The translations under genes were made by a program, and so were the position numbers. A stretch of 64,000 bases of DNA, from assembly GCA_022842935.1 (NCBI GenBank), contig JALHOP010000002.1, forward strand, positions 558,001 through 622,000, written 5' to 3'. Below, in pieces: positions 1 to 64,000 of the stretch; position 1 is the stretch's first letter; every line of letters starts with the position of its first letter. The notes beneath the pieces were generated by a model. The model was not told the DNA's origin. It did no database searches and was given only the letters and a program-made list of their open reading frames with translations. Source of the stretch: Myxococcota bacterium (GTDB lineage: Bacteria > Myxococcota > XYA12-FULL-58-9 > JALHOP01).

Positions 1-1340
1 GCCGCCGTCACATAACCAAGCTCGCCGCCAAGATCGAGCGAACGAGCGAGCGAGAGCGCAAGCGGCGGATCAGCGGGCCCCTCGTACACACCCGCGCCAA
101 TGATGAGGCCCGTGGCGTCGTCGCGCACGAGGTAGAGGAACGGGCGATTGGCTTCGAGGACCTGGGGCGGCGCGGGCGCGACCGAGGCAGGGAGCTTACC
201 CGACCAGAACTTCGCGACAGCGCCGCCGCCGATGGTGACGCCGGTCTCGCTGAAACGCATCGTCGCCACTTCGTGACCCGTGCCGGCGAGCTCGACCTTA
301 CGCGAGCCAATGGCGCTGTACGGACCGCGCGTCGCCTCGTTGATCAAGCCACCGTCATGGGAGCGGGCCTCGATATCGATCTTGGGGATGTAGAGCATGC
401 CCTGGTTGGGCTGAAGGCTCGAAAGAAAGCGCTCCATGCCGGAGGGGCTCGCGATGTCGCGCACCAGGTTTTCGATGGGTACCTCTTCGGCGGGCACGAT
501 GCAGATGAACGCCAGATTGTCTTCGAGCTGGAGCCGCGCGGCGCGGTAGTCACCGCTCGCGACCGAGCGGCACGGCAGCTCCCCCGTCATCATGCGAATG
601 GCAACCGACCGACCGTCCGCTTTGACGAACGGGTACTCCGCGATGGTGTCGCCGATCTTGAAGAAGTTGGTCCACAAAGGGTCGAGCGCGACCAGGCTCG
701 AGGGCACGACAGCGCCGCTCGCGAGCGGGTTCTGACCAGCGAGGTTGCGGGCACGACCGTGCGTGCCATTAAACAGCCAGCTGTCGATGCGACCCTGGGC
801 TTGCTCGGGCGCCACGGTCTCGATCTCGGTGCCGAGCTCGGCATGGACGCGCTCGGCAAAGTCCTTGTCGACGACGAACTCGGGGCTCGCCCAGAGCGCG
901 GTACGCACCTTGGCGCGCGACAGGATGTTCTTCACCGCCGCCAGGAATTCGCGATCCGAGACGTCCGCGAGCCCAAGGTCGCTCTTCACCCGCGCGAGCT
1001 CCGGCTCGGTTGCGCCGTGCATGAAGGGTGCAAGGAGGCCGAGCGCGGCGGGTGCCGACAACATCGTGGAGACAGAGCGGCGAGCCGCGGCGTTGACGCT
1101 GGCGAGACGCCGCCAGGTGAGGTCGTTGAGCGTCGCCACCAAGCGATCAACAACCGTGGGCATGACGCGCGTCGCCTCCACCCTCGCGGGCTTGGCTACG
1201 CGTGGCGCGTTCGGCTCGCGCAGGCTTTCCGATCCCACCACTGGGTTGCCGGACGTGCCGATCTGCGTCGGGACAGCCGGCAATGGCCCACATTGGGGAA
1301 GAGGGGTGCCAATACGCGTCGCGGCCATTCGATCCATCAT
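1..1340 (-). CDS. Serpin-family protein, 3' end beyond the window
   Basis: At least 446 residues are visible; no stop occurs before the window edge, so the extreme C-terminus is missing. The serpin signature is clear: ANRPFLYLVRD followed by TGLIIGAGVYEGP, the usual C-terminal serpin strand. Upstream is a reactive-loop-like stretch (FSETGVTIGGGAVAKFW) with the E-x-G hinge and small residues expected of a mobile loop, although the usual Thr/Ala run is imperfect. The N-terminal part (SAPAALGLLAPFMHGAT) matches serpin helices B-C. The start is one of two adjacent ATGs at 1340/1337. No signal peptide is evident, so it may be cytoplasmic. Serpins usually trap serine or cysteine proteases covalently; whether this one is inhibitory cannot be told from sequence. 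Confidence 0.8.
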   Translation of the reverse strand, partial: MMDRMAATRIGTPLPQCGPLPAVPTQIGTSGNPVVGSESLREPNAPRVAKPARVEATRVMPTVVDRLVATLNDLTWRRLASVNAAARRSVSTMLSAPAALGLLAPFMHGATEPELARVKSDLGLADVSDREFLAAVKNILSRAKVRTALWASPEFVVDKDFAERVHAELGTEIETVAPEQAQGRIDSWLFNGTHGRARNLAGQNPLASGAVVPSSLVALDPLWTNFFKIGDTIAEYPFVKADGRSVAIRMMTGELPCRSVASGDYRAARLQLEDNLAFICIVPAEEVPIENLVRDIASPSGMERFLSSLQPNQGMLYIPKIDIEARSHDGGLINEATRGPYSAIGSRKVELAGTGHEVATMRFSETGVTIGGGAVAKFWSGKLPASVAPAPPQVLEANRPFLYLVRDDATGLIIGAGVYEGPADPPLALSLARSLDLGGELGYVTA

Positions 1341-1487
1341 CGGAGCAAGTCCGCTGAAGTTGCGCGGGAAAACGGTTTGCCACGCTGACGCCAGAGCCGC
1401 CGCCGCGTGACGACGTGTATGTACGAAGACCACGACCGATCCCGCGTCCACCAGCGCGCTCGGACCTTGGTGCCAAGGGTGCCCAAA

Positions 1488-2342
1488 ATGGCCAACAGCA
1501 GCGATCTTCGCCTCATTCAGCCCGTAAGCAACGCCAATCGAGGCATCCGCGGAGACGGTACCGACGCCAACGTCTCGCGTCTCGAGCAAGACGAGCGACA
1601 GCACAACATTCGCCGGGACGTGAGCGGCACCCGCGGCACCGACCTCGCGACGAACAATCAGCGCATCAACACCGGGACAACGGGTGCGAGCGCAGGCGCG
1701 GCGGCGGTCAACGCACCGAGCGACGCTTTCGTCACCGAGAGCGCGAGCGCCTGGACCCAGTTCATGGCCGACATGCTGGGAGCGCTCGACATCGCGCTCG
1801 CCGCCCAAGGTGCAGCCGAAGACGGGGCCATCGACAGTAACGAGTGGAACGACATCTTCGGCAAGGCCAGCAAAGACGGGCAGGTGACGCTGCTCGAAAT
1901 CTCGTCGATGTACGCCGGCCTGCAAGACATGCACGACAAGGGCGCCCTCACCGACGACGAGTACAAAGACGGTGTCGGCGCACTCGAGCGCGAGCTCTCC
2001 GCCCGCTATAGCGGCGGCCGTTCGGACGGCCTCGATCAGATGGCTCGTCTCTACGTCAACGTGCTCGCGGGTGGTGAAGGCCTAGCCAACGATGCCACGG
2101 CAGTCACCAACGACCGGCGTCCGACGGCCGAGCGCATCGACCGCAGCGCTCCAGCCGAAGACGTCGAAACACAGGTCATGGCCCGCCGCCGACTCGACGA
2201 CGACGTCGAGGGCGCGGAGCAGCGCGCTCGCCTTAACGTACGCCGCACCGGCGTCAATGATGATCTTGCGACGACCCTCGCCGACATCGGTATCAATCGC
2301 CAGGTCGCCGACGTCGCCGGCCCGCGCCGTGAGATGTTATGA
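1488..2342 (+). CDS. Hypothetical protein with degenerate EF-hand-like loops
   Basis: 284 aa, no known family recognised. The ATG at 1488 is preceded by AAGGGTG; an ORF extension to 1407 reads poorly. The first ~90 residues are polar and Ala/Asn/Arg-rich, probably disordered. A helical core contains EDGAIDSNEW and KDGQVTLLEI, each with the Gly-6, hydrophobic-8 and Glu-12 pattern of an EF-hand loop but lacking most acidic ligands. The C-terminal ~90 residues are charged. The stop overlaps the next gene by 4 bases (ATGA), so the two are cotranscribed, and the neighbour carries a related loop segment. Function unknown; a regulatory or scaffold role is possible. Confidence 0.7.
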   Translation: MANSSDLRLIQPVSNANRGIRGDGTDANVSRLEQDERQHNIRRDVSGTRGTDLATNNQRINTGTTGASAGAAAVNAPSDAFVTESASAWTQFMADMLGALDIALAAQGAAEDGAIDSNEWNDIFGKASKDGQVTLLEISSMYAGLQDMHDKGALTDDEYKDGVGALERELSARYSGGRSDGLDQMARLYVNVLAGGEGLANDATAVTNDRRPTAERIDRSAPAEDVETQVMARRRLDDDVEGAEQRARLNVRRTGVNDDLATTLADIGINRQVADVAGPRREML

Positions 2343-2653
2343 GCGGCTTCACCTTCGACCCGCCGAAGCTCAAGGCATTCGTCGCGCTCCTGCGCGACGG
2401 TAAATCGAGCTCGAAGCGCCGGGCAGAGCTCGGTCGCAAGCTGCTACGCGATGGCCATATCACGCTCGATGAGCTGCGCTACGTGAGCCTCGCCTTCAAG
2501 CAGGCTTATGTGGACGGCATCCTCAACGAAATGGACTACACCGTCGTGTCCGCTTGGCTGCGGGCCTGCGTCGACTCCCTGGTGGTACCACGCCAGCGCA
2601 TGCAACGGCTTCAAGAACGGGGCGGAGCCAGCCTCAACGCGGTGCGGGCGTAG
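2339..2653 (+). CDS. Small protein paralogous to the core of the upstream gene
   Basis: 104 aa, translationally coupled by an ATGA overlap to the preceding gene. It contains RDGHITLDELRYVSLAFKQAY, which aligns with KDGQVTLLEISSMYAGLQDM upstream, and then DGILNEMDYTVVSAW against KGALTDDEYKDGVGAL. The two genes therefore share a roughly 45-residue helical EF-hand-like unit. There is no signal peptide or membrane segment. The product may interact with its neighbour; no function can be assigned. Confidence 0.65.
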   Translation: MSGFTFDPPKLKAFVALLRDGKSSSKRRAELGRKLLRDGHITLDELRYVSLAFKQAYVDGILNEMDYTVVSAWLRACVDSLVVPRQRMQRLQERGGASLNAVRA

Positions 2654-2725
2654 CACGTCGGGCCGAAAGTGCTCAGCCCGGATAGAAGGGCGCGAGCGGT
2701 GGGTGGCTCGTAAACGTTGTTCGCC

Positions 2726-3628
2726 TTAGAACAACGGTATCTCAGAAACCTCGATCGCAATGACGTCGACCGCGCCAGTCGCGGTATCTTCGACTGAGGT
2801 GCCATCGCGGATGACGACCATCGGCACCAGTGAACGTCCACCGCCTAGGTTGACGATGAACTCGGTCGTCTGCACGACGCCAACGCCGTTGACGGGCGTA
2901 AGCGCGGTCGCCCCGGAAACCGAGAAACCGTCATCGATGTTCACACCACCGTCGAGGTCGAGAGCTTCGGCGAAGAGAACCCACGCCACGTCGCCCGATA
3001 CCGCCGTTTGCGGCGTCCAGTAGATGCGCACACGACGCTGGTTTCCGGTGGAGTCGGCGGCGATGGGCAACGTGAACGCGACACGCGCCTGCGGAGAAAG
3101 AGAATCCGGCAAGCGCACCACGGAAACTGACGAACCGCGTATTTCTCGCGTTGCACCAAACAACAACGCCATCGCGTCCGGGCTCACGAGCTGAATCGTC
3201 CGGAAACCAACAGCGGCAGCGGTCACACTGCCTGCTTGCAACTGGTCGGAGCCCACTGCCCCAAAGGCAATCTGTGTGGCTCCAATCGCCCCAGCGGCGA
3301 CCTTCGAGCTATCGATCGCCCCGTTAGCAAGCTTCGCGGCGGTCACTGCGCCGTCTTGCAGGAGGTCGCTCGCAACGCTACCGAGAGAAAGCTTCGCCCC
3401 AGAGAGTGATCGGTCGCTGAGCTTAGCGCCGCTGATGCTGTTGTCAGCGACATTCGCGTTGGAGAGTTGATCGGTCATCCCCGCGAACGTCGTCGCTCCG
3501 GGGGCACCAGCCGAGCCTTGGGCTCCGGGAGGCCCGGCTGGACCAACCTGCCCGGCGTCACCGTCCGAGCCAGAGCAGCCAACCATTGCGAGAAAGAGCA
3601 CCGCTACGAGAACGCTGGTGGATCGCAT
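2726..3628 (-). CDS. Lipoprotein with collagen-like and pseudo-repeat stalk
   Basis: 300 aa. Start ATG 3628 gives MRSTSVLVAVLFLAMVGCSG, a lipoprotein signal with lipobox MVGC; the longer ORF would bury it. After the Cys comes a short collagen-like Gly-X-Y run (GPAGPPGAQGSAGAPG), then about eight degenerate repeats of the form A(V/I)xxxKLxxGA(I/V) (residues ~45-135), a pattern typical of fibrous surface or phage tail-fibre stalks. The last ~150 residues look like a beta-sandwich head. It is predicted to be membrane-anchored and exposed. It is convergent with the gene pair ending at 2653 and divergent from the metzincin gene at 3757. Confidence 0.75.
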   Translation of the reverse strand: MRSTSVLVAVLFLAMVGCSGSDGDAGQVGPAGPPGAQGSAGAPGATTFAGMTDQLSNANVADNSISGAKLSDRSLSGAKLSLGSVASDLLQDGAVTAAKLANGAIDSSKVAAGAIGATQIAFGAVGSDQLQAGSVTAAAVGFRTIQLVSPDAMALLFGATREIRGSSVSVVRLPDSLSPQARVAFTLPIAADSTGNQRRVRIYWTPQTAVSGDVAWVLFAEALDLDGGVNIDDGFSVSGATALTPVNGVGVVQTTEFIVNLGGGRSLVPMVVIRDGTSVEDTATGAVDVIAIEVSEIPLF

Positions 3629-3756
3629 GTGTCGGAAAAGTAGTCGCAAGCAAGAGCGTCGGTCAACGTACTGCACCGGCGTCAACGATCGGCGTCGCAA
3701 CGCGCGCCGCAGGAGCTCGGCCCAGATGGAAGCTGCGGCCGTGAGTTTACCGTGTT

Positions 3757-6700
3757 ATGGCGGCGACGATGGTAACGCTCGTCATGGCCGCGCAACTCGT
3801 GATCGCATCGTGCCCGACTCCAACGTTCGCGACGCAATCGCCGGTCGCGATGCCGACGCCCGGTTCGCCCCGCGACTTCGTGGCAACAGACTTTACCAAC
3901 GACGGGCTCGACGACCTCGCCATTGCCATGAGCACCGGCAACCATGGTGCGCTCGTACGGCTACGTAGCCTCGGCAACGGCGCCTTCGACATGAGCGGTG
4001 GACCGCAGTCGATGGTGACCGGCTTGGCCGCTCCGAGCACCAGCATCGCAGTCGGCTACTTCAACGCAGACGCGGCACCAGACTTCGCGATCGGTTCGAC
4101 GTCGGGTATCGGGTTGTGGTTCACGAACGTCGGGGGCAGCATTGGTCCCGGCGGCCTGCTGTTTTCGGGATACCGCATCAGCGACGTTGCGGTGAGCGAC
4201 TGGGACGAGGACAGGCGCCCCGACATCGTCGCTGCCTTTGGCGAGCCCCGAGTCCGAGTCATCAAGAACCTCAACACGGCGGGTAGCTTCAGCGAGGCCT
4301 TCCTGCTCTTTGACAGCAATCTGCTCGCCGACCCCAAGATTGCCGTAGCGGATCTGCATGGGGCTGGCATCCCGCAGATCGTATCGGCGAGCTTTACCCA
4401 AGACTGGCTTGCCCACACGCGAAGCTCTCCACGCGTACTGGCGACTTATGCCAACCCTTGGTCGCCTCTCCTTCGCGATGCGGACTTGGATGGCAATATC
4501 GATGTCATCGTGTCCTATCCGAATGACCACACCATTCGTATGTGGCGCGGAGGCTACGCACCGCGGTCGGTCGGGGCAACGTTCGCCATTCCAGGCTTCC
4601 TCGATGAAGTCCCGGCGATCGATCTCGACGCGATGACTGGAGTCGCAACGATGCCGTACGACACCGCTATCGCGGATGTCACCGGGGACGGCCAACTTGA
4701 CTTAATCGTGGTCGATCCACTCGCGGACGCCCTTTGGATCTTGATGGGGAGCGGCAGTGGCTTTTCGTCCGTTGCGCGCTTCGCGACCGGCGCAACTCCG
4801 GTCGGCGTCTTGGTCGGCCGCTTCAACGCCGACGGAGCCCCCGACATCGCCGTGCTCGACGAAAGCGAGGGCGTCCGCGTCTTCATCAACACGTGTTTTG
4901 CCCCGGCCACGAACCTCGCCATCGCAGGCATGGAAGTGACGCAGGTCATTCAGAACCTCACCAACGACGTGCGCTTGGTTGCGGGACAACGGACGTTCGT
5001 TCGCGTTTATGCCGTCTCCTCCGCGGCGCCGGCCACCGTCACCGCGACTCTTCGCGGGGCGAACGGAGCCGGTGTGCCCTTCGAGCGCGTGCTCAAGCCG
5101 TTGAATCCAGGCCTGGTCGGCTTGGTCGACACGCGGGTGGCGCGCCGTCATCTGACCCAGGGGTTCGTGTTCGAGCTACCGCCAGAATGGACAGTAGCGG
5201 GCGACCTCGCGCTCAGCGCCGAGATCAACCCCGACCATCGGACGGCCGAGCCACTCTACAGTGACAACGTCCGCGACGACGTCGTGCAGTTCGTGACGAG
5301 CCCGCCCGTCAAGATCGAACTGGTGCGCTTTGGCTACCAGAGCAAGTTCGGTGAAATCCTGCCGAGCGACGAGGACCTCGCCCGCACCGAGTCGATGCTG
5401 CGGCGCGTGCTGCCGGCGGAGCGCTTCGTCGTGACGACGTCGACGTTCCACAGCGCGACCGTGTTCAGCTGGGCCGACACCCCGGAGACGATCTTCGTCG
5501 GCAGTGCGCCGGATGCAATCGATGTCCGCGACGACTTCATGAGAGCTACGGCGGGGATGCGCCGCTCCGGCGTCCTCTACCTTGTGATGACGGGCCGCGA
5601 GCACATGGGCGGTGTCGTCGATAGCATCCCGGGACGCATCGCGGTGGCGGGCGCGCGTGGAAACGGTGAGATCGCCACGCACGAGCTCGGCCACATCATG
5701 GGACGAAGACACGTCGCCTGCACCGGGGGCGAGGCCATCCCCGACCAGTCGTATCCGTATCCGGGCGGCACGATCGGCGGACCGGATCGAGCCAACCCAG
5801 CCTTCGTTGGCCTCGACCACGGCGATGCGAGTTTGATCCCAGCGGTGCCAACGCGGTCGATTTGGCCTGAGCTGGGCCCACAGGGCGGCGGCACCAGCAC
5901 GGTGGTGGGCGACGTCATGAGCTACTGCCACCCGAAGTGGCCGTCCGACTACACATACACCGCCATCGCAAACGCGTTCGACGCGATCTTTCCGCTCGCC
6001 GACCCCCGCGGCGACTTCCTCGCAGTGCATGGCACCATCGATGGCGACGAGAAGACCGCGCACTTCGAAGCAACCCGGGTCGATCAAGCGAGCTTTATCC
6101 CGGAGCGCAAGCCCGGCGCATTCAGCCTGCGCTTGTTCGGTGAGAACAACGAGGTCCTCGCCGACTACCCCTTCACGCCTTCCCCGCGCCAAGAAGTGAT
6201 CGAGGAGCTGGCCTTCGAGCTCATCGTCGACTTCGTACCAGGTACACGTGCGGTGGCCGTGGTTGGGGCGCACGGTGCAACCCTCGGCTATCTTGCGGTT
6301 AGCGCTTCGGTACCGACGCTCGAGGCATGGACGGAAGGCACTCTTGGTGCTGGCCCGCTGACCATCCATTGGCATGGGGACGACGCGGATGGTGACGCAC
6401 TCACCGCCGACGCGCTCTACAGCGTCGACGGCGGCGAGTCGTGGCGGGTCATCACCGCTGGCAATGAAGCCAAGAGCTTCGTGGTCGACGACCGGGACCT
6501 CGCGAGCACCCTGCGTGAGAAGACGGGAATCTTACGTGTGCGAGTCCGCGATAGCATCCATACGCGATATGTCGACGTCGGGTTGGGCCTTTGGACACCA
6601 GGATCTCCGCCACGCGTGCGCATCACGAGCCCGTTCGCGGACAGCAGGTTCGCACAAGGACAGACCTTGATGCTCGCGGCCCTCGCAAGCGACAGCGACG

Positions 6701-7176
6701 ACGGGACGCTCCCGGGTGCGGCGGTCACATGGACTTCGAGCCGCGACGGAGTCCTCGGGAGGGGAGCGACGCTTGCTCCCCTGCTCAGCCAAGGCACGCA
6801 TGTCATCACCGCACGTGCGACCGATCGCGACGGAAACACTGCGGTGACATCGACAACGGTTCACGTAAGTCGATTCGCCCCCAGCGCCCCTCCGCCCAAG
6901 GCGATAGCCATCGGTCCGGCGGTCGCACGACTCGGTGAGAGCTTGATGGTCGATGGTACCAAGACCCGCGGGAACGGCGAGGAGCCAACGCGGTACTACT
7001 GGGAGCTCATCGCAGCGCCGAGTGTTGGCCTTCAAGGCCGACCGTACCTCGATCAAGACGCCAAAGGGTACGCGTGGTTCACGCCGCGGCTTCCTGGAAC
7101 CTACCACGTGCGCTTGTCAGCCAGCACGTCGACCGGGACAACGACTTCGGATGTGGTCATCAAGGTGAATGACTAA
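3757..7176 (+). CDS. FG-GAP/VCBS-repeat metzincin metalloprotease
   Basis: 1139 aa, secreted or lipoprotein: the N-terminus AQLVIASC could be a lipobox, although the n-region has no basic residues. Residues ~40-370 hold FG-GAP/VCBS repeats with D-x-D-x-D Ca-binding motifs (TNDGLDDLA, DWDEDRRPDI, DLDGNIDVI, NADGAPDIA), the beta-propeller type. At about residue 642 is HELGHIMGRRH, the metzincin HExxHxxGxxH zinc site, with a Met-turn VMSYC ~80 residues later, so the peptidase is complete. The C-terminal ~350 residues are Ig/PKD-like beta domains (DDADGDALTADALYSVDGG). The role is probably extracellular proteolysis or adhesion; substrate unknown. Confidence 0.85.
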   Translation: MAATMVTLVMAAQLVIASCPTPTFATQSPVAMPTPGSPRDFVATDFTNDGLDDLAIAMSTGNHGALVRLRSLGNGAFDMSGGPQSMVTGLAAPSTSIAVGYFNADAAPDFAIGSTSGIGLWFTNVGGSIGPGGLLFSGYRISDVAVSDWDEDRRPDIVAAFGEPRVRVIKNLNTAGSFSEAFLLFDSNLLADPKIAVADLHGAGIPQIVSASFTQDWLAHTRSSPRVLATYANPWSPLLRDADLDGNIDVIVSYPNDHTIRMWRGGYAPRSVGATFAIPGFLDEVPAIDLDAMTGVATMPYDTAIADVTGDGQLDLIVVDPLADALWILMGSGSGFSSVARFATGATPVGVLVGRFNADGAPDIAVLDESEGVRVFINTCFAPATNLAIAGMEVTQVIQNLTNDVRLVAGQRTFVRVYAVSSAAPATVTATLRGANGAGVPFERVLKPLNPGLVGLVDTRVARRHLTQGFVFELPPEWTVAGDLALSAEINPDHRTAEPLYSDNVRDDVVQFVTSPPVKIELVRFGYQSKFGEILPSDEDLARTESMLRRVLPAERFVVTTSTFHSATVFSWADTPETIFVGSAPDAIDVRDDFMRATAGMRRSGVLYLVMTGREHMGGVVDSIPGRIAVAGARGNGEIATHELGHIMGRRHVACTGGEAIPDQSYPYPGGTIGGPDRANPAFVGLDHGDASLIPAVPTRSIWPELGPQGGGTSTVVGDVMSYCHPKWPSDYTYTAIANAFDAIFPLADPRGDFLAVHGTIDGDEKTAHFEATRVDQASFIPERKPGAFSLRLFGENNEVLADYPFTPSPRQEVIEELAFELIVDFVPGTRAVAVVGAHGATLGYLAVSASVPTLEAWTEGTLGAGPLTIHWHGDDADGDALTADALYSVDGGESWRVITAGNEAKSFVVDDRDLASTLREKTGILRVRVRDSIHTRYVDVGLGLWTPGSPPRVRITSPFADSRFAQGQTLMLAALASDSDDGTLPGAAVTWTSSRDGVLGRGATLAPLLSQGTHVITARATDRDGNTAVTSTTVHVSRFAPSAPPPKAIAIGPAVARLGESLMVDGTKTRGNGEEPTRYYWELIAAPSVGLQGRPYLDQDAKGYAWFTPRLPGTYHVRLSASTSTGTTTSDVVIKVND

Positions 7177-7184
7177 CACGGTCT

Positions 7185-7198
7185 GTCGCCATTGCGAC
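7185..7198. terminator. Short bidirectional hairpin between convergent genes
   Basis: GTCGC-CATT-GCGAC forms a 5-bp stem with a tetraloop in the 27-bp gap between the converging stops at 7176 and 7204. There is no T-run, so efficiency is uncertain. Confidence 0.35.
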
Positions 7199-7203
7199 GC
7201 TGA

Positions 7204-7914
7204 CTAGTCCGCTTCAGCGGTCGTGAGGTCCAGGTCGCGCAGGCATGGACCGGTCGCGAGCTCGGGTCCAGGAGCTGGCAAGCATGCGGCCTCGCAGTTT
7301 TGCGCTTCGAGCACGCCGCAGACTCGCGTTCCGGCCGAACACGTCGGCAGATAGAAGACCTGCTTTGCGGCAGTACCCGTTTCGGGATGCGAGGGACAAT
7401 CGCAGCTTGCGTACCGACAGTCGGAGTCGGACTGACAGCTCGCACCGAGCGGCAGCAGACACGAACCGATGACGCCGATTTCGACGTCGATCTGCCCAGC
7501 GCCAGCAACGACAGTCACCTGCCGTGCGTTACCGCGCCGCAGAACTGGAGTACCCGTGCTACCACCGCTGAAGCCTGCCCAATCGTCCTCGTCCAGCTCA
7601 CCGTCGCCGTCGAGGTCAAGCGCGGCGCCAACGGCGTAGACGCCATCGGGCAGGCCGCTGATAGCGAATGCGATGCTGTCACCATCGGTCACCTCCGTGC
7701 TCCGCGACGTCGCGTACGCCTGCGCGATCAGCGTCAACGTGAGGCGTCGGTCAATCCCGATTATACCGGGAAAGCGGATCCGTCCCTGAATCGTTCCCTT
7801 TCCTCCAGCGGCAACCCCAACAGCGTCGGTCATGCTCACCGTCTCGGGTCTCTCACCGTCCTCGACGCAGCCGACGGAAAGCAGAGCAACAGCGACCAAG
7901 TAGCGGGAGATCAT
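7204..7914 (-). CDS. Cysteine-rich lipoprotein with one EF-hand loop
   Basis: 236 aa. ATG 7914 gives MISRYLVAVALLSVGCVEDG, a lipoprotein signal with lipobox LSVGC. A beta-rich carboxypeptidase-regulatory-like part follows (IQGRIRFPG ... SGLPDGVYAVGAALDLDGDGELDEDDW), in which DLDGDGELDEDD is a canonical 12-residue Ca-binding loop. The last third has ten or more cysteines in a compact pattern (CQSDSDCRYASCDC) common in myxobacterial secreted proteins. Its start faces the giant lipoprotein at 8030. It is probably an exported surface protein; function unknown. Confidence 0.75.
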   Translation of the reverse strand: MISRYLVAVALLSVGCVEDGERPETVSMTDAVGVAAGGKGTIQGRIRFPGIIGIDRRLTLTLIAQAYATSRSTEVTDGDSIAFAISGLPDGVYAVGAALDLDGDGELDEDDWAGFSGGSTGTPVLRRGNARQVTVVAGAGQIDVEIGVIGSCLLPLGASCQSDSDCRYASCDCPSHPETGTAAKQVFYLPTCSAGTRVCGVLEAQNCEAACLPAPGPELATGPCLRDLDLTTAEAD

Positions 7915-8029
7915 GCAAGCATCAGAAAAGGTGTTCGGAGACGAAGTCAATCGCGCCGCAAGCTTTAAGATTTCCCCTGGCGTCCAAGGGCCGAGTTACT
8001 ACACTTTGGCCGCCTCATCTCGTCAAAGG

Positions 8030-11000
8030 GTGCCCGCCTTGCTGCGATATCTTGGCGTTCTCGTTCTCGGTGCTTCATTCGTGGTCGCGGCAGGTTGCGG
8101 AGACAAAGACGACGACCTCATCAGTGAGCTGACTGTCAACGGCGTGAACCTCACCACAGCCGAAGACACCCCGATCTCGGCGAGCCTATCAGCCTCTGGT
8201 CAACTTGGCCGTCTACGCGTCAGCGTCGGGCAGGGTCCGGCGCACGGTACGCTCGTGCTCAGCAACTCGGCTTTCACGTACACGCCAAACCCCAACTACG
8301 TCGGAGCGGACAGCGCCGTCGTCACGGTCAGCGACGATGAAAAGTCGGTGACGGCAACGGTCGCGGTGACCATCACGCCGGTGAACGATCCCCCAAGCCT
8401 CCTGGGGACGGCCCTCATCGTCGACGAAGACAGCTCTATCGTATTGACGGCAGCCAACATCGCGACGGACATCGACGATACCGCAAGCCAGCTCACCGTC
8501 ACCGTCGCGAGTGGAAACGGCTATCTCGTCAGCGGTAACGAGGTTTCTCCTCTTCCAAACCTCGCGGGCACCCTCAGCGTGAACGTCACGGTCGCTGACG
8601 GCGAGGCGCAGGTCCGCGGCACCGTCACCCTCGCGGTCACGGCAATCAACGATGCCCCCGACGCGAGAGTTCCCGCGCCCCAAAACACGTCGCTCGATAC
8701 GCCCTTCACCTTCGCGGGCGCGGCGACCGTCAGCATCGACGATGTCGATGCCGCCACGATGGGCATCGAGCTAAGCGCCGACAACGGCACCGTCAGCCTA
8801 TCGACCACCGCTGGCCTCACCTTCTCGGTTGGCGATGGGTCCGGTGACGCGTCGATGACCTTCAGCGGCACCTTCGCGGCGGTGAACGCAGCGCTCGCCG
8901 GCATGGTCGTGACCCCGACTGCGGGGTTCGATGAGCTCATCACGTTGACCATCATCGCGGACGACCAGGGCTCGAGCGGTAGCGGTGGTCCGCTCACCGA
9001 CACCGAGGAGTTCGTTCTGGCTGTTGCGGGCGCCGACGTACCCCCTTCGAATACCATCCCCGACGTCGTGACCATCGACGAAGATGGCGTCTTCACGTTC
9101 CAGGGTGGAGATCTGGTCGCGGTGGCTGACTCCAATGCGCCCGGCGGCGCGACAGTCGTGGTCGAGCTTGCGGCAACCCTGGGTGTCCTCACGCTGAGCA
9201 GCACCGCCGGTCTTACCTTCACGCTCGGCGACGGCAGCGACGACACGGCCATCACCTTCAGCGGTACATTTGCCAACGCCAACACCGCCTTGGCGGGAAT
9301 GACCTACCGACCCAACGCAAACTACGCCGGAGCCGCAACGCTGACGATGACGACGACGAGCAACGGGCTCGCCGACACGGACGCCTGCGCCATCACGGTC
9401 TCCGCCGTAAACGACGCGCCGGCGATCACCGGCCCCGCGTCGGCTATCAACGTCGCGGTGGCGACCGTGGTTGGCTTCACCGACGCGAACGCCATCACGC
9501 TGACCGACATCGATGCGGGTACGGCGAACCTCGAGCTTACTGTCACGAGCTCGGTGGGTACGTTCGGCTTCGTAAGCACGCCCTCCTTTGCCGTCGACGA
9601 CGCCACCCTCGGCGAGCTCGTGCTCACCGGCACTCTCGCGCAGTTCGCGGTCGATCTCGATCTGTTGCAGTGGGATCCAGGCGCGTTCAGCGGTAGCACG
9701 GCGTTGACGTTCGTCATCAACGACCAAGGCGCAACTGGCACGGGCGGTGCCCTTACCGACGCTGTCGTCGTCAACATCAACGTCGCCGCGCCGTCATTGG
9801 TCGCTAACGCGGACAGCTACAACGTGCAGGGCAATGTCCCGCGCGTCGTCGCGGCACCAGGCGTCCTCGTCAACGATACTCCCGTCGATGCAACCGTGAC
9901 CACGACCACGACCACGTCGACGCTTGGAGGTCAGGTGACGATGTCCGCAAACGGCGGGTTTACCTACGTTCCGCCGACTGGCGAAGGTGCGCGCCAGACC
10001 GACTTCGATGGTGGCGGCATCGGCGGTCTCGCCGATAGCTTCACGTACGCAATCACGAGTCCAGCGGGCGGCACCGCGACGGGTACCGTAAATCTCCGTA
10101 TCTTCCGCGTCATCTGGTTCGTGGACAAAGACAACGCTGGCTCGACGCAAGACGGAACCTTCACCGCCCCCTTCGACACCATCGAAGAGGCGGTCACTGC
10201 GGCGCAGGGCTCACACTACGGTACGTATATTTACGTGTATCGAGCCGCCACAGCGTACACACCCCCCGAGATGACCTTGCCTCCTGGCACCTCGGTATTG
10301 AGCAGCAGTGTGGACTTCGATCTCCAGGACGGCAGCGAACCGCCGCTCGAGGGTGAGTCGATCCTCGACGGCTACGCTTCGGACTCGACCTTGCTCGCGG
10401 CCGGTGGACGGCCCGAGATCATTCCCGCTGGCGCCACCGCGTTTCGACTCGGCGATACGAGCCGTATCAGTGGCTTCGACTTTTCTCCCGGAGCGCTCAC
10501 GACGGGTCCGGCGATCGCTGCCATCGCCGGCAACAGCGGCGTCATCGACAACTGCACGGTTGATGGCTTTGCGACCGGTATCACCGTGGTTGACACGACG
10601 ACTGACGGCTTCGAGCTCAATAACGTTCGCGTCACTGATGCAACGGACGCAGTGCTGGTACAGACCGCGCGTGCTTCTGGCATCACCATCGTCTCGTCGC
10701 TCTTCGAGCGGGTCGAACGAGGTCTCGTCGTCGAGGCATCGGCAGGCCTGGACGATAACGGCCACGTAAGCCTTTTCCTCATCAGTGTCGACGTGAGCGA
10801 CGCCAGCGTGGATGCCGTGGACATCACCATCGATACGGGTAACGCCGCTGTCCTTGGCTCGACCCTACGCATCCTCGGGTCATCGTTCATCAACGGCGGC
10901 GCCTCTGGGACCGACGCCATCAAGGTCGCCGCGACAGGCGATGAGCTCGCACTCGAGCTCAATGACATCGCGATCGGCGGCTACGATCACGGACTCACCC

Positions 11001-11395
11001 TCGACATCGGCGATGCGCAGGTCAACGCGCTCCTAAACGACGTCGACCTCGTTTCTGGCGCGTTTGCGAACGGCGGCTACGAGGTGACAGGCACCGCCGC
11101 CGGTCGCCTCGATCTGACGGTGCAAGGACTGAACGGGTCGGTGACGGGCGCGAACGGCATCGCCATTGCTTCGAATCAACTGAACGTCTGCCTCGACCTC
11201 ACGACGAGCACGGTGGGCGCGGGAACCGCAGGGCTCGCCGTAAGCCAAACGGCCGCGGCGTTCGAGCTCGAGGGCTACACGAGCGGCGACGTGGCGGACT
11301 ACTTCGTCGGACGCTTTACCGGAAGTGTAGTGGCGACGGGCATCTTCAGCGCTCCGACCGGTGGCGCCTGCGCGGAACCGCCATTCCAGAACTAG
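8030..11395 (+). CDS. Giant Ig/cadherin-repeat plus beta-helix lipoprotein (copy 1)
   Basis: 1121 aa. The GTG at 8030 is preferred because it gives a lipoprotein signal (LGASFVVAAGC, then GDKDDD) and leaves a 115-bp divergent promoter region; the open frame continues upstream to 7913 over the neighbour's start. Four to six tandem cadherin/Ig-like modules end in PVNDPP or AINDAP linkers (residues ~30-660). After IFRVIWFVDKDNAGSTQDGTF..PFDTIEEAV comes a C-terminal region with the short hydrophobic repeat pattern of right-handed parallel beta-helices, ending in an EGYTSGDVADYF segment. It is anchored, probably in the outer membrane, and adhesin-like. The next gene is a close paralog in tandem. 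Confidence 0.8.
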   Translation: MPALLRYLGVLVLGASFVVAAGCGDKDDDLISELTVNGVNLTTAEDTPISASLSASGQLGRLRVSVGQGPAHGTLVLSNSAFTYTPNPNYVGADSAVVTVSDDEKSVTATVAVTITPVNDPPSLLGTALIVDEDSSIVLTAANIATDIDDTASQLTVTVASGNGYLVSGNEVSPLPNLAGTLSVNVTVADGEAQVRGTVTLAVTAINDAPDARVPAPQNTSLDTPFTFAGAATVSIDDVDAATMGIELSADNGTVSLSTTAGLTFSVGDGSGDASMTFSGTFAAVNAALAGMVVTPTAGFDELITLTIIADDQGSSGSGGPLTDTEEFVLAVAGADVPPSNTIPDVVTIDEDGVFTFQGGDLVAVADSNAPGGATVVVELAATLGVLTLSSTAGLTFTLGDGSDDTAITFSGTFANANTALAGMTYRPNANYAGAATLTMTTTSNGLADTDACAITVSAVNDAPAITGPASAINVAVATVVGFTDANAITLTDIDAGTANLELTVTSSVGTFGFVSTPSFAVDDATLGELVLTGTLAQFAVDLDLLQWDPGAFSGSTALTFVINDQGATGTGGALTDAVVVNINVAAPSLVANADSYNVQGNVPRVVAAPGVLVNDTPVDATVTTTTTTSTLGGQVTMSANGGFTYVPPTGEGARQTDFDGGGIGGLADSFTYAITSPAGGTATGTVNLRIFRVIWFVDKDNAGSTQDGTFTAPFDTIEEAVTAAQGSHYGTYIYVYRAATAYTPPEMTLPPGTSVLSSSVDFDLQDGSEPPLEGESILDGYASDSTLLAAGGRPEIIPAGATAFRLGDTSRISGFDFSPGALTTGPAIAAIAGNSGVIDNCTVDGFATGITVVDTTTDGFELNNVRVTDATDAVLVQTARASGITIVSSLFERVERGLVVEASAGLDDNGHVSLFLISVDVSDASVDAVDITIDTGNAAVLGSTLRILGSSFINGGASGTDAIKVAATGDELALELNDIAIGGYDHGLTLDIGDAQVNALLNDVDLVSGAFANGGYEVTGTAAGRLDLTVQGLNGSVTGANGIAIASNQLNVCLDLTTSTVGAGTAGLAVSQTAAAFELEGYTSGDVADYFVGRFTGSVVATGIFSAPTGGACAEPPFQN

Positions 11396-11438
11396 CGAGC
11401 GATCTAGGCGCACGAACCAAAACGTGTATGGTGTCTGG

Positions 11439-14400
11439 GTGCGCTCTCTTCGCGTCCTCTTCCTTTGGGCTTGCTCCGCCATCGCGGCAGGTTGCGGTGA
11501 CAAAGACGACGACCTCGTCAGCAAGCTTATCGCCAATGACCTATCTCTCACGACGGCCGAAGACACACCGGTCTCGGGGAGCATCTCAGCGTCCGGCCAG
11601 GTCGGCCGGCTCCGAGTCGTCGTCGAACGAGGCCCTTCTCACGGAACACTGACGCTCTCGGAGACGGCGTTCACCTACACGCCGGCCCTGAACTACGCTG
11701 GAGCGGACAGCGTCACCGTCATTGTCAGCGATGACAAGCGAAGCTCGAGGGCGACGGTGGACATCACCATCACCCCGGTGAACGACCCACCGGTCACGAC
11801 CGGTCTTGCGGCCTTCACCGTCGAAGAGGACGGCTCTGTACCACTCACCCCCGCCGCGCTCGGAGTGACAGACGTCGATGACTTTCCATCGAGCCTGTCT
11901 GTCAGTATCCCGAGCAGCGCCGCGTATCGCGTCGACGGCAGCGAGCTCATCCCGCATCCGAACTTCTATGGCGAGTTGCAGCTCTCGGTCACCGTCTCGG
12001 ACGGCAGCGACCAAGTCGGCGTCTTGGTGACCATCAATGTCACCCCCGTCAACGACGCTCCCAACGTCGTCGTCCCCGAGCCCCAGGTCACTGACGAGGG
12101 CGTTCCCTTCACGTTCACCGGCGATGCGGTCGTGAACGTGAGTGATGTCGACGCGGGCTCCTCTCCGCTCGTCATCGAGCTTGCCGCGAGCAACGGAGCA
12201 ATCACCCTCTCTGGCGTAAGTGGTCTTACATTCACCCAAGGCGACGGGACGGCGGACGCCGCGATGCGCTTCAGCGGGTCGACGTCCGCCACCAACGCGG
12301 CGCTCGCTGGCATGATCGTCACGCCACCTGCGGACTTCAATGGACTCATCGACCTCACACTCACGGCGAGTGATCAGGGCGCGTTTGGGAGCGGCCCAGT
12401 CGGGACCGACAGCGAAAGCTTCACGCTGGGCGTGAACGCGGTCGACACGCCGCCGTTCAACCATCTCCCCGATACACGTAACGTCAACGAGGACGAAACG
12501 CTTGCGTTCACGGCTGCTAACACCGTTTCCGTCGCTGATCGCGATGGTCCGGATGCGACGACCGTTGCGCTGCAGGTAACGAACGGAACCTTGACGCTGG
12601 GCGTATCGAGCGGTGTGACCTTCACCATTGGTGATGGCAACGCGGACGCGGTCATGGAGCTCAGCGGACCGCTTGCGGCCATCAACGCGGCGCTTGCGAC
12701 CCTGACGTTTCGCCCGAACGAGAACTACAACGGCGAGGCCACGCTCACCGTCACGTCGACGGTCAACGGCTTGTCGGATACCGACGACTGCACAATTACG
12801 GTCGCCGCGCGTAACGACGCCCCTCTCCTCACAGGTCCGACCACGATAAACCTCGACCCGTTAGGCATCGTCACCTTCGAAGGCGCGCTTCTGTACGCTG
12901 TTGCAGACGTCGACGCAGGGGACGCGCAGCTCGAGCTTACGATCAGCGCGACGACCGGTGCGTTTCAGGTCAGCGGGATAACCGCGTACCTGGTGAGCTT
13001 CCCGAGCGCGAACACCATTGTACTAACAGGTCGTCTTGCCGACTTCGCCGCCGACCTCGACCTTTTGCAGTGGGATCCGCAAGCGCCTTCGCTCAGCACT
13101 CCGGTGACTGTCACGCTCACGCTCGCCGATGGCGGCGCAAGCGGCGCCGGCGGTCCCCTCAGCGACACGCACACGACGACCATCATCGATGGGCTACCAA
13201 CGTTCGCCATTGCGGACAGCTTTCAAGCGCAAGGCAACGTCCGTCGCACTATTGCCGCGCCGGGCGTGCTCGCCAACGACTCACCCGCGGGCGACATCAC
13301 CATCGTCGACTTCGATGCCGTGTCGACGCTCGGGGGTACGGTCAGCGTCGCAGCGGATGGCGCGTTCACCTACGATCCACCCCTTGGCGTCGGCGCCAGG
13401 GAGCCGGCGGGTGTCGACGACACCTTCACGTATACGATCGCAAACGGCGGCGGTGAAACCGCGGTCGGCACGGTCACCATGAAGATCCTGCGCGTCTTCT
13501 GGTTCGTCGACAAAGACGGCGCCTCGACGACACAAGACGGTTCACAGCTTGCGCCATTCGACACCATCGAAGAGGCCGTGCTGGCCGCGACGAGCAGTTC
13601 GCCAGGCTCGACGATCTGGGTACGCAACGCCGCGACACCTTACGATGTCGAGATTACCGTACCGGCGGACACCATCTTGCGCGGTAGCCGCGTCGACTTC
13701 CCCCTGCAGACTGGGCAGGTGCTACTCGGAACCGGCAAACCCGTGCTGCGTAACAGCGCGACGATTCCGGTACGCATCGCGGCGAACGGCCAGGTGACCG
13801 GGTTCGACTTCGTGCCTGGCACCCTTCACGCGGGGCCAGCAATCGCGGTCGACAACGTCGCGAACGGCCTCATCGACCACGTGACCATCGATGGCTTCGA
13901 TACGGCAATCCGCTACCTCAACAACACCGATGTGCCGAGCGTGAACAACGTCGAGATCCGCAACGCGGCGACCCGCGCAATTCAACTGACCACCGACCGG
14001 TTCACGACGATAGCCATCTTCGACTCCGGGTTCGAAGACGTCGGCAACGGCATCGAGGTCATCTCGACGCCCGGGGTGAACGACGCAGGTCACTTGCTCT
14101 TGCGTGTCTTCAGCGTGGAAGCCCTGCGAGTTGATGGGAGCTTCCTTACGTTCCAGAGCACGTCGTCGAGCGCCGCAGTCAACCAGCTCCGCGTCGACAA
14201 CCTCGATATCCAGAATCCGCTTGTCTCGGCTGTCTCCGGTGGGGCCGCCATTGCGGTCAACGTCAGCGGCGGCGGACTGAACTTCGAAATCACCAACACC
14301 ACCATCAACGGTGACTTCGCCCGCGGTGTCGACATGCAGGCCGCGACCAACCCCGCGACACGCGTCAACGGCCGCGTCTCGCAGCTCACGATCAATGGCG

Positions 14401-14735
14401 GCGGCGCCGCGATGAGTGGGGGCGGTGTCGTCATTGGGAGCGTCGCCGCCAGTGGTCAACTCGACATCACGATGGACAACTCGACCGTCTCCGGGACGAC
14501 GGGTCGCGGCATGACGTTCGCGAGCAACGGCGTCAATGCGTGCCTAGACCTTTCGACCAGCAGCTTCGGCGGCGACGACCGCTTCGAGCTCGCGCAGGGC
14601 CCCACCCCGCTGGCGCTCGAGGGCTACACGAGCGGCGCGGTCGAGGCGTACTTTACTCCTCGCGGCGTGACCGAAGCGATCGATGAGAGTGGGGTCTTCA
14701 CTGGGGGGGCGTGTCGAGAGCCGCCAGTCTTCTGA
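11439..14735 (+). CDS. Giant Ig/cadherin-repeat plus beta-helix lipoprotein (copy 2)
   Basis: 1098 aa. GTG 11439 yields MRSLRVLFLWACSAIAAGC followed by GDKDDD, aligning exactly with copy 1 upstream; this alignment fixes both starts. Domain order is the same: ND-type linkers (PVNDPP, PVNDAP, ARNDAP), a FWFVDKDGASTTQDGS junction, beta-helix repeats and the terminal EGYTSGAVEAYF. Only 43 bp separates it from copy 1, so they probably form an operon or arose by tandem duplication. The two differ throughout, so the duplication is not recent. Likely a surface adhesin; ligand unknown. Confidence 0.8.
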   Translation: MRSLRVLFLWACSAIAAGCGDKDDDLVSKLIANDLSLTTAEDTPVSGSISASGQVGRLRVVVERGPSHGTLTLSETAFTYTPALNYAGADSVTVIVSDDKRSSRATVDITITPVNDPPVTTGLAAFTVEEDGSVPLTPAALGVTDVDDFPSSLSVSIPSSAAYRVDGSELIPHPNFYGELQLSVTVSDGSDQVGVLVTINVTPVNDAPNVVVPEPQVTDEGVPFTFTGDAVVNVSDVDAGSSPLVIELAASNGAITLSGVSGLTFTQGDGTADAAMRFSGSTSATNAALAGMIVTPPADFNGLIDLTLTASDQGAFGSGPVGTDSESFTLGVNAVDTPPFNHLPDTRNVNEDETLAFTAANTVSVADRDGPDATTVALQVTNGTLTLGVSSGVTFTIGDGNADAVMELSGPLAAINAALATLTFRPNENYNGEATLTVTSTVNGLSDTDDCTITVAARNDAPLLTGPTTINLDPLGIVTFEGALLYAVADVDAGDAQLELTISATTGAFQVSGITAYLVSFPSANTIVLTGRLADFAADLDLLQWDPQAPSLSTPVTVTLTLADGGASGAGGPLSDTHTTTIIDGLPTFAIADSFQAQGNVRRTIAAPGVLANDSPAGDITIVDFDAVSTLGGTVSVAADGAFTYDPPLGVGAREPAGVDDTFTYTIANGGGETAVGTVTMKILRVFWFVDKDGASTTQDGSQLAPFDTIEEAVLAATSSSPGSTIWVRNAATPYDVEITVPADTILRGSRVDFPLQTGQVLLGTGKPVLRNSATIPVRIAANGQVTGFDFVPGTLHAGPAIAVDNVANGLIDHVTIDGFDTAIRYLNNTDVPSVNNVEIRNAATRAIQLTTDRFTTIAIFDSGFEDVGNGIEVISTPGVNDAGHLLLRVFSVEALRVDGSFLTFQSTSSSAAVNQLRVDNLDIQNPLVSAVSGGAAIAVNVSGGGLNFEITNTTINGDFARGVDMQAATNPATRVNGRVSQLTINGGGAAMSGGGVVIGSVAASGQLDITMDNSTVSGTTGRGMTFASNGVNACLDLSTSSFGGDDRFELAQGPTPLALEGYTSGAVEAYFTPRGVTEAIDESGVFTGGACREPPVF

Positions 14736-14762
14736 GAGGGTCAACGACAAGCGTCGTCGAGC

Positions 14763-14792
14763 TTGACGAACCCTAGCCGTGTTGCGTAGATG
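14763..14792 (+). promoter_or_regulatory. Sigma-70-type promoter of tRNA-Phe
   Basis: TTGACG (14763-14768), an 18-bp spacer and TAGATG (14787-14792) lie 16 bp before the tRNA 5' end. The -35 box is good and the -10 box fair. Confidence 0.5.
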
Positions 14793-14807
14793 CGTCGCCG
14801 CAAGGAC

Positions 14808-14883
<76 letters not shown>

Positions 14884-14954
14884 TCCGATTCCGCAATCAC
14901 ATCGCTGTCCTTGTCGCCGCTCGCACTCGAAGTAACTGGAGCGTTGCGTCGCTC

Positions 14955-14974
14955 TGACAGCAGTTTTGACAGCA
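14955..14974 (+). repeat. Left integrase arm-type site pair
   Basis: Two TGACAGCA octamers at 14955 and 14967, period 12, about 70-90 bp inside attL. The same pair, spacing and orientation recur inside attR at 27381-27400. Probable arm-type binding sites for the integrase. Confidence 0.6.
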
Positions 14975-15025
14975 AGCCCAGTCCAAACGATCGTCAGCGA
15001 GTCCATCGGGCGTGCGAGTTGCGCC

Positions 15026-15586
15026 GTGCATACCGACCACGAGATCTTCGAAGAGCTTTGGCAAGAATTCGCTCGCGTCGATACGCTGCGCCTCGTCTTC
15101 AAGGGACTGTACGCCGACGACACTGTCGAAGGCCTGAATCGCCATGCCTCATGGCTCTTCAGCGAAATTCAGCGTGCTCTCGGCGACACCTTGCTCATGC
15201 AGATCGCACGCATGGCCGACCCAGACTCGAACGCATTGACCTTCCGCAAGTTGTTTAATCGACTATGCGTGCCGGCCGGTCCGCAGCGCGCCAAAGTCGA
15301 ACAGCAGCTCAGAGACCTCGACGATGCCTGCGAGCCGATCCGAACCCACCGAGACAAGCGAATCGCTCACAACGAAGTGAAGGTGGCGCTGAAATCGCGT
15401 GAACTTCCTACGCTGCTAAATCAGGACATCACGCGCGCATTGAAGGCGATGCAGCCACTGATCGACTCGTTCAATGAGCTTTTGGGCGCCACCAAGAGTT
15501 CGTCGATCGAAGTGCGAAGCGCAGTTGTCGAACAGGCAGAAAGAGTTGCTCGGCACTTCAACGAGCTGGCGTCACTGCCTCGCTGA
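15026..15586 (+). CDS. AbiU2-like HEPN-domain protein
   Basis: 186 aa from GTG 15026; the open frame reaches back to a TTG at 14966 that would overlap the arm-type repeats, so the internal start is preferred but not certain. An all-helical protein with HEIFEELWQEF near the start and HRDKRIAHNE at residues ~108-117. The latter contains R-x5-H, the catalytic motif of HEPN ribonucleases, in the arrangement seen in AbiU2-type abortive-infection proteins. It is the first cargo gene of the integrated element. Inferred role: RNA cleavage in anti-phage defence or toxin activity. No obvious antitoxin partner lies adjacent. Confidence 0.65.
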   Translation: MHTDHEIFEELWQEFARVDTLRLVFKGLYADDTVEGLNRHASWLFSEIQRALGDTLLMQIARMADPDSNALTFRKLFNRLCVPAGPQRAKVEQQLRDLDDACEPIRTHRDKRIAHNEVKVALKSRELPTLLNQDITRALKAMQPLIDSFNELLGATKSSSIEVRSAVVEQAERVARHFNELASLPR

Positions 15587-15989
15587 TAAATCGCCCCTGG
15601 CGCGGACCGTGTGCGCACAGTGGCCCACGAAATTGCGCAGCCCGTGACATCGGACCTGCGCGCCTTGGACGCGGCCGTCACGTCGCTCGCCCGCTGAGCA
15701 CCACTTCGCTCACCGGTTGATAGCCCGCCCCAAGTTCCGGAGGCGCGCCAGCAGCCGGCGTGACGCCGCGACTTCGCACAGTGCGCCACCTCGAGCTCGC
15801 GGCGGCGCGACGGATGGCAGCGCGAGCGGTGGCCCGTCACCACCTCGAGCATGGACCCGGAGCCCACTGTCCGCGCGGCGGCCCCCGCAGCTTGGGGCGG
15901 GCGGTCGCTCACTCGCGGCCCGGCGCGCTGCATGCGACTTCGCTAAAGCGAGCACAGCAGATGCATGCAGCGTGACGGGCACTTTGCGT
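15587..15989. other. 403-bp stretch without a supported gene
   Basis: Very GC-rich. Overlapping ORFs on both strands have Arg/Ser/Pro-rich composition typical of shadow frames. It contains a 12-bp inverted repeat (GCCCGCCCCAAG near 15723 and its complement near 15892) and the structured hairpin at 15926-15972. Confidence 0.5.
15926..15972. terminator. Nested inverted repeat after an exported-protein gene
   Basis: A perfect 10-bp outer stem (CGCTGCATGC / GCATGCAGCG) encloses a second hairpin TCGCT-AA-AGCGA. It lies 18 bp past the stop of the minus-strand gene ending at 15990. No T-run follows, so it may be a terminator, an mRNA-stabilising structure or a cruciform. Confidence 0.35.
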
Positions 15990-16415
15990 TCAATCTTCGA
16001 CCAGCAGGGGTTCGAGATACATCCCTGAACTTCCTTCGACCAGCATCCAAGTCGCGCCCGTATTCACGTTCATCAGGTAGGTGCTCCGCATCGCGATACC
16101 CGAGGAGAAGAGCTGGTAGTTGACCGTTCCAGGTCTCACCTTGTCGAGCGGGTGCGAGCCTCGGCGGATCGACGACCAGCCTGAAACGCCCTCTCGGTTT
16201 GTAAATCGAACCATCTGGTAAACATCGCCTGCAAAGCGGTCGACCTTCCAAGTGCCTTTGACGGCGATGCTGGATTGGACAATCTCGAATCGGGCATCAC
16301 TCGGCACAGTCGTCGAAACATGGACAACCGCTGGTTCGCTCTGGGCACGCACGCTCGAGGCAGCCAAGCACACCAACGAAAAGATTGTCGCACAACCGAC
16401 TATGGCAGCGCTCAT
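15990..16415 (-). CDS. Small exported protein, unknown function
   Basis: 141 aa. ATG 16415 gives MSAAIVGCATIFSLVCLAASSVRAQ, a Sec signal peptide with an A-x-A-type cleavage site (VRA-Q); a TTG at 16451 adds 12 basic residues and is a weaker start. The mature part is ~115 residues of predicted beta strands (VVHVSTTVPSDARFEIVQSS, TWKVDRFAGDVYQMV) with no cysteines. No family recognised. It is part of the element cargo, divergent from the kinase gene, which suggests shared control. Confidence 0.65.
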   Translation of the reverse strand: MSAAIVGCATIFSLVCLAASSVRAQSEPAVVHVSTTVPSDARFEIVQSSIAVKGTWKVDRFAGDVYQMVRFTNREGVSGWSSIRRGSHPLDKVRPGTVNYQLFSSGIAMRSTYLMNVNTGATWMLVEGSSGMYLEPLLVED

Positions 16416-16583
16416 GCGCCTAATTTTAGACCGCCAAATCAGTGGAGACAAACGAATGACCTCTTCCGGGACAACACCTCGGACTTCGCTTTCACGGACA
16501 CGCGGTCATCTGCGCGAGTAGTCACATCCGGGGTGACGCGACATGGCTCTTGGTGAAGGCCCGATAACAGGTACACTCTGGCG

Positions 16584-17708
16584 GTGGACGGCGCATCCTC
16601 GAGCTTCAATCTGCAATCAGCGATCATGCGATTGCGCGCCGACGTTCGGGCGTTCGCCGCGGGTCCGAGCCGGGCGACTCCGCCGGCCCGCCTCGGCGAC
16701 TTCGCTCTTCATGAGCTCATCGGGCGCGGAGCGATGGGCGACGTCTATGCCGCCACCGACCTCGTTCGTGAGCGCTCATGCGCGCTCAAGGTCGTCTCGG
16801 CTCTTACAGGCGTCCAAGAAGAGCGATTCCGCCGCGAGGCAACTCTTGCAAGCCGCCTCAATCACGAAGGCATCGCGCGCGTGTACGCGAGCGGGCAAGC
16901 CAATGGCTTTGCTTTCATCGCGTCGGAGTTTGTCGACGGCGTTCCTCTTTCTAAGATTGTAGAGCACGCAGGGGATGTGGATGCTGAGCTGCCAGGAGAT
17001 GCTTGGTTCGATCGTTGCTTCGACGCGATTGCAGTCGGCCATCGCGGCCATCGGGCTCCGCTTCCGTCGTCAGTCGCACTCCACATTGGACGTCAGATTG
17101 CGCGCGCACTCGCGCACGCTCATGCCCGTGAAGTCGTGCATCGCGACATCAAGCCAGCCAACGTGATGGTGTCCGATCACGGTGTCGTGACGCTCGTCGA
17201 CTTTGGAATCGCTCGCGACCTCGCAAGGTGGAGCCCGCGCCTGACAGCGCACGGCATATTCGTCGGCACGACGGACTACGCCGCGCCAGAGCAGCTGGCG
17301 GGCAGCCATGACGCGATCGGCCCGTGGACAGACGTGTTTTCTTGGGGCGTCACGATGTTCGAGCTGCTCACACGGCAGTTGCCGTGGCCGCCCATGGACC
17401 ACGCGAGGGAGACCGCTACCAGGGTCACCGACTCCCTAAAGGAGCTCAACCCGCTGGTCCCTCTGCGCCTTGACGCCATCGTGATGCGTGCTCTTGCGCT
17501 GCCACCAGAACAGCGATTCCGCGATGCTGGACACCTCAGCCAAGCACTCAACAGAGGAGCTTCTAGACGCATCACCGCATCGCAACGACAGCTTCCGCCG
17601 ACCATGCACAAGGTGGCTAGCGTCGCGGCTGGGATTGCGATCACCGGCGGGGTTATCCTGGGTCTCCTGCTCGTGCTCTTCCTCGCGATGTTCGTCGCAT
17701 CGAACTGA
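16584..17708 (+). CDS. Eukaryotic-like Ser/Thr protein kinase with C-terminal TM
   Basis: 374 aa from GTG 16584. The full kinase fold is present: glycine loop GRGAMGDVYAA (~47), catalytic Lys in CALKVVS, HRDIKPANVM (~186) with catalytic Asp and Asn, DFGIARD (~206), and an APEQ activation-segment motif. An insertion of ~35 residues sits before helix E (residues ~125-160). One transmembrane helix at ~345-368 ends the protein with almost nothing outside, so it is tail-anchored and lacks a sensor domain. The gene converges on the sigma-factor gene with no gap between the stops. Kinase-ECF pairs are known where phosphorylation activates the sigma factor; that link here is inference. Confidence 0.9.
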   Translation: MDGASSSFNLQSAIMRLRADVRAFAAGPSRATPPARLGDFALHELIGRGAMGDVYAATDLVRERSCALKVVSALTGVQEERFRREATLASRLNHEGIARVYASGQANGFAFIASEFVDGVPLSKIVEHAGDVDAELPGDAWFDRCFDAIAVGHRGHRAPLPSSVALHIGRQIARALAHAHAREVVHRDIKPANVMVSDHGVVTLVDFGIARDLARWSPRLTAHGIFVGTTDYAAPEQLAGSHDAIGPWTDVFSWGVTMFELLTRQLPWPPMDHARETATRVTDSLKELNPLVPLRLDAIVMRALALPPEQRFRDAGHLSQALNRGASRRITASQRQLPPTMHKVASVAAGIAITGGVILGLLLVLFLAMFVASN

Positions 17709-18296
17709 TCACCTGTCGCGAGACTTCAAAGCATACGCGATGCGCACTTGCGCACGCTCGATGCGCTTGCGCGCTGCCTCAGCCGTCAGACCCAGATGGT
17801 CCGCTATCTCAGCGTACGAGTACCCGAGCACATTCATCTCAATGCCAGTACGCTCGTCGTCGTCGAGTCGCTCAAGCTGCTCACGCACGGCATCGGCATG
17901 CCGTGACACGTCAGCGAGCGATTCCGCAGACCTAGCTATCGCCGGCGTTTCGTCATCGAGCACGCCCAGTTCACGACGCGCGTCGCGACGTCCAGCGGTA
18001 TGCCTGCGCCCTGCGTCCGCTGCCGCGGAGTCCGCAATCGTCCTGAGCCATACGAGGAACGGTTTACGCCCCTGCCATTTGTAGCCGCGAAGGGCCAAGA
18101 GCGCGCGAATCGCCGCGTCCTGCGCGATGTCTGAAGCATCCTCGCGCCCATGCACGAGCTTAAGGCGGGCGCGCGTGGCGATCTCGATGATGTGCCAGTA
18201 ACGGCTCAGCAGGAGGTCGCGCGCCGCACGGTCGCCGTTCGCCGCGCTCGTGACCGTCTCCTCGAGCATGTGGGTGTCGAGCGACTCGCGCTCCAT
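17709..18296 (-). CDS. ECF-type RNA polymerase sigma factor
   Basis: 195 aa. Region 2 lies at ~25-95 (RDLLLSRYWHIIEIATRARLK, DASDIAQDAAIRAL, FLVWLRTIADSAAADAGRR); region 4 helix-turn-helix at ~155-188 (GYSYAEIADHLGLTAEAARKRI). There is no region 3. The stop directly abuts the kinase stop in convergent orientation. No anti-sigma factor is adjacent. Presumed to drive cargo genes of the element, perhaps the exported-protein genes starting at 19086, 19775 and 20389, but no shared promoter motif was confirmed. Confidence 0.85.
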   Translation of the reverse strand: MERESLDTHMLEETVTSAANGDRAARDLLLSRYWHIIEIATRARLKLVHGREDASDIAQDAAIRALLALRGYKWQGRKPFLVWLRTIADSAAADAGRRHTAGRRDARRELGVLDDETPAIARSAESLADVSRHADAVREQLERLDDDERTGIEMNVLGYSYAEIADHLGLTAEAARKRIERAQVRIAYALKSRDR

Positions 18297-18354
18297 TCAC
18301 TTTCTCTGTCCGGTTCCGCCGCAGACGACGTTCGTATGAGCAGGAGGATGATTC

Positions 18355-18996
18355 ATGGTTCGCCGCGATGGTGCTCCCAAGACCGATATTGCCCCAGATA
18401 ACGACAGGTTCGAGCAAGATCTGCAGTTGATGATGCGTGTCGCCTCTTCCGTCGGCGAGCTGAGCAACGCGCGAACCACCTTCACGCTCCAGAAGAACCG
18501 TCCCATGAACTGGGAGATTCGCGTCGTGCCTAAGCCTACAGCGCTAGACTGGGCCGCGGATCTCTTTCACCGTCGCTTCAGCTCGATGCTCGAAGTGATG
18601 AGACGAGCGCGACACGACCGCTTCGCTGCGGTCGCGATGACTGTACGTGAACGTGGGGCGATCGAGTGGCGGGTGCGACGTCTCGCCGACGAAGCGAAGC
18701 ATGGCTTGTTCACCATCAAGAGCTGCGATGAGCTCGGCTGCGGACTGTACGTCAACGCCTACCGCGGTCGAGATGGTCTCACTTTCGAGGCCGATGCGAT
18801 TCGCCCGAGCAGCTGCATGCGACCGGTCTTCATTCACCATCGGCACATCGTCGCACGATCGCAGGGGGCGTTACACGTCCTGACGGCCGTCGCGGGTGAT
18901 TACTTGTGGAGCGGGTCTTCAAACGACGCCTGGCGATTTCTGAGCGCGCAAGCCCTCAGCACAGGCGCTCGGCTCCGTCAGGTTCGAGGCGCCTAG
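18355..18996 (+). CDS. Hypothetical cytoplasmic protein in element cargo
   Basis: 213 aa with a strong Shine-Dalgarno (AGGAGG, 7-9 bases before ATG 18355). No signal peptide or membrane segment. The sequence alternates strands and helices (FTLQKNRPMNWEIRVVPKP, FAAVAMTVRERGAIEWRVRRLADEAKH). I recognise no family. It is divergent from the sigma-factor gene across 58 bp, so the two may share regulation, and is followed on the same strand by three exported-protein genes. Confidence 0.6.
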   Translation: MVRRDGAPKTDIAPDNDRFEQDLQLMMRVASSVGELSNARTTFTLQKNRPMNWEIRVVPKPTALDWAADLFHRRFSSMLEVMRRARHDRFAAVAMTVRERGAIEWRVRRLADEAKHGLFTIKSCDELGCGLYVNAYRGRDGLTFEADAIRPSSCMRPVFIHHRHIVARSQGALHVLTAVAGDYLWSGSSNDAWRFLSAQALSTGARLRQVRGA

Positions 18997-19085
18997 GCGT
19001 GCGCGACCTGGCCGCAAGCGCTCGAACTAGCGTCGACACGATCCTCGACCAACAGCCCCTGTCAAATCAGCAGGAGATCACGTCA

Positions 19086-19676
19086 ATGGTTCTTCATCTA
19101 CTGTTCTCGCTCGCTCTCGCGGGGCCGGTGCAGCCGTACCCCATGCCATGGCTCTACAGCGTGTCAGCACTCGACTGGGACACACCCAAGGAGAGAGCAA
19201 CAGCGATTGCGAATACGCTATGGCGTTTCGAGAAGGAGATCTCGGACGACGAGCGCTCCTTGATGGCGTACGTCGGCAAGTTCGATGGTGACATGTCGTT
19301 CGTATTCTTGCTCTTCCATCACGACCGACTGGCAGGATGTTTCGTCATCGACTCCGCCGACCCAACACCGGCGTTGGTCTCCCATTGGCGCTCAAAGGTT
19401 GCAGCGATGCGTGTGCGTTTCGGCGAACCCGAGTCGGCAAACGAGATGCCGGCTCGGCTTGCGAAAGCTGAGGCCGAAGACAGATCGAGCGAGGTGTATG
19501 GGATGATTCTCGAACGATCGTGGACGCCCGGAGCAACCTGGGTTTTCGACAACGGCGCGACCATCTCCGTCAGCATCGACGTGCTGGATAGCGGCGCGAA
19601 CAGGGGTAAACCGTTTCTGCTGCGCAGCTATCTCAAAGACCAATCCGTGGCTCCTTTCACCCAGGTCATGAGGTAG
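19086..19676 (+). CDS. Exported protein of unknown function
   Basis: 196 aa. ATG 19086 has AGGAG at good spacing; the frame is open further upstream but that part overlaps the preceding gene. The N-terminus MVLHLLFSLALAGPVQPYP is a signal peptide. The mature part is alpha/beta (FEKEISDDERSLMAYVGKFDGDMSFVFLLFHHDRLAGCFVIDS), without cysteine pairs or catalytic motifs. It belongs to a run of three exported proteins in the element. Function unknown. Confidence 0.6.
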   Translation: MVLHLLFSLALAGPVQPYPMPWLYSVSALDWDTPKERATAIANTLWRFEKEISDDERSLMAYVGKFDGDMSFVFLLFHHDRLAGCFVIDSADPTPALVSHWRSKVAAMRVRFGEPESANEMPARLAKAEAEDRSSEVYGMILERSWTPGATWVFDNGATISVSIDVLDSGANRGKPFLLRSYLKDQSVAPFTQVMR

Positions 19677-19774
19677 GCTGGCGGTGTCGCTTTTGATGCG
19701 GTCCGGTTCGCGGTTGCCCATCACGATCGGGAGCCGACTAGCGAGTGCGTCCCGGCAGCTTTCGGAGAGTCCGA

Positions 19775-20269
19775 ATGACAATTCCTCATGTGTTGATTGT
19801 ATTCTTGGTCGCCGCCCCTAACCCCGCGGCGTCAAGCCCACCGGAGCAGTGGCGCTCTCACGCTCTGCAAGCGACGAAAGACTTCGACCGGACAAAGAAC
19901 GCGCCTTTGCCTTCTGACGACGCATGCATCCATCAGCTTGCTGATGCGTTCGCGGCGTTCGGAGCTCCGGGGACAAGTCAAATAGAACCCTACGACAATA
20001 ATTCGGTCCTCATTCATCTCTTGATGAGCACCGGCGCCGGCGAAGCTCCCCTCCACATTATCTGGGTGTATCCTGGAGGGAAAACGACACCAACGATGAT
20101 GCGAATCGAATCGATTCCGCCAGGCTGGCGCGTGATTCGCATGCCCAAAGCAGAAACCGGTGACATCGAAACGGTTCTCGCGCCAGGTGCGTGCGCCTAC
20201 CTGTTCTCCGCTTCGCAGCCCTTGTCGTCAAAGGCGATGTACCTCAAGCAGGCCGCTGGATTGCGCTGA
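19775..20269 (+). CDS. Small exported protein of unknown function
   Basis: 164 aa from ATG 19775, preceded by GGAGAG. MTIPHVLIVFLVAAPNPAASS is a signal peptide. The mature domain has two cysteines (DDACIHQ, APGACAYL) that could pair. It is similar in size and layout to its upstream neighbour but with no clear sequence identity. Base composition here is less GC-rich than in the flanking host genes, in keeping with acquired cargo. Confidence 0.55.
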   Translation: MTIPHVLIVFLVAAPNPAASSPPEQWRSHALQATKDFDRTKNAPLPSDDACIHQLADAFAAFGAPGTSQIEPYDNNSVLIHLLMSTGAGEAPLHIIWVYPGGKTTPTMMRIESIPPGWRVIRMPKAETGDIETVLAPGACAYLFSASQPLSSKAMYLKQAAGLR

Positions 20270-20388
20270 TGGAGAGCTCGCGCCCCATGAACAGACGGTT
20301 TCCGATCCGAAAGCTCAACCAGGCCAGTGCCGCAGGCAATCAGCTTTGCAAGTCCGCTCCAATAGACAGCGTAGGGAAGGTGCGAGTT

Positions 20389-21105
20389 ATGCCGCGTTCA
20401 ACAAGCGACGTTGTGGCGATGATCGGGTGTCTATTCTTTGTGGCTCGTCCGGTTTTCGCGCAAGACCTTCGTGACATCGAGGCGCTCGATGAGAGCAAGA
20501 AGGCGCTTCGCGAGATAGAGGACCTACAGCGAATGGTTGAGGACATGGGCGCCGAGACGACGTCCCAATGCTTGGCAGCGGTTGGCGCGGGTCCGTTCTG
20601 TTCATGCCTGGAGGACAACCTTCCATTCGGCATGACCAGTTTCGTCGAATACGTTCGCGTCGTAAGTGCCCCACTTAAAGACTTCGAGGACGCGGCGCTC
20701 GATCACAACTCGCGTACAGTCTACGAGATCTCACGTGCTACTCGCGACTACTGCGTTGCGTATACGCAAGGCGCCATCACCGATGCGGAGTACAAGGCTG
20801 ATCGCGCTGCGGCGGCAAAGGGCCTTGGCCCAACGCTTCGACGGCGTGTCAACATGCTGCGCGCAAAGGCTGGACAAGCACCGTCGACCGCCGGCAGCAA
20901 ACTGTCGTTGCGCGTTGTTGGGCCACCTGCTGAGGTGCTTTTAGAAGGAAAGCGCCTGGGGATTACGCCAATCGTAGGCGTCAACGTGCCGTCTGGATTT
21001 CTCAGCCTGCAATTGCGGATATCCGGCGAGACCAAACACGTGACCATTGAGGCAACACCTGGAGGTGAAACTCGCCGTATTGTCGACATTCGAGATCAAA
21101 AGTGA
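20389..21105 (+). CDS. Exported PEGA-domain protein
   Basis: 238 aa from ATG 20389. Signal peptide: MIGCLFFVARPVFA-Q (residues ~11-24). The central helical part has cysteine pairs (TTSQCLAAVGAGPFCSCLED, TRDYCVAY). The C-terminal ~65 residues form a PEGA domain (SLRVVGPPAEVLLEGKRLGITPI..GVNVPSGFLSLQL), a surface or periplasmic module that in myxobacteria often accompanies Ser/Thr kinases. That neighbourhood is seen here, with the kinase 3 kb upstream. The role may be output or sensing for the kinase module; inference only. Confidence 0.65.
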   Translation: MPRSTSDVVAMIGCLFFVARPVFAQDLRDIEALDESKKALREIEDLQRMVEDMGAETTSQCLAAVGAGPFCSCLEDNLPFGMTSFVEYVRVVSAPLKDFEDAALDHNSRTVYEISRATRDYCVAYTQGAITDAEYKADRAAAAKGLGPTLRRRVNMLRAKAGQAPSTAGSKLSLRVVGPPAEVLLEGKRLGITPIVGVNVPSGFLSLQLRISGETKHVTIEATPGGETRRIVDIRDQK

Positions 21106-21191
21106 CTGCAAAGATCCCCCCACGGGCCTCGTGACGCGGCAAAGGTCGGGGTCGGCGCTGAGAGTTCAACACGAGCTGCTGACTCGTGTCA

Positions 21192-21218
21192 GGGGACTTG
21201 ACGTAGAAGGGTGTCCCC
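21192..21218. repeat. GGGGAC inverted pair beyond the replication operon
   Basis: GGGGAC (21192-21197) and GTCCCC (21213-21218) flank 15 bp in the gap between convergent genes. The hexamer is the one that forms the dense array at 22251-22427, so this may be a distal copy of the same binding site or a hairpin. Confidence 0.4.
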
Positions 21219-21259
21219 GGCATGCGCATTTCGACGCGGCCGGCGGGTGGGCGAATCCG

Positions 21260-21487
21260 TTAGGAATCTAGAAGGTCGGTAAGCGAGTTCCTGTGTTCGC
21301 GAAATAGACGGTTCAGTGTTTGCAGTTGCTCGCGCACTACTCGCCACTTTCCTCCTCGGTCCGCGTTGCGCGCTGCGGCTGCTTTACCTCTTGGGGTTCG
21401 TGGTCCCGTCGACTTTTCCCACGGGCGCCAGCGACGAATCGCTGCCCGCTGCCGAGCTCGCCGCTCCGGAGTCCAGCCGTTCGACAT
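21260..21487 (-). CDS. Small basic protein with STGPRTPRGK motif
   Basis: 75 aa from ATG 21487; last gene of the minus-strand replication operon. GWTPERRARQ..IRRWRPWEKSTGPRTPRGKAAAARNA is a motif I know from small uncharacterised proteins in many proteobacterial mobile elements. Very basic, probably nucleic-acid binding. Its first 104 bases overlap the end of the upstream gene in another frame; the conserved start motif lies inside the overlap, so the overlap seems genuine. Possible role in replication or DNA processing; unknown. Confidence 0.6.
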   Translation of the reverse strand: MSNGWTPERRARQRAAIRRWRPWEKSTGPRTPRGKAAAARNADRGGKWRVVREQLQTLNRLFREHRNSLTDLLDS

Positions 21488-22028
21488 GACCCGCCTCCTC
21501 CAATAGTTTGTTTTGCTCAGGCTCGGGATTTTCCGCGCGAGAGACGTGAGCGGGCGCGGCAACGCCGTTGTTCACCTGCTGAGGACCGTTAGCGATGTTG
21601 GCCTGCCGCGCGATCACGACGGGCGGATTCTTGATGACCGACAACGTCTCGAGCGTCGCTCGACATTGGGCCTGGGCCTTGAGCGCAAGCCGCAGATAAC
21701 GCTCCATCGCATCGAATGTCTGGCCTTCTCGGGGGGCGGCGCGTCGACCAAGTTCGGCGAAGATGGAGTTGAGAGCGGCGGCCTGTGCCATCAGCATCGC
21801 CTCGGCCTCGCAGAGGTTGCCGTCCTGGACGCGCTTAACCTTCTCTGTCAGCACCGACATCGTCTCGGTGAGCGAAACGTCACCAAACCAGGTCGAATAA
21901 GCGACGCTAACACTTGCGGCAGTCGCGGGTGCGGACGTCGCAACCTCGGCAATCGCCCTGTCCTCCGACATGCCCCGCTTGCCCTGAACCTGGAGCACTG
22001 CGGACTTCTTCGTGTTCGATTTCGTCAC
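21384..22028 (-). CDS. Conserved mobile-element hypothetical protein
   Basis: 214 aa. GTG 22028 overlaps the upstream stop (GTGA), which decides the start. The helical core (AEAMLMAQAAALNSIFAELGRR, MERYLRLALKAQAQCRATLETLSVIKNPP) followed by ARQANIANGPQQVNNG is a recurring family in proteobacterial islands and prophages, commonly beside the small GWTPERR protein as here. The C-terminal ~40 residues are Ser/Ala-rich low complexity and overlap the next gene. No function is known to me; helical bundle and operon position suggest a DNA-replication or packaging accessory. Confidence 0.65.
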   Translation of the reverse strand: MTKSNTKKSAVLQVQGKRGMSEDRAIAEVATSAPATAASVSVAYSTWFGDVSLTETMSVLTEKVKRVQDGNLCEAEAMLMAQAAALNSIFAELGRRAAPREGQTFDAMERYLRLALKAQAQCRATLETLSVIKNPPVVIARQANIANGPQQVNNGVAAPAHVSRAENPEPEQNKLLEEAGHVERLDSGAASSAAGSDSSLAPVGKVDGTTNPKR

Positions 22029-22474
22029 GGGGTCCTCGTGTTCATACGAGCAAGCATCGCTGCGACGAAAACCCGACAAGCGTCGTCGACCATCAAGAGA
22101 CTGCGGGCGCGAAACCCCGCCGCTAAGGCATCATCGAACGCCGTGAACAAGTCCGTGCTTGGCGTTCCCGGCACGTAGCGGAGGTTCACCGCTGCAAGCG
22201 CTTCACGAACGCGCGTCGTTGCGTGCTCCTCCGCCCAGCGGCTCACCACCGGGGACGCGGGGGACAATGGGGACAACCCGTAAGCACAAGGGTTTTCTCC
22301 GCTAACGTTCGTGGGGACGGTTTGGGGACTTGGGGACGATGTCCCCGGAACATCGGACTGCGGGGACACCATGGGGACGCGTAAATCCAAGTCCGCCGGG
22401 GGTGTCCCCACTGTCCCCGTCGTCCCCGCGCGCCGAGCTTCAGCTTGGGTCAAGCACGAGAAGTCGAGTCTCAC
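22025..22474 (-). CDS. Pro/Thr/Ser-rich hypothetical protein carrying the GGGGAC array
   Basis: 149 aa. GTG 22474 overlaps the helicase stop by 4 bases (GTGA). The middle ~70 residues are low-complexity (GTTGTVGTPP, VPMVSPQSDVPGTSSPSPQTVP, LSPLSPASP) and correspond to the DNA repeat array. The C-terminal ~65 residues look folded (RWAEEHATTRVREALAAVNLRY, LFTAFDDALAAGFRARSLLMVDDACRVFVAAML). Since the repeat is read in several frames, the low-complexity part is more likely a by-product of a DNA element than a conserved protein domain. Confidence 0.55.
   Translation of the reverse strand: MRLDFSCLTQAEARRAGTTGTVGTPPADLDLRVPMVSPQSDVPGTSSPSPQTVPTNVSGENPCAYGLSPLSPASPVVSRWAEEHATTRVREALAAVNLRYVPGTPSTDLFTAFDDALAAGFRARSLLMVDDACRVFVAAMLARMNTRTP
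22251..22427. repeat. GGGGAC iteron-like array, possible replication origin
   Basis: Twelve copies of GGGGAC in 177 bp: plus-strand starts at 22251, 22260, 22269, 22313, 22324, 22332, 22362, 22373; complementary copies at 22341, 22404, 22413, 22422. Each end has a triplet with an exact 9-bp period, and the two triplets are in opposite orientation. It lies just downstream of the prim-pol and helicase genes, a common place for satellite or plasmid origins. Confidence 0.6.
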
Positions 22475-24216
22475 GCGTCCTCCCACAGCTTGGGCGTGAT
22501 TACGTAGCAGCGCGTTGCCCCAAGGCCCGGAAGGCGTGGCTTGTCTGTCGGTCTTCCATCGCCCCCCGACTGCAAATAGCCCCTGGCGAGCAGGACGCCG
22601 GCTGCCCATTTGGGCTCGAAGTTGGCGCAGAGCTCTTGCTTGAAGGCTTCGGGGAGCACGTAGTAGCGGCGGACCCCGTTCGATTCCGTGTCGAAGAACC
22701 CTGCGCGATTGATGATCGACCGCAAGGGGTCATGGCCCTCTTTGTTTTCGAAGCGGCTAGTCCCGTGCTTCTCGAGAAAGCCGCGCACCTGTGCAATGAG
22801 CGAGTGCTCCTCCCGATCGGCACTACCAAACGCGGCCAGCCAGGAAGCGAAACACTTCCCCAACGCCTCACTCGCCTCATGTTTCGCCCAGCCAGTAAGC
22901 CCGTAATATGTTGCAAGCTCGCCGGCCACAGCGACGAGTCCAAATCGCCGCGCGACGCGTAAGACCTGGCCGGATGAACCGGCAGGCACGTTCGTCTCGA
23001 CGAACTGTCTGCAGCCGTCATTGACCAGACCAAAGAGTTCGGCGCGATCCTTCACCACGAAGCGCAGCCACTCGAGGCCGACTTCACCGTAGTTGGTGGA
23101 AGCGGCTTCCTTGAGAGCGCGCGCAAACGCCGCTGGCGAATCAACGCCGTGCGTATTCTCGAACGCACCCATGCCGGCGCCCGCGTCAGCTTCGATATCT
23201 GCCATGCGGATCTCTTGACCCGCATTCGTCTTCATGTTGGCGCGTGCCATAACGGACGCGAGAGACTGCTCACCAGCGCTGAGAAACAAGAGCCGCCAGC
23301 GCGCTGCTTTGCGCGCCTGCCCCGTCCGCGTTGCGCGCGCCTTACCTTGACCGTTGCCGAGCATGTAGGCCGCTTCGCCGACTTCGAACGGGTTCGCTTG
23401 GCTTAGTTCGTCGAGGACAAGCAGACCATCGTTGTGCGCAGCTCCCACGCCCTCGAGCCCGTTTGTCGTGGCGCGCCACGTGCGCGCGTACGCGTCAGGT
23501 GCTCCCCAAACCGATGCGGCTACCCGAAGAGCCGTGCTCTTCCCCGAGGAGGACGGTCCTCGAAGGTGGAAGCCACCGGAGTCGTCACCGACGATGCCCA
23601 AGAGCGTCGGCGCGAACGCAGCCGACACCGCGAACACGAGTCTGGAATTGCCAGCACAGAGAGTAGCAACGGAATCGCGCCAGGTACCGACAGCGCCCGC
23701 AACGCTCGAAGCCGCCTCCACGGCATGAACGTTCTGAAAGACAACGCGCTCCTCGCCTTCGCCGACTACTCCCGCAGGGGTAACGAAAAGCGAGCCGAGC
23801 CAACCAACGCGATCGACGCAGCGCGCCCGGTCTTCCGTCGGCCATGACTGCAGGTAGCCGGCGAGCAGCTCACGGGCTGTTCTATTCTGTGCGATCGCCA
23901 GACCGCGCCGCGCTAGTTCTCTACGGACGTCGGCGCCGTCACTCTGGAGCAGTTCCATGGGCATCGACCACTCGTGCTTCGTTCCGTCGGGATCGGCCCA
24001 TTGCAGGAGTCGACCCCATTCCGCTCCAGCGGAGTCGCGGGTCTTGGCAAGGACTTGAAGACGCCCGCACAACCACAATGGTGGCTTGTCGGTGCCGTCG
24101 TCGTTCTTCCCAACGTAGTAGATGCCCTCATGGTCTAGCTCGAACCGACCGCCACCATACGGGCAGGACTTACGTTCCGCCTCGGCGAGCCGATACACAT
24201 TCGGAGGCGCGTTCAT
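22471..24216 (-). CDS. DUF927-family replication helicase/ATPase
   Basis: 581 aa. The DUF927 core has Walker A GPSSSGKST (residues 220-228) and Walker B LLVLDEL (264-270), followed by NPFEVGEAAYMLGNGQGKARA and a LLFLSAGEQSL sensor-like strand. The N-terminal ~110 residues resemble the partner domain that couples primase and helicase. The ATG overlaps the prim-pol stop (ATGA), and its own stop overlaps the next start (GTGA). In mobile elements this pair acts together to open and prime the origin; here it probably drives autonomous replication of the element. Confidence 0.85.
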   Translation of the reverse strand: MNAPPNVYRLAEAERKSCPYGGGRFELDHEGIYYVGKNDDGTDKPPLWLCGRLQVLAKTRDSAGAEWGRLLQWADPDGTKHEWSMPMELLQSDGADVRRELARRGLAIAQNRTARELLAGYLQSWPTEDRARCVDRVGWLGSLFVTPAGVVGEGEERVVFQNVHAVEAASSVAGAVGTWRDSVATLCAGNSRLVFAVSAAFAPTLLGIVGDDSGGFHLRGPSSSGKSTALRVAASVWGAPDAYARTWRATTNGLEGVGAAHNDGLLVLDELSQANPFEVGEAAYMLGNGQGKARATRTGQARKAARWRLLFLSAGEQSLASVMARANMKTNAGQEIRMADIEADAGAGMGAFENTHGVDSPAAFARALKEAASTNYGEVGLEWLRFVVKDRAELFGLVNDGCRQFVETNVPAGSSGQVLRVARRFGLVAVAGELATYYGLTGWAKHEASEALGKCFASWLAAFGSADREEHSLIAQVRGFLEKHGTSRFENKEGHDPLRSIINRAGFFDTESNGVRRYYVLPEAFKQELCANFEPKWAAGVLLARGYLQSGGDGRPTDKPRLPGLGATRCYVITPKLWEDA

Positions 24217-25028
24217 CGCGCCACCCTGCTACGCAGCTCCCGACCTGCGATGCTGTCGACGGTCTTTGCCACTTCGTCCTCAGATATCGGCGGATCGCAG
24301 AAGCGAGCGTTCCACCCAAGCAGCAAGCCGAACGCAAGGACAGGCTCGAGCCTCCGCAGGAGAAGCCCAGCCAGACTGGCGATCGTCTCGTTGCGCTCGC
24401 CCTCGCGGACGCGTTCGGTGACGAGAGTTGGCCATCCACCCAGTGCGGAGCGGCGTTCACGCGCGCTCGCCTTATCAGACGCGGCGAGAAGTGCGACGAG
24501 CGACGCTGGTGCTTCTGCCACCGGTGCGTCGCCATGCCATGCGTATCGCTGACCACTCTGATGAACGCTCGGTGGCGCAACGACGTAGCCACCATCGCCT
24601 CGGACATCCAATCCTTTGCCGAGCTTCGAAGCGCTGTTGCGGATCGTCACGCCAGGTACAGCGAAGTAGAGATGCTGTCCGCCGCCACCGGTAGTCACTT
24701 CCGCCGTCGCGGGCAGTTCGACGCGGCGCCGCAACGCGCGAAGGCTTTCGTCGCCTTCATGGCGGGGATCGATGTCGAGTGCGACGAGGCCTCGGCCGGT
24801 TGCGATCGCGACGTTGGCTTCGGGCCAGCGGCGCCACCATTCCCGGATCACCTCAAGATCGGTACTGGCGTCCTTGAGGCCTTTGGTCGTCAGCGGGTGC
24901 TTCGCTGGACTGCTGCAATCGACCTGACGACAAGTGCAGACGCCGACTCGGGCGCTGTGCACGGGGAACACCGGCCAACCTCGTTGCGCATAGCGCTCTG
25001 CCCATTCTAGACAGCGGTCGGCGTTCAT
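24213..25028 (-). CDS. Bifunctional DNA primase/polymerase (prim-pol)
   Basis: 271 aa. N-terminal prim-pol domain: HPLTTKGLKDAS, metal-binding LDIDPRH (D85, D87), TTGGGGQHLYF (H119) and GLDVRGDGGYVVAPPS. C-terminal PriCT-like region ERNETIASLAGLLLRR..CDPPISEDEVAKTV. All expected active-site residues are present. ATG 25028 overlaps the stop of the AlpA-like gene (ATGA). It synthesises primers for the element replicon together with the DUF927 helicase downstream. Confidence 0.9.
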   Translation of the reverse strand: MNADRCLEWAERYAQRGWPVFPVHSARVGVCTCRQVDCSSPAKHPLTTKGLKDASTDLEVIREWWRRWPEANVAIATGRGLVALDIDPRHEGDESLRALRRRVELPATAEVTTGGGGQHLYFAVPGVTIRNSASKLGKGLDVRGDGGYVVAPPSVHQSGQRYAWHGDAPVAEAPASLVALLAASDKASARERRSALGGWPTLVTERVREGERNETIASLAGLLLRRLEPVLAFGLLLGWNARFCDPPISEDEVAKTVDSIAGRELRSRVAR

Positions 25029-25210
25029 CGTGACGCCTCGCTCTCCGTCTTGGCCTCAATCCATCGTTGCAGGGCGGCTGCCGGAACACGGACTGCGCGG
25101 CCCAACCGCACCACCGGGATCTCGCCGCGCTGCGCCATTGTGTAGGCCTTTGCGCGACTCAGGCGAAGCAGCTTCGCGGCCTCTTCAACTCTCAGAAGCA
25201 AATCTTGCAT
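25025..25210 (-). CDS. AlpA/excisionase-like HTH protein
   Basis: 61 aa from ATG 25210. MQDLLLRVEEAAKLLRLSRAKAYTMAQRGEIPVVRLGRAVRVPAAALQRWIEA is a complete MerR-like winged helix of the HTH_17 type: a recognition helix then the P-x-x-R-x-G-R-x-x-R wing. First gene of the minus-strand replication operon, divergent from the integrase operon across 86 bp full of repeats. AlpA-type proteins act as excisionase or as operon activator in satellites; both are plausible here. Confidence 0.85.
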   Translation of the reverse strand: MQDLLLRVEEAAKLLRLSRAKAYTMAQRGEIPVVRLGRAVRVPAAALQRWIEAKTESEASR

Positions 25211-25225
25211 GTCAGGTACCCCATT

Positions 25226-25267
25226 CGCCGTTATGGCGGATGGTCCACGCTGACACTGTCTGGACCA
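25226..25267. promoter_or_regulatory. Operator-like inverted repeats between divergent operons
   Basis: A 7-bp perfect inverted repeat TGGTCCA (25241-25247) / TGGACCA (25261-25267) with a 13-bp spacer, preceded by CGCC-GTTAT-GGCG (25226-25238). Placed between the AlpA-like and CGNR-integrase operons; a likely binding site for AlpA or another switch protein. Confidence 0.5.
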
Positions 25268-25280
25268 AATGACATCACGC

Positions 25281-25302
25281 ATGATATGACGATGATATGA
25301 CG
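25281..25302 (+). repeat. Tandem 11-bp repeat over a start codon
   Basis: ATGATATGACG occurs twice head to tail (25281-25291, 25292-25302) and includes the ATG of the gene at 25297. Could be a protein-binding site occluding translation or transcription initiation, or alternative in-register start codons. Confidence 0.45.
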
Positions 25303-26187
25303 GTGAGTCGATTCCAACTGAGCGAGTTCATTGACCCCGATTCGGGCAGGCTATTCGGCGGAGCGCTTCCATTCGAATCTTGGACGACGAACGCCGCTGC
25401 TCTCCATCTGCACGGCGAATACCTGGTCTACAGGTGGACAGAGGAGAGCAATCGGCCCGCCGCTGATCTGGTGGTCCACGCTAACGCGCGCATGTTGGAT
25501 GAGTTCTTGAGGGTGGCTGATGCCGAGCCATCGAGCGTTCTCCGTTTCGCCCGCCGTTACGGCGATTGGAACGTCTGTGAGCATGGCCTCCCGTACACAC
25601 ACCCGGTCCCCGCGAAACGAAGGCCATGTGGCTCGCTCAAGCGCCAACACGTTGATACGTTTCGCGGCCTCGCGCGGATTGCGCGCGCGCTCCTGAACGC
25701 TTCCGCATCACTACTGACGGAGGAACGGCCCAGCCAGGAGGATTGGCGCGCGGTCGTCACCGCGTTCTGTGCTTGGGGGCGGATCATGTACGGTCAAGGC
25801 CCGAGGCATTTTGGTCTCAAGGAGCTAATCGCGCTGGAGCATCCGCTCGATCAGCAAGCGACGATTGCTGCGATGCTCCACGCGTGGATGGAGGCGGGCG
25901 GGGTGCTTCCCAGCCTCGTTTGGCGACGGGCTCAAGGGCCCAAGATCGAGCTCTTGGCTGCGGATGGCGCACAGCTGTTCGCGGCTCTAGGCATGCTTGT
26001 CATGTCGGCCGTTAGCCGTTCTAGCGGCATTGAACTTTGCTCTGGCTGCGGCAAAGCGTTCAATCCGAAAAGCAAAGCGCGAACCGGGCATAGACGTTAT
26101 TGCGGACAGTGTCGCCGTGCAGGCGTACCCTCGAGAGACGCCGCTCGTGATTACAGGGCAAAGCGCGCGAGCCGGGAGGTACCATGA
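25297..26187 (+). CDS. CGNR-type zinc-finger protein upstream of integrase
   Basis: 296 aa. The C-terminal zinc finger CSGCGKAF..RTGHRRYCGQCRRAG is a four-Cys site (C-x2-C..C-x2-C) followed by RDAARDYRAKR, the signature seen in proteins encoded just before tyrosine integrases in many islands. The N-terminal ~240 residues are helical and unassigned. The stop overlaps the integrase start by 4 bases, so they are coexpressed. Inferred role: DNA-binding regulator or recombination cofactor. Confidence 0.7.
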   Translation: MTVSRFQLSEFIDPDSGRLFGGALPFESWTTNAAALHLHGEYLVYRWTEESNRPAADLVVHANARMLDEFLRVADAEPSSVLRFARRYGDWNVCEHGLPYTHPVPAKRRPCGSLKRQHVDTFRGLARIARALLNASASLLTEERPSQEDWRAVVTAFCAWGRIMYGQGPRHFGLKELIALEHPLDQQATIAAMLHAWMEAGGVLPSLVWRRAQGPKIELLAADGAQLFAALGMLVMSAVSRSSGIELCSGCGKAFNPKSKARTGHRRYCGQCRRAGVPSRDAARDYRAKRASREVP

Positions 26188-27317
26188 GCAAGCGACGCGG
26201 ACACGGCGAGGGGTCGATCTATCAGCGCAAGGACGGCCGATGGGTTGCGGCACTTAGCCTTGGTAATGGTCGGCGCAAGAACTTCTACGGCGCGACTCAC
26301 AAGGAGGTCCGCGATCGCCTCACGGAGGCGGCGCGAGCGCACCAACTCGGCTTGCCGATCGCAGCGGAAAAAGAGCGACTCTCGGCCTTCCTAACGCGTT
26401 GGTTGAACGAAGCCGCGAAGCCTCGGGTTCGAGCGAGCACGTTCGCCAGCTACGAGAGCTTGGTCCGCATTCACATTCTGCCGGAGATCGGCTCGATCGC
26501 TCTCGCGAAGCTCACGCCTTCTGACGTCAACGGGCTGTTGTCACGCAAGCTCGCCGCTGGCTTGTCGCCTCGACGCGTGCAGCTGATTCGCGTGGTGCTG
26601 AGCATGGCCCTCAAGCAGGCGGAGCGATGGGGCATGCTGCCTCGCAATGTCGCCGCGTTGGTGGCGTCGCCTCGCGTTGAGAGGCACGAAGTGCAGCCGC
26701 TCACGCCCGACGAGGCGAGACAGCTCCTCGCTGCCGTTGCTGGCGATCGGCTCGAGGCTTTGTATTCGGTGGCTCTCGCGATGGGCCTACGACAAGGCGA
26801 GGCGCTTGCGTTGCGATGGCAAGACATCGACATCGACAAGGGGCGCGCAGCCGTGCTGGCTTCGCTTCAACGCGTCGACGGGAAACTCCAGCGCGTTGCT
26901 CCCAAGACAAAGCAGAGTCGACGGACTGGCGCCCTGCCGTCAGTTGTTGTGGAAGCGCTACGTCGCCATCGGAACCGGCAGCGCCAAGAGAAGCTGTTGG
27001 CTGGCACTCGTTGGCGTGAAACCGGACTCGTGTTCACAACGAGCATCGGTACCGGCATCGACGCGGGTTACGTCTGGCGCCACTTCCAACGCACACTCAA
27101 GGCAGCCGGTCTGCGGCGGATGCGCTTCCATGACCTACGCCACTCTTGCGCGTCACTGCTTATCGCCCAGGGCATTCATCCAAAGGTGCTGCAAGCGACG
27201 CTCGGCCACGCGACCATCGGCATCACGATGGACACCTACGGCCACTTGTTCAGCGACGCTCAGCGCGACGCCGCCGTGAAGATGGACGCGGCGCTCTCCG
27301 CTGATACCGCTGGGTGA
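26184..27317 (+). CDS. int: Tyrosine site-specific integrase
   Basis: 377 aa. An AP2-like arm-binding N-terminus (GHGEGSIYQRKDGRWVAALSLGNGRRKNFYG, residues 6-36), a SAM-like core-binding domain (~65-160), then the catalytic domain with Arg203 (GLRQGEALALR), beta-loop Lys (KTKQSRR, ~241-243), HDLRH (H316, R319), His342 (LGHATIG) and nucleophile Tyr352 (MDTYGHLFSD). All catalytic residues are present. Located 189 bp from attR and reading towards it; expected to integrate and excise the element at tRNA-Phe. Confidence 0.95.
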   Translation: MSKRRGHGEGSIYQRKDGRWVAALSLGNGRRKNFYGATHKEVRDRLTEAARAHQLGLPIAAEKERLSAFLTRWLNEAAKPRVRASTFASYESLVRIHILPEIGSIALAKLTPSDVNGLLSRKLAAGLSPRRVQLIRVVLSMALKQAERWGMLPRNVAALVASPRVERHEVQPLTPDEARQLLAAVAGDRLEALYSVALAMGLRQGEALALRWQDIDIDKGRAAVLASLQRVDGKLQRVAPKTKQSRRTGALPSVVVEALRRHRNRQRQEKLLAGTRWRETGLVFTTSIGTGIDAGYVWRHFQRTLKAAGLRRMRFHDLRHSCASLLIAQGIHPKVLQATLGHATIGITMDTYGHLFSDAQRDAAVKMDAALSADTAG

Positions 27318-27336
27318 CCATCACAAGGTGACTTTT

Positions 27337-27350
27337 GCGCCACTAGGCGC
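27337..27350 (+). terminator. Hairpin after integrase
   Basis: GCGCC-ACTA-GGCGC, a 5-bp GC stem 20 bp after the integrase stop, no T-run after it. Weak candidate. Confidence 0.3.
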
Positions 27351-27380
27351 GAGAGCGGTGCCAGCAGAAGACCAGCATGC

Positions 27381-27400
27381 TGACAGCAATCCTGACAGCA
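27381..27400 (+). repeat. Right integrase arm-type site pair
   Basis: TGACAGCA at 27381 and 27393, period 12, same orientation as the pair near attL. Bases after the second octamer (AAAGCC versus AAGCCC on the left) are also similar. Confidence 0.6.
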
Positions 27401-27505
27401 AAGCCGGCAGACCCGACGAGACACAAACGACGTCAGTGGATCGGAAACGCGTCGGATTTCACGGGGTAGCACACAGCGAGATCCCGGCGGACGCTTCTCG
27501 GCTGA

Positions 27506-27551
27506 ACTGAAAATCCTCGTGTCGGTGGTTCGATTCCGCCCCTGGGCACTT
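27506..27551. repeat. attR: 46-bp copy of the tRNA-Phe 3' end
   Basis: Perfect direct repeat of 14838-14883, starting in the anticodon loop. Lacks the tRNA 5' half, so it is not a tRNA gene. Marks the right junction of the element with host DNA. Confidence 0.9.
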
Positions 27552-27568
27552 CGCCTTCGGTTCTTCTC

Positions 27569-27655
27569 ACTTCGTGGTGGGTTCTTCCCAGAAGTGGCTC
27601 TTACGCGCAGGCGCTTAGCAGCCGCCGCTTGTAATTTAGGTTCTTAAGCGCAGGC
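27569..27655. repeat. Dispersed repeat, copy A
   Basis: Begins ACTTCGTGGTGGGTTCTTCCC and ends near TTTAGGTTCTT. By eye about 70% identical to 28705-28780, in the same orientation. No ORF. Together with attR and the arm sites it fills the 27318-27740 gap, in which I see no gene. Confidence 0.45.
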
Positions 27656-27740
27656 CTTTCGTTCATCGGTTCTTCGGTCTGCCCCAGGCTCGCGGCTCCT
27701 GTCCCATTGTCAGACAACGCCCAGTAAACGTCGGCGATAC

Positions 27741-28049
27741 ATGATCACCATGCGGATCGAGCCAAAGTCCCAGCCCATCGCGTCGCCTGATCGCAGTGTC
27801 GAAACCTTGAGCTCGGCCATAGGCTACAAGAAGGCCGCATCGGTTGCTTGGGCCGCGACTATGGTCGCATGCGTCGGCACGCTGGTCGCAAGCGCCGTTG
27901 GCTTCTTGTCCTGGGCGGCTGACCCGGCGAGCGCGGGGCCGTTGAACACGGCCATGCTGATCGGCGCTGGCAGTGCGCTGGGCTTCGGCCTCATCGGCGC
28001 GGGCTTGAACGGTCGCGGTGACGCCCTGCGGGCGACGGTCCAACTCTAG
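27741..28049 (+). CDS. Small membrane protein
   Basis: 102 aa (ATG 27741, or 27750). Two hydrophobic helices: AASVAWAATMVACVGTLVASAVGFL (~31-55) and NTAMLIGAGSALGFGLIGAGL (~69-89), with short polar ends. It lies outside the integrated element between two copies of a dispersed repeat. No family recognised. Confidence 0.5.
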   Translation: MITMRIEPKSQPIASPDRSVETLSSAIGYKKAASVAWAATMVACVGTLVASAVGFLSWAADPASAGPLNTAMLIGAGSALGFGLIGAGLNGRGDALRATVQL

Positions 28050-28134
28050 ACGCCTGCGCGCCCCATCTTTTCGCGACTCCAACCCGGGCTGTAGAGCGTG
28101 GTCTCGCCCCAGTCGCTCCCCTGGCGGCCCGCGT

Positions 28135-28533
28135 TCACCGTCGTCTCGCCTGGTCGTCGAGCAACCTTCGGTCGACCGAGACGTGCTTGCGCATCCGTTG
28201 AGCGGCGACGTCCCACACCGCGAGCTCGAAGCTCGGCTCTGCGGTCACGAGGGAGTCCTTGCGGATGGGGACGAAAAGCAATGCACCGTCTCGAGAGAAT
28301 CGCACCTTCTCGACGAGCGGCTGCGAGAGTTTCTCCACGCGCACGGGCAGCACGACCTCGCCTCCACCACGGCGGTGCAAAACGACTCGCCCCTGTACGT
28401 CGAGCGCCACTGAAAACACCGGCACGCCGGTCGGGGGAAAGGAGCGGGAGTCCGGGCTGTTCGCGTACTCGGACTCGACGCAGGCCACGAACAAGAGACA
28501 CACTGCCGCGAGATATGCACGTTGACTCGGCAA
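28135..28533 (-). CDS. Short lipoprotein, possibly truncated
   Basis: 132 aa. MPSQRAYLAAVCLLFVACVESE is a lipoprotein signal (lipobox FVAC). The mature part (VFSVALDVQGRVVLHR, VEKVRFSRDGALLFVPIRKD, FELAVWDVAAQRM) resembles one or two WD40/PQQ-like blades and ends in an Arg-rich tail, much shorter than a full propeller. It may be a truncated gene; no clear continuation in another frame was found. Confidence 0.45.
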   Translation of the reverse strand: MPSQRAYLAAVCLLFVACVESEYANSPDSRSFPPTGVPVFSVALDVQGRVVLHRRGGGEVVLPVRVEKLSQPLVEKVRFSRDGALLFVPIRKDSLVTAEPSFELAVWDVAAQRMRKHVSVDRRLLDDQARRR

Positions 28534-28704
28534 GCGACCGGCTCGCGCGGCTGGGTGCAGCGCTCTCCTTGCGTTTCGTTAGAGTGAAGGGAACGCAAGG
28601 CTCTTCTCCTTGCGCAATCCTGAGACATGATAGCGCGCTTGGGGCCGCGAAGACAGGTGAGCGCGTCGAGTGGCGCTGTCGGTTCCTGGGAGGTTCACGA
28701 CGTA

Positions 28705-28780
28705 ACTTCGGGGTGAGTTCTTCCCGAACTGCCCTTACACCGAGGCGTTTGGGCAGTCGCAGCCTGTAGCTTTCTGGTTC
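28705..28780. repeat. Dispersed repeat, copy B
   Basis: Begins ACTTCGGGGTGAGTTCTTCCC and ends near TTTCTGGTTCTG, aligning with copy A. Lies immediately past the end of the truncated hydrolase gene. Confidence 0.45.
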
Positions 28781-28782
28781 TG

Positions 28783-28965
28783 TCAGTTCGCGGAGCGCCA
28801 GCGCTGTGCCAGCCAGTCGCCAATGACACGAAGGGCAACAGGACTGAACGTCTCGGTGATGCGTTCGTATTCACTCGGAGACCCCGTTTTCGCGGTCTGA
28901 AAGAGATGATTCAGTCCGGCAAGGGCAACGACACTTGCGTCGCGGTTGCCCGCGGCCGCTCGGGC
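28783..28965 (-). pseudogene. C-terminal fragment of an alpha/beta hydrolase
   Basis: About 60 residues (VVALAGLNHLFQTAKTG, SEYERITETFSPVALRVIGDWLAQRW) match the C-terminal end of a common secreted alpha/beta hydrolase family, including the catalytic-His segment GLNH. The nucleophile and acid regions are absent: upstream the frame runs into vapB antisense sequence. The 5' part has been lost, probably when the vapBC segment arrived. Confidence 0.6.
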
Positions 28966-28979
28966 ACTACCGCCGTCTC

Positions 28980-29015
28980 TTGACACCAAGACATACCCAT
29001 CGATATTGCTAGCAA
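28980..29015 (+). promoter_or_regulatory. vapBC promoter and palindromic operator
   Basis: Consensus -35 TTGACA (28980-28985), 16-bp spacer, GATATT (29002-29007). A perfect palindrome TTGCTAGCAA (29006-29015) overlaps the -10 and ends one base before the vapB ATG, as expected for VapB autorepression. The mRNA leader would be very short. Confidence 0.5.
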
Positions 29016-29016
29016 C

Positions 29017-29256
29017 ATGAAGACGACCGTAGAGATTCCAAACGGTTTGCTTGCCGACGCGCGGAGAGTCGCGAGACGCGAGCAGACGACGGTGAGAGCA
29101 CTCATCGAGGAAGGCTTGCGGAAGGTGCTGTTGGCTCGCGAGCAACAGGCCGACTTTCGACTGCGCAAAGTTTCCTTTCGCGGCGAGGGGCTCGCCGCCG
29201 GTGACGCCTCGTGGGAGCGCATTCGCGAGCTCGCCTATGAAGGCCGTGGCGGGTGA
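29017..29256 (+). CDS. vapB: VapB-type antitoxin
   Basis: 79 aa. MKTTVEIPNGLLADARRVARREQTTVRALIEEGLRKVL is the short VapB antitoxin fold with an N-terminal DNA-binding strand; the C-terminal tail (LRKVSFRGEGL) would block the toxin. The next gene starts inside its stop (GTGA). Expected to neutralise VapC and repress the operon. Confidence 0.85.
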   Translation: MKTTVEIPNGLLADARRVARREQTTVRALIEEGLRKVLLAREQQADFRLRKVSFRGEGLAAGDASWERIRELAYEGRGG

Positions 29257-29687
29257 TCGCCGTCGACACCAACATTCTCGTTTACGCGCTGCGCGAAGAC
29301 TCGACGTGGCACGAAGCTGCCTACGCGTGTCTCGCCCGGCTCGCCGAGGCGAAAGCGTCGTGGGCGATCCCGTGGCCGTGCGTTCACGAGTTTCTCGCAG
29401 TCACGACACATCCGCGCATCTTCAGACCACCGACGCCGCTGTCCATTGCGATCGACGCTGTCGAGGCCTGGCGCGAATCACCGAGCGTCGTCTTTCTAGG
29501 CGAACCCGATGGCTACTGGGTCACCCTCCGATCGAGCCTCGAGACCGGCCGCATCGCAGGTCCGCTAGTTCACGACGCCCGCGTTGCAGCTCTTTGCATC
29601 GCCCACGGCGTCCGGCAACTTTGGACCGCCGATCGCGACTTCTCGCGCTTCGGCGGGCTCGCTACGCACAATCCGCTGGTGGGCTGA
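29253..29687 (+). CDS. vapC: VapC PIN-domain ribonuclease toxin
   Basis: 144 aa from GTG 29253. PIN-domain acidic residues: AVDTNILVYA (D5), CVHEF (Glu), VHDARVAALC (Asp) and TADRDF (Asp), so the metal site is complete. Members cut tRNA or rRNA when freed from VapB. The start overlaps the antitoxin stop. Confidence 0.9.
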   Translation: MIAVDTNILVYALREDSTWHEAAYACLARLAEAKASWAIPWPCVHEFLAVTTHPRIFRPPTPLSIAIDAVEAWRESPSVVFLGEPDGYWVTLRSSLETGRIAGPLVHDARVAALCIAHGVRQLWTADRDFSRFGGLATHNPLVG

Positions 29688-30160
29688 GACGCCGCTCTGC
29701 CCCGTTGGCGGGCAACGCCCTGGCATGAGCGGACGCAGCGCGTAGCTCCCTGCGTATGTGACGCGACCGTCGCATCTCCACCGGAGGCGCGCGGCAACAC
29801 ATACGAGTGCAGCCCGGAAGTAGAGCATGCACGGTAAGGACGAACGTTACGGCAATGCGCCTGACGTCTTTTTCCGCTCAGCGTGAAGTGAAGGTCGCCC
29901 GCCTCATGCCAGCACAGCCTGCACGGGCCGGCGCAATGATTGAGGCAGCGTTGGCCCACGGCCGAACCGAATCACCAAGTCCGGCCGCGTTTGCCCCAAG
30001 CCGATCGAGGCGGCGAACGTTGGTCGCAGCGCCGCCACCTCGACCGGCAGGCGCTTTGTTGCGTGATTTCGCGGCGGGGGGAGGCGAGCGGGTCCCGTGT
30101 GGGGCCTCGCGTTGGTCTGGCCGTGACGCCTGAAGGGCGTTGGAGTAAAGAAATGCGCCC
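29688..30160. other. 473-bp stretch without a supported gene
   Basis: ORFs on both strands are Arg/Pro-rich and lack start signals or recognisable domains. I see no RNA gene or clear repeat. It may hold regulatory sequence for the lipoprotein gene at 30161. Confidence 0.4.
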
Positions 30161-31255
30161 ATGCGAAGCTATTTGGCCTTTTCGTGCGCGCTGACGCTCG
30201 CGGCGTGTGGTTCAACCGATGCGCAGCCGCAAGGCGAGGCAGACCAGGACCAGGAGCAAGATGAGGCCATCCTTGCACCCGTGATTGGTTCGTTCACCGC
30301 GTCCAGCGCGACGCTCGCGCCTGGCGGCGGGATGGTCGTGTTGGCTTGGGAGCAGTCGGGCGCCGATGAGCTCACGATCGACAACGGGGTCGGCGTTGTC
30401 ACCGGGCTCGCCTCGAAAGAGGTCGACGTCGCGGCCACCACGACCTTCGTTCTCACCGCGACGAACCCCGGGGGCTCGACGAGCGCGCAGGCCACCGTCG
30501 AGGTGGCCGTCTTAACCTCGCCACCAACCATCAACGCCTTCAGCGCGACGCCCGCTTCGCTCGCAGCGGGCGGGGGCACGACGACGCTTCTATGGAATGT
30601 CGATGGCGCTAGCACCTTGAGCATCAACGACGGTGCGGGCAGCTCGGTTGACGTCACTGGAACGACGCAGCGCGACTTTAGCCTACCCCTCAGCAAGACC
30701 TTCACCCTCTCGGCCAGCAACATGCTCGGCACCACGACAGCAACGGCGACGGTCGACGTCGCGATCCCGGAATCGCCACCGGCGGTCATGTCCTTCACCG
30801 CCGACCGCACACTGGTGCCCGCCGGCGGCGGCGCGGTGCGCCTGAGCTGGGTCCAGTCTGGCGCGTCGCAGCTCACCATCAACAACGGCGTGGGCAACGT
30901 TTGGGGCCGCGACTTCGTCGATGTCCAGGTCGAGGCCCAGACAACGTTCGCGCTGACGGCCACGAATGTTCGTGGGTCGTCGCAGTCAACTGTCCAAATC
31001 AACGTCCAGGATGCGATCCCCGTGATCAGCTCGTTCTCTTCCAATCCGCAACAGCGCAACGGCCCCGGGTACGTTACGCTACAGTGGGCTGCGGCCAACT
31101 ATGCGACGCTGACCATCAACCAGGGCGTTGGGGACGTGACGTTCACGGGAGGCGGAAAGCAGGTTTGGGTCGACGCGACGACGACCTACACCTTGACCGC
31201 TACCAACTCCGAGAACCAAGCGGCGCAAGCGACACACACGGTCACGGTCAACTGA
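30161..31255 (+). CDS. Lipoprotein with four Ig-like repeats
   Basis: 364 aa. MRSYLAFSCALTLAACGSTD is a lipoprotein signal (LAAC). After a Glu/Gln/Asp-rich linker, four ~75-residue Ig-like domains follow, each with the pattern FxAxxxxLxxGGGxxxLxWxxxGAxxLTIxxGVGxV ... TTFxLTATNxxG. Surface-anchored; probably structural or adhesive. Upstream is a non-coding gap; no operon partner. Confidence 0.8.
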   Translation: MRSYLAFSCALTLAACGSTDAQPQGEADQDQEQDEAILAPVIGSFTASSATLAPGGGMVVLAWEQSGADELTIDNGVGVVTGLASKEVDVAATTTFVLTATNPGGSTSAQATVEVAVLTSPPTINAFSATPASLAAGGGTTTLLWNVDGASTLSINDGAGSSVDVTGTTQRDFSLPLSKTFTLSASNMLGTTTATATVDVAIPESPPAVMSFTADRTLVPAGGGAVRLSWVQSGASQLTINNGVGNVWGRDFVDVQVEAQTTFALTATNVRGSSQSTVQINVQDAIPVISSFSSNPQQRNGPGYVTLQWAAANYATLTINQGVGDVTFTGGGKQVWVDATTTYTLTATNSENQAAQATHTVTVN

Positions 31256-31423
31256 CGCAATTTCGTCGCTGCGTCAGGTGTCGAGCGCCGTGACCTCTGA
31301 AAGAGCCCGGGGAACGTGCGAGACGAACCCCCTCCAGCGCCCCCGCAACGCGCTTCGTGGAATGGCTGACAAGTAGCGACCACGTTCCCTCCCAGGAGTC
31401 GCGTTAACTGGCGATTATCGGCG

Positions 31424-32005
31424 ATGGAGCACGCTTGCCGGGAGCAACTGGCAAGCGTGGTCGCCGATAACGGCCTCGCCGAACGGGGTGGGGTGCGCAT
31501 GCGTCTTGGGATGCGACAGCAGGGAATGGAGGGTGGTGGGAGCCCCCGCGACACCATCGAGCGCGAGATCCCCAAGGAATTTAGCCACCATCGGGTCGGC
31601 AGCATCGAGCGCCTTCGGGACGGCACCTACGCCGCAGAGCTCGAATGGCGCCTTGGCAAAGGGTTCCAGCCGTTCATGGTGGCCCGCTGCAGCGCCGAAG
31701 GTCGCTACCTTGGCGTCATCGCCAATCGCATGGCGATCACCCACGCCCGGCCCCGGATTCGAGCCAAGCCCGCTGACATGCTCTGGCGCCACGGGTCTCC
31801 TGCGGGCAGCTCGCCAAGCGCTCCCGTTCGTTGGCTGCACGCCGTGGCAGCCCGTTTCGTTCCTGACCTGCGCCCCCAGATCATCGACATCATGGGCCGC
31901 GACGACGGGCACTACAACGTCACCTTGGAGCGCGCACGGTTGCTCGGCGCCCCCTACCTCCGTAACACCGTCGTCGACGCGCTCGGCGAGCCCGTTCGGC
32001 TGTAA
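31424..32005 (+). CDS. Hypothetical protein upstream of endonuclease III
   Basis: 193 aa at maximum; the start is uncertain (31424, or in-frame ATG 31499). The segment DGTYAAELEWRLGKGFQPFMVARCSAEGRYLGVIANRMAITHARPRI looks like a real beta-rich protein, and DIMGRDDGHYNVTLERARLLG follows. No signal peptide. An opposing ORF exists but reads as a shadow. No family recognised. Confidence 0.45.
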   Translation: MEHACREQLASVVADNGLAERGGVRMRLGMRQQGMEGGGSPRDTIEREIPKEFSHHRVGSIERLRDGTYAAELEWRLGKGFQPFMVARCSAEGRYLGVIANRMAITHARPRIRAKPADMLWRHGSPAGSSPSAPVRWLHAVAARFVPDLRPQIIDIMGRDDGHYNVTLERARLLGAPYLRNTVVDALGEPVRL

Positions 32006-32040
32006 TCCGCGCGCTGTGCGACGAACGCTAGAGGACCATC

Positions 32041-32856
32041 GTGGCCAAGAAGGCTTTACCGAAGAGCGCCGTTCCCGACTTGATCGCGAAACTGCGCACT
32101 CTCTACCCGAATCCAAAGACCGAGCTCGACCACAAGAACGCGTTCGAGTTGCTCGCCGCCACCATCATGTCGGCGCAGACCACCGACAAGCGCGTCAACA
32201 TGGTGACGCCAGCTCTCTTCGCCAAATACCCCGACGCCGCCGCGCTCGCTAAAGCGGAGCAAGCGGACGTTGAAGAAATCATCCGCACGACCGGCTTTTA
32301 CCGCAACAAGGCAAAGTCGATCATCGGCATGGCGAAGGCTCTGGTCGAGCGCCACGAGGGCGAGGTACCACGAACTCTCGCCGAGCTCGTCGAAATCCCG
32401 GGTGCCGCTCGCAAGACCGCAAACGTCGTGCTCGGCGCCGCGTTTGGCCTCGCCTTTGGCGTCGTGGTCGATACACACGTGCAGCGCCTTTCGCAGCTCA
32501 TCGGCCTCACGCAGCACGACGACGTAAAGCACATTGAGCAGGACCTCATGAAAGTCATCCCCCAGCGCGACTGGGTGGACTTCAGTCACTTCCTCATCCT
32601 GCACGGGCGGCGTGTGTGCGTCGCGCGGGCCCCACAGTGCGACGCCTGTCCGCTGAATCAACTCTGCGTGTCGGCCTTCGAGCCGGCGATAGGCTACGTG
32701 CCCGCCGGTGAAAAACGAGGCAAGCCGTTGAAGAAAAAGGTCGTGGTCGAGACCAAGGCCATGCGAGCCGCGCGGGCAAAGAGCCGCAAGACGGCGAAGG
32801 CAATTGCAAAGCTCGGCAAGGCGGTTACCGCGCGTATCAAGAAGCCCAAACACTGA
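32041..32856 (+). CDS. nth: Endonuclease III (DNA glycosylase/AP lyase)
   Basis: 271 aa, GTG start. Excises oxidised pyrimidines and nicks abasic sites. Motifs: MSAQTTDKRVN, helix-hairpin-helix VEIPGAARKTANVVLGAAFG with catalytic Lys, VVDTHV with catalytic Asp, and the 4Fe-4S loop CVARAPQCDACPLNQLC (C-x6-C-x2-C-x5-C). The usual PGVGRKTAN reads PGAARKTAN here. A Lys/Arg/Ala-rich tail of ~50 residues extends beyond the normal ~215-residue length and may add non-specific DNA binding. Confidence 0.95.
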   Translation: MAKKALPKSAVPDLIAKLRTLYPNPKTELDHKNAFELLAATIMSAQTTDKRVNMVTPALFAKYPDAAALAKAEQADVEEIIRTTGFYRNKAKSIIGMAKALVERHEGEVPRTLAELVEIPGAARKTANVVLGAAFGLAFGVVVDTHVQRLSQLIGLTQHDDVKHIEQDLMKVIPQRDWVDFSHFLILHGRRVCVARAPQCDACPLNQLCVSAFEPAIGYVPAGEKRGKPLKKKVVVETKAMRAARAKSRKTAKAIAKLGKAVTARIKKPKH

Positions 32857-32885
32857 AGGACAGCGGAACCTCGCAGGCGCACTCG

Positions 32886-33902
32886 CTAGCCGCCGTCGAT
32901 ATCATGATCGGGTAAGTCGACGACCACAGGGCAGTGATCGGACAGCTCCGCCATGACCGGAAGATGCGCGGCGTCGAGCTTTTTGCAGGCAAGCGCGGCA
33001 CAAATGCCGCTCACCCGCACCTGTGCGTCGTCGGCCTCTTGCATCGTCGCCGCGACGAGCACGTGATCGAGGAGCGTACCTTGCTCGTTGTAGTATTCGC
33101 TGCAACCGAGCTGCGACGACGCAACGCGATACGGGAATGACTGGCCGCGCAACGTTTCCGTCATGGCCTCGAGCTCGCCCGCGGCGCTCGCGATAGCACA
33201 GCCCTTGCAGCCCATGGTGTTGAAGTCGCCGAGCACGATGATGTCGTCGTCCGCGACAGCGGCATGTATTGCGGCTGTCAGTGTCTCGAGCCGACGCCAG
33301 GCCTCACGGCGGTTATTCTGATCGCGCTCTTCTCTGCCCGAGTCGAGGTGGACACCCGCGAGATGGAAGTCGAGCCCCCCTCGCAACGAACGCACATAAG
33401 CGGTGAGGGCTGGTCGCAAGCGTCCAGGGCACGAGCGCTTTGCCTTCTTGGCCACGGTCGGATCGATCTCGCCCCGGGTGGCGATATTGCTCACCACCAC
33501 CCGGTCGCTGCGATAGAGCATCGCTAGGTGCTGGCCCTCGGGGTACGGACAGTCGTCGACGGCAACACGCCACGTTCCGCGCGTGTGTCGGGCAAGCTGG
33601 TCGATGATGCTCTCCATGGCGGCTGTGGCCGAGGGGGAACGTTTGGTCTCCTGCAGCATGAACACGTCCACGTCGAGCCAGGCCATGGCGCAGGCTAGCC
33701 ACTCGAGGTTGGTCCCCGCGGTCTTGCCTGGCCCGCCGTCAGGAAACCAGCGTAGGTTCCAGGTAGCCACGCGAAGGGTGTTGCTAGTCCGCTCCAATCG
33801 GTCGCCGCGCGCGAGGCTCTCGACGCATCCAGCGCCATCACGAAACGCAGCACCGTCGGCCCCCGCGGACACAAGCGCGAGTAAGGCGCCCAACAACATC
33901 AA
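32886..33902 (-). CDS. Exported endonuclease/exonuclease/phosphatase-family protein
   Basis: 338 aa. The N-terminus MMLLGALLALVSAGADGAA is a signal peptide. EEP-fold motifs: VATWNLRWF, VFMLQETKR (metal Glu), HLAGVHLDS, VLGDFNTMG (Asp/Asn) and LSDHCPVVVDL (catalytic Asp-His). All catalytic blocks are present. The substrate may be extracellular DNA or a phosphodiester/phospholipid. The start overlaps the end of the upstream gene (ATGA), so they form an operon. Confidence 0.85.
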   Translation of the reverse strand: MMLLGALLALVSAGADGAAFRDGAGCVESLARGDRLERTSNTLRVATWNLRWFPDGGPGKTAGTNLEWLACAMAWLDVDVFMLQETKRSPSATAAMESIIDQLARHTRGTWRVAVDDCPYPEGQHLAMLYRSDRVVVSNIATRGEIDPTVAKKAKRSCPGRLRPALTAYVRSLRGGLDFHLAGVHLDSGREERDQNNRREAWRRLETLTAAIHAAVADDDIIVLGDFNTMGCKGCAIASAAGELEAMTETLRGQSFPYRVASSQLGCSEYYNEQGTLLDHVLVAATMQEADDAQVRVSGICAALACKKLDAAHLPVMAELSDHCPVVVDLPDHDIDGG

Positions 33903-34408
33903 CTTCCGGCGTCCGCTTGGTCTTCCTCTTCGGCCGCCGGCACCGTCGCGTCGAGCGACTGTCCCGCTTTCGCGAGCAAGGCCTGCGCTTCGATGCGCTT
34001 GTTTGCATCGCCTGACTTGAGCGCCGAGATGAGCTTGCGCAGCCCGAGTGCATAATCGCCGAGGTCGGACTGGAGCTTCTCGGTGTCGAGCTTCTTGGGC
34101 GCCGGCATGGCGCGCTTGAGCTGCACGCGCAGGGTGCCACGGATCTGATTCACCAGGACCATGACGAGGTCGTAGGTCTCGAGTTGAATCAAGCGCAGGC
34201 GCTTCTGGAATTGCGCATTGTCCGCTTCAGCGGGGTTCTCCTTGATGGCGGCGATCGCGGCGAAGAGCTTCACGCGCAGCGGCTTCATGCGCGGCTCTTT
34301 GACCTGCTTGAACGCCTCGAGCACCGTCACCATGTAGTCGAGCTGCGCCCGTGGATCATCGCCTGCCGGCGGAGGGCCCAAGCTCGCAAAGGGGTTCGCG
34401 TCGCTCAC
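33899..34408 (-). CDS. Helical hypothetical protein
   Basis: 169 aa, mostly charged helices (ARAQ-type start, VTVLEAFKQVKEPRMKPLRVKLFAAIAAIKENP, LRLIQLETYDLVMVLVNQIRG), no cysteine, signal or membrane segment, acidic tail. Probably a helical bundle. Coupled to the downstream nuclease by an ATGA overlap. Function not recognisable. Confidence 0.6.
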   Translation of the reverse strand: MSDANPFASLGPPPAGDDPRAQLDYMVTVLEAFKQVKEPRMKPLRVKLFAAIAAIKENPAEADNAQFQKRLRLIQLETYDLVMVLVNQIRGTLRVQLKRAMPAPKKLDTEKLQSDLGDYALGLRKLISALKSGDANKRIEAQALLAKAGQSLDATVPAAEEEDQADAGS

Positions 34409-34437
34409 GCGGTGGTTCTAACACGCCGCGCGGCGTG

Positions 34438-35052
34438 TCACGCCATCGGTTCTGGAACCGGGGCAGCCTCGGGCTCTCGCTTCTTTCGCGGGAGCCCTCC
34501 CTCGACCCACTCCTCGTCTTCGGTGGTCGCGGCATCGGCGAGGAAGGCGACGCTGCTGGCAAGCGGGGCGCCCGCCGCCGAAGCCAACGCTGCGGCGGTG
34601 TGCCCGCCTGCTTTGGCGAGCTCGGCCCACTTGAGCTTTCCCTTGGCCATCAGGAGGCCAACGAAGCGCGCGAAGTGCCACAGAGCGTAAGCCGCGGACG
34701 CGATGGCGCCGAGCGTCGGGATGCCTGCGAGGAAAGCCACCGCTCCCGGCGTAGCCATGCCGGTCTTCAGGGCAGGGTTGTTGAGGAGCTTCGCGAGCGG
34801 CGCCATGGCGGCGCGGAAATCGCTATCGGGCGCGCCCTCGCGCGGGCCAGACCCTTCACGCGGCATATGCGTCGGGGGCAGCTGCAGCTGCGAATTCGCG
34901 CCCGGGTCGACGGCGCGCTGCATCTGAGCGGTCGCCATCGAAGGCGCGGCCTCGGCTCGCGGCGTGACGGCGTGCTCGGCACCTTGTGTTGAGGGCGTCT
35001 CACCCGTGATGCGAACGTTCGGTTGGATTCCCGATGGTCCGGTAATCGCCAT
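34438..35052 (-). CDS. Hypothetical protein with hydrophobic centre
   Basis: 204 aa from ATG 35052. The first ~85 residues are Pro/Ala/Thr-rich and disordered; residues ~100-140 (GAVAFLAGIPTLGAIASAAYALWHFARFVGLLMAKG) are hydrophobic and could cross or bind the membrane; the tail is acidic then Pro-rich. No family recognised. Similar layout (disordered plus a hydrophobic patch, no signal peptide) to the genes ending at 41717 and 51634. Confidence 0.5.
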   Translation of the reverse strand: MAITGPSGIQPNVRITGETPSTQGAEHAVTPRAEAAPSMATAQMQRAVDPGANSQLQLPPTHMPREGSGPREGAPDSDFRAAMAPLAKLLNNPALKTGMATPGAVAFLAGIPTLGAIASAAYALWHFARFVGLLMAKGKLKWAELAKAGGHTAAALASAAGAPLASSVAFLADAATTEDEEWVEGGLPRKKREPEAAPVPEPMA

Positions 35053-35205
35053 TGCGCGACGCTCCACCTCGCTGATGCACACGACCCAGCCCGTCGTGGC
35101 GCAGCTAGACAGAACGTAACCGGGTCGGATCGCTTTTGGCTAGCGCAAAAGTCCGATTTGGACAGCGACAAGATTCTCCTACGCTGAGGCCGGTCGCTCG
35201 TCCCA

Positions 35206-35221
35206 AGCCCCCTCAGGGGCT
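35206..35221 (-). terminator. Hairpin at the end of clpA
   Basis: AGCCCC-CTCA-GGGGCT, a 6-bp stem touching the clpA stop codon. No T-run, so only a weak terminator candidate. Confidence 0.35.
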
Positions 35222-37524
35222 CAAACTGGCGCCTCCTCCTCGCTGTCCTCTTTGACGACTTCCTTCTTGCCCTCAGCAACTTCCAGAACGATTTCCTCGT
35301 TCTTCACGTCCACTTTGACCTGGCCACCGTGCTGCAGCTTGCCAAAGAGGATCTCGTCAGCGAGGGGCCGACGAACCGTCTTGTCGATGAGCCGCCCCAT
35401 CGGGCGGGCGCCGTTTGTTTTGTCGTAACCCTTGGCCGCAAGCCAGGTGCGCGCGTTGTCGCTCAAGGTCAGGGTGACCTTCTTGTCGCGCAGCTGCGTC
35501 TCGAGCTCGCCGACGAACTTCTCGACCACCTGTTTGATGGTCTCTTCGCCGAGGTGAGCAAACGAGATCCAGGCATCGAGACGATTGCGGAACTCGGGCG
35601 CGAAGGTGCGCTCGATGGCCGCTTTAGCGTCCTTGGTCTGCGTGTCGCCACCAAAACCGATGCCTGGGCGGCTCATGTCGGCGGCCCCCGCGTTGGTGGT
35701 CATAATGATCACAACGTTGCGGAAGTCGGCCTTGCGTCCGTTGTTGTCGGTGAGGGTTGCGTGGTCCATGACCTGCAACAAGATGTTGTAGAGGTCGGGG
35801 TGCGCCTTCTCGATCTCGTCGAGGATGAGCACCGCGTGCGGGTGCTTGATGATCTGATCGGTGAGCAGACCACCTTGGTCGAAGCCAACGTAGCCCGGCG
35901 GCGCGCCGATGAGACGCGAGACCGTATGCTTCTCCATGTATTCGGACATGTCGAAGCGAATGAGCTCGACGCCCATGATCTTCGCCAGCTGACGCGCGAG
36001 CTCGGTCTTGCCAACACCCGTCGGTCCGCTAAAGAGGAACGAGCCGACCGGGCGCTGTGGTGAGCCCAAACCCGAGCGCGACAGCTTGATGGCCGACACC
36101 AAGGAGTCGATGGCGTTGTCTTGGCCGTAGATGACGAGCTTGAGATCGCGATCAAGCGTCTGCAGCTTCTCTTTGTCGCTCGTCGACACGGTGCGCGGTG
36201 GGATGCGCGCGATCTTCGCGACGATGCTCTCGATGTCTTTGGGCCGGATGTTCTTTGGCCGCTTGTTCTCGGGGAGCAAGCGAACCGCAGCGCCAGCCTC
36301 GTCAATGACGTCGATGGCCTTGTCGGGGAGGTGCCGGTCGTTGATGTATTTGGCGGACAGCTCGACTGCCTGCTCGAGCGCCGGGTTCGTATAGGTGACG
36401 CCGTGGTGCTTCTCGTATTGCGGCTTCAACCCCTTCAGGATCTTGATGGCATCTTCGATGGACGGCTCGCTGACCTCGATCTTCTGGAATCGCCGTGCGA
36501 GGGCCCGGTCGCGCTCGAACGCCGACTGGTACTCCTTGAAGGTCGTCGAGCCAATGCAGCGTAGCTCGCCGTTGGCGAGGGCCGGCTTCAAGATGTTCGA
36601 AGCATCGAGGGTACCGCCGCTCACCGCCCCGGCGCCGACGATGGTGTGAATCTCGTCGATGAAAAGTATGGCGTGCTTACGATCGGTGATCGCCTTGATG
36701 ACCGCCTTCAGCCGCTGCTCGAATTCACCGCGAAATTTCGTGCCCGCGATGAGCGAACCCATGTCGAGAGCGAAGACCTCGGCCTCTTTGAGCAGGTCGG
36801 GGACGTTCTTCTCGAAGATAGCGAGCGCAAGACCCTCCGCGATAGCGGTCTTACCCACACCGGGCTCGCCGACGAAGACCGGGTTGTTCTTGCGACGGCG
36901 GCAGAGCACGTGAATGGTGCGCTCGAGCTCAGCGGCACGTCCGATGAGGGGGTCGATTTTGCCCTCGGAGGCCTTCTTGACGAGGTCGACGCAGAACGCC
37001 TCGAGCGGATCGCCTTTGGCCTTGCCACTGCTGCCACCCTCTTCTTCGTCTTCGCCCTCGATGCGGCGCATGTCGGGGACGCCAGACAGCTCGCCGGTCT
37101 TCGAGACGCCGTGCGAGATGAACTCGAGCACGTCGAGACGCGTGACACCCTGCTTGTTGAGCAAGAACACCGCGTGCGACTCGGGCTCGCGATACATGGC
37201 GGCGATGACGTCCCCTGCGTCGATCTCTTTTTTGCCCGACGATTGGACGTGGACCGCGGCGCGCCGCAAGACGCGCGTCACGCTCATGGTCTGCTCCATC
37301 TCGAACTCACGGTCGTCGGGGACGGTGTCGAGAGTCGCAAGGTACGCCTCGAGGTCACGTTCCAGCTGCTTGAGGTCGGCGCCGCAGGCCTCGAGCACCT
37401 GCACCGCGTAGGCGTTCTTGAGCAGCGCGAGCAGCAAGTGCTCGAGGCAAACGAGGTCGTGACGGCGGCGGCGGGCATCGTCGACGGCGAGGTTGAAGGT
37501 AGCTTCCAGCTCTTTGGCGATCAT
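35221..37524 (-). CDS. clpA: ClpA, ATPase of the ClpAP protease
   Basis: 767 aa, standard ClpA length. Clp-N repeats at the start ([34 protein letters not shown]), AAA-1 Walker [19 protein letters not shown]-2 Walker [16 protein letters not shown] with [11 protein letters not shown], and a C-terminal D2-small domain. ATG 37524 overlaps the clpS stop (ATGA); a start 7 codons earlier is possible but would overlap clpS more. Unfolds substrates for ClpP in the cytoplasm; ClpP itself is not in the window. Confidence 0.95.
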
Positions 37525-37871
37525 TCTTCCGGCTCCACACTGCACCGCAAAGGGTACTCGTGCTCACGCGCCATGCGCATGACCTTGTTGGCTTTCGATT
37601 CGGCGATCTCGTAACTGAATATTCCGGCGACGCCGACGCCGCGGCGGTGGACGTGGAGCATGATGTTCACGGCTTCCGACTCGGAATGGTGGAAGACCGT
37701 GCGCAACACGTCCACGACGAACTCCATCGTGGTGTAGTCGTCATTGTGCAGCAGCACCTTGTAAAGGTGCGGACGTTTGACCTTTTTTTCGGTCTCGGTA
37801 GCGACGTCACCGTCGGGTGTAGCCACACCCGGCGAGCGATCGTCGCCATTCGGGGCTTTGGGGCCAGCCAT
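37521..37871 (-). CDS. clpS: ClpS, adaptor of ClpA
   Basis: 116 aa from ATG 37871. The ClpS core YKVLLHNDDYTTMEFVVDVLRTVFHHSESEAVNIMLHVHRRGVGVAG contains the Asp-Asp pair and His residues that bind N-degron residues. The N-terminal ~35 residues are a flexible extension. Cotranscribed with clpA through a 4-base overlap. Delivers N-end-rule substrates to ClpAP. Confidence 0.95.
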   Translation of the reverse strand: MAGPKAPNGDDRSPGVATPDGDVATETEKKVKRPHLYKVLLHNDDYTTMEFVVDVLRTVFHHSESEAVNIMLHVHRRGVGVAGIFSYEIAESKANKVMRMAREHEYPLRCSVEPEE

Positions 37872-37945
37872 GGCTAAGCCAAGTATAAGCAGTTGTCCCC
37901 GGCGGCGCCATTGGTGCGACCTCGACCTGCCATGACAATGGTCTT

Positions 37946-39610
37946 GTGCTAACACGAGGCGTGAGTTTCGCTCCGCAGCGCGACCCCGCGGCCCTCGATC
38001 GAACGCAGCCGATGGGGGTCAAGGTTCCGCTCAACACGGCCACGCGCCGGCGCCTGGGCTGGGGGAACCTGCCGCTGTGGGTGAAGCTGGTGGTGCTCGT
38101 GAACCTCCTGCTCATCGCGGCGGTCGCAAGCACGGGTCTGCTCACCTACAAGGTATCGCGGGACCTCATGCGCGAGGAGATCATCACCGCCGGACGCGCC
38201 GCTGTCACCGACTTCGCGTCGAGCAACACCCTCGACTTCCTGGGCGAGCAGGCCGGTCGCCTGAACCTGAACCTGCGCGCCGAGCAGCTCGTGCGGGGCG
38301 GAAAGGCGCGTATCACCGCGGTCCGCATCATCGGACGCGACAGCGCCCTTATCGCCCAGGCCGGCCGTGAGAGCGTCCCGCTCGACCTCGCCATGCTCAC
38401 GAAGCTCGAGGGCGCACGCGTCATCGGCGAGAGCTCGATGACCATCGCCATCGCGGCGCCTGTCATCTACGGTGGTGTTCGTCTGGGCGCCGTCGTCTTC
38501 GACTTCAGCTCGACCCTGCTGCAGGGGGCAGTGCGCGAGATTCTCATTCGCTCGACCGTGATCATCTCGGCCCTCATGATCTTGTCGGCGATCTTCTTGA
38601 TGCTCCTGCTGCGCCGTCTCATGCTGCCGGTGGTCGAGCTGGGCGAAGCAGCAGAGGCCTTCGCGACCGGCGACTACTCGCATCGTATCTCGCTCAGTCT
38701 ATCGGGCGACGAGGTCGGTCGCGCCGCCAAGAGCTTCAACAACATGCTCGACGCTCTCGAGCTGCACATGCGTTTTTCGAACGGGGCGCTCATCGATCGC
38801 ATTCGCCATGGCGGTACCGATCAGGCGGCGGAGTATCAGCTCACCGTCGCTTTCGGAGACGCCGCTGGCTACACCAGCTGGTCGCAGAAACAGGCGCCCA
38901 ACGAGGTGTTTGCGACGCTCTCGCGCTACTTCAGCCTCATCGGCGCCGTCACCGTGCGCGGCTACAACGGGATCATCGATAAGTTCATCGGCGACGGCGT
39001 GATGACGCACTTCGGCCTACTGCGCGATCGGCCCGACCCGCGCACCGCCGACCCCGAATCGGTGCGCGACGCCTTGCGTGCGATCATCACGTGCCAGCTC
39101 GGCTTGCGCGTCCTCAGTCACGCGATCCGCACCTACGAGGCGCGCGAGCCCTTGGCTTATCGTTTCGGTATCGCGAGCGGCCGTTGCCTGGTCGGCGCCG
39201 TCGGAGCCCGTGACGTCATGCTCGACTACAGCGTCATCGGTAACGTCGTGAACCTCGCGTCCCGGCTCGAGCATCTGGCTCCGGTCGGCGGCCTGCTCAT
39301 CGACCGCTTCACGTACATCGATGCCGGCGCCGGGTTCGTCGATGTCGTCGACGGCGGCATGCAGAGCATCAAAGGAGTTTCCGTCCCCATCCAGGTGTTC
39401 TTCGTGCGTGGCATCGCGAGCCCCGCCGAACGGGAGAAGGCACGCGCTTTTCTCCTCGAGAGGTTTTTCACTGACGAGATTTTGGATTCTCTGGTGCTCG
39501 CGGGAAAAGGCTCGCGCGAGTCACGCACGGCGCTACGGAACTACTTGGCACGCGAGCTGAGGGAACGGCCGGAGCTGCCCGTTAACACGTTCACTGCCAC
39601 GAAGGCCTGA
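37946..39610 (+). CDS. Membrane HAMP-linked class III adenylate/guanylate cyclase
   Basis: 554 aa, GTG start (ATG 38012 is an alternative). TM1 ~47-70 (LWVKLVVLVNLLLIAAVASTGLL), an extracytoplasmic sensor of ~130 residues, TM2 ~205-230, a HAMP domain (VELGEAAEAFATGDYSHRI), then the cyclase domain with metal Asp residues in FGDAAGYTS and FIGDGVMTHFG, and DYSVIGNVVNLASRLE holding the base-selecting Asp, Asn and Arg. The active site is complete. It makes cAMP or cGMP in response to a periplasmic cue; ligand unknown. Divergent from clpS. Confidence 0.9.
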   Translation: MLTRGVSFAPQRDPAALDRTQPMGVKVPLNTATRRRLGWGNLPLWVKLVVLVNLLLIAAVASTGLLTYKVSRDLMREEIITAGRAAVTDFASSNTLDFLGEQAGRLNLNLRAEQLVRGGKARITAVRIIGRDSALIAQAGRESVPLDLAMLTKLEGARVIGESSMTIAIAAPVIYGGVRLGAVVFDFSSTLLQGAVREILIRSTVIISALMILSAIFLMLLLRRLMLPVVELGEAAEAFATGDYSHRISLSLSGDEVGRAAKSFNNMLDALELHMRFSNGALIDRIRHGGTDQAAEYQLTVAFGDAAGYTSWSQKQAPNEVFATLSRYFSLIGAVTVRGYNGIIDKFIGDGVMTHFGLLRDRPDPRTADPESVRDALRAIITCQLGLRVLSHAIRTYEAREPLAYRFGIASGRCLVGAVGARDVMLDYSVIGNVVNLASRLEHLAPVGGLLIDRFTYIDAGAGFVDVVDGGMQSIKGVSVPIQVFFVRGIASPAEREKARAFLLERFFTDEILDSLVLAGKGSRESRTALRNYLARELRERPELPVNTFTATKA

Positions 39611-39666
39611 CGAGAAAACCGCGCCACGGGTTGTGGCACGGCCCCAGGATGGGCAGAGTGAGAGCA

Positions 39667-41673
39667 ATGATGCACGTTACCCTCCCCCGATCCGTTCTCG
39701 CGGTGTTGGCCGCGTTCACTCTGCTTTTCAGCGCCGCGTCGTCCAAGGCCGCCACCCTGACCTGCCGCGACTTGCCGATGTTGTTCGAGCGCTTCATGAG
39801 CCAGCACTACCCAGTGAACGCCGACGACATCGCCATTCGTCAGCGCACGGCAGATCAGTTCCTCAAGGTCATCGACCCGTCAAAGACCTTGCTGCTCGAG
39901 CGCGACGTCGCGACCACCAAGCAAAGCCTCGCCTCGGGCGTGCAGAACGGCCAGTGCCCCCAGCTCGAGAAGGTCTACGAGCTCGTGCAGCAGCGCACCA
40001 CCGACAACGAGGCGCTCGTGCGCGCAATGCTCGGCGATGGCTACAAGCTCGACGAGAACGCTCAGATCGTCGTCGACCCCGACAAGCTGCCCTACGCGAC
40101 CACCAACGAGCAGCGTCAACAGCGCGTGCGTGAGCTCGTACACTTCCAGATGTCGAACTACCTGCTCACCGGCATCAGCGAAGCAGACGCCAAGAAACAG
40201 CTCGTTCACCGCTATGAGCTCGCCAACAAGCGCGTGCGTGAGCGCCACGCGCGTGGTCTTTGGCCGTCGCTCTATGCCGACGCCTTCGCGATGGCGCTCG
40301 ACCCACACTCGTCCTACCTTTCGGCTGACGAGCTCGCCGACTTCCAGATCCAGATGCAACTCTCGCTCGAGGGTATCGGTGCGCTATTGCGGTGGGAAGA
40401 CGGCTTCACCGTCGTCGAGTCGCTCGTAGCGGGCGGCACCGCCGAGCGTAGCGGCCTCATCAAGCCAAAAGACAAGATCATCGCGGTCGCCCAAGAAGGC
40501 GAGCCACCGGTTCAGGTCATCGACATGGATCTCGACGAGGTGGTCAAGCAGATCCGTGGCAAGAAGGGCACGCGCGTCCGCCTCACCATCCTGCGCCAAG
40601 ACGAGGGCTCCACCAAGACGGTCGATGCTTCGCTCACGCGTGACAAGATCGACGTCGCCTCGCAGGCAGCGAAGATCACCTACGAGTCCCGCGAGGTCAG
40701 CGGTCGCAAAGTGAAAATCGGTGTGCTTGACCTGCCCTCGTTCTACGGCGGCGACAACGATGGTCGCTCGTCGTATGCCGATGTGCGCCGTTTGCTCGAA
40801 GAGGCAAAGACGCAGAACGTCGATGGTATCCTCCTTGACCTGTCGAAGAACGGTGGCGGCTTGCTCGATGACGCCGTGCGTATCGCCGGTCTATTCATCA
40901 AACACGGCAATGTCGTGGCCACACGCGACGCCATCGGCAAGGTCGAGACCCTCGACGACGACGACGACGAGACCGTCTACAACGGGCCCGTCGCAGTGCT
41001 CGTGAGTCACGCGTCTGCTTCGGCGAGCGAGATCCTCGCGGGTGCGCTGAAAGACTACCGCCGCGCCGTCATCCTCGGGGGTGACCACACCTTCGGCAAA
41101 GGCTCGGTCCAGGTCGTCGCCCCCCTGCCGCGCGAGCTCGGCGCCATGAAGGTCACGGTCAGTATGTTCTTCTTGCCCGGTGGCCAGTCCACACAGCGCG
41201 CCGGTGTCCGCTCTGACGTGCGCGTACCTTCATTGCTCGACGGGTACGATCTCGGCGAGGCGAAGCTCGACTACGCATTGCCGAGCCAATCCATCAAACC
41301 TTTCTTGTCCGCTTCAGCGAACGGTAGCAACGCCAACGAGCGCTGGCGCGTCATCGAAGACGCGGCGGTGAGCGAGCTCAACAAGCGCACCGCCAAGCGC
41401 GTCGCGAAAGATCCGGACTTCGCCAAGATCAAAACCAAGCTCGCCGAGGCCGAGAAGAGCAAAGACATCGTCAAGCTCGCGGACCTGCGCAAGAAGTCGG
41501 CGCAGGAGTCGAACAAGGGCGAGAAGGCCGAAGAGGCCGACAAGAATGAGAGCAAGCAGCTCGAGGCGGCGGTGGTCCGTGAGTCGGTGAATATCCTCGC
41601 CGATCTCGTCACCTTGCCATCGAGCGTTGCAAAGAGCGCCGCAACGGGTGAGCGGCGCTCCGTAGTCGACTAG
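39667..41673 (+). CDS. prc: Tail-specific (C-terminal processing) S41 protease
   Basis: 668 aa from ATG 39667. Signal peptide TLPRSVLAVLAAFTLLFSAASSKA; TSP N-terminal helical domain to ~230; PDZ domain (GIGALLRWEDGFTVVESLVAGGTAERSGLIKPKDKIIAV); S41 catalytic region with Ser in SHASASASEILAGAL and Lys in TFGKGSVQ, 25 residues apart as in Prc. The C-terminal ~120 residues are Lys/Glu-rich helices. Periplasmic degradation or C-terminal trimming of envelope proteins. Confidence 0.92.
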   Translation: MMHVTLPRSVLAVLAAFTLLFSAASSKAATLTCRDLPMLFERFMSQHYPVNADDIAIRQRTADQFLKVIDPSKTLLLERDVATTKQSLASGVQNGQCPQLEKVYELVQQRTTDNEALVRAMLGDGYKLDENAQIVVDPDKLPYATTNEQRQQRVRELVHFQMSNYLLTGISEADAKKQLVHRYELANKRVRERHARGLWPSLYADAFAMALDPHSSYLSADELADFQIQMQLSLEGIGALLRWEDGFTVVESLVAGGTAERSGLIKPKDKIIAVAQEGEPPVQVIDMDLDEVVKQIRGKKGTRVRLTILRQDEGSTKTVDASLTRDKIDVASQAAKITYESREVSGRKVKIGVLDLPSFYGGDNDGRSSYADVRRLLEEAKTQNVDGILLDLSKNGGGLLDDAVRIAGLFIKHGNVVATRDAIGKVETLDDDDDETVYNGPVAVLVSHASASASEILAGALKDYRRAVILGGDHTFGKGSVQVVAPLPRELGAMKVTVSMFFLPGGQSTQRAGVRSDVRVPSLLDGYDLGEAKLDYALPSQSIKPFLSASANGSNANERWRVIEDAAVSELNKRTAKRVAKDPDFAKIKTKLAEAEKSKDIVKLADLRKKSAQESNKGEKAEEADKNESKQLEAAVVRESVNILADLVTLPSSVAKSAATGERRSVVD

Positions 41674-41716
41674 ACGGAGCGCTTGCCGCTGGTGATCACG
41701 CCATTGCCTCCCGCTC

Positions 41717-42847
41717 TCAGGAGCGGGGCTGTTCGTCGTCGACGACCTGGTAGCCGACACCCTCACCAACGCGAGGCGTCTCGGCGCGTGGAGCCGGAGA
41801 CTGAGGCCCGCGTCGGTCGGTGGGTTCACGGCGCGCGGCGGGTTCGCGGCCTGTGTCGGGCTGACGGCCTCCGGCGGGTTCGCGGCCCCCTTCGGGGTGA
41901 CGGGCACCGGTCTTTTCGCGACGTCTAGCGCGACGCGCGGGAGGCGGCTCGGTCGTCGCGCTCGACTGCGCAGCTCGCGGCTCGGCTTCTGCACGTCGAG
42001 CGGAGTGGCCCTCGGGTCCATGCGCGGTCGCTCCGGCGGCGGGCGATGGCTCAGCGGCCAGCCCCTCACGCATTTGAAGAGCGACGGTATCGACTGCATC
42101 GAGGAGCTGCCGTGCCTCGGGATGGTCAGCGTGAGCGAAAGCGTTAGCGAGGACTTCTTCCACGTGTTGGGTTGCCATCGGCGGCGGTAGCGGCGCACCC
42201 GGGTTCGTCGCCAAGTATTGTTGCTCCGCGATGAATCGGAATGCAGCGATACGCTCATCGTGCGTCACCGCTGGTTGCGGGTCAGCTCCGCGGGCGACCT
42301 CACCTGCGGGGCCAGCGAAATGCGCGGCTGCGTCGTCGACTTCGGCACCGCGCACGGGCCTTCCGTTCGCGACGCGCAGCTCGGGGGGCTCCGCATCCTG
42401 GGAAGCCGCGTCGGCGCGCTTGCCCTTGACCAGCTCGACCGCCCTGCTTAGGCCCCCACGGACAGTGCCAATGGCTTTGCCACCCACCCACTCGAGGGGC
42501 TTGTAGACAACTGCGGCCAGCGCGCCGTTGACAACGATGGCCAGGGCAGATGGGGCGTCGACGCCTGCGAAGTGACCAACGGCGGCTGAGACGCCGGCGA
42601 GAAGGGTCGTCCCGACCGTGAACTTGGCTGCCGACCGGCCCCAGGCGCCAACCCAGCTCGTCTTCGGATTGGCGGCAGTCACTGCCTCCATCGTGTCGGC
42701 GACAGGACGGGCTTGGCCAGCGCGGACGAGCACCGGCTCGGGCCGCGCGCCCGATGGCACCTCACTGCGGTGATCGACTGTTGGCTCGCCTCCGGCGGGG
42801 GTGGGGTCCCGAAAACGCTGTTCCATGCGTGGCGGAGTTGTGGTCAC
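41717..42847 (-). CDS. Hypothetical protein with hydrophobic patch and Arg/Glu/Pro-rich tail
   Basis: 376 aa. GTG 42847 is chosen because GGGAGAAG precedes it; ATG 42826 is an alternative. Residues ~65-125 hold two hydrophobic stretches (FTVGTTLLAGVSAAVGHFAGV, ALAIVVNGALAAVVYKPL). Then HDERIAAFRFIAEQQYLATNPGAPLPPPMATQHVEEVLANAFAHADHPEARQLLDAV is a helical unit, and the last ~110 residues are repetitive RREPxGGR-type low complexity. No signal peptide. Function unknown. Confidence 0.6.
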   Translation of the reverse strand: MTTTPPRMEQRFRDPTPAGGEPTVDHRSEVPSGARPEPVLVRAGQARPVADTMEAVTAANPKTSWVGAWGRSAAKFTVGTTLLAGVSAAVGHFAGVDAPSALAIVVNGALAAVVYKPLEWVGGKAIGTVRGGLSRAVELVKGKRADAASQDAEPPELRVANGRPVRGAEVDDAAAHFAGPAGEVARGADPQPAVTHDERIAAFRFIAEQQYLATNPGAPLPPPMATQHVEEVLANAFAHADHPEARQLLDAVDTVALQMREGLAAEPSPAAGATAHGPEGHSARRAEAEPRAAQSSATTEPPPARRARRREKTGARHPEGGREPAGGRQPDTGREPAARREPTDRRGPQSPAPRAETPRVGEGVGYQVVDDEQPRS

Positions 42848-42950
42848 GACTCTTCTCCCGGATTGAGGGCAAACGAAGCCCTTTGCGCGATCAACAGCTC
42901 TGTATCGGCGGGAGGGTGCGAAGGTTGCGTGACAGCGCGACACGGACCAG

Positions 42951-43961
42951 CTAGCGGTCGACCTCATAGGCGAGCGCGACACGGCCAACCATGGTCTGCT
43001 CCAGCGCAATGGCTCGAACATCTTCACCGTCATCGCGGCCCCGGAAGCGCCGCATGACTGTGCGTCCGAGTGCCGCCCGCAGGTGGAGCCCCGCGACCAC
43101 GCGGACATCGAGCGTCGCGCCTGCCCAGGCAGTGGTGTAGCTGATGCGGTCGAGCTGCGAGACGCCGCCGATGCCGAACAAGGTGTTCTGATAACGCGCC
43201 GTCGCGCCGACCTCGACGCGCGGCGTGAGCATGTAACCAAACTCGATCTTCTCGGGCGCCCGCAGCTCGACGTGCCAGCGGCCGCGGAACAGTTCGTAGC
43301 CCGCGCCAGGGAGCACGTACATGGGCAGCTGCTGTGAGAAGGCAAGCCCAAGGTAGAGCGTCTCGTTGGGCCCAAGCGCGTAGGTGGTGATCACCTGGGC
43401 ACCGTGGGTCACGTGCCCCATGGTGACGTCGTTCATGTTGGTGTTGAGATTCGGCACGTACCGCAATAGCAGACACCAGCGTTCAGAGAGCTCGTGACGA
43501 AACGTCAACGTCGTCCTGAACGTGTGCAGGACGTCGGCGCCGACTTCGGTTCCGCCGCTGTATTCGAAATTGGTGCGCCCATACATGAGGCCGACCGCGA
43601 GCATCGTGCGAGGGCCGTCGAAGAAGATCGGAAAGCCGGTGCCCACTGAGAGCTGGTCCATGGCGATCATGCCGTATTGGCCGCCCTCGCGCGATGCCGA
43701 TGCCGCGTGTTGCTCGAAGTTGACGCTCCCAACGCCAGCGGTGGGCTTGGCAACCGGGTCGCCGTCATCGACATCGCCCTCGTCGATGTCAGGGGCGATC
43801 TCGCGGACACCTTCTTCTGAGCCGACGCCCATGAAGGTCTGCGCCCGTGCGGTCGCCGACACCGCGAGGACGCAAACAAGTCCGCCATAGCGCACAAGTC
43901 GACCAGCGCCGATAGGTGGCGTGCTCACGCTGCGCTGCCGGTGCTCGAGTCCTCGCTTCAC
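42951..43961 (-). CDS. Outer-membrane beta-barrel-like protein
   Basis: 336 aa from GTG 43961 (GGAG 10 bases before; GTG 43928 is an alternative). Signal peptide RLVRYGGLVCVLAVSATARA-Q. The mature part has an acidic segment then alternating amphipathic strands (FRTTLTFRHELSERWCLLLRYVP, TLYLGLAFSQQLPMYVLPGAGYEL, WHVELRAPEKIEFGYMLTPRVEVGATARY) typical of a small porin-like barrel, ending ALAYEVDR. Divergent from a TetR regulator, which may control it. Confidence 0.7.
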   Translation of the reverse strand: MKRGLEHRQRSVSTPPIGAGRLVRYGGLVCVLAVSATARAQTFMGVGSEEGVREIAPDIDEGDVDDGDPVAKPTAGVGSVNFEQHAASASREGGQYGMIAMDQLSVGTGFPIFFDGPRTMLAVGLMYGRTNFEYSGGTEVGADVLHTFRTTLTFRHELSERWCLLLRYVPNLNTNMNDVTMGHVTHGAQVITTYALGPNETLYLGLAFSQQLPMYVLPGAGYELFRGRWHVELRAPEKIEFGYMLTPRVEVGATARYQNTLFGIGGVSQLDRISYTTAWAGATLDVRVVAGLHLRAALGRTVMRRFRGRDDGEDVRAIALEQTMVGRVALAYEVDR

Positions 43962-44097
43962 GCTGCAACAACTCCGCGTGCGTGCCCCGTAACGCCCAGA
44001 CGAACGTCCGCCTGACGCGGAATATCCAAGGGTAGCCGACGCGATGTGGGGGTGCATTTCGTTCATCGACACGGGCTCAGAAACGTTGGTGCAGGCA

Positions 44098-44138
44098 GAA
44101 GCCATGCAAGTCGGCGGCCAAGCCGCGATCATGGCTTC
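44098..44138. promoter_or_regulatory. Palindromic operator, likely TetR site
   Basis: GAAGCCATG (44098-44106) / CATGGCTTC (44130-44138) is a perfect 9-bp inverted repeat enclosing GCGGC-CAA-GCCGC (44114-44126), nearly concentric. It sits 45 bp before the TetR gene and ~140 bp before the divergent barrel-protein gene. Confidence 0.5.
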
Positions 44139-44182
44139 CACGACTTGCGCGGTTGGCGCTCGGATTGCGATAATCGAGCGCG

Positions 44183-44788
44183 ATGAGCTCGACGCGCCGT
44201 ACAGGGATGGTCCGGACCGGTGGTCGCAGCGCCCGCGTGGTGAGCAACGTTTTGTCAGCCGCGGTCCACGAACTGACGCGTTCTGGCTACGATAGCTTTC
44301 GCGTCGACGCAGTCGCTAGCGCTGCGGGGGTCAATAAGACCTCGGTTTACCGCCGCTGGCCAAACAAACTCGCCCTCGTTGCGGCCGCCCTGCGCGCCCG
44401 CCCCGTCATGGCCGAGGCACCGCCTGACGAGGGCACCTTGCGCGGCGACCTCGTGCTCGCCCTCGACCGCGCCGGTGCCTATTGCGCCAGCATCCAGTTT
44501 CGCGACACGGCCGGCCTGTTACGCACGAGCGAGCCCGAAGTCGAGGCGCTGCTGCTCGAGCTAAGACGGGAGTTTTATGACAAGCAGTCGGTGGTGGTTG
44601 GCCAGGCCATCAAGCGCGGCGAGCTGCCGGCGGGGACCGACGCCCACTTCATCCTCGACGTGCTTTTCACCCAGGTGGTCGCGCTGACCCTGCGCGCAAA
44701 ACAGCGGCTCTCTCAGCAAACTCTCGGCCAGCTCGTCGAGCTCGTGGTGAGCGGAGCCGAGCATGGTGGGGCCCGACGTCCGGTGTAA
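44183..44788 (+). CDS. TetR/AcrR-family transcriptional regulator
   Basis: 201 aa. N-terminal HTH: VLSAAVHELTRSGYDSFRVDAVASAAGVNKTSVYRRWPNKLALVAAAL, with the canonical TSVYRRWPNK recognition-helix end. The C-terminal ligand/dimer domain resembles the TetR_C_33 or similar class (LLRTSEPEVEALLLELRREFYDKQ). Likely represses the divergent outer-membrane protein gene and itself through the palindrome upstream. Inducer unknown. Confidence 0.9.
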   Translation: MSSTRRTGMVRTGGRSARVVSNVLSAAVHELTRSGYDSFRVDAVASAAGVNKTSVYRRWPNKLALVAAALRARPVMAEAPPDEGTLRGDLVLALDRAGAYCASIQFRDTAGLLRTSEPEVEALLLELRREFYDKQSVVVGQAIKRGELPAGTDAHFILDVLFTQVVALTLRAKQRLSQQTLGQLVELVVSGAEHGGARRPV

Positions 44789-44962
44789 GTGCGGACTCCA
44801 CACTGCACCTGTGGGTGTTTGACGACGGTGCATGACCCATTTCGAGCTGCCCTCGCTTGGGCCACCCACGCACGACGTGACGCGCAGGTCGTCGCGCAAG
44901 ACGTCTCCGGCCGCACCGGGCCGAGAGCACGACGAGCCCTAGAGCGCACGCGAGCACCCGAG

Positions 44963-46189
44963 CTAATTGTCACGAAGTGATTTGAGCCGGTCGAGGCGGC
45001 GGGCGCGGTCTTGTGCGACCTCGTGGCTCGGGTCGAGCGTGAGAATGCGCTGATACCAAGCGTAGGCGCTCTCGATTTGCTCTTCGCGCAGCGCGTTTTC
45101 GCCGCGGCGCAGGTACTCTTCGATGAGGCGCTTGCGCTCGGGCATCCAGGCGCTCTCTTGCGCCTCGAGCTTGCCACGGTCAGCGTCGCTTAGCTCTTCG
45201 CTCATCGCGGCATCGATGGCGAGCAAGGCGTCGAAGACAGAACCGCCCTCGTAGAGCTTGCGGGCACGCGTCAGCACAGCCTCAGCGCGATTCGCGGAAG
45301 GCTGACTCGGCGCGGCGCTTGCCGTCTGCTTCGGCGGATCGGGGCGGCGGTTACGTCTACGAGCGTCCGGTTCGTCTTTGGCGTTCATGGCGGCGGTGGC
45401 CGCGGCGATCGGGCTGAAGGTCGCCGTCGGCGCGGTGGTCGTGGTCGCGGTCCGAAGCGCTCGCTCTTCGGCGCGTACTTCGACGAGCGCAAACCAGCGC
45501 TGCGCATCGGCCGACCACGTGTCGAGGTTCACGCCAGTGCGCGTCTGCTCGACCATGCCGGCGTCGTCGAGCACGTTGCGCAAGCGAAGGGCATCGTCGT
45601 AACGCTCCGCCCTGGCACACATCTCGGCGAGCTTGAGCACGAGCGGCGCGAGCGACTCGGTGTTGTCGCAAGCGCGGCGCTGACTCCAAAGGTCGAAGAC
45701 CAGCTCGCGTTGCGCGGCCCCCTGGCACTTCGTCGACAGCTCGAGCTTCTGCTGCGTGGCACGGAACGACTTCACACGCTTGTCCTGGAACTCGCTCGCG
45801 CGCTGCAGGGACGTGCGCACGTGTTTGATGTCGGCTTCGCGCGTCATCAAGCCAAGCGCCGCTTGGTAGTAGCTGATGGCCTCCGCGTAGCCCTGACTGC
45901 CGGCGTCGCCCCGGGAGCGGGCGCGGCCAGCGTCAGCGAGCAGACTGTCGACGACGCGCTTGGTCTCCGCCTCGATGGTCTTCGCAAGCTCGGCAAGGGC
46001 GCGCTTGTCGGCGTCGGACTGCGGTTCGATGTCGCTCAAGATGGCGGCGCTGCGCTCGAGGTCCCCAGCGACGTACGCCGCTCGCGCGTCGTCGAGCGTG
46101 GCGTGGGCGCAGCCAGCGACGGCCTGCATCGCACAGGCAAACGCAACCAAACCAACCCGCCGCACTACTCTTCCCTTCGGCGAGTCCAT
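44963..46189 (-). CDS. Lipoprotein with TPR-like helical repeats
   Basis: 408 aa from ATG 46189. RRVGLVAFACAMQAVAGCAHA is a lipoprotein signal (lipobox AVAGC). Helical repeats start ARAAYVAGDLERSAAILSDIEP and end EQIESAYAWYQRILTLDPSHEVAQDRARRLDRL, the last being a clear TPR. A Thr/Ala/Arg-rich disordered linker (~260-310) divides two helical parts. Probably periplasmic protein scaffold. Divergent from leuS. Confidence 0.7.
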   Translation of the reverse strand: MDSPKGRVVRRVGLVAFACAMQAVAGCAHATLDDARAAYVAGDLERSAAILSDIEPQSDADKRALAELAKTIEAETKRVVDSLLADAGRARSRGDAGSQGYAEAISYYQAALGLMTREADIKHVRTSLQRASEFQDKRVKSFRATQQKLELSTKCQGAAQRELVFDLWSQRRACDNTESLAPLVLKLAEMCARAERYDDALRLRNVLDDAGMVEQTRTGVNLDTWSADAQRWFALVEVRAEERALRTATTTTAPTATFSPIAAATAAMNAKDEPDARRRNRRPDPPKQTASAAPSQPSANRAEAVLTRARKLYEGGSVFDALLAIDAAMSEELSDADRGKLEAQESAWMPERKRLIEEYLRRGENALREEQIESAYAWYQRILTLDPSHEVAQDRARRLDRLKSLRDN

Positions 46190-46231
46190 CCCTCGCCTTG
46201 AAAACACTCGGCGTGCTACGTCAGCAGCCGC

Positions 46232-48786
<2,555 letters not shown>

Positions 48787-48790
<4 letters not shown>

Positions 48791-49017
48791 GCCTCGGCAA
48801 GCTCGACCTCGACGCCTGGACCAACGGGCCCTTGAAGCCGCCGTTCAAATTCGGCCCCAATCATCCGGTGCGTGTGATCATCGACGGTCAGGCCGAGCCC
48901 GGTACCATTGCGTTTCCGCTCACCAAGGACGCCGACCCCGAATACCTCGTTGACCTGCAGAGCGGCGGCGACATCGCGGTGAAGCAGTCGGAGTTGCAGT
49001 CGCTCGCAGACGACTGA
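48787..49017 (+). CDS. Small protein coupled to leuS
   Basis: 76 aa from GTG 48787, overlapping the leuS stop (GTGA). The frame extends far upstream inside leuS, but that part is a shadow. Sequence: LDLDAWTNGPLKPPFKFGPNHPVRVIIDGQ then AEPGTIAFPLTKDADPEYLVDLQSGGDIAVKQSELQSLADD, a compact beta protein. No family recognised; conservation next to leuS could be checked in relatives. Confidence 0.6.
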
Positions 49018-49244
49018 GACTGTGTTGGGGTCAAAAGAAAAATGTCGCCGTGGCCTGTGCGTTCACCGGCGCTCCCGGCGTGAAATGCACGTCTTCGACG
49101 GGCGCGGGCTCGCCCACGAGCTGCGATGCGTTGGCGAACTGCTCAGAGGGCCTCGGGTACGCGGGCTCCGCCACGTGCCGATCCGCTCTTGACGGCGGCG
49201 AGGAAATCAACGCCATTGGGGCCCCGAAACCCCAGCAAGGAAAC

Positions 49245-49640
49245 GTGCTCGACATGCTCGACCAGATGACCCAGCTCCTCAAGTCCCCCGCCGCCGCTGA
49301 TCTCTTGAAGCAACTCCAGGGTCACGGCCTCAGCGATCAACAAGCCTCCGCCGCGCTTTCCGCGACCGCCGAGGGCGTGGTCGAGCAAACGAGTGGAGCG
49401 GGCGGCCTCGCCGGCATGGCCGCAGGGTTGATGGGCGGCGCTGGAGGCGGGCTCGGCGCCCTTGGCAGTCTGCTGGGTGGCGGCGCTGGGGGGGACGCGA
49501 CCTCAGGCATGAGCGCGATGGCAGGGCCGGTTGCGGCTTTCGTTGCGCAGAAGACCGGGCTCGCGCCAGCCATGGCGCAAACCATCGTCAACGCCGTGTT
49601 GCCCAAGCTGATGGCCATGTTGAGCGGCGCCAAAGCTTAG
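49245..49640 (+). CDS. DUF937-like Gly-rich protein
   Basis: 131 aa. GTG 49245 has AAGGA 5 bases upstream; the longer ORF begins with a non-protein-like stretch. VLDMLDQMTQLLKSPAAADLLKQLQGHGLSDQQASAALS is followed by a Gly/Ala-rich middle (MGGAGGGLGALGSLLGGGAGG) and FVAQKTGLAPAMAQTIVNAVLPKLMAML, the helical pattern of DUF937/YidB-like proteins. No signal. 49018-49244 holds nothing I can support. Confidence 0.6.
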   Translation: MLDMLDQMTQLLKSPAAADLLKQLQGHGLSDQQASAALSATAEGVVEQTSGAGGLAGMAAGLMGGAGGGLGALGSLLGGGAGGDATSGMSAMAGPVAAFVAQKTGLAPAMAQTIVNAVLPKLMAMLSGAKA

Positions 49641-49666
49641 CGCGGGTCGACGAGCTCGTCGCGGCG

Positions 49667-51133
49667 TTAGCGACGCTTCCCGAAGAGGGAGCCGAGCACG
49701 CCGCGGACGATCTCTCGACCGACAGATGAGCCCACGGTGCGCGCCGCGCTCTTGGCGAGGGTCTGCACCAATCCATCGTGGACGCCCCCCCGCGGACCGA
49801 CTTTGCCAAAAAGCAGCTCATTGAGCGCTGACGGCGGCGTCGACTGTGCGGCAGGTGCGACTGGTGCGTGGGCTTTGAGCTGTTCGTAGGCAGACTCGCG
49901 GTCGAGCGCCTTTTCGTAGTGGCCCGCGATAACGGACGACGCGATGTGCTGGCGACGCTGTTCAGCGCTAATCGGTCCGATTTGGCTGCCCGGCGGCACG
50001 ACGAAAGAGCGCTCCGCTATCGAGGGTCTTCCTTCGGCATCGAGGAATGAAACGAGTGCTTCACCAACACCTAGCTCGGTGATGGCGGCAGGCAGGTCGA
50101 GCGCGGGATTCTGGCGCATCGTCTCGGCCGCAGCACGGACGGCTTTTTGATCTTTGGGCGTGAAGGCACGCAACGCATGCTGAATGCGATTGCCCAGCTG
50201 GCCCAACACGGACTCCGGGATGTCGAGAGGATTCTGGGTCACGAAGTAGATGCCAACGCCCTTCGAGCGGACCAAGCGCACCACCTGCTCGACCTTCTCG
50301 AGGAGTGCTTTGGGGACGTCTCGGAACAGCAGATGCGCCTCGTCAAAGAAGAGCACGAGCTTGGGCTTTTCGGCGTCGCCCACCTCGGGCAGGCGCTCGA
50401 AGAGCTCCGATAGCAGCCATAACAAGACCGTGGCGTAGAGCTTCGGCGAGCTCATCAAGCGGTCAGCCGCGAGGATGTTGACGACACCTTTGCCGCCGCT
50501 AACCTGCATCAAGTCCGCGATGTCGAGCATGGGCTCACCGAAGAATCGATCGGCACCCTGACTCTCGAGTGCCGAGAGTCCACGCTGAATCGCGCCTATC
50601 GAAGCGGCGGAGATGTTGCCGTATTCGGTGGTGAGCTTCTTGGCGTTGTCGCCCACGAACTGAAGCATCGCGCGCAAGTCTTTGCTGTCGAGCAAGAGCA
50701 GCCCAGCTTCGTCGGCGATCTTGAAGACCAGGTTCAGCACGCCTTCTTGCGTGTCATTCAAGTCGAGCAAGCGCGCGAGCAGCAGTGGGCCTAAGTCGGA
50801 GACGGTGGCGCGAACAGGGTGCCCGGCTTCACCGGCGACGTCCCAGAAGACGACGGGGCAGGCGGCGTAGTCGACACTGAGCCCAAGGCTATTCAAGCGC
50901 TCGGTGACCTTGAGATTTTGGCCGCCGGGCTGTGCGAGACCCGAGAGATCTCCTTTGACGTCAGCAAGAAACACCGGCACGCCAATCGCCGAGAGCTGCT
51001 GCGCAATGGACTGCAACGTCACGGTCTTGCCGGTCCCGGTGGCACCAGCCACCAGGCCGTGGCGGTTCGCAAGCGCTGGGAGGAGGAACTGCTCGCCGCT
51101 TTGGTTTTTCGCTATGCGCAGGGGTGGCGTCAT
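49667..51133 (-). CDS. HerA-like ATPase (DUF853 family)
   Basis: 488 aa from ATG 51133; an upstream extension to 51379 is Arg/Ser-rich shadow. Walker [16 protein letters not shown] (~28), [17 protein letters not shown], Walker [14 protein letters not shown] (~260), [31 protein letters not shown]. This is the YjgR/DUF853 class of HerA-FtsK-type ATPases, hexameric DNA or protein pumps of unclear role. The C-terminal ~90 residues are family-typical ([44 protein letters not shown]). Confidence 0.88.
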
Positions 51134-51203
51134 GAACGGGAAGCTCTCACAGTTTGCCGCGCAGGCAATCATTGCCCGCGCAGCAAACCGATCGCGAGAC
51201 GCG

Positions 51204-51542
51204 TTACTTCGCGCCGCCGAGGAGGCCGCCGAGGCCTTCCATGAGACCACCGCGTTGCTCGGCGCTGAGCGGCGTGCCGTCCGAGGTCGCCTTCGCTGAG
51301 GCCTGCTCGACACCCTGGCTGATGGCGCTCGGCTGATCGGAGCCCTGGGCAAGCAACGACTTCGCCGTCGATGCCGCAACCTCGACGTAGGTCTTGTTGA
51401 TGTTGAGCTTGCTAGCCAGCGCGGCGGCGCCGGAATCCATCATGGCGTCGCCGGCCGAGGCGGGAGCCGACGTTCCTTGGTTCTTCGCGCAGGCGAACGC
51501 GCCGAGGGCCACGGCAAGGGACACGGAGAGAATACGAAGCAT
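51204..51542 (-). CDS. Small lipoprotein
   Basis: 112 aa from ATG 51542. [23 protein letters not shown] is a lipoprotein signal. The mature part is helical ([34 protein letters not shown]) and ends [16 protein letters not shown], a Gly-rich tail like the DUF937-like protein at 49245. Function unknown. Upstream of, and codirectional with, the HerA-like gene. Confidence 0.65.
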
Positions 51543-51633
51543 GGGAGATGACCTCAATGTGATGAGCCGCGAACTTACGGCGGGCTGGTGTTACCAAGCC
51601 TGCGCACGCGGGCAAAGCACCAAAGCGCGGTCT

Positions 51634-52518
51634 CTATCGGCCTGCTTGCGGCAGCGACTCGGTGCCCTTCCGCTCGGCGGCCGCGAGCAAACCGCGATAC
51701 AGCGCCCGACTCGTCGCGTTGCTGTCGGTGGCAAAGCGAGGCGCTTCGTTCTTGAAAAACAGCTTTTGGAGCGTTGGTGCTATCGCTTGCTGCTCAGCCG
51801 CGGGGAGGTCGCGTAGAGCGCGCAGGATCCGGTCGACTCGCGCCATATCGAGCTCGCGTCGGTGCTGTCCCGTCTCCGGATCGCGGATGGCGTCATTGAG
51901 CGCGAGGAGTTTCCTCGCCTCGTTCCTAACGCTCTCTGGGAGCTCGAGCCCCTTCGCGGCAAGCTTCTCGAGGGCGACGTACGCTGCGTCGCCAACCACC
52001 TGCTGCTGGTCGATCCGCCGCATCCATTCGACGGCCAGCTGACTCAACGCCGCCTGCTCTAGCGGGCTCATGGTGTCGGTGTCGCGTAGAAAGGCCAGAT
52101 CTTTTGTGGTCAGCGCGCGCGACCGGGTCAAGAAGACCAGCGGCGCAGGCAGGTCCTCCTTCATGTCCACCTGTGCGACCCACGCCGCGCCCATGCTGAA
52201 CAGCCCAGCGGCCCCCATCGCGAGGAATCCACCGAGCTCGAAAACAAAGAAAGACGGCGAAGCGACAAGAGCCGCAGAAGCCCCGATGAGCGGAATCCAA
52301 CTCGTCTTGGAATTGAGTAGCGACGCAAGGCGCCCCCGGGTTTGCGGCTTCGCGCCGCGCGTTTCCAGGAGGCCGAGGAAGCGGTCGTTGTGGGCAACGA
52401 TCGAGGACAGCGTCCCACCCACGGGGACGAGTGCGCGCTCGCTGACTGGCACTAGCGCCGACGCAGGTGGGGCGATTGGGGCTGTCACGACGGAGCGGTC
52501 TGGCACCAGGGATTTCAT
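51634..52518 (-). CDS. Hypothetical membrane-associated helical protein
   Basis: 294 aa. N-terminal ~45 residues disordered and Val/Pro-rich; two hydrophobic helices at ~70-115 (WIPLIGASAALVASPSFFVFELGGFLAMGAAGLFSMGAAW); then ~170 residues of soluble helices rich in Leu/Ala/Glu (LEQAALSQLAVEWMRRIDQQQVVGDAAYVALEKLAAKGLELP). No signal peptide. No family recognised. Confidence 0.6.
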   Translation of the reverse strand: MKSLVPDRSVVTAPIAPPASALVPVSERALVPVGGTLSSIVAHNDRFLGLLETRGAKPQTRGRLASLLNSKTSWIPLIGASAALVASPSFFVFELGGFLAMGAAGLFSMGAAWVAQVDMKEDLPAPLVFLTRSRALTTKDLAFLRDTDTMSPLEQAALSQLAVEWMRRIDQQQVVGDAAYVALEKLAAKGLELPESVRNEARKLLALNDAIRDPETGQHRRELDMARVDRILRALRDLPAAEQQAIAPTLQKLFFKNEAPRFATDSNATSRALYRGLLAAAERKGTESLPQAGR

Positions 52519-52657
52519 CCTGGTCGCATATCGGTGAAACGACGCGCAGGTTGCTAGGGCCCCGCTGTCTAGCGGTCAGCGGGGACTGCCAGACGGCCAC
52601 GTGCCGCGCCGGAAGGAAAGGCTCGCCACCCGATCCGGCTTTGCCCATTCACCCGCT

Positions 52658-54277
52658 TCAGCGAATGACGCTATCCGCCGCCCGCGCGGCAAAGCGCCGC
52701 GCCGTAACGTGAGCCGTGAGCAAAAACGCAGCGAAGATGACCGTCCAAATGCTGGCATCGACACCCATGCATCCGCCTCCTGCTTGCAGTAAAGCACCGC
52801 CCCCAAGACTCCCATCCGCGTTCGGTCGTGCGCCGTTCCAGGCCTGCGGGTCCGCTCCGGCGGACGAGAGGCACAAGCCGCTGTCGTCATCGCAGACGGG
52901 CTGCGCGTTGTCGGCGCAGTCTTGATCGTCACGGCAACGCGGCGTGCAGGCGCGGGCATTGCCAAAGCGGGCGCATACGTAGCCAGTACGACAGTCGGTG
53001 CTGTCGCTGCAGCGCTTCAAACAGTACTGCGTGCCGAACAGCCCGCCGCACAAAGCGTTACTGTCGCCGCACGACGAGTCGGCATTGCACGGTGACATGG
53101 TGCAGTAGCCGTTCTGGAACATTCCGTCGACGTTATCGAGGCCGATGCACTCGAGCCCGCCGCACGGCGCGTTGTCGTCGCACGCTAGGCCGACTTTGCC
53201 CGCATTGCTGCCGCCACCACCGCCGCCGCCATCGCCGTCCACGCAGGCGCCAGGCTCCCACGCGCAAGAATCGCTGCAGGTCATGGTCCGCGATTTGTTG
53301 GTGCCACAGCTCTCGACGTCGGTTTCGCCGGGCTCACATTCGCCCTGACCGGTGCAGGTCGACCAAGCAGACCAGGTACCGCCGTTACAGGTCCGCGATT
53401 GCGTGCCACAGCGGCCACAGTCGCGGTCGTCGGTCGCGGTACCAGTGCATGTTCCGCCGCCGCCGCCACCCGTGCCACCGACGCGAAGGTCGTAGATGTT
53501 GGGATCGGTCGCGACCTGCGGAGCCACCTTGACCTTGTAGGTGCCGGCGGCGAGGCCCGACTTGTTGATGACCGCGCCTTCGGCGGTCTTGCTGCCGCTC
53601 GCAACCTGACTGCCGCCACTGTCGGTGAGCTGAAAGTCGAGAGCTCCCGAGCCGCCATCGTAGGCGAGCGTTAGGGCGATACTGCTCTGACCATTGACGG
53701 TGACCGCGTACCAGTCTTGATCGGCGGCCACCCGGTTGGTGACGCCGCTGCCGAGCTGGCCTGCGCTTGCGGCGCTGTCGGCGACCTCGGGGTCCTCGTC
53801 GTCGATGATCTCCACATCGAGAGTGTTGGTCGCGCAACGATCAGGGTCAAGAAACCCGCCCTTGTAGCCATCGACGAAGCCGTAAACGGAGACGCTCGAC
53901 CAGCCGTTGTCCATGAAGTCGCCCGTGCAATCGACGGTGCGCTGAACACGCTGGGCGGCTGCCTCCTGCGAGGTCACGCTAAAGGTGCTCGAGTAGAACG
54001 TCGTATCGCTGCCCCAGTAGGAGTCGTCGACGAAGGCCTGCACGAGTACCTGATGGCCGATGCTCAGCGGATTGGCCTGACCGGTCAGGACGATGTCCAT
54101 GCGGCAAAAACTACGTGGATCGCCACCGATGGCTTGCGTCGCGACCTTGAAGGTCAGAGTCAGCTCGCCGCTCTGGCAGCTCATGTTTTGGACGGTGAGC
54201 GCCGACGACACGTCGGCCCAAAGGCCGATGCCGACGAACAAAATGGCGGTGACGAGTCGGCTAACGCTGACCCGCAT
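52658..54277 (-). CDS. Secreted Cys-rich protein with Myxo-CTERM-like tail
   Basis: 539 aa from ATG 54277 (GAGGG upstream). Signal peptide MRVSVSRLVTAILFVGIGLWADVSSA. Residues ~150-260 form a PPC-like beta domain (DQDWYAVTVNGQSSIALTLAYDGGSGALDFQLTDSGG). Gly-rich linkers separate several disulfide-rich modules (CGRCGTQSRTC, CDDNAPCGGLEC, CSDSTDCRTGYVC). The end is GGGCMG, a hydrophobic helix (WTVIFAAFLLTAHV) and ARRFAAR, the layout of a Myxo-CTERM sorting signal. Predicted cell-surface protein processed at the tail. Confidence 0.75.
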   Translation of the reverse strand: MRVSVSRLVTAILFVGIGLWADVSSALTVQNMSCQSGELTLTFKVATQAIGGDPRSFCRMDIVLTGQANPLSIGHQVLVQAFVDDSYWGSDTTFYSSTFSVTSQEAAAQRVQRTVDCTGDFMDNGWSSVSVYGFVDGYKGGFLDPDRCATNTLDVEIIDDEDPEVADSAASAGQLGSGVTNRVAADQDWYAVTVNGQSSIALTLAYDGGSGALDFQLTDSGGSQVASGSKTAEGAVINKSGLAAGTYKVKVAPQVATDPNIYDLRVGGTGGGGGGTCTGTATDDRDCGRCGTQSRTCNGGTWSAWSTCTGQGECEPGETDVESCGTNKSRTMTCSDSCAWEPGACVDGDGGGGGGGSNAGKVGLACDDNAPCGGLECIGLDNVDGMFQNGYCTMSPCNADSSCGDSNALCGGLFGTQYCLKRCSDSTDCRTGYVCARFGNARACTPRCRDDQDCADNAQPVCDDDSGLCLSSAGADPQAWNGARPNADGSLGGGALLQAGGGCMGVDASIWTVIFAAFLLTAHVTARRFAARAADSVIR

Positions 54278-54520
54278 GGGGACCCTCACTTTGGTTCGAC
54301 AGGAAGCGATCGCCTCGAAGGGTCTAGGCGCCTTCCCAGATCAGCGGGGTGTATCGGCAACGACCGCCAAGAGTTGTTACCGTTCGACGCGAAGCAACCC
54401 CCGCGTCACGCCGCCGATATATCGATCTGGATTCGCAGCTAGAGCGATCGCGTGACCACGTCACGTGAGCTGACGACTCCAATCCCATCACAATTTGACC
54501 TTCCAAAGGCAGGTGAACCC

Positions 54521-55450
54521 ATGTCGATGCGTGCCACCGACGCTGGATACTATGGGCCGAATGGCGGCCGGGGCCGCGGTCAGTACTCTTACGAGGACAC
54601 CCGCGAAAACTACCGCCGTACCGCAACCCGTGCCAGTGGTTCCTACGAGTACGGTTACCCAGCTCCGCGCCAACCTGCCGGCTCGGGCCGCGGCGTCGAC
54701 GTCCGCATCCAGGACGACGACGGGCCACCGCCTCCTCCGCAGCGCATTCGCATCAAGGAGAGGCAGCAGCCTGACATCTACATCGACCTCGAGCGCGCGC
54801 GAAGCCCGCGCATCCGCTACAACGAGCAGGGTGGCGGGCCGGCCGGGTACGAAGAAGAGTACTACGGCGAGCCACCCCAACGCGGCGCTGGTCCCCGCTA
54901 CGAAGAGCGCTACGAGAGCGGCTACGAGGGCGAGGTCCAGGGTCGTGGCGACGAGGACATCCCGTACAAGCCGCAGCGCGCTCCTTCCATCAAAGAAGCG
55001 GTGATCGCGCACGCCGAGCAGGAAGGTCCTGGCTTTTACGAGGTCAACGGCCGCATGTACGAAGCGGTCGAGACCGATCGCGGGTGGCGCGTCTATCGCA
55101 CCAATGGCCCGGTCGAAGGACCCGAGGTCATGTCGGTGCGCTCGAGTGGCGGCGCGCGTGAAGTCGAGCGCGGCCCGCGCGCAGCGGAAGAGAAGAAGCC
55201 CGCCGCAACCAGCATGCTCGGTGGCGCTGGCCGCTTGGCTCTGCGCGTCGCCGGCTGGGGTCTACTCGGTGCAGGTGCCTTCTATGCCCTCTCGGGTGTG
55301 GTCGGTGGCGTCACGAACGGCATGGACTGGGGTCCAGTCTTCGGCCGCACGGCCTTGAACTGGCAGCAGGCGGTTCCCGCCATCATCGGCGGCGGCGTGA
55401 TGGCCGCTGGCGGTGGTTTGCTCCTCAAGTTCACCAAGAAGCAAGCATAG
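54521..55450 (+). CDS. Tyr/Arg/Gly-rich disordered membrane protein
   Basis: 309 aa from ATG 54521 with AGGTG upstream; the longer ORF start is poorer. The first ~150 residues are low-complexity with many Tyr, Arg and Gly (YYGPNGGRGRGQYSYEDTRE, GYEEEYYGEPPQRG, YEERYESGYEGE), reminiscent of RGG/Tyr sticker-type disordered regions. Then GFYEVNGRMYEAVETDRGWRVYR is a short repeat-like beta motif, and two hydrophobic helices end the protein (~245-305). No signal peptide. Function unknown. Confidence 0.65.
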   Translation: MSMRATDAGYYGPNGGRGRGQYSYEDTRENYRRTATRASGSYEYGYPAPRQPAGSGRGVDVRIQDDDGPPPPPQRIRIKERQQPDIYIDLERARSPRIRYNEQGGGPAGYEEEYYGEPPQRGAGPRYEERYESGYEGEVQGRGDEDIPYKPQRAPSIKEAVIAHAEQEGPGFYEVNGRMYEAVETDRGWRVYRTNGPVEGPEVMSVRSSGGAREVERGPRAAEEKKPAATSMLGGAGRLALRVAGWGLLGAGAFYALSGVVGGVTNGMDWGPVFGRTALNWQQAVPAIIGGGVMAAGGGLLLKFTKKQA

Positions 55451-55537
55451 CGCGAGGTCAGGTGAGGAGGCTGCCGCGAGCTGCCTCCTCACTTGGTCAT
55501 TGCGCCCTTCGCCGCGATCGGAGAGCGTGCCCGACCA

Positions 55538-56542
55538 ATGTCGGTTGCTGTGCTCGTCAGCTCCTTATTCGCTGTCGCCGCGCCTCCCGACGTCTCTGCG
55601 GCAGCCGCGGCAGCCGCGAGCTATCGTCTCTCACGTCCCTCGGACGACCGCGGTACCCTCACCCTCCTCGTCGAGAACGACGTCATCTTCGCCCTCGATC
55701 GCCACTACTCGAGCGGTGTCGCGGGGCTGTGGACCACGAGCCGCGCCGGGACGCCCAACTTCATGCGCGCCATCGGACGCTTGTTCGCCGAGGATGGGGA
55801 GGTCCGCGCGACCTTTGGCGGCGGCCACAACATTTACACGCCGCGTAGCATCATCCTGCGCAACCTCGACGATCGCGATCGCCCCTTCGCGGCGCTCTTG
55901 TACGCTACAGCGGGCATTCAGACCATCACGGCCAGGCACTTCGATGACCTGACGCTCACTCTCGGTGTCATCGGCCCGGCGGCGCTCGGCCGTCAGGTGC
56001 AACGTGTCATTCACGTCGCCATCGGTCCCACACCGCGCCGCTGGGACACGCAGCTCCCGAACGAGCCTGCCGCCATCTTGTCGTACCAACACACGTGGCG
56101 CTACCACCTGGGTACCTTTGGCGACCTCACCACCGAGATCTTCCCGCACATCGGTGTCGCGGTGGGGAACGTGTACGACTACACGGCTGCCGGGCTCACG
56201 ATCCGCTTTGGCGACAACATGCCGCTCGACTACGGCCCCCGCCGCGTCCTTCCCGGCATCCAGGGGAGCGGCGCGTTCAGTCAGACCAACAACTTCGGCT
56301 GGTATTACTTCATCGGCGGCGAGGTCCGCAGCGTCATCCGCAACATCTTCATCGATGGCGCGACCTTCCGCGACAGCCGCAGCGTCGAGCGCAACCCCAT
56401 GGTCGTCGACGCGCAGTTCGGCTGGGCACTCGTCTGGAAGAACACCCGCGTCTCGATGACGCACGTGATGCGCAGCAAAGAGTTCGAACGGCAGACCAAG
56501 CCCGACTTCTTCGGCTCGCTCGACCTGTCGTTCAAAATCTGA
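55538..56542 (+). CDS. LpxR-like lipid A deacylase (DUF2219)
   Basis: 334 aa from ATG 55538; signal peptide MSVAVLVSSLFAVAAPPDVSA. LpxR-family blocks: LLVENDVIFALDRHYSSG (the Asn-Asp pair), RPFAALLYATAGI, LGVIGPAALGRQVQRVIH (conserved His), RRWDTQLPNEPAAIL (Glu), and a GWYYFIGGEVRSVIRNIFIDGATF barrel strand. An outer-membrane barrel that removes the 3'-acyloxyacyl group of lipid A in known members. Substrate in this organism not shown. Confidence 0.85.
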   Translation: MSVAVLVSSLFAVAAPPDVSAAAAAAASYRLSRPSDDRGTLTLLVENDVIFALDRHYSSGVAGLWTTSRAGTPNFMRAIGRLFAEDGEVRATFGGGHNIYTPRSIILRNLDDRDRPFAALLYATAGIQTITARHFDDLTLTLGVIGPAALGRQVQRVIHVAIGPTPRRWDTQLPNEPAAILSYQHTWRYHLGTFGDLTTEIFPHIGVAVGNVYDYTAAGLTIRFGDNMPLDYGPRRVLPGIQGSGAFSQTNNFGWYYFIGGEVRSVIRNIFIDGATFRDSRSVERNPMVVDAQFGWALVWKNTRVSMTHVMRSKEFERQTKPDFFGSLDLSFKI

Positions 56543-56547
56543 CCGCG

Positions 56548-57312
56548 CTAGTGCGCGAGCCATCCCGCGTCGAGCATCAGCGCGCTGCCGGTAACCGACC
56601 ACGCGTCGTCGCGCGTCAGATACATCGCGGCCTCGGCGACCTCGTCGGGCTCGATGAGCCGCTTGATGGCGTTCTGCGTGAGCATCACCTTCTCGAGCAC
56701 TTCACTCTCGGGGATGCCGTGCGCCTTGGCCTGGTCGGCGACCTGCTTTTCGACAAGCGGCGTGCGCACATAGGACGGGCAAATTGCGTTGCACGTGACC
56801 TGCGACGAGCGCGCCCCCGCCTCGAGCGCCACTGTCTTGGTGAGGCCGATGACGCCGTGTTTCGCCGAGACGTACGCCGACTTGTACGCTGAAGCGATCA
56901 AGCCATGGACAGACGAAACGTTGATGATGCGGCCCCAATCGCGTTGCACCATTCCAGGAAGTGCGGCGCGCACGAGCATGAACGGCGCCGTCAGCATCAC
57001 GGCGATGATGGTGTCCCACTTGGCGAGGTCGAAGTCTTCGATGGGGCTCACGTGCTGCAAGCCAGCGTTGTTCACTAGAACGTCGACGTGCCCGGCCTCT
57101 TTGGCGAGCTTCATGACGTCATCGCGCACTGCGAGGTTCGCCGGTAGAGCGCGGGCCTTGCCACCCAGCTCGGTGGCCGCCTTGTCGAGGGCGGGGCCGG
57201 CAAGGTCAGAGAGGAGTACCTCGGCACCGGCGTCGGAGAAGCGCTTGGCGATGGCCCAGCCGATACCGGAGGCCGCGCCAGTGACGAGGGCACGACGATT
57301 CTTCAGTTGCAT
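56548..57312 (-). CDS. 3-hydroxybutyrate dehydrogenase-like SDR
   Basis: 254 aa, normal SDR length. NAD site TGAASGIGWAIAKRF, NNAGLQH, catalytic Ser in NVSSVHGLIAS and Tyr-x-x-x-Lys in KSAYVSAKHG; C-terminal NAIKRLIEPDEVAEAAMYLTRDDAWSVTGSALMLDAGW. The HGLIAS and CPSYVRTPLVEKQV segments match the D-beta-hydroxybutyrate dehydrogenase group, which interconverts 3-hydroxybutyrate and acetoacetate. Soluble; the only such gene in the window. Confidence 0.88.
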   Translation of the reverse strand: MQLKNRRALVTGAASGIGWAIAKRFSDAGAEVLLSDLAGPALDKAATELGGKARALPANLAVRDDVMKLAKEAGHVDVLVNNAGLQHVSPIEDFDLAKWDTIIAVMLTAPFMLVRAALPGMVQRDWGRIINVSSVHGLIASAYKSAYVSAKHGVIGLTKTVALEAGARSSQVTCNAICPSYVRTPLVEKQVADQAKAHGIPESEVLEKVMLTQNAIKRLIEPDEVAEAAMYLTRDDAWSVTGSALMLDAGWLAH

Positions 57313-57478
57313 GGCGCGCCAGTTAGACCAGAGGACCCGCCCCTAGCAAGCTCAGACCGCCGCGCCGGAGGGGATTCGCTACAGAGCGCGGCCCCCTACG
57401 TCAGGCCCGCCGCTGGCGCCATCTTCTAGTCAATAGAGCGCGCGTCCCGCGTCGCGAACGCGTCGAGGCGCCTACTTG

Positions 57479-58411
57479 CTAGACCGACTCGCCTTTGAAG
57501 AAGTTGGCGATGAGCCGAACCGTATTGGGCTCGGTGAGCACCGTGTAGTGGTTGGCGTCGACCGTCTTGAAGAGCTTGTCGCCACGAATCGCTTTGTACG
57601 CAAAGGTGTCGGGGTCGCTAATGAAGCGCCCGAGCACAGGCGACATGGGTTGGCCTGCGCGCACCACCAGCGTGCGTTCGGGTAACGTCTTCCACATACG
57701 CGGGAAGATGAAGGGGGTCGCCGAGCGCCAGAGCGCGTAGGCCGTGTCTTCATCGATAGCGGCCTTGTCGGTGCGCGGCGTCACGCCTCCTTTCACAGCC
57801 ACGACCTCTTCGCGGAAGTGTCGGTCCCAGGTCTTGGTGAAAGGTTTGATGATGCCCTTGCCCTTGATGCTCTCCACGTACGCGTCGACTGAGGCGAACG
57901 TCTTGTCGAGTCGATTCACCGAGCCGCCAACCGATTGCACCGCGCCGGACTCGGGGATGCCGAGTGCATCGAGAATGACGACGCTGTCGACGCGGTCCTT
58001 GGGCATGTCGAGCACGATATAGCCCCCCATCGAGTGACCGATGAGGCTGAACGTCTTGCCCGACGCGCCGCGCGTCTGAGAGACAACGGCGTCCGCGATA
58101 GCGATGAGGTCTTTGCCGTGATTGGTCCAACCGTAGGTCTGTGAGCCAGTTGCGGGGCTCAGGTTGCGACCACGCAGATCGGGGACGACGACATGGCGGC
58201 CGGTCTTGGCGACAGCGGTGGCGATGTCCGCGAAGCAGATGGAGTTCGAGGTAAGACCGTGAGCACCGATGACGAGAGGGTCGCCGGGCTTGCCCCACTC
58301 ACGGCACATGATCGTTTGGCCACGGATGGTGCGCTGCACCAGCCGCTCGGAGACCTGGCCCGAGGAGAGAGCCTGCAGCGGCCCGGAAACGCGCGCGATT
58401 TGGTTGGCCAT
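57479..58411 (-). CDS. Alpha/beta-fold hydrolase
   Basis: 310 aa. GAHGLTSNSICF oxyanion loop, nucleophile elbow SLIGHSMGGYIVLDM, acid VRAGQPMSPVLGRF region, catalytic His in DANHYTVL. No signal peptide. Probably an esterase or related hydrolase; substrate cannot be inferred. Flanked by the SDR and the sigma-54 activator, all on the minus strand. Confidence 0.85.
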   Translation of the reverse strand: MANQIARVSGPLQALSSGQVSERLVQRTIRGQTIMCREWGKPGDPLVIGAHGLTSNSICFADIATAVAKTGRHVVVPDLRGRNLSPATGSQTYGWTNHGKDLIAIADAVVSQTRGASGKTFSLIGHSMGGYIVLDMPKDRVDSVVILDALGIPESGAVQSVGGSVNRLDKTFASVDAYVESIKGKGIIKPFTKTWDRHFREEVVAVKGGVTPRTDKAAIDEDTAYALWRSATPFIFPRMWKTLPERTLVVRAGQPMSPVLGRFISDPDTFAYKAIRGDKLFKTVDANHYTVLTEPNTVRLIANFFKGESV

Positions 58412-58437
58412 GGGTAGGTTAACGCCTTATCGGCGCC

Positions 58438-59823
<1,386 letters not shown>

Positions 59824-59915
59824 CGTCACAACGTACTATCCGTCCAAGTGATGGGTTAGGTCGAGGCTGAAGCCCCCAACCGTCGGGTCGCCCCTACAGT
59901 GTTGGATTCAACCTG

Positions 59916-59955
59916 CAGGTCCTGACCTGCTGTCAGGCTTGCCTGTGCGTCAGGC
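59916..59955. promoter_or_regulatory. Cluster of overlapping inverted repeats upstream of the Crp/Fnr gene
   Basis: CAGGTC-CT-GACCTG (59916-59929), CCTGAC-CTGCT-GTCAGG (59921-59937) and GCCTG-TGCGT-CAGGC (59941-59955). Overlapping half-sites CCTGAC/GTCAGG suggest cooperative binding. Located between two divergent regulators. Confidence 0.45.
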
Positions 59956-59990
59956 CACTCTGGCACGTCCAGACGTAACACCCTGAAATC

Positions 59991-60004
59991 ATGACGCGTG
60001 TCAT
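59991..60004. promoter_or_regulatory. Palindromic operator before the Crp/Fnr gene
   Basis: ATGAC-GCGT-GTCAT, a perfect 5-bp inverted repeat 54 bp before the ATG at 60058. Spacing suits autoregulation by the downstream Crp/Fnr-type protein. Confidence 0.4.
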
Positions 60005-60057
60005 ACCTACCCTATCTGGCACCCACTTCGGCACGCCACCTGCACTGAAGGTTTGTC

Positions 60058-60759
60058 ATGGACAATCTGCTCAACCTGTTTCGTGAAATCAAAGCCACCC
60101 CAGTCGACCAGCGCGAAGCGCGGTTTGCTGACCGAGCGCTCGTAGGACGCGCCGGCCAGCGACTTTACCGTGCGGACGAGCCTGTCGATGAGATTTACAT
60201 CTTGGTCACCGGCTACGCCCGGGCCTACGTCGGCGAGCGCGGCAATGGCCGCACCACGTTGCTGATGTGTGGTCCCGCGATTCTCGGCGACCGCGAAGTG
60301 TTGGCCGGCAGCACCGCCCGCGACTCGGTCCGGTTGCTCACGGCTGGTCACCTCATTAGCATCCCCCGCGAAGACTTCTTGAACGAGTGGTTCTCGTCGG
60401 CCGAGCTGCGCGCCTGGATTACGCGTGACCTCGTCGGTCGCTACGCGAGCTCCTTGTCGTGGTTCGCGCTCGAGACCTCGAGCTTGGCTGACCGCCTCTC
60501 TGGCCTCCTCGGCGTCCTGTCGTCTTTGGGCCTTCCTGTCCGTGCCCTGGCCGCCGTCCTCGGCGTGTCGGAGCGTTCGGTCTTCCGCGCTCTCGCCGAG
60601 CTCCGCGCTCGCCCGAGCGAAGAGAAAGAAGAGAAGGAAGAGACGAGCCTCATGTACTCGCTCATCGCCGAGCCAACCAGCATCGCCAACAGCGAGAACG
60701 CCTGGAACGAGCGTACGGACGAGTACGAGGTCCCGGTTGCCCAGCGCGTGGCCGTCTAA
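60058..60759 (+). CDS. Crp/Fnr-type transcriptional regulator
   Basis: 233 aa. Cyclic-nucleotide-binding beta-roll at ~25-130 (RADEPVDEIYILVTGYARAYV, GPAILGDREVLAG), a C helix, then a winged HTH (LPVRALAAVLGVSERSVFRALAELRARP, ~160-188). A ~45-residue charged tail follows (EEKEEKEE), beyond the usual Crp length. There are no N-terminal Fe-S cysteines, so not Fnr-like oxygen sensing. The ligand could be cAMP, made by the membrane cyclase at 37946, but this is inference. Confidence 0.88.
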   Translation: MDNLLNLFREIKATPVDQREARFADRALVGRAGQRLYRADEPVDEIYILVTGYARAYVGERGNGRTTLLMCGPAILGDREVLAGSTARDSVRLLTAGHLISIPREDFLNEWFSSAELRAWITRDLVGRYASSLSWFALETSSLADRLSGLLGVLSSLGLPVRALAAVLGVSERSVFRALAELRARPSEEKEEKEETSLMYSLIAEPTSIANSENAWNERTDEYEVPVAQRVAV

Positions 60760-60797
60760 GTCAGCGACGCAGAGTCCATAAAGTCGCATTCGGAAGC

Positions 60798-60844
60798 GGC
60801 GTGCGGTGCCAATGGTGGGGTGCCGCGCGCCGTTTCTATTTTTT
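60798..60844 (+). terminator. Strong intrinsic terminator
   Basis: A 13-bp stem (60798-60810 with 60819-60831, a few G-T pairs) and 8-base loop followed by GTTTCTATTTTTT. 39 bp after the Crp/Fnr stop and between convergent genes; the T-run suits the plus strand. Confidence 0.8.
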
Positions 60845-60866
60845 GGCGTTTGCTAAAACGAACCCT

Positions 60867-61859
60867 TCAAGGCTGCGGTGCGGGAACGGCCGTCGCAGCT
60901 TCCGCCTGCTCCGCTTCGAGACCCGCGCGCGCGGCATCGGCGTGGCTCTGGACGCTCGCGACCAGCGCCTCGTCGCCGTACTGAACGACCATGTCATAGG
61001 CGTCTAGGGCGGACTGCCAGCGCTTGCGCTTCGCGTAACATGTCGTGAGGAGCGCCCACGAGCGCGCGTCGGCCTTGTTTTTCATCACGCGGTCGCGCAA
61101 CGCGGTGACAGCGGCCCCACACTTCTTGCTCGCCACGGTCGATGCGAGCTCTTCGATGTCGGTGCCGATCGGCAGCCAGTCTTGCGCCTTGCCGTCGGTC
61201 TTGGGCGGCGTAGCGGGTTTGGCAGCGACTTCGGCGACGGGCTGAGCAGGCGACGGTGCAGGGGCTTCGGCGACGGGTTGAGCCACCGTTGGGGCGGACG
61301 GCGGGACTTCGGCAGGCAGCGGGGGCGTCTTTGCTGGCGCTTCGAGCTGCTGCTCAGGTTGCGCGGCCACTGGGGGCGGCAGTGCGGTCAACGCTGGCTC
61401 TGGAGTCGGCTCGGACGGAGGCGCCGTAAGTGCCAGGGCGTCGGGCTCCGGTTGCGAGTTACCCGTCGTCGCCCATGCCCAGAGACCAACCCCGACCGTG
61501 AGGGCCGCTGCGATTGCGATGGCAACGCGCTTGCCGTTCGGGCTGGGCGCAACGGTCGGCTCGCGGGACCACTCGCGGGTCGGAGCGCTCGTGAGCTCCG
61601 GTGCGGTGGTGGGCGGGTGAACTGGCGCGGGCGCGATCTGCGGGTTCGCCGCGGAGGGGATATCGGGACGCGAGCCGCGCGCTGCTTGATTGCGCTTCAT
61701 GACCGATGCGGCACGCTCGACAGCCTTGCGCCTGACGAGTGCTTTGCCGCAATTGCCGCACGAAGCGGCGTGCGACTCGAACGCACGCGCATCAGCTGCC
61801 GAGAGCTTCCCCGCGACGTAGTCTTCGGCTTGTGAGCAGCTTGCCATCCGAATGCCCAT
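60867..61859 (-). CDS. Zinc-finger (anti-sigma-like) membrane protein with TPR tail
   Basis: 330 aa. N-terminal zf-HC2-type motif (CSQAEDYVAGKLSAADARAFESHAASCGNCGKAL; H-x3-C-x2-C) as in anti-sigma factors, a TM helix (~110-130, RVAIAIAAALTVGVGLWAW), a long Pro/Ala/Glu-rich linker and a TPR-like end (ARSWALLTTCYAKRKRWQSALDAYDMVVQYGD). No sigma-factor gene is adjacent. Probably a membrane-bound signalling protein facing the periplasm. Confidence 0.75.
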   Translation of the reverse strand: MGIRMASCSQAEDYVAGKLSAADARAFESHAASCGNCGKALVRRKAVERAASVMKRNQAARGSRPDIPSAANPQIAPAPVHPPTTAPELTSAPTREWSREPTVAPSPNGKRVAIAIAAALTVGVGLWAWATTGNSQPEPDALALTAPPSEPTPEPALTALPPPVAAQPEQQLEAPAKTPPLPAEVPPSAPTVAQPVAEAPAPSPAQPVAEVAAKPATPPKTDGKAQDWLPIGTDIEELASTVASKKCGAAVTALRDRVMKNKADARSWALLTTCYAKRKRWQSALDAYDMVVQYGDEALVASVQSHADAARAGLEAEQAEAATAVPAPQP

Positions 61860-62042
61860 CCAAACCGTAGCGGCGGCTCCGGGTCAACGCAGACATCCAC
61901 CGAGGCCTGGAAAAATCTTTTGTGTACGCGGCGGACTCAAAAACATGCCGTGGGGCCCGGGCGCTTGCGGAGCGTAGCGAGGCCACCGTCTGCAAGCGCC
62001 GCAGTTGATCATCCAAGGCGGGGCTTGTATTGCGCCTTCCCC

Positions 62043-64000
62043 ATGAGCCAGCCCACCATCCCCTCACACGCGCGCGTCGTCGTCATCGGCGGCGGTATCA
62101 TCGGAACCTCGGTCGCCTATCATCTGGCGCACATGGGCGTGAAAGACGTGGTGCTGCTCGAACGTGACCGACTTACCTCGGGCACCACCTGGCACGCGGC
62201 GGGCCTGGTCGTGACGTTCGGCTCGACCTCCGAGACCTCGACCGAGCTCCGCAAATACACCCGCGACCTCTACACCAAGCTCGAAGCCGAGACCGGCCAG
62301 TCCACCGGCTTCATGCCCGTCGGCTTCATCGAGCTCGCCGCCGACAACGATCGCCTCGAAGAGTACCGCCGCGTCGCCGCGTTCAACCGCTTCTGCGGAA
62401 TCGACGTGAACGAGATCGGCGCTGCCGAGGTCAAAAAGCTCTTCCCGCTCGCTAAAACGGACGACATCTTGGCTGGCTTCTACGTAAAAGAAGACGGTCG
62501 CGCAAACCCGGTCGACTGCACCATGGCGCTCGCGAAGGGCGCGCGCATGCAAGGCGCCAAGCTCTTCGAAGGCGTCGGCGTCACCGCCATCCACAAGAAG
62601 AACGGCGCGGTCACTGGCGTATCGACGCCCTTCGGCGACATCACCTGCGATGTCGTCGTCAACTGCACCGGCATGTGGGCAAGGCAGCTGGGTGACACGA
62701 TGGGCGTGAACATCCCGCTGCAGGCGGCCGAGCACTACTATCTCATCACCGAGCGCATGCCCGGCATGTCCTCGAGCTTCCCCGTCATCGAAGACCCAGG
62801 CTCCTACGGCTACTACCGCGAAGAAGGCGGTGGCCTGATGATTGGTCTCTTCGAGCCCGTCTGCGCGCCGTGGAACGTGAAGGGTATCCCCGACGATTTC
62901 TCGTTTGGCGAGATCGAGCCCGACTGGGATCGTATGGGTCCGTACGTCGAGAAGGCGATGGCGCGCGTGCCGCTCTCGATGGAGCTCGGCGTGAAGAAGT
63001 TCTTCTGCGGACCAGAGAGCTTCACCCCCGACCTCGCGCCAATCTTCGGAGAGACCCCCGAGGTGAAGAACCTGTTCGTGGCAGCGGGGCTGAACTCGAT
63101 CGGCATCATCACGGGCGGTGGCATTGGCCGCGCGCTCGCGCACTGGATCGCGACCGGCAGGCCCGACATCGACATTACCGGCATGAATATCGACCGGCTG
63201 CACCGCTACCAGTCGACTCCGCAATACCGGAAGACACGCACCGTCGAGTCGCTGGGCATGGTGTACCAATGCCACTACCCGACGCGCGGCATGCAGACGG
63301 CGCGGGGAGCCAAACGCGCGGCGTTCCACGATCGCTTGGTCGCAGAGGGCGCGTATTTTCGCGACGTGAGCGGCTGGGAAGGCGCCGACTGGTATGCGGG
63401 CGCCGGCAAAGAGGCCAAGGTCGAGAAGCTCTCGTGGGGCCGGCAAAATTGGTTCCCGCAGTGGGAGGCCGAACACAAGGCGTGTCGCGACGGCGTCATC
63501 CTCATGGACATGTCGTTCATGGCGAAGTTCGCGGTTCAGGGTCGCGACGCCGGGAAGGTCTTGAACCAGGTCTCGGCGAACGACGTCGACGGCCCCGCGG
63601 GACTCATCACCTATACGCAGTGGCTCAACGAAGGTGGCACTCTCGAGGCCGACCTCACGGTCACCAAACACGACGACGAAAACTTCTTCGTCATCGCCTC
63701 TGACACCGCCCACCGCCATACCGAGACTTGGTTACGACGCCACATCCCCCGCGACGCGCATGCGTTCGTCACCGACGTGACGGGCGCCTACGCACAGCTC
63801 AACATCCAAGGTCCGCGCTCACGCGAGCTCATGCAGCTCGTCACCAGCGCCGATATGTCCAACGCTGCCTTCCCCTTCCGCACGGCGCGCGAGATCGACA
63901 TCGGCTTCGCCAAGGTGATGTGCATCCGCATCACCTACCTGGGTGAGCTGGGCTACGAGCTGCACATCCCCACCGAGCAGGCGTGCCACGTCTACGATCG
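62043..64000 (+). CDS. Sarcosine/dimethylglycine dehydrogenase-like flavoprotein, 3' end beyond window
   Basis: 652 residues visible, no stop. N-terminal DAO fold with FAD motif VVVIGGGIIGTSVAYHLAHMG and SGTTWHAAGLV, whose His51 is the covalent-FAD His in this family; TGMWARQLG; GGGLMIGLFEPV; AAGLNSIGIITGGGIGRALAHWI. From ~390 an FAO_M/GcvT folate-binding region starts (FHDRLVAEGAYFRDVSGWEGADWYAG, DMSFMAKFAVQGRDA). Oxidatively demethylates sarcosine or dimethylglycine, passing the one-carbon unit to tetrahydrofolate. Start ATG 62043. Confidence 0.9.
   Translation, partial: MSQPTIPSHARVVVIGGGIIGTSVAYHLAHMGVKDVVLLERDRLTSGTTWHAAGLVVTFGSTSETSTELRKYTRDLYTKLEAETGQSTGFMPVGFIELAADNDRLEEYRRVAAFNRFCGIDVNEIGAAEVKKLFPLAKTDDILAGFYVKEDGRANPVDCTMALAKGARMQGAKLFEGVGVTAIHKKNGAVTGVSTPFGDITCDVVVNCTGMWARQLGDTMGVNIPLQAAEHYYLITERMPGMSSSFPVIEDPGSYGYYREEGGGLMIGLFEPVCAPWNVKGIPDDFSFGEIEPDWDRMGPYVEKAMARVPLSMELGVKKFFCGPESFTPDLAPIFGETPEVKNLFVAAGLNSIGIITGGGIGRALAHWIATGRPDIDITGMNIDRLHRYQSTPQYRKTRTVESLGMVYQCHYPTRGMQTARGAKRAAFHDRLVAEGAYFRDVSGWEGADWYAGAGKEAKVEKLSWGRQNWFPQWEAEHKACRDGVILMDMSFMAKFAVQGRDAGKVLNQVSANDVDGPAGLITYTQWLNEGGTLEADLTVTKHDDENFFVIASDTAHRHTETWLRRHIPRDAHAFVTDVTGAYAQLNIQGPRSRELMQLVTSADMSNAAFPFRTAREIDIGFAKVMCIRITYLGELGYELHIPTEQACHVYD

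Follow-up and report, generated by a model that had tools for sequence, protein, structure and literature searches.

What is a hexamer repeated twelve times doing immediately behind a helicase gene? Within the window, the stretch of 64,000 nucleotides analysed here, a dense GGGGAC array lies at positions 22251-22427, and a first-pass annotation made from the letters had read it as an iteron array marking a replication origin. Our recount of exact sites agrees with the twelve copies and the opposed 9-bp end triplets that it described: sites on the plus strand start at 22251, 22260, 22269, 22313, 22324, 22332, 22362 and 22373, and those on the minus strand at 22341, 22404, 22413 and 22422. The two outer triplets, both at 9-bp spacing (22251-22274, plus strand; 22404-22427, inverted, minus strand), form a 30-nt inverted repeat that is 87% complementary, and the 9-bp GGGGAC triplet occurs nowhere else in the 6.28-Mb genome. 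The background of one GGGGAC per ~750 bases that the annotation gave was too high; the expectation on both strands is ~36 per 64 kb, or one per ~1,800 bp. When the entire 64 kb was dinucleotide-shuffled 40 times, a 6-mer never passed 7 copies in a 177-bp stretch, and shuffling the array segment itself 2000 times gave at most 5 copies of any 6-mer, ruling out chance or composition as the source of the array. The longest iteron-free gap (22276-22312) has an A+T content of about half, compared with about 37% around it, and on base composition might weakly be proposed as a melting site.

The array belongs to a 12.7-kb element integrated in a tRNA-Phe gene and bounded by two direct copies of 46 bp from the 3' end of that gene (attL, 14838-14883; the identical attR, 27506-27551; both plus strand). 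The right end of the element carries a tyrosine integrase gene (26184-27317, plus strand; PF00589, E=1.5e-24). On the minus strand, the gene order is an HTH_17/excisionase-like regulator (25025-25282; PF12728, E=4.7e-15; phrog_66), a Prim-Pol primase-polymerase (24213-25028; PF09250, E=2.5e-51), a predicted DUF927 initiator helicase of 581 aa (22471-24216; PF06048, E=1.7e-96) and the open reading frame (ORF) that holds the array (22025-22474), which begins at a GTG overlapping the stop codon of the helicase (GTGA) and has no Pfam or PHROG match. The first array site lies 43 bp past the helicase stop. Other genes in the element include one of the abortive-infection type HEPN_AbiU2 directly after the left att site (14966-15586), genes for a Ser/Thr protein kinase and an ECF sigma factor that appear to be cargo (16584-18296), and a gene for a 296-aa protein between HTH_17 and the integrase (25297-26187), with a C-terminal cysteine cluster and a sub-threshold Pfam match only. 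Several features are PICI-like, namely the integrase, an AlpA-like regulator, the primase/rep genes, a putative ori, a specific att site and a size within 10-20 kb. A PICI would also be induced and packaged by a helper phage; no packaging gene (terS, capsid) was seen among the scanned element ORFs, such genes not being universal among PICIs, and we therefore did not file the element as one.

We gathered 160 helicase loci from the protein alone, blind to the array, by helicase-alignment search (80 from GTDB and 80 from IMG/VR; scanning IMG/VR with the single helicase protein gave no match, while the alignment succeeded). In 156 of them, the window included, there was enough sequence to look for a single 6-mer present at least 6 times in a region that begins 20 bp ahead of the helicase stop and ends 380 bp beyond it. 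A dense single-word array was found at the helicase stop, the same place as in the window, in 102 of these 156 loci, compared with 0.7% in dinucleotide shuffles, 3.8% in the helicase interior, 2.2% at 2 kb downstream and 5.1% just upstream. At a threshold of at least 8 copies, 62 loci remained at the helicase stop, and the three controls taken from real sequence gave 0, 0 and 1. The other 54 loci have no dense array within about 380 bp of the helicase stop; in some relatives the array is displaced (at +771 in L136) or, in Legionella loci, split around the helicase gene. In six loci, mostly from Legionella (L137, L138, L140, L170, L176 and L183), the helicase lies between two half-arrays, each with about 5-6 GGGACA sites, the first ~700 bp upstream of the helicase start and the second just past the stop. 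As to host range, a set of 195 genomes from the same phylum as the window held no other clear full-domain helicase relatives than ones of 38-42% identity, whereas those of Burkholderiales and related betaproteobacteria reach 61-62% identity to the window's helicase, and 57 of 399 sampled Burkholderiales genomes hold a relative. Because its closer helicase relatives are found there rather than in its own phylum, the element looks horizontally acquired.

Is the repeat kept for its DNA or for the Pro/Thr-rich protein read through it? The latter would require that selection acts on the encoded peptide, and a translationally coupled ORF does contain the array in the window, as it does for 26 of 57 arrays. 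The window's sites, however, fall on both strands and in all three codon phases of the minus-strand gene (2,2,2,0,1,2,2,2,0,2,2,2), the first-pass annotation having already pointed to differing frames, and for 31 of the 57 arrays an ORF that begins at the helicase stop and covers the whole array is lacking. In close relatives, a coupled ORF with a common '(L/F)DFS' leader (L130, L134 and L172) runs through arrays that differ in word and frame. The resulting peptides, such as GTTGTVGT, GGTSGTS, VTAVTAV and GHWGQRGQ, follow the word as DNA and the frame in which it is read rather than any protein motif. Selection for the protein is thus exceedingly improbable, and we rejected it as an explanation of the repeats on account of the frames and the non-coding relatives. 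Since 31 of the 57 arrays lack a spanning ORF and frames vary where one is present, the word is kept as DNA, in line with the earlier claim of conservation at DNA rather than protein level. Iterons within a reading frame of the replication region have a precedent in lambda, whose ori lies inside gene O, with an unrelated initiator and repeat.

The family shares a plan rather than a word. The recurrent arrangement has 12 sites (3-1-2|2-1-3), with three direct sites at 9 bp, one inverted and two direct, followed by the mirror image. This exact dyad was found in loci L131, L134, L144, L166 and L316, and the window array is a variant that departs from it (+++--+------). Among arrays with at least 8 exact sites, direct sites come first and inverted sites last in 45 of 57, and the commonest spacing is 9 bp. 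Of the A+T-rich centre known from PICI origins there is at most a weak sign: no strong one was seen in the window array or on average across the family, where the mean A+T excess in the array centre is at most 0.09. Position and dyad persist across the family while the word is replaced wholesale: 93 non-redundant elements use 31 words, mostly of the form nGnnAC (among them GGGGAC, GGGAAC, TGGGAC, TGGAAC, GGTAAC, GGTTAC, TGTTAC and TGGGGC), with ~56 parsimony changes of word on the helicase tree. From the letters of one stretch, the annotation could not have seen that the word itself is not conserved in the family.

Which part of the element might follow these changes of word? Identity across the whole C-terminal domain of the helicase failed as a predictor of the word, giving a partial correlation of the wrong sign. 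A plain mutual-information ranking of helicase columns was dominated by phylogeny, and we therefore relied on hold-out and independent-pair tests. Among the 51 elements used for training, K/R at residue 559 occurred only with G at word base 3 (25 vs 0; p=3.7e-9) and P/E at residue 560 mostly with G at word base 4 (17 vs 3; p=6.7e-8). Two training words (L172 and L229) had their register set again by hand; without this adjustment the table gives the same pattern. The rule was fixed in writing before the hold-out loci were fetched. It recurred in 42 new non-redundant elements, with tables of [[22,3],[4,13]] for residue 559 and base 3 (p=4.6e-5) and [[13,3],[5,21]] for residue 560 and base 4 (p=1.1e-4). 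Phylogenetically independent pairs stood at 10:0 and 9:1, respectively, those from the hold-out alone (5:0 and 5:1) being too few for significance. When 564 helicase columns were scanned across sets, the top-ranking column was K559 for base 3 and P560 for base 4. The accuracy of the rule is about 81-88%, with exceptions such as L212, L207, L352, L384 and L013, and no helicase column accounts for the identity of word base 1. Judged from sequence covariation, two helicase wing residues largely predict two word letters.

These residues can be placed in the predicted structure. The helicase comprises a DUF927 ATPase domain and a C-terminal winged helix, according to the Pfam match and the structure model, and the full model (pLDDT 90.1) matches the folds of Cch (5dgk) and SaPIBov1 Rep (8tch), then those of MCM helicases. 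The modelled C-terminal domain (residues 465-581; 22474-22824, minus strand; pLDDT 94.4) matches the SaPIBov1 Rep C-terminus (8tch) with Z 11.6 and TcpK with Z 11.1 in the free form (2.3 A over 92 residues) and Z 10.6 in the oriT-bound form. In the model, residues 559-560, whose codons in the window read K559 and P560 (22537-22542, minus strand), are C-terminal domain residues 95-96 and belong to the wing, after the last long helix and before the final strand. TcpK, the nearest fold known in a DNA-bound form, contacts the major groove with its beta-wing to read tandem 9-nt boxes (PMC6137059); the covariation, obtained without structure, indicates the same part of the fold.

Taken together, we consider it very probable that an integrative satellite-like element starts its replication at this array, with the DUF927 helicase binding the iterons and its wing reading the word. 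As an origin, the array is most likely of the SaPI/PICI type, with the DUF927 initiator helicase as putative binder, because position, architecture and modelled fold match these known origins and because word and wing covary. The same evidence supports the origin proposed by the first-pass annotation, and the wing covariation and fold favour the helicase, one of the two candidate binders it had named, the other being the prim-pol. We infer the following course from sequence, models and analogy. After excision, the MCM-like helicase would bind the iterons via its C-terminal winged-helix domain, K/R559 going with G at base 3 and P/E560 with G at base 4, as with the K-P wing and GGGGAC here. The canonical 2 x 6 inverted sites, which fit hexameric helicases loaded in pairs, would offer one site per subunit, so that two hexamers could be loaded head to head. 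The paired hexamers would then melt the DNA, and Prim-Pol would prime the forks. Word and origin specificity would switch by joint change of the wing and all site copies, with selection acting on the DNA word despite its overlap with the coupled ORF.

Two other readings compete with this origin. The array could instead be a control site for the same helicase, for copy number or incompatibility or like the enhancer-like P4 crr, with the true origin elsewhere, and the Legionella half-arrays up- and downstream of the helicase do recall split origin/enhancer layouts. Most elements, however, have no second such array, and a segment of like layout in EcCICFT073 supports replication: a plasmid carrying its pri-rep-ori segment replicates in E. 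coli DH5alpha, the origin being functional in vivo, and deletion of the origin segment lowers replication (PMC6092414). We thus regard a control site as unlikely. Still less likely is that another protein of the element, HTH_17/AlpA-like or Prim-Pol, binds the word and that the helicase covaries merely by linkage. The HTH_17 and Prim-Pol genes adjoin and could travel together with it, but adjacent wing residues best predict adjacent bases among the 564 columns scanned, all of them from the helicase, the covariation recurs in new loci and independent pairs, and similarity of the whole domain is a poor predictor of the word.

This reading ties the repeat of one window to a general replication module and supplies many natural initiator/word pairs. 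We lean, by a small degree, towards the wider proposal that a two-residue wing code sets the word throughout a widespread family of helicase initiators, that two residues and about twelve sites suffice to switch to an orthogonal origin, and that 12 = 2 x 6 is a hexamer-loading register. Being falsifiable, the recognition rule opens origin specificity and its evolution, including incompatibility and escape from origin-directed nucleases, to direct test, and the family could serve as an orthogonal origin set for laboratory replicons.

The SaPI/PICI-type origin itself is already known (PMC6092414, PMC7581432). In a literature search, with subscription journals outside its scope, we found neither the hexamer as an iteron nor any description of words being swapped across a family while a 12-site dyad stays fixed, or of the two-residue wing rule; this does not prove them to be new. 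A second class of array occurs in large Toprim-type phage primases (about 960-1200 aa) on IMG/VR contigs L007, L010, L016, L047, L060, L082, L083, L094, L102, L104 and L123, which carry 10-13-site GGGGAC or GGGGGAC dyads wholly inside their own C-terminal coding sequence, with the triplets central, not outer; profile comparison by hhalign gave no relation between these primases and DUF927.

Among the closest known counterparts is the Gram-negative PICI EcCICFT073, our positive control, in which the origin likewise lies directly 3' of the replication gene as two inverted sets of short iterons, in an element with an integrase and an AlpA-like regulator (PMC6092414). In our reading of the locus, its iteron region (L392, 23975-24250, E. 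coli CFT073) holds GGTAGA 11 times downstream of rep in a mirror dyad of the 12-site layout (mirror pairs 16/232, 25/223, 71/177, 93/155 and 104/144). This mirrored plan is shared although the EcCICFT073 replicase is of D5 type, not DUF927; its pri-rep, word and intergenic array differ from the window element, in which separate genes encode Prim-Pol and DUF927, an ORF holds the array and there is no known helper phage. SaPIBov1 Rep and SCCmec Cch resemble the window's helicase in modelled fold, including the C-terminal winged helix, and in an origin just downstream of the helicase gene that the C-terminal domain reads: that of SaPI Rep recognises the origin directly downstream of rep, and that of Cch2 binds the putative Cch2 origin (PMC7581432). 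They differ in their Gram-positive hosts and share only 14-17% identity with the window's helicase. TcpK-oriT (5vfx; PMC6137059) is alike in its winged helix and its tandem 9-nt boxes read through the beta-wing, TcpK being a conjugation accessory protein and no helicase. A precedent for co-switching of initiator and origin is the Vibrio cholerae PLE, in which the initiator's DNA-binding domain covaries with the origin iterons and evasion of a phage nuclease directed at the origin was shown to be one driver (PMC8263062). Different from the two wing residues described here, the PLE changes are whole-domain swaps in an unrelated initiator (RepA_N) with iterons of about 30 bp.
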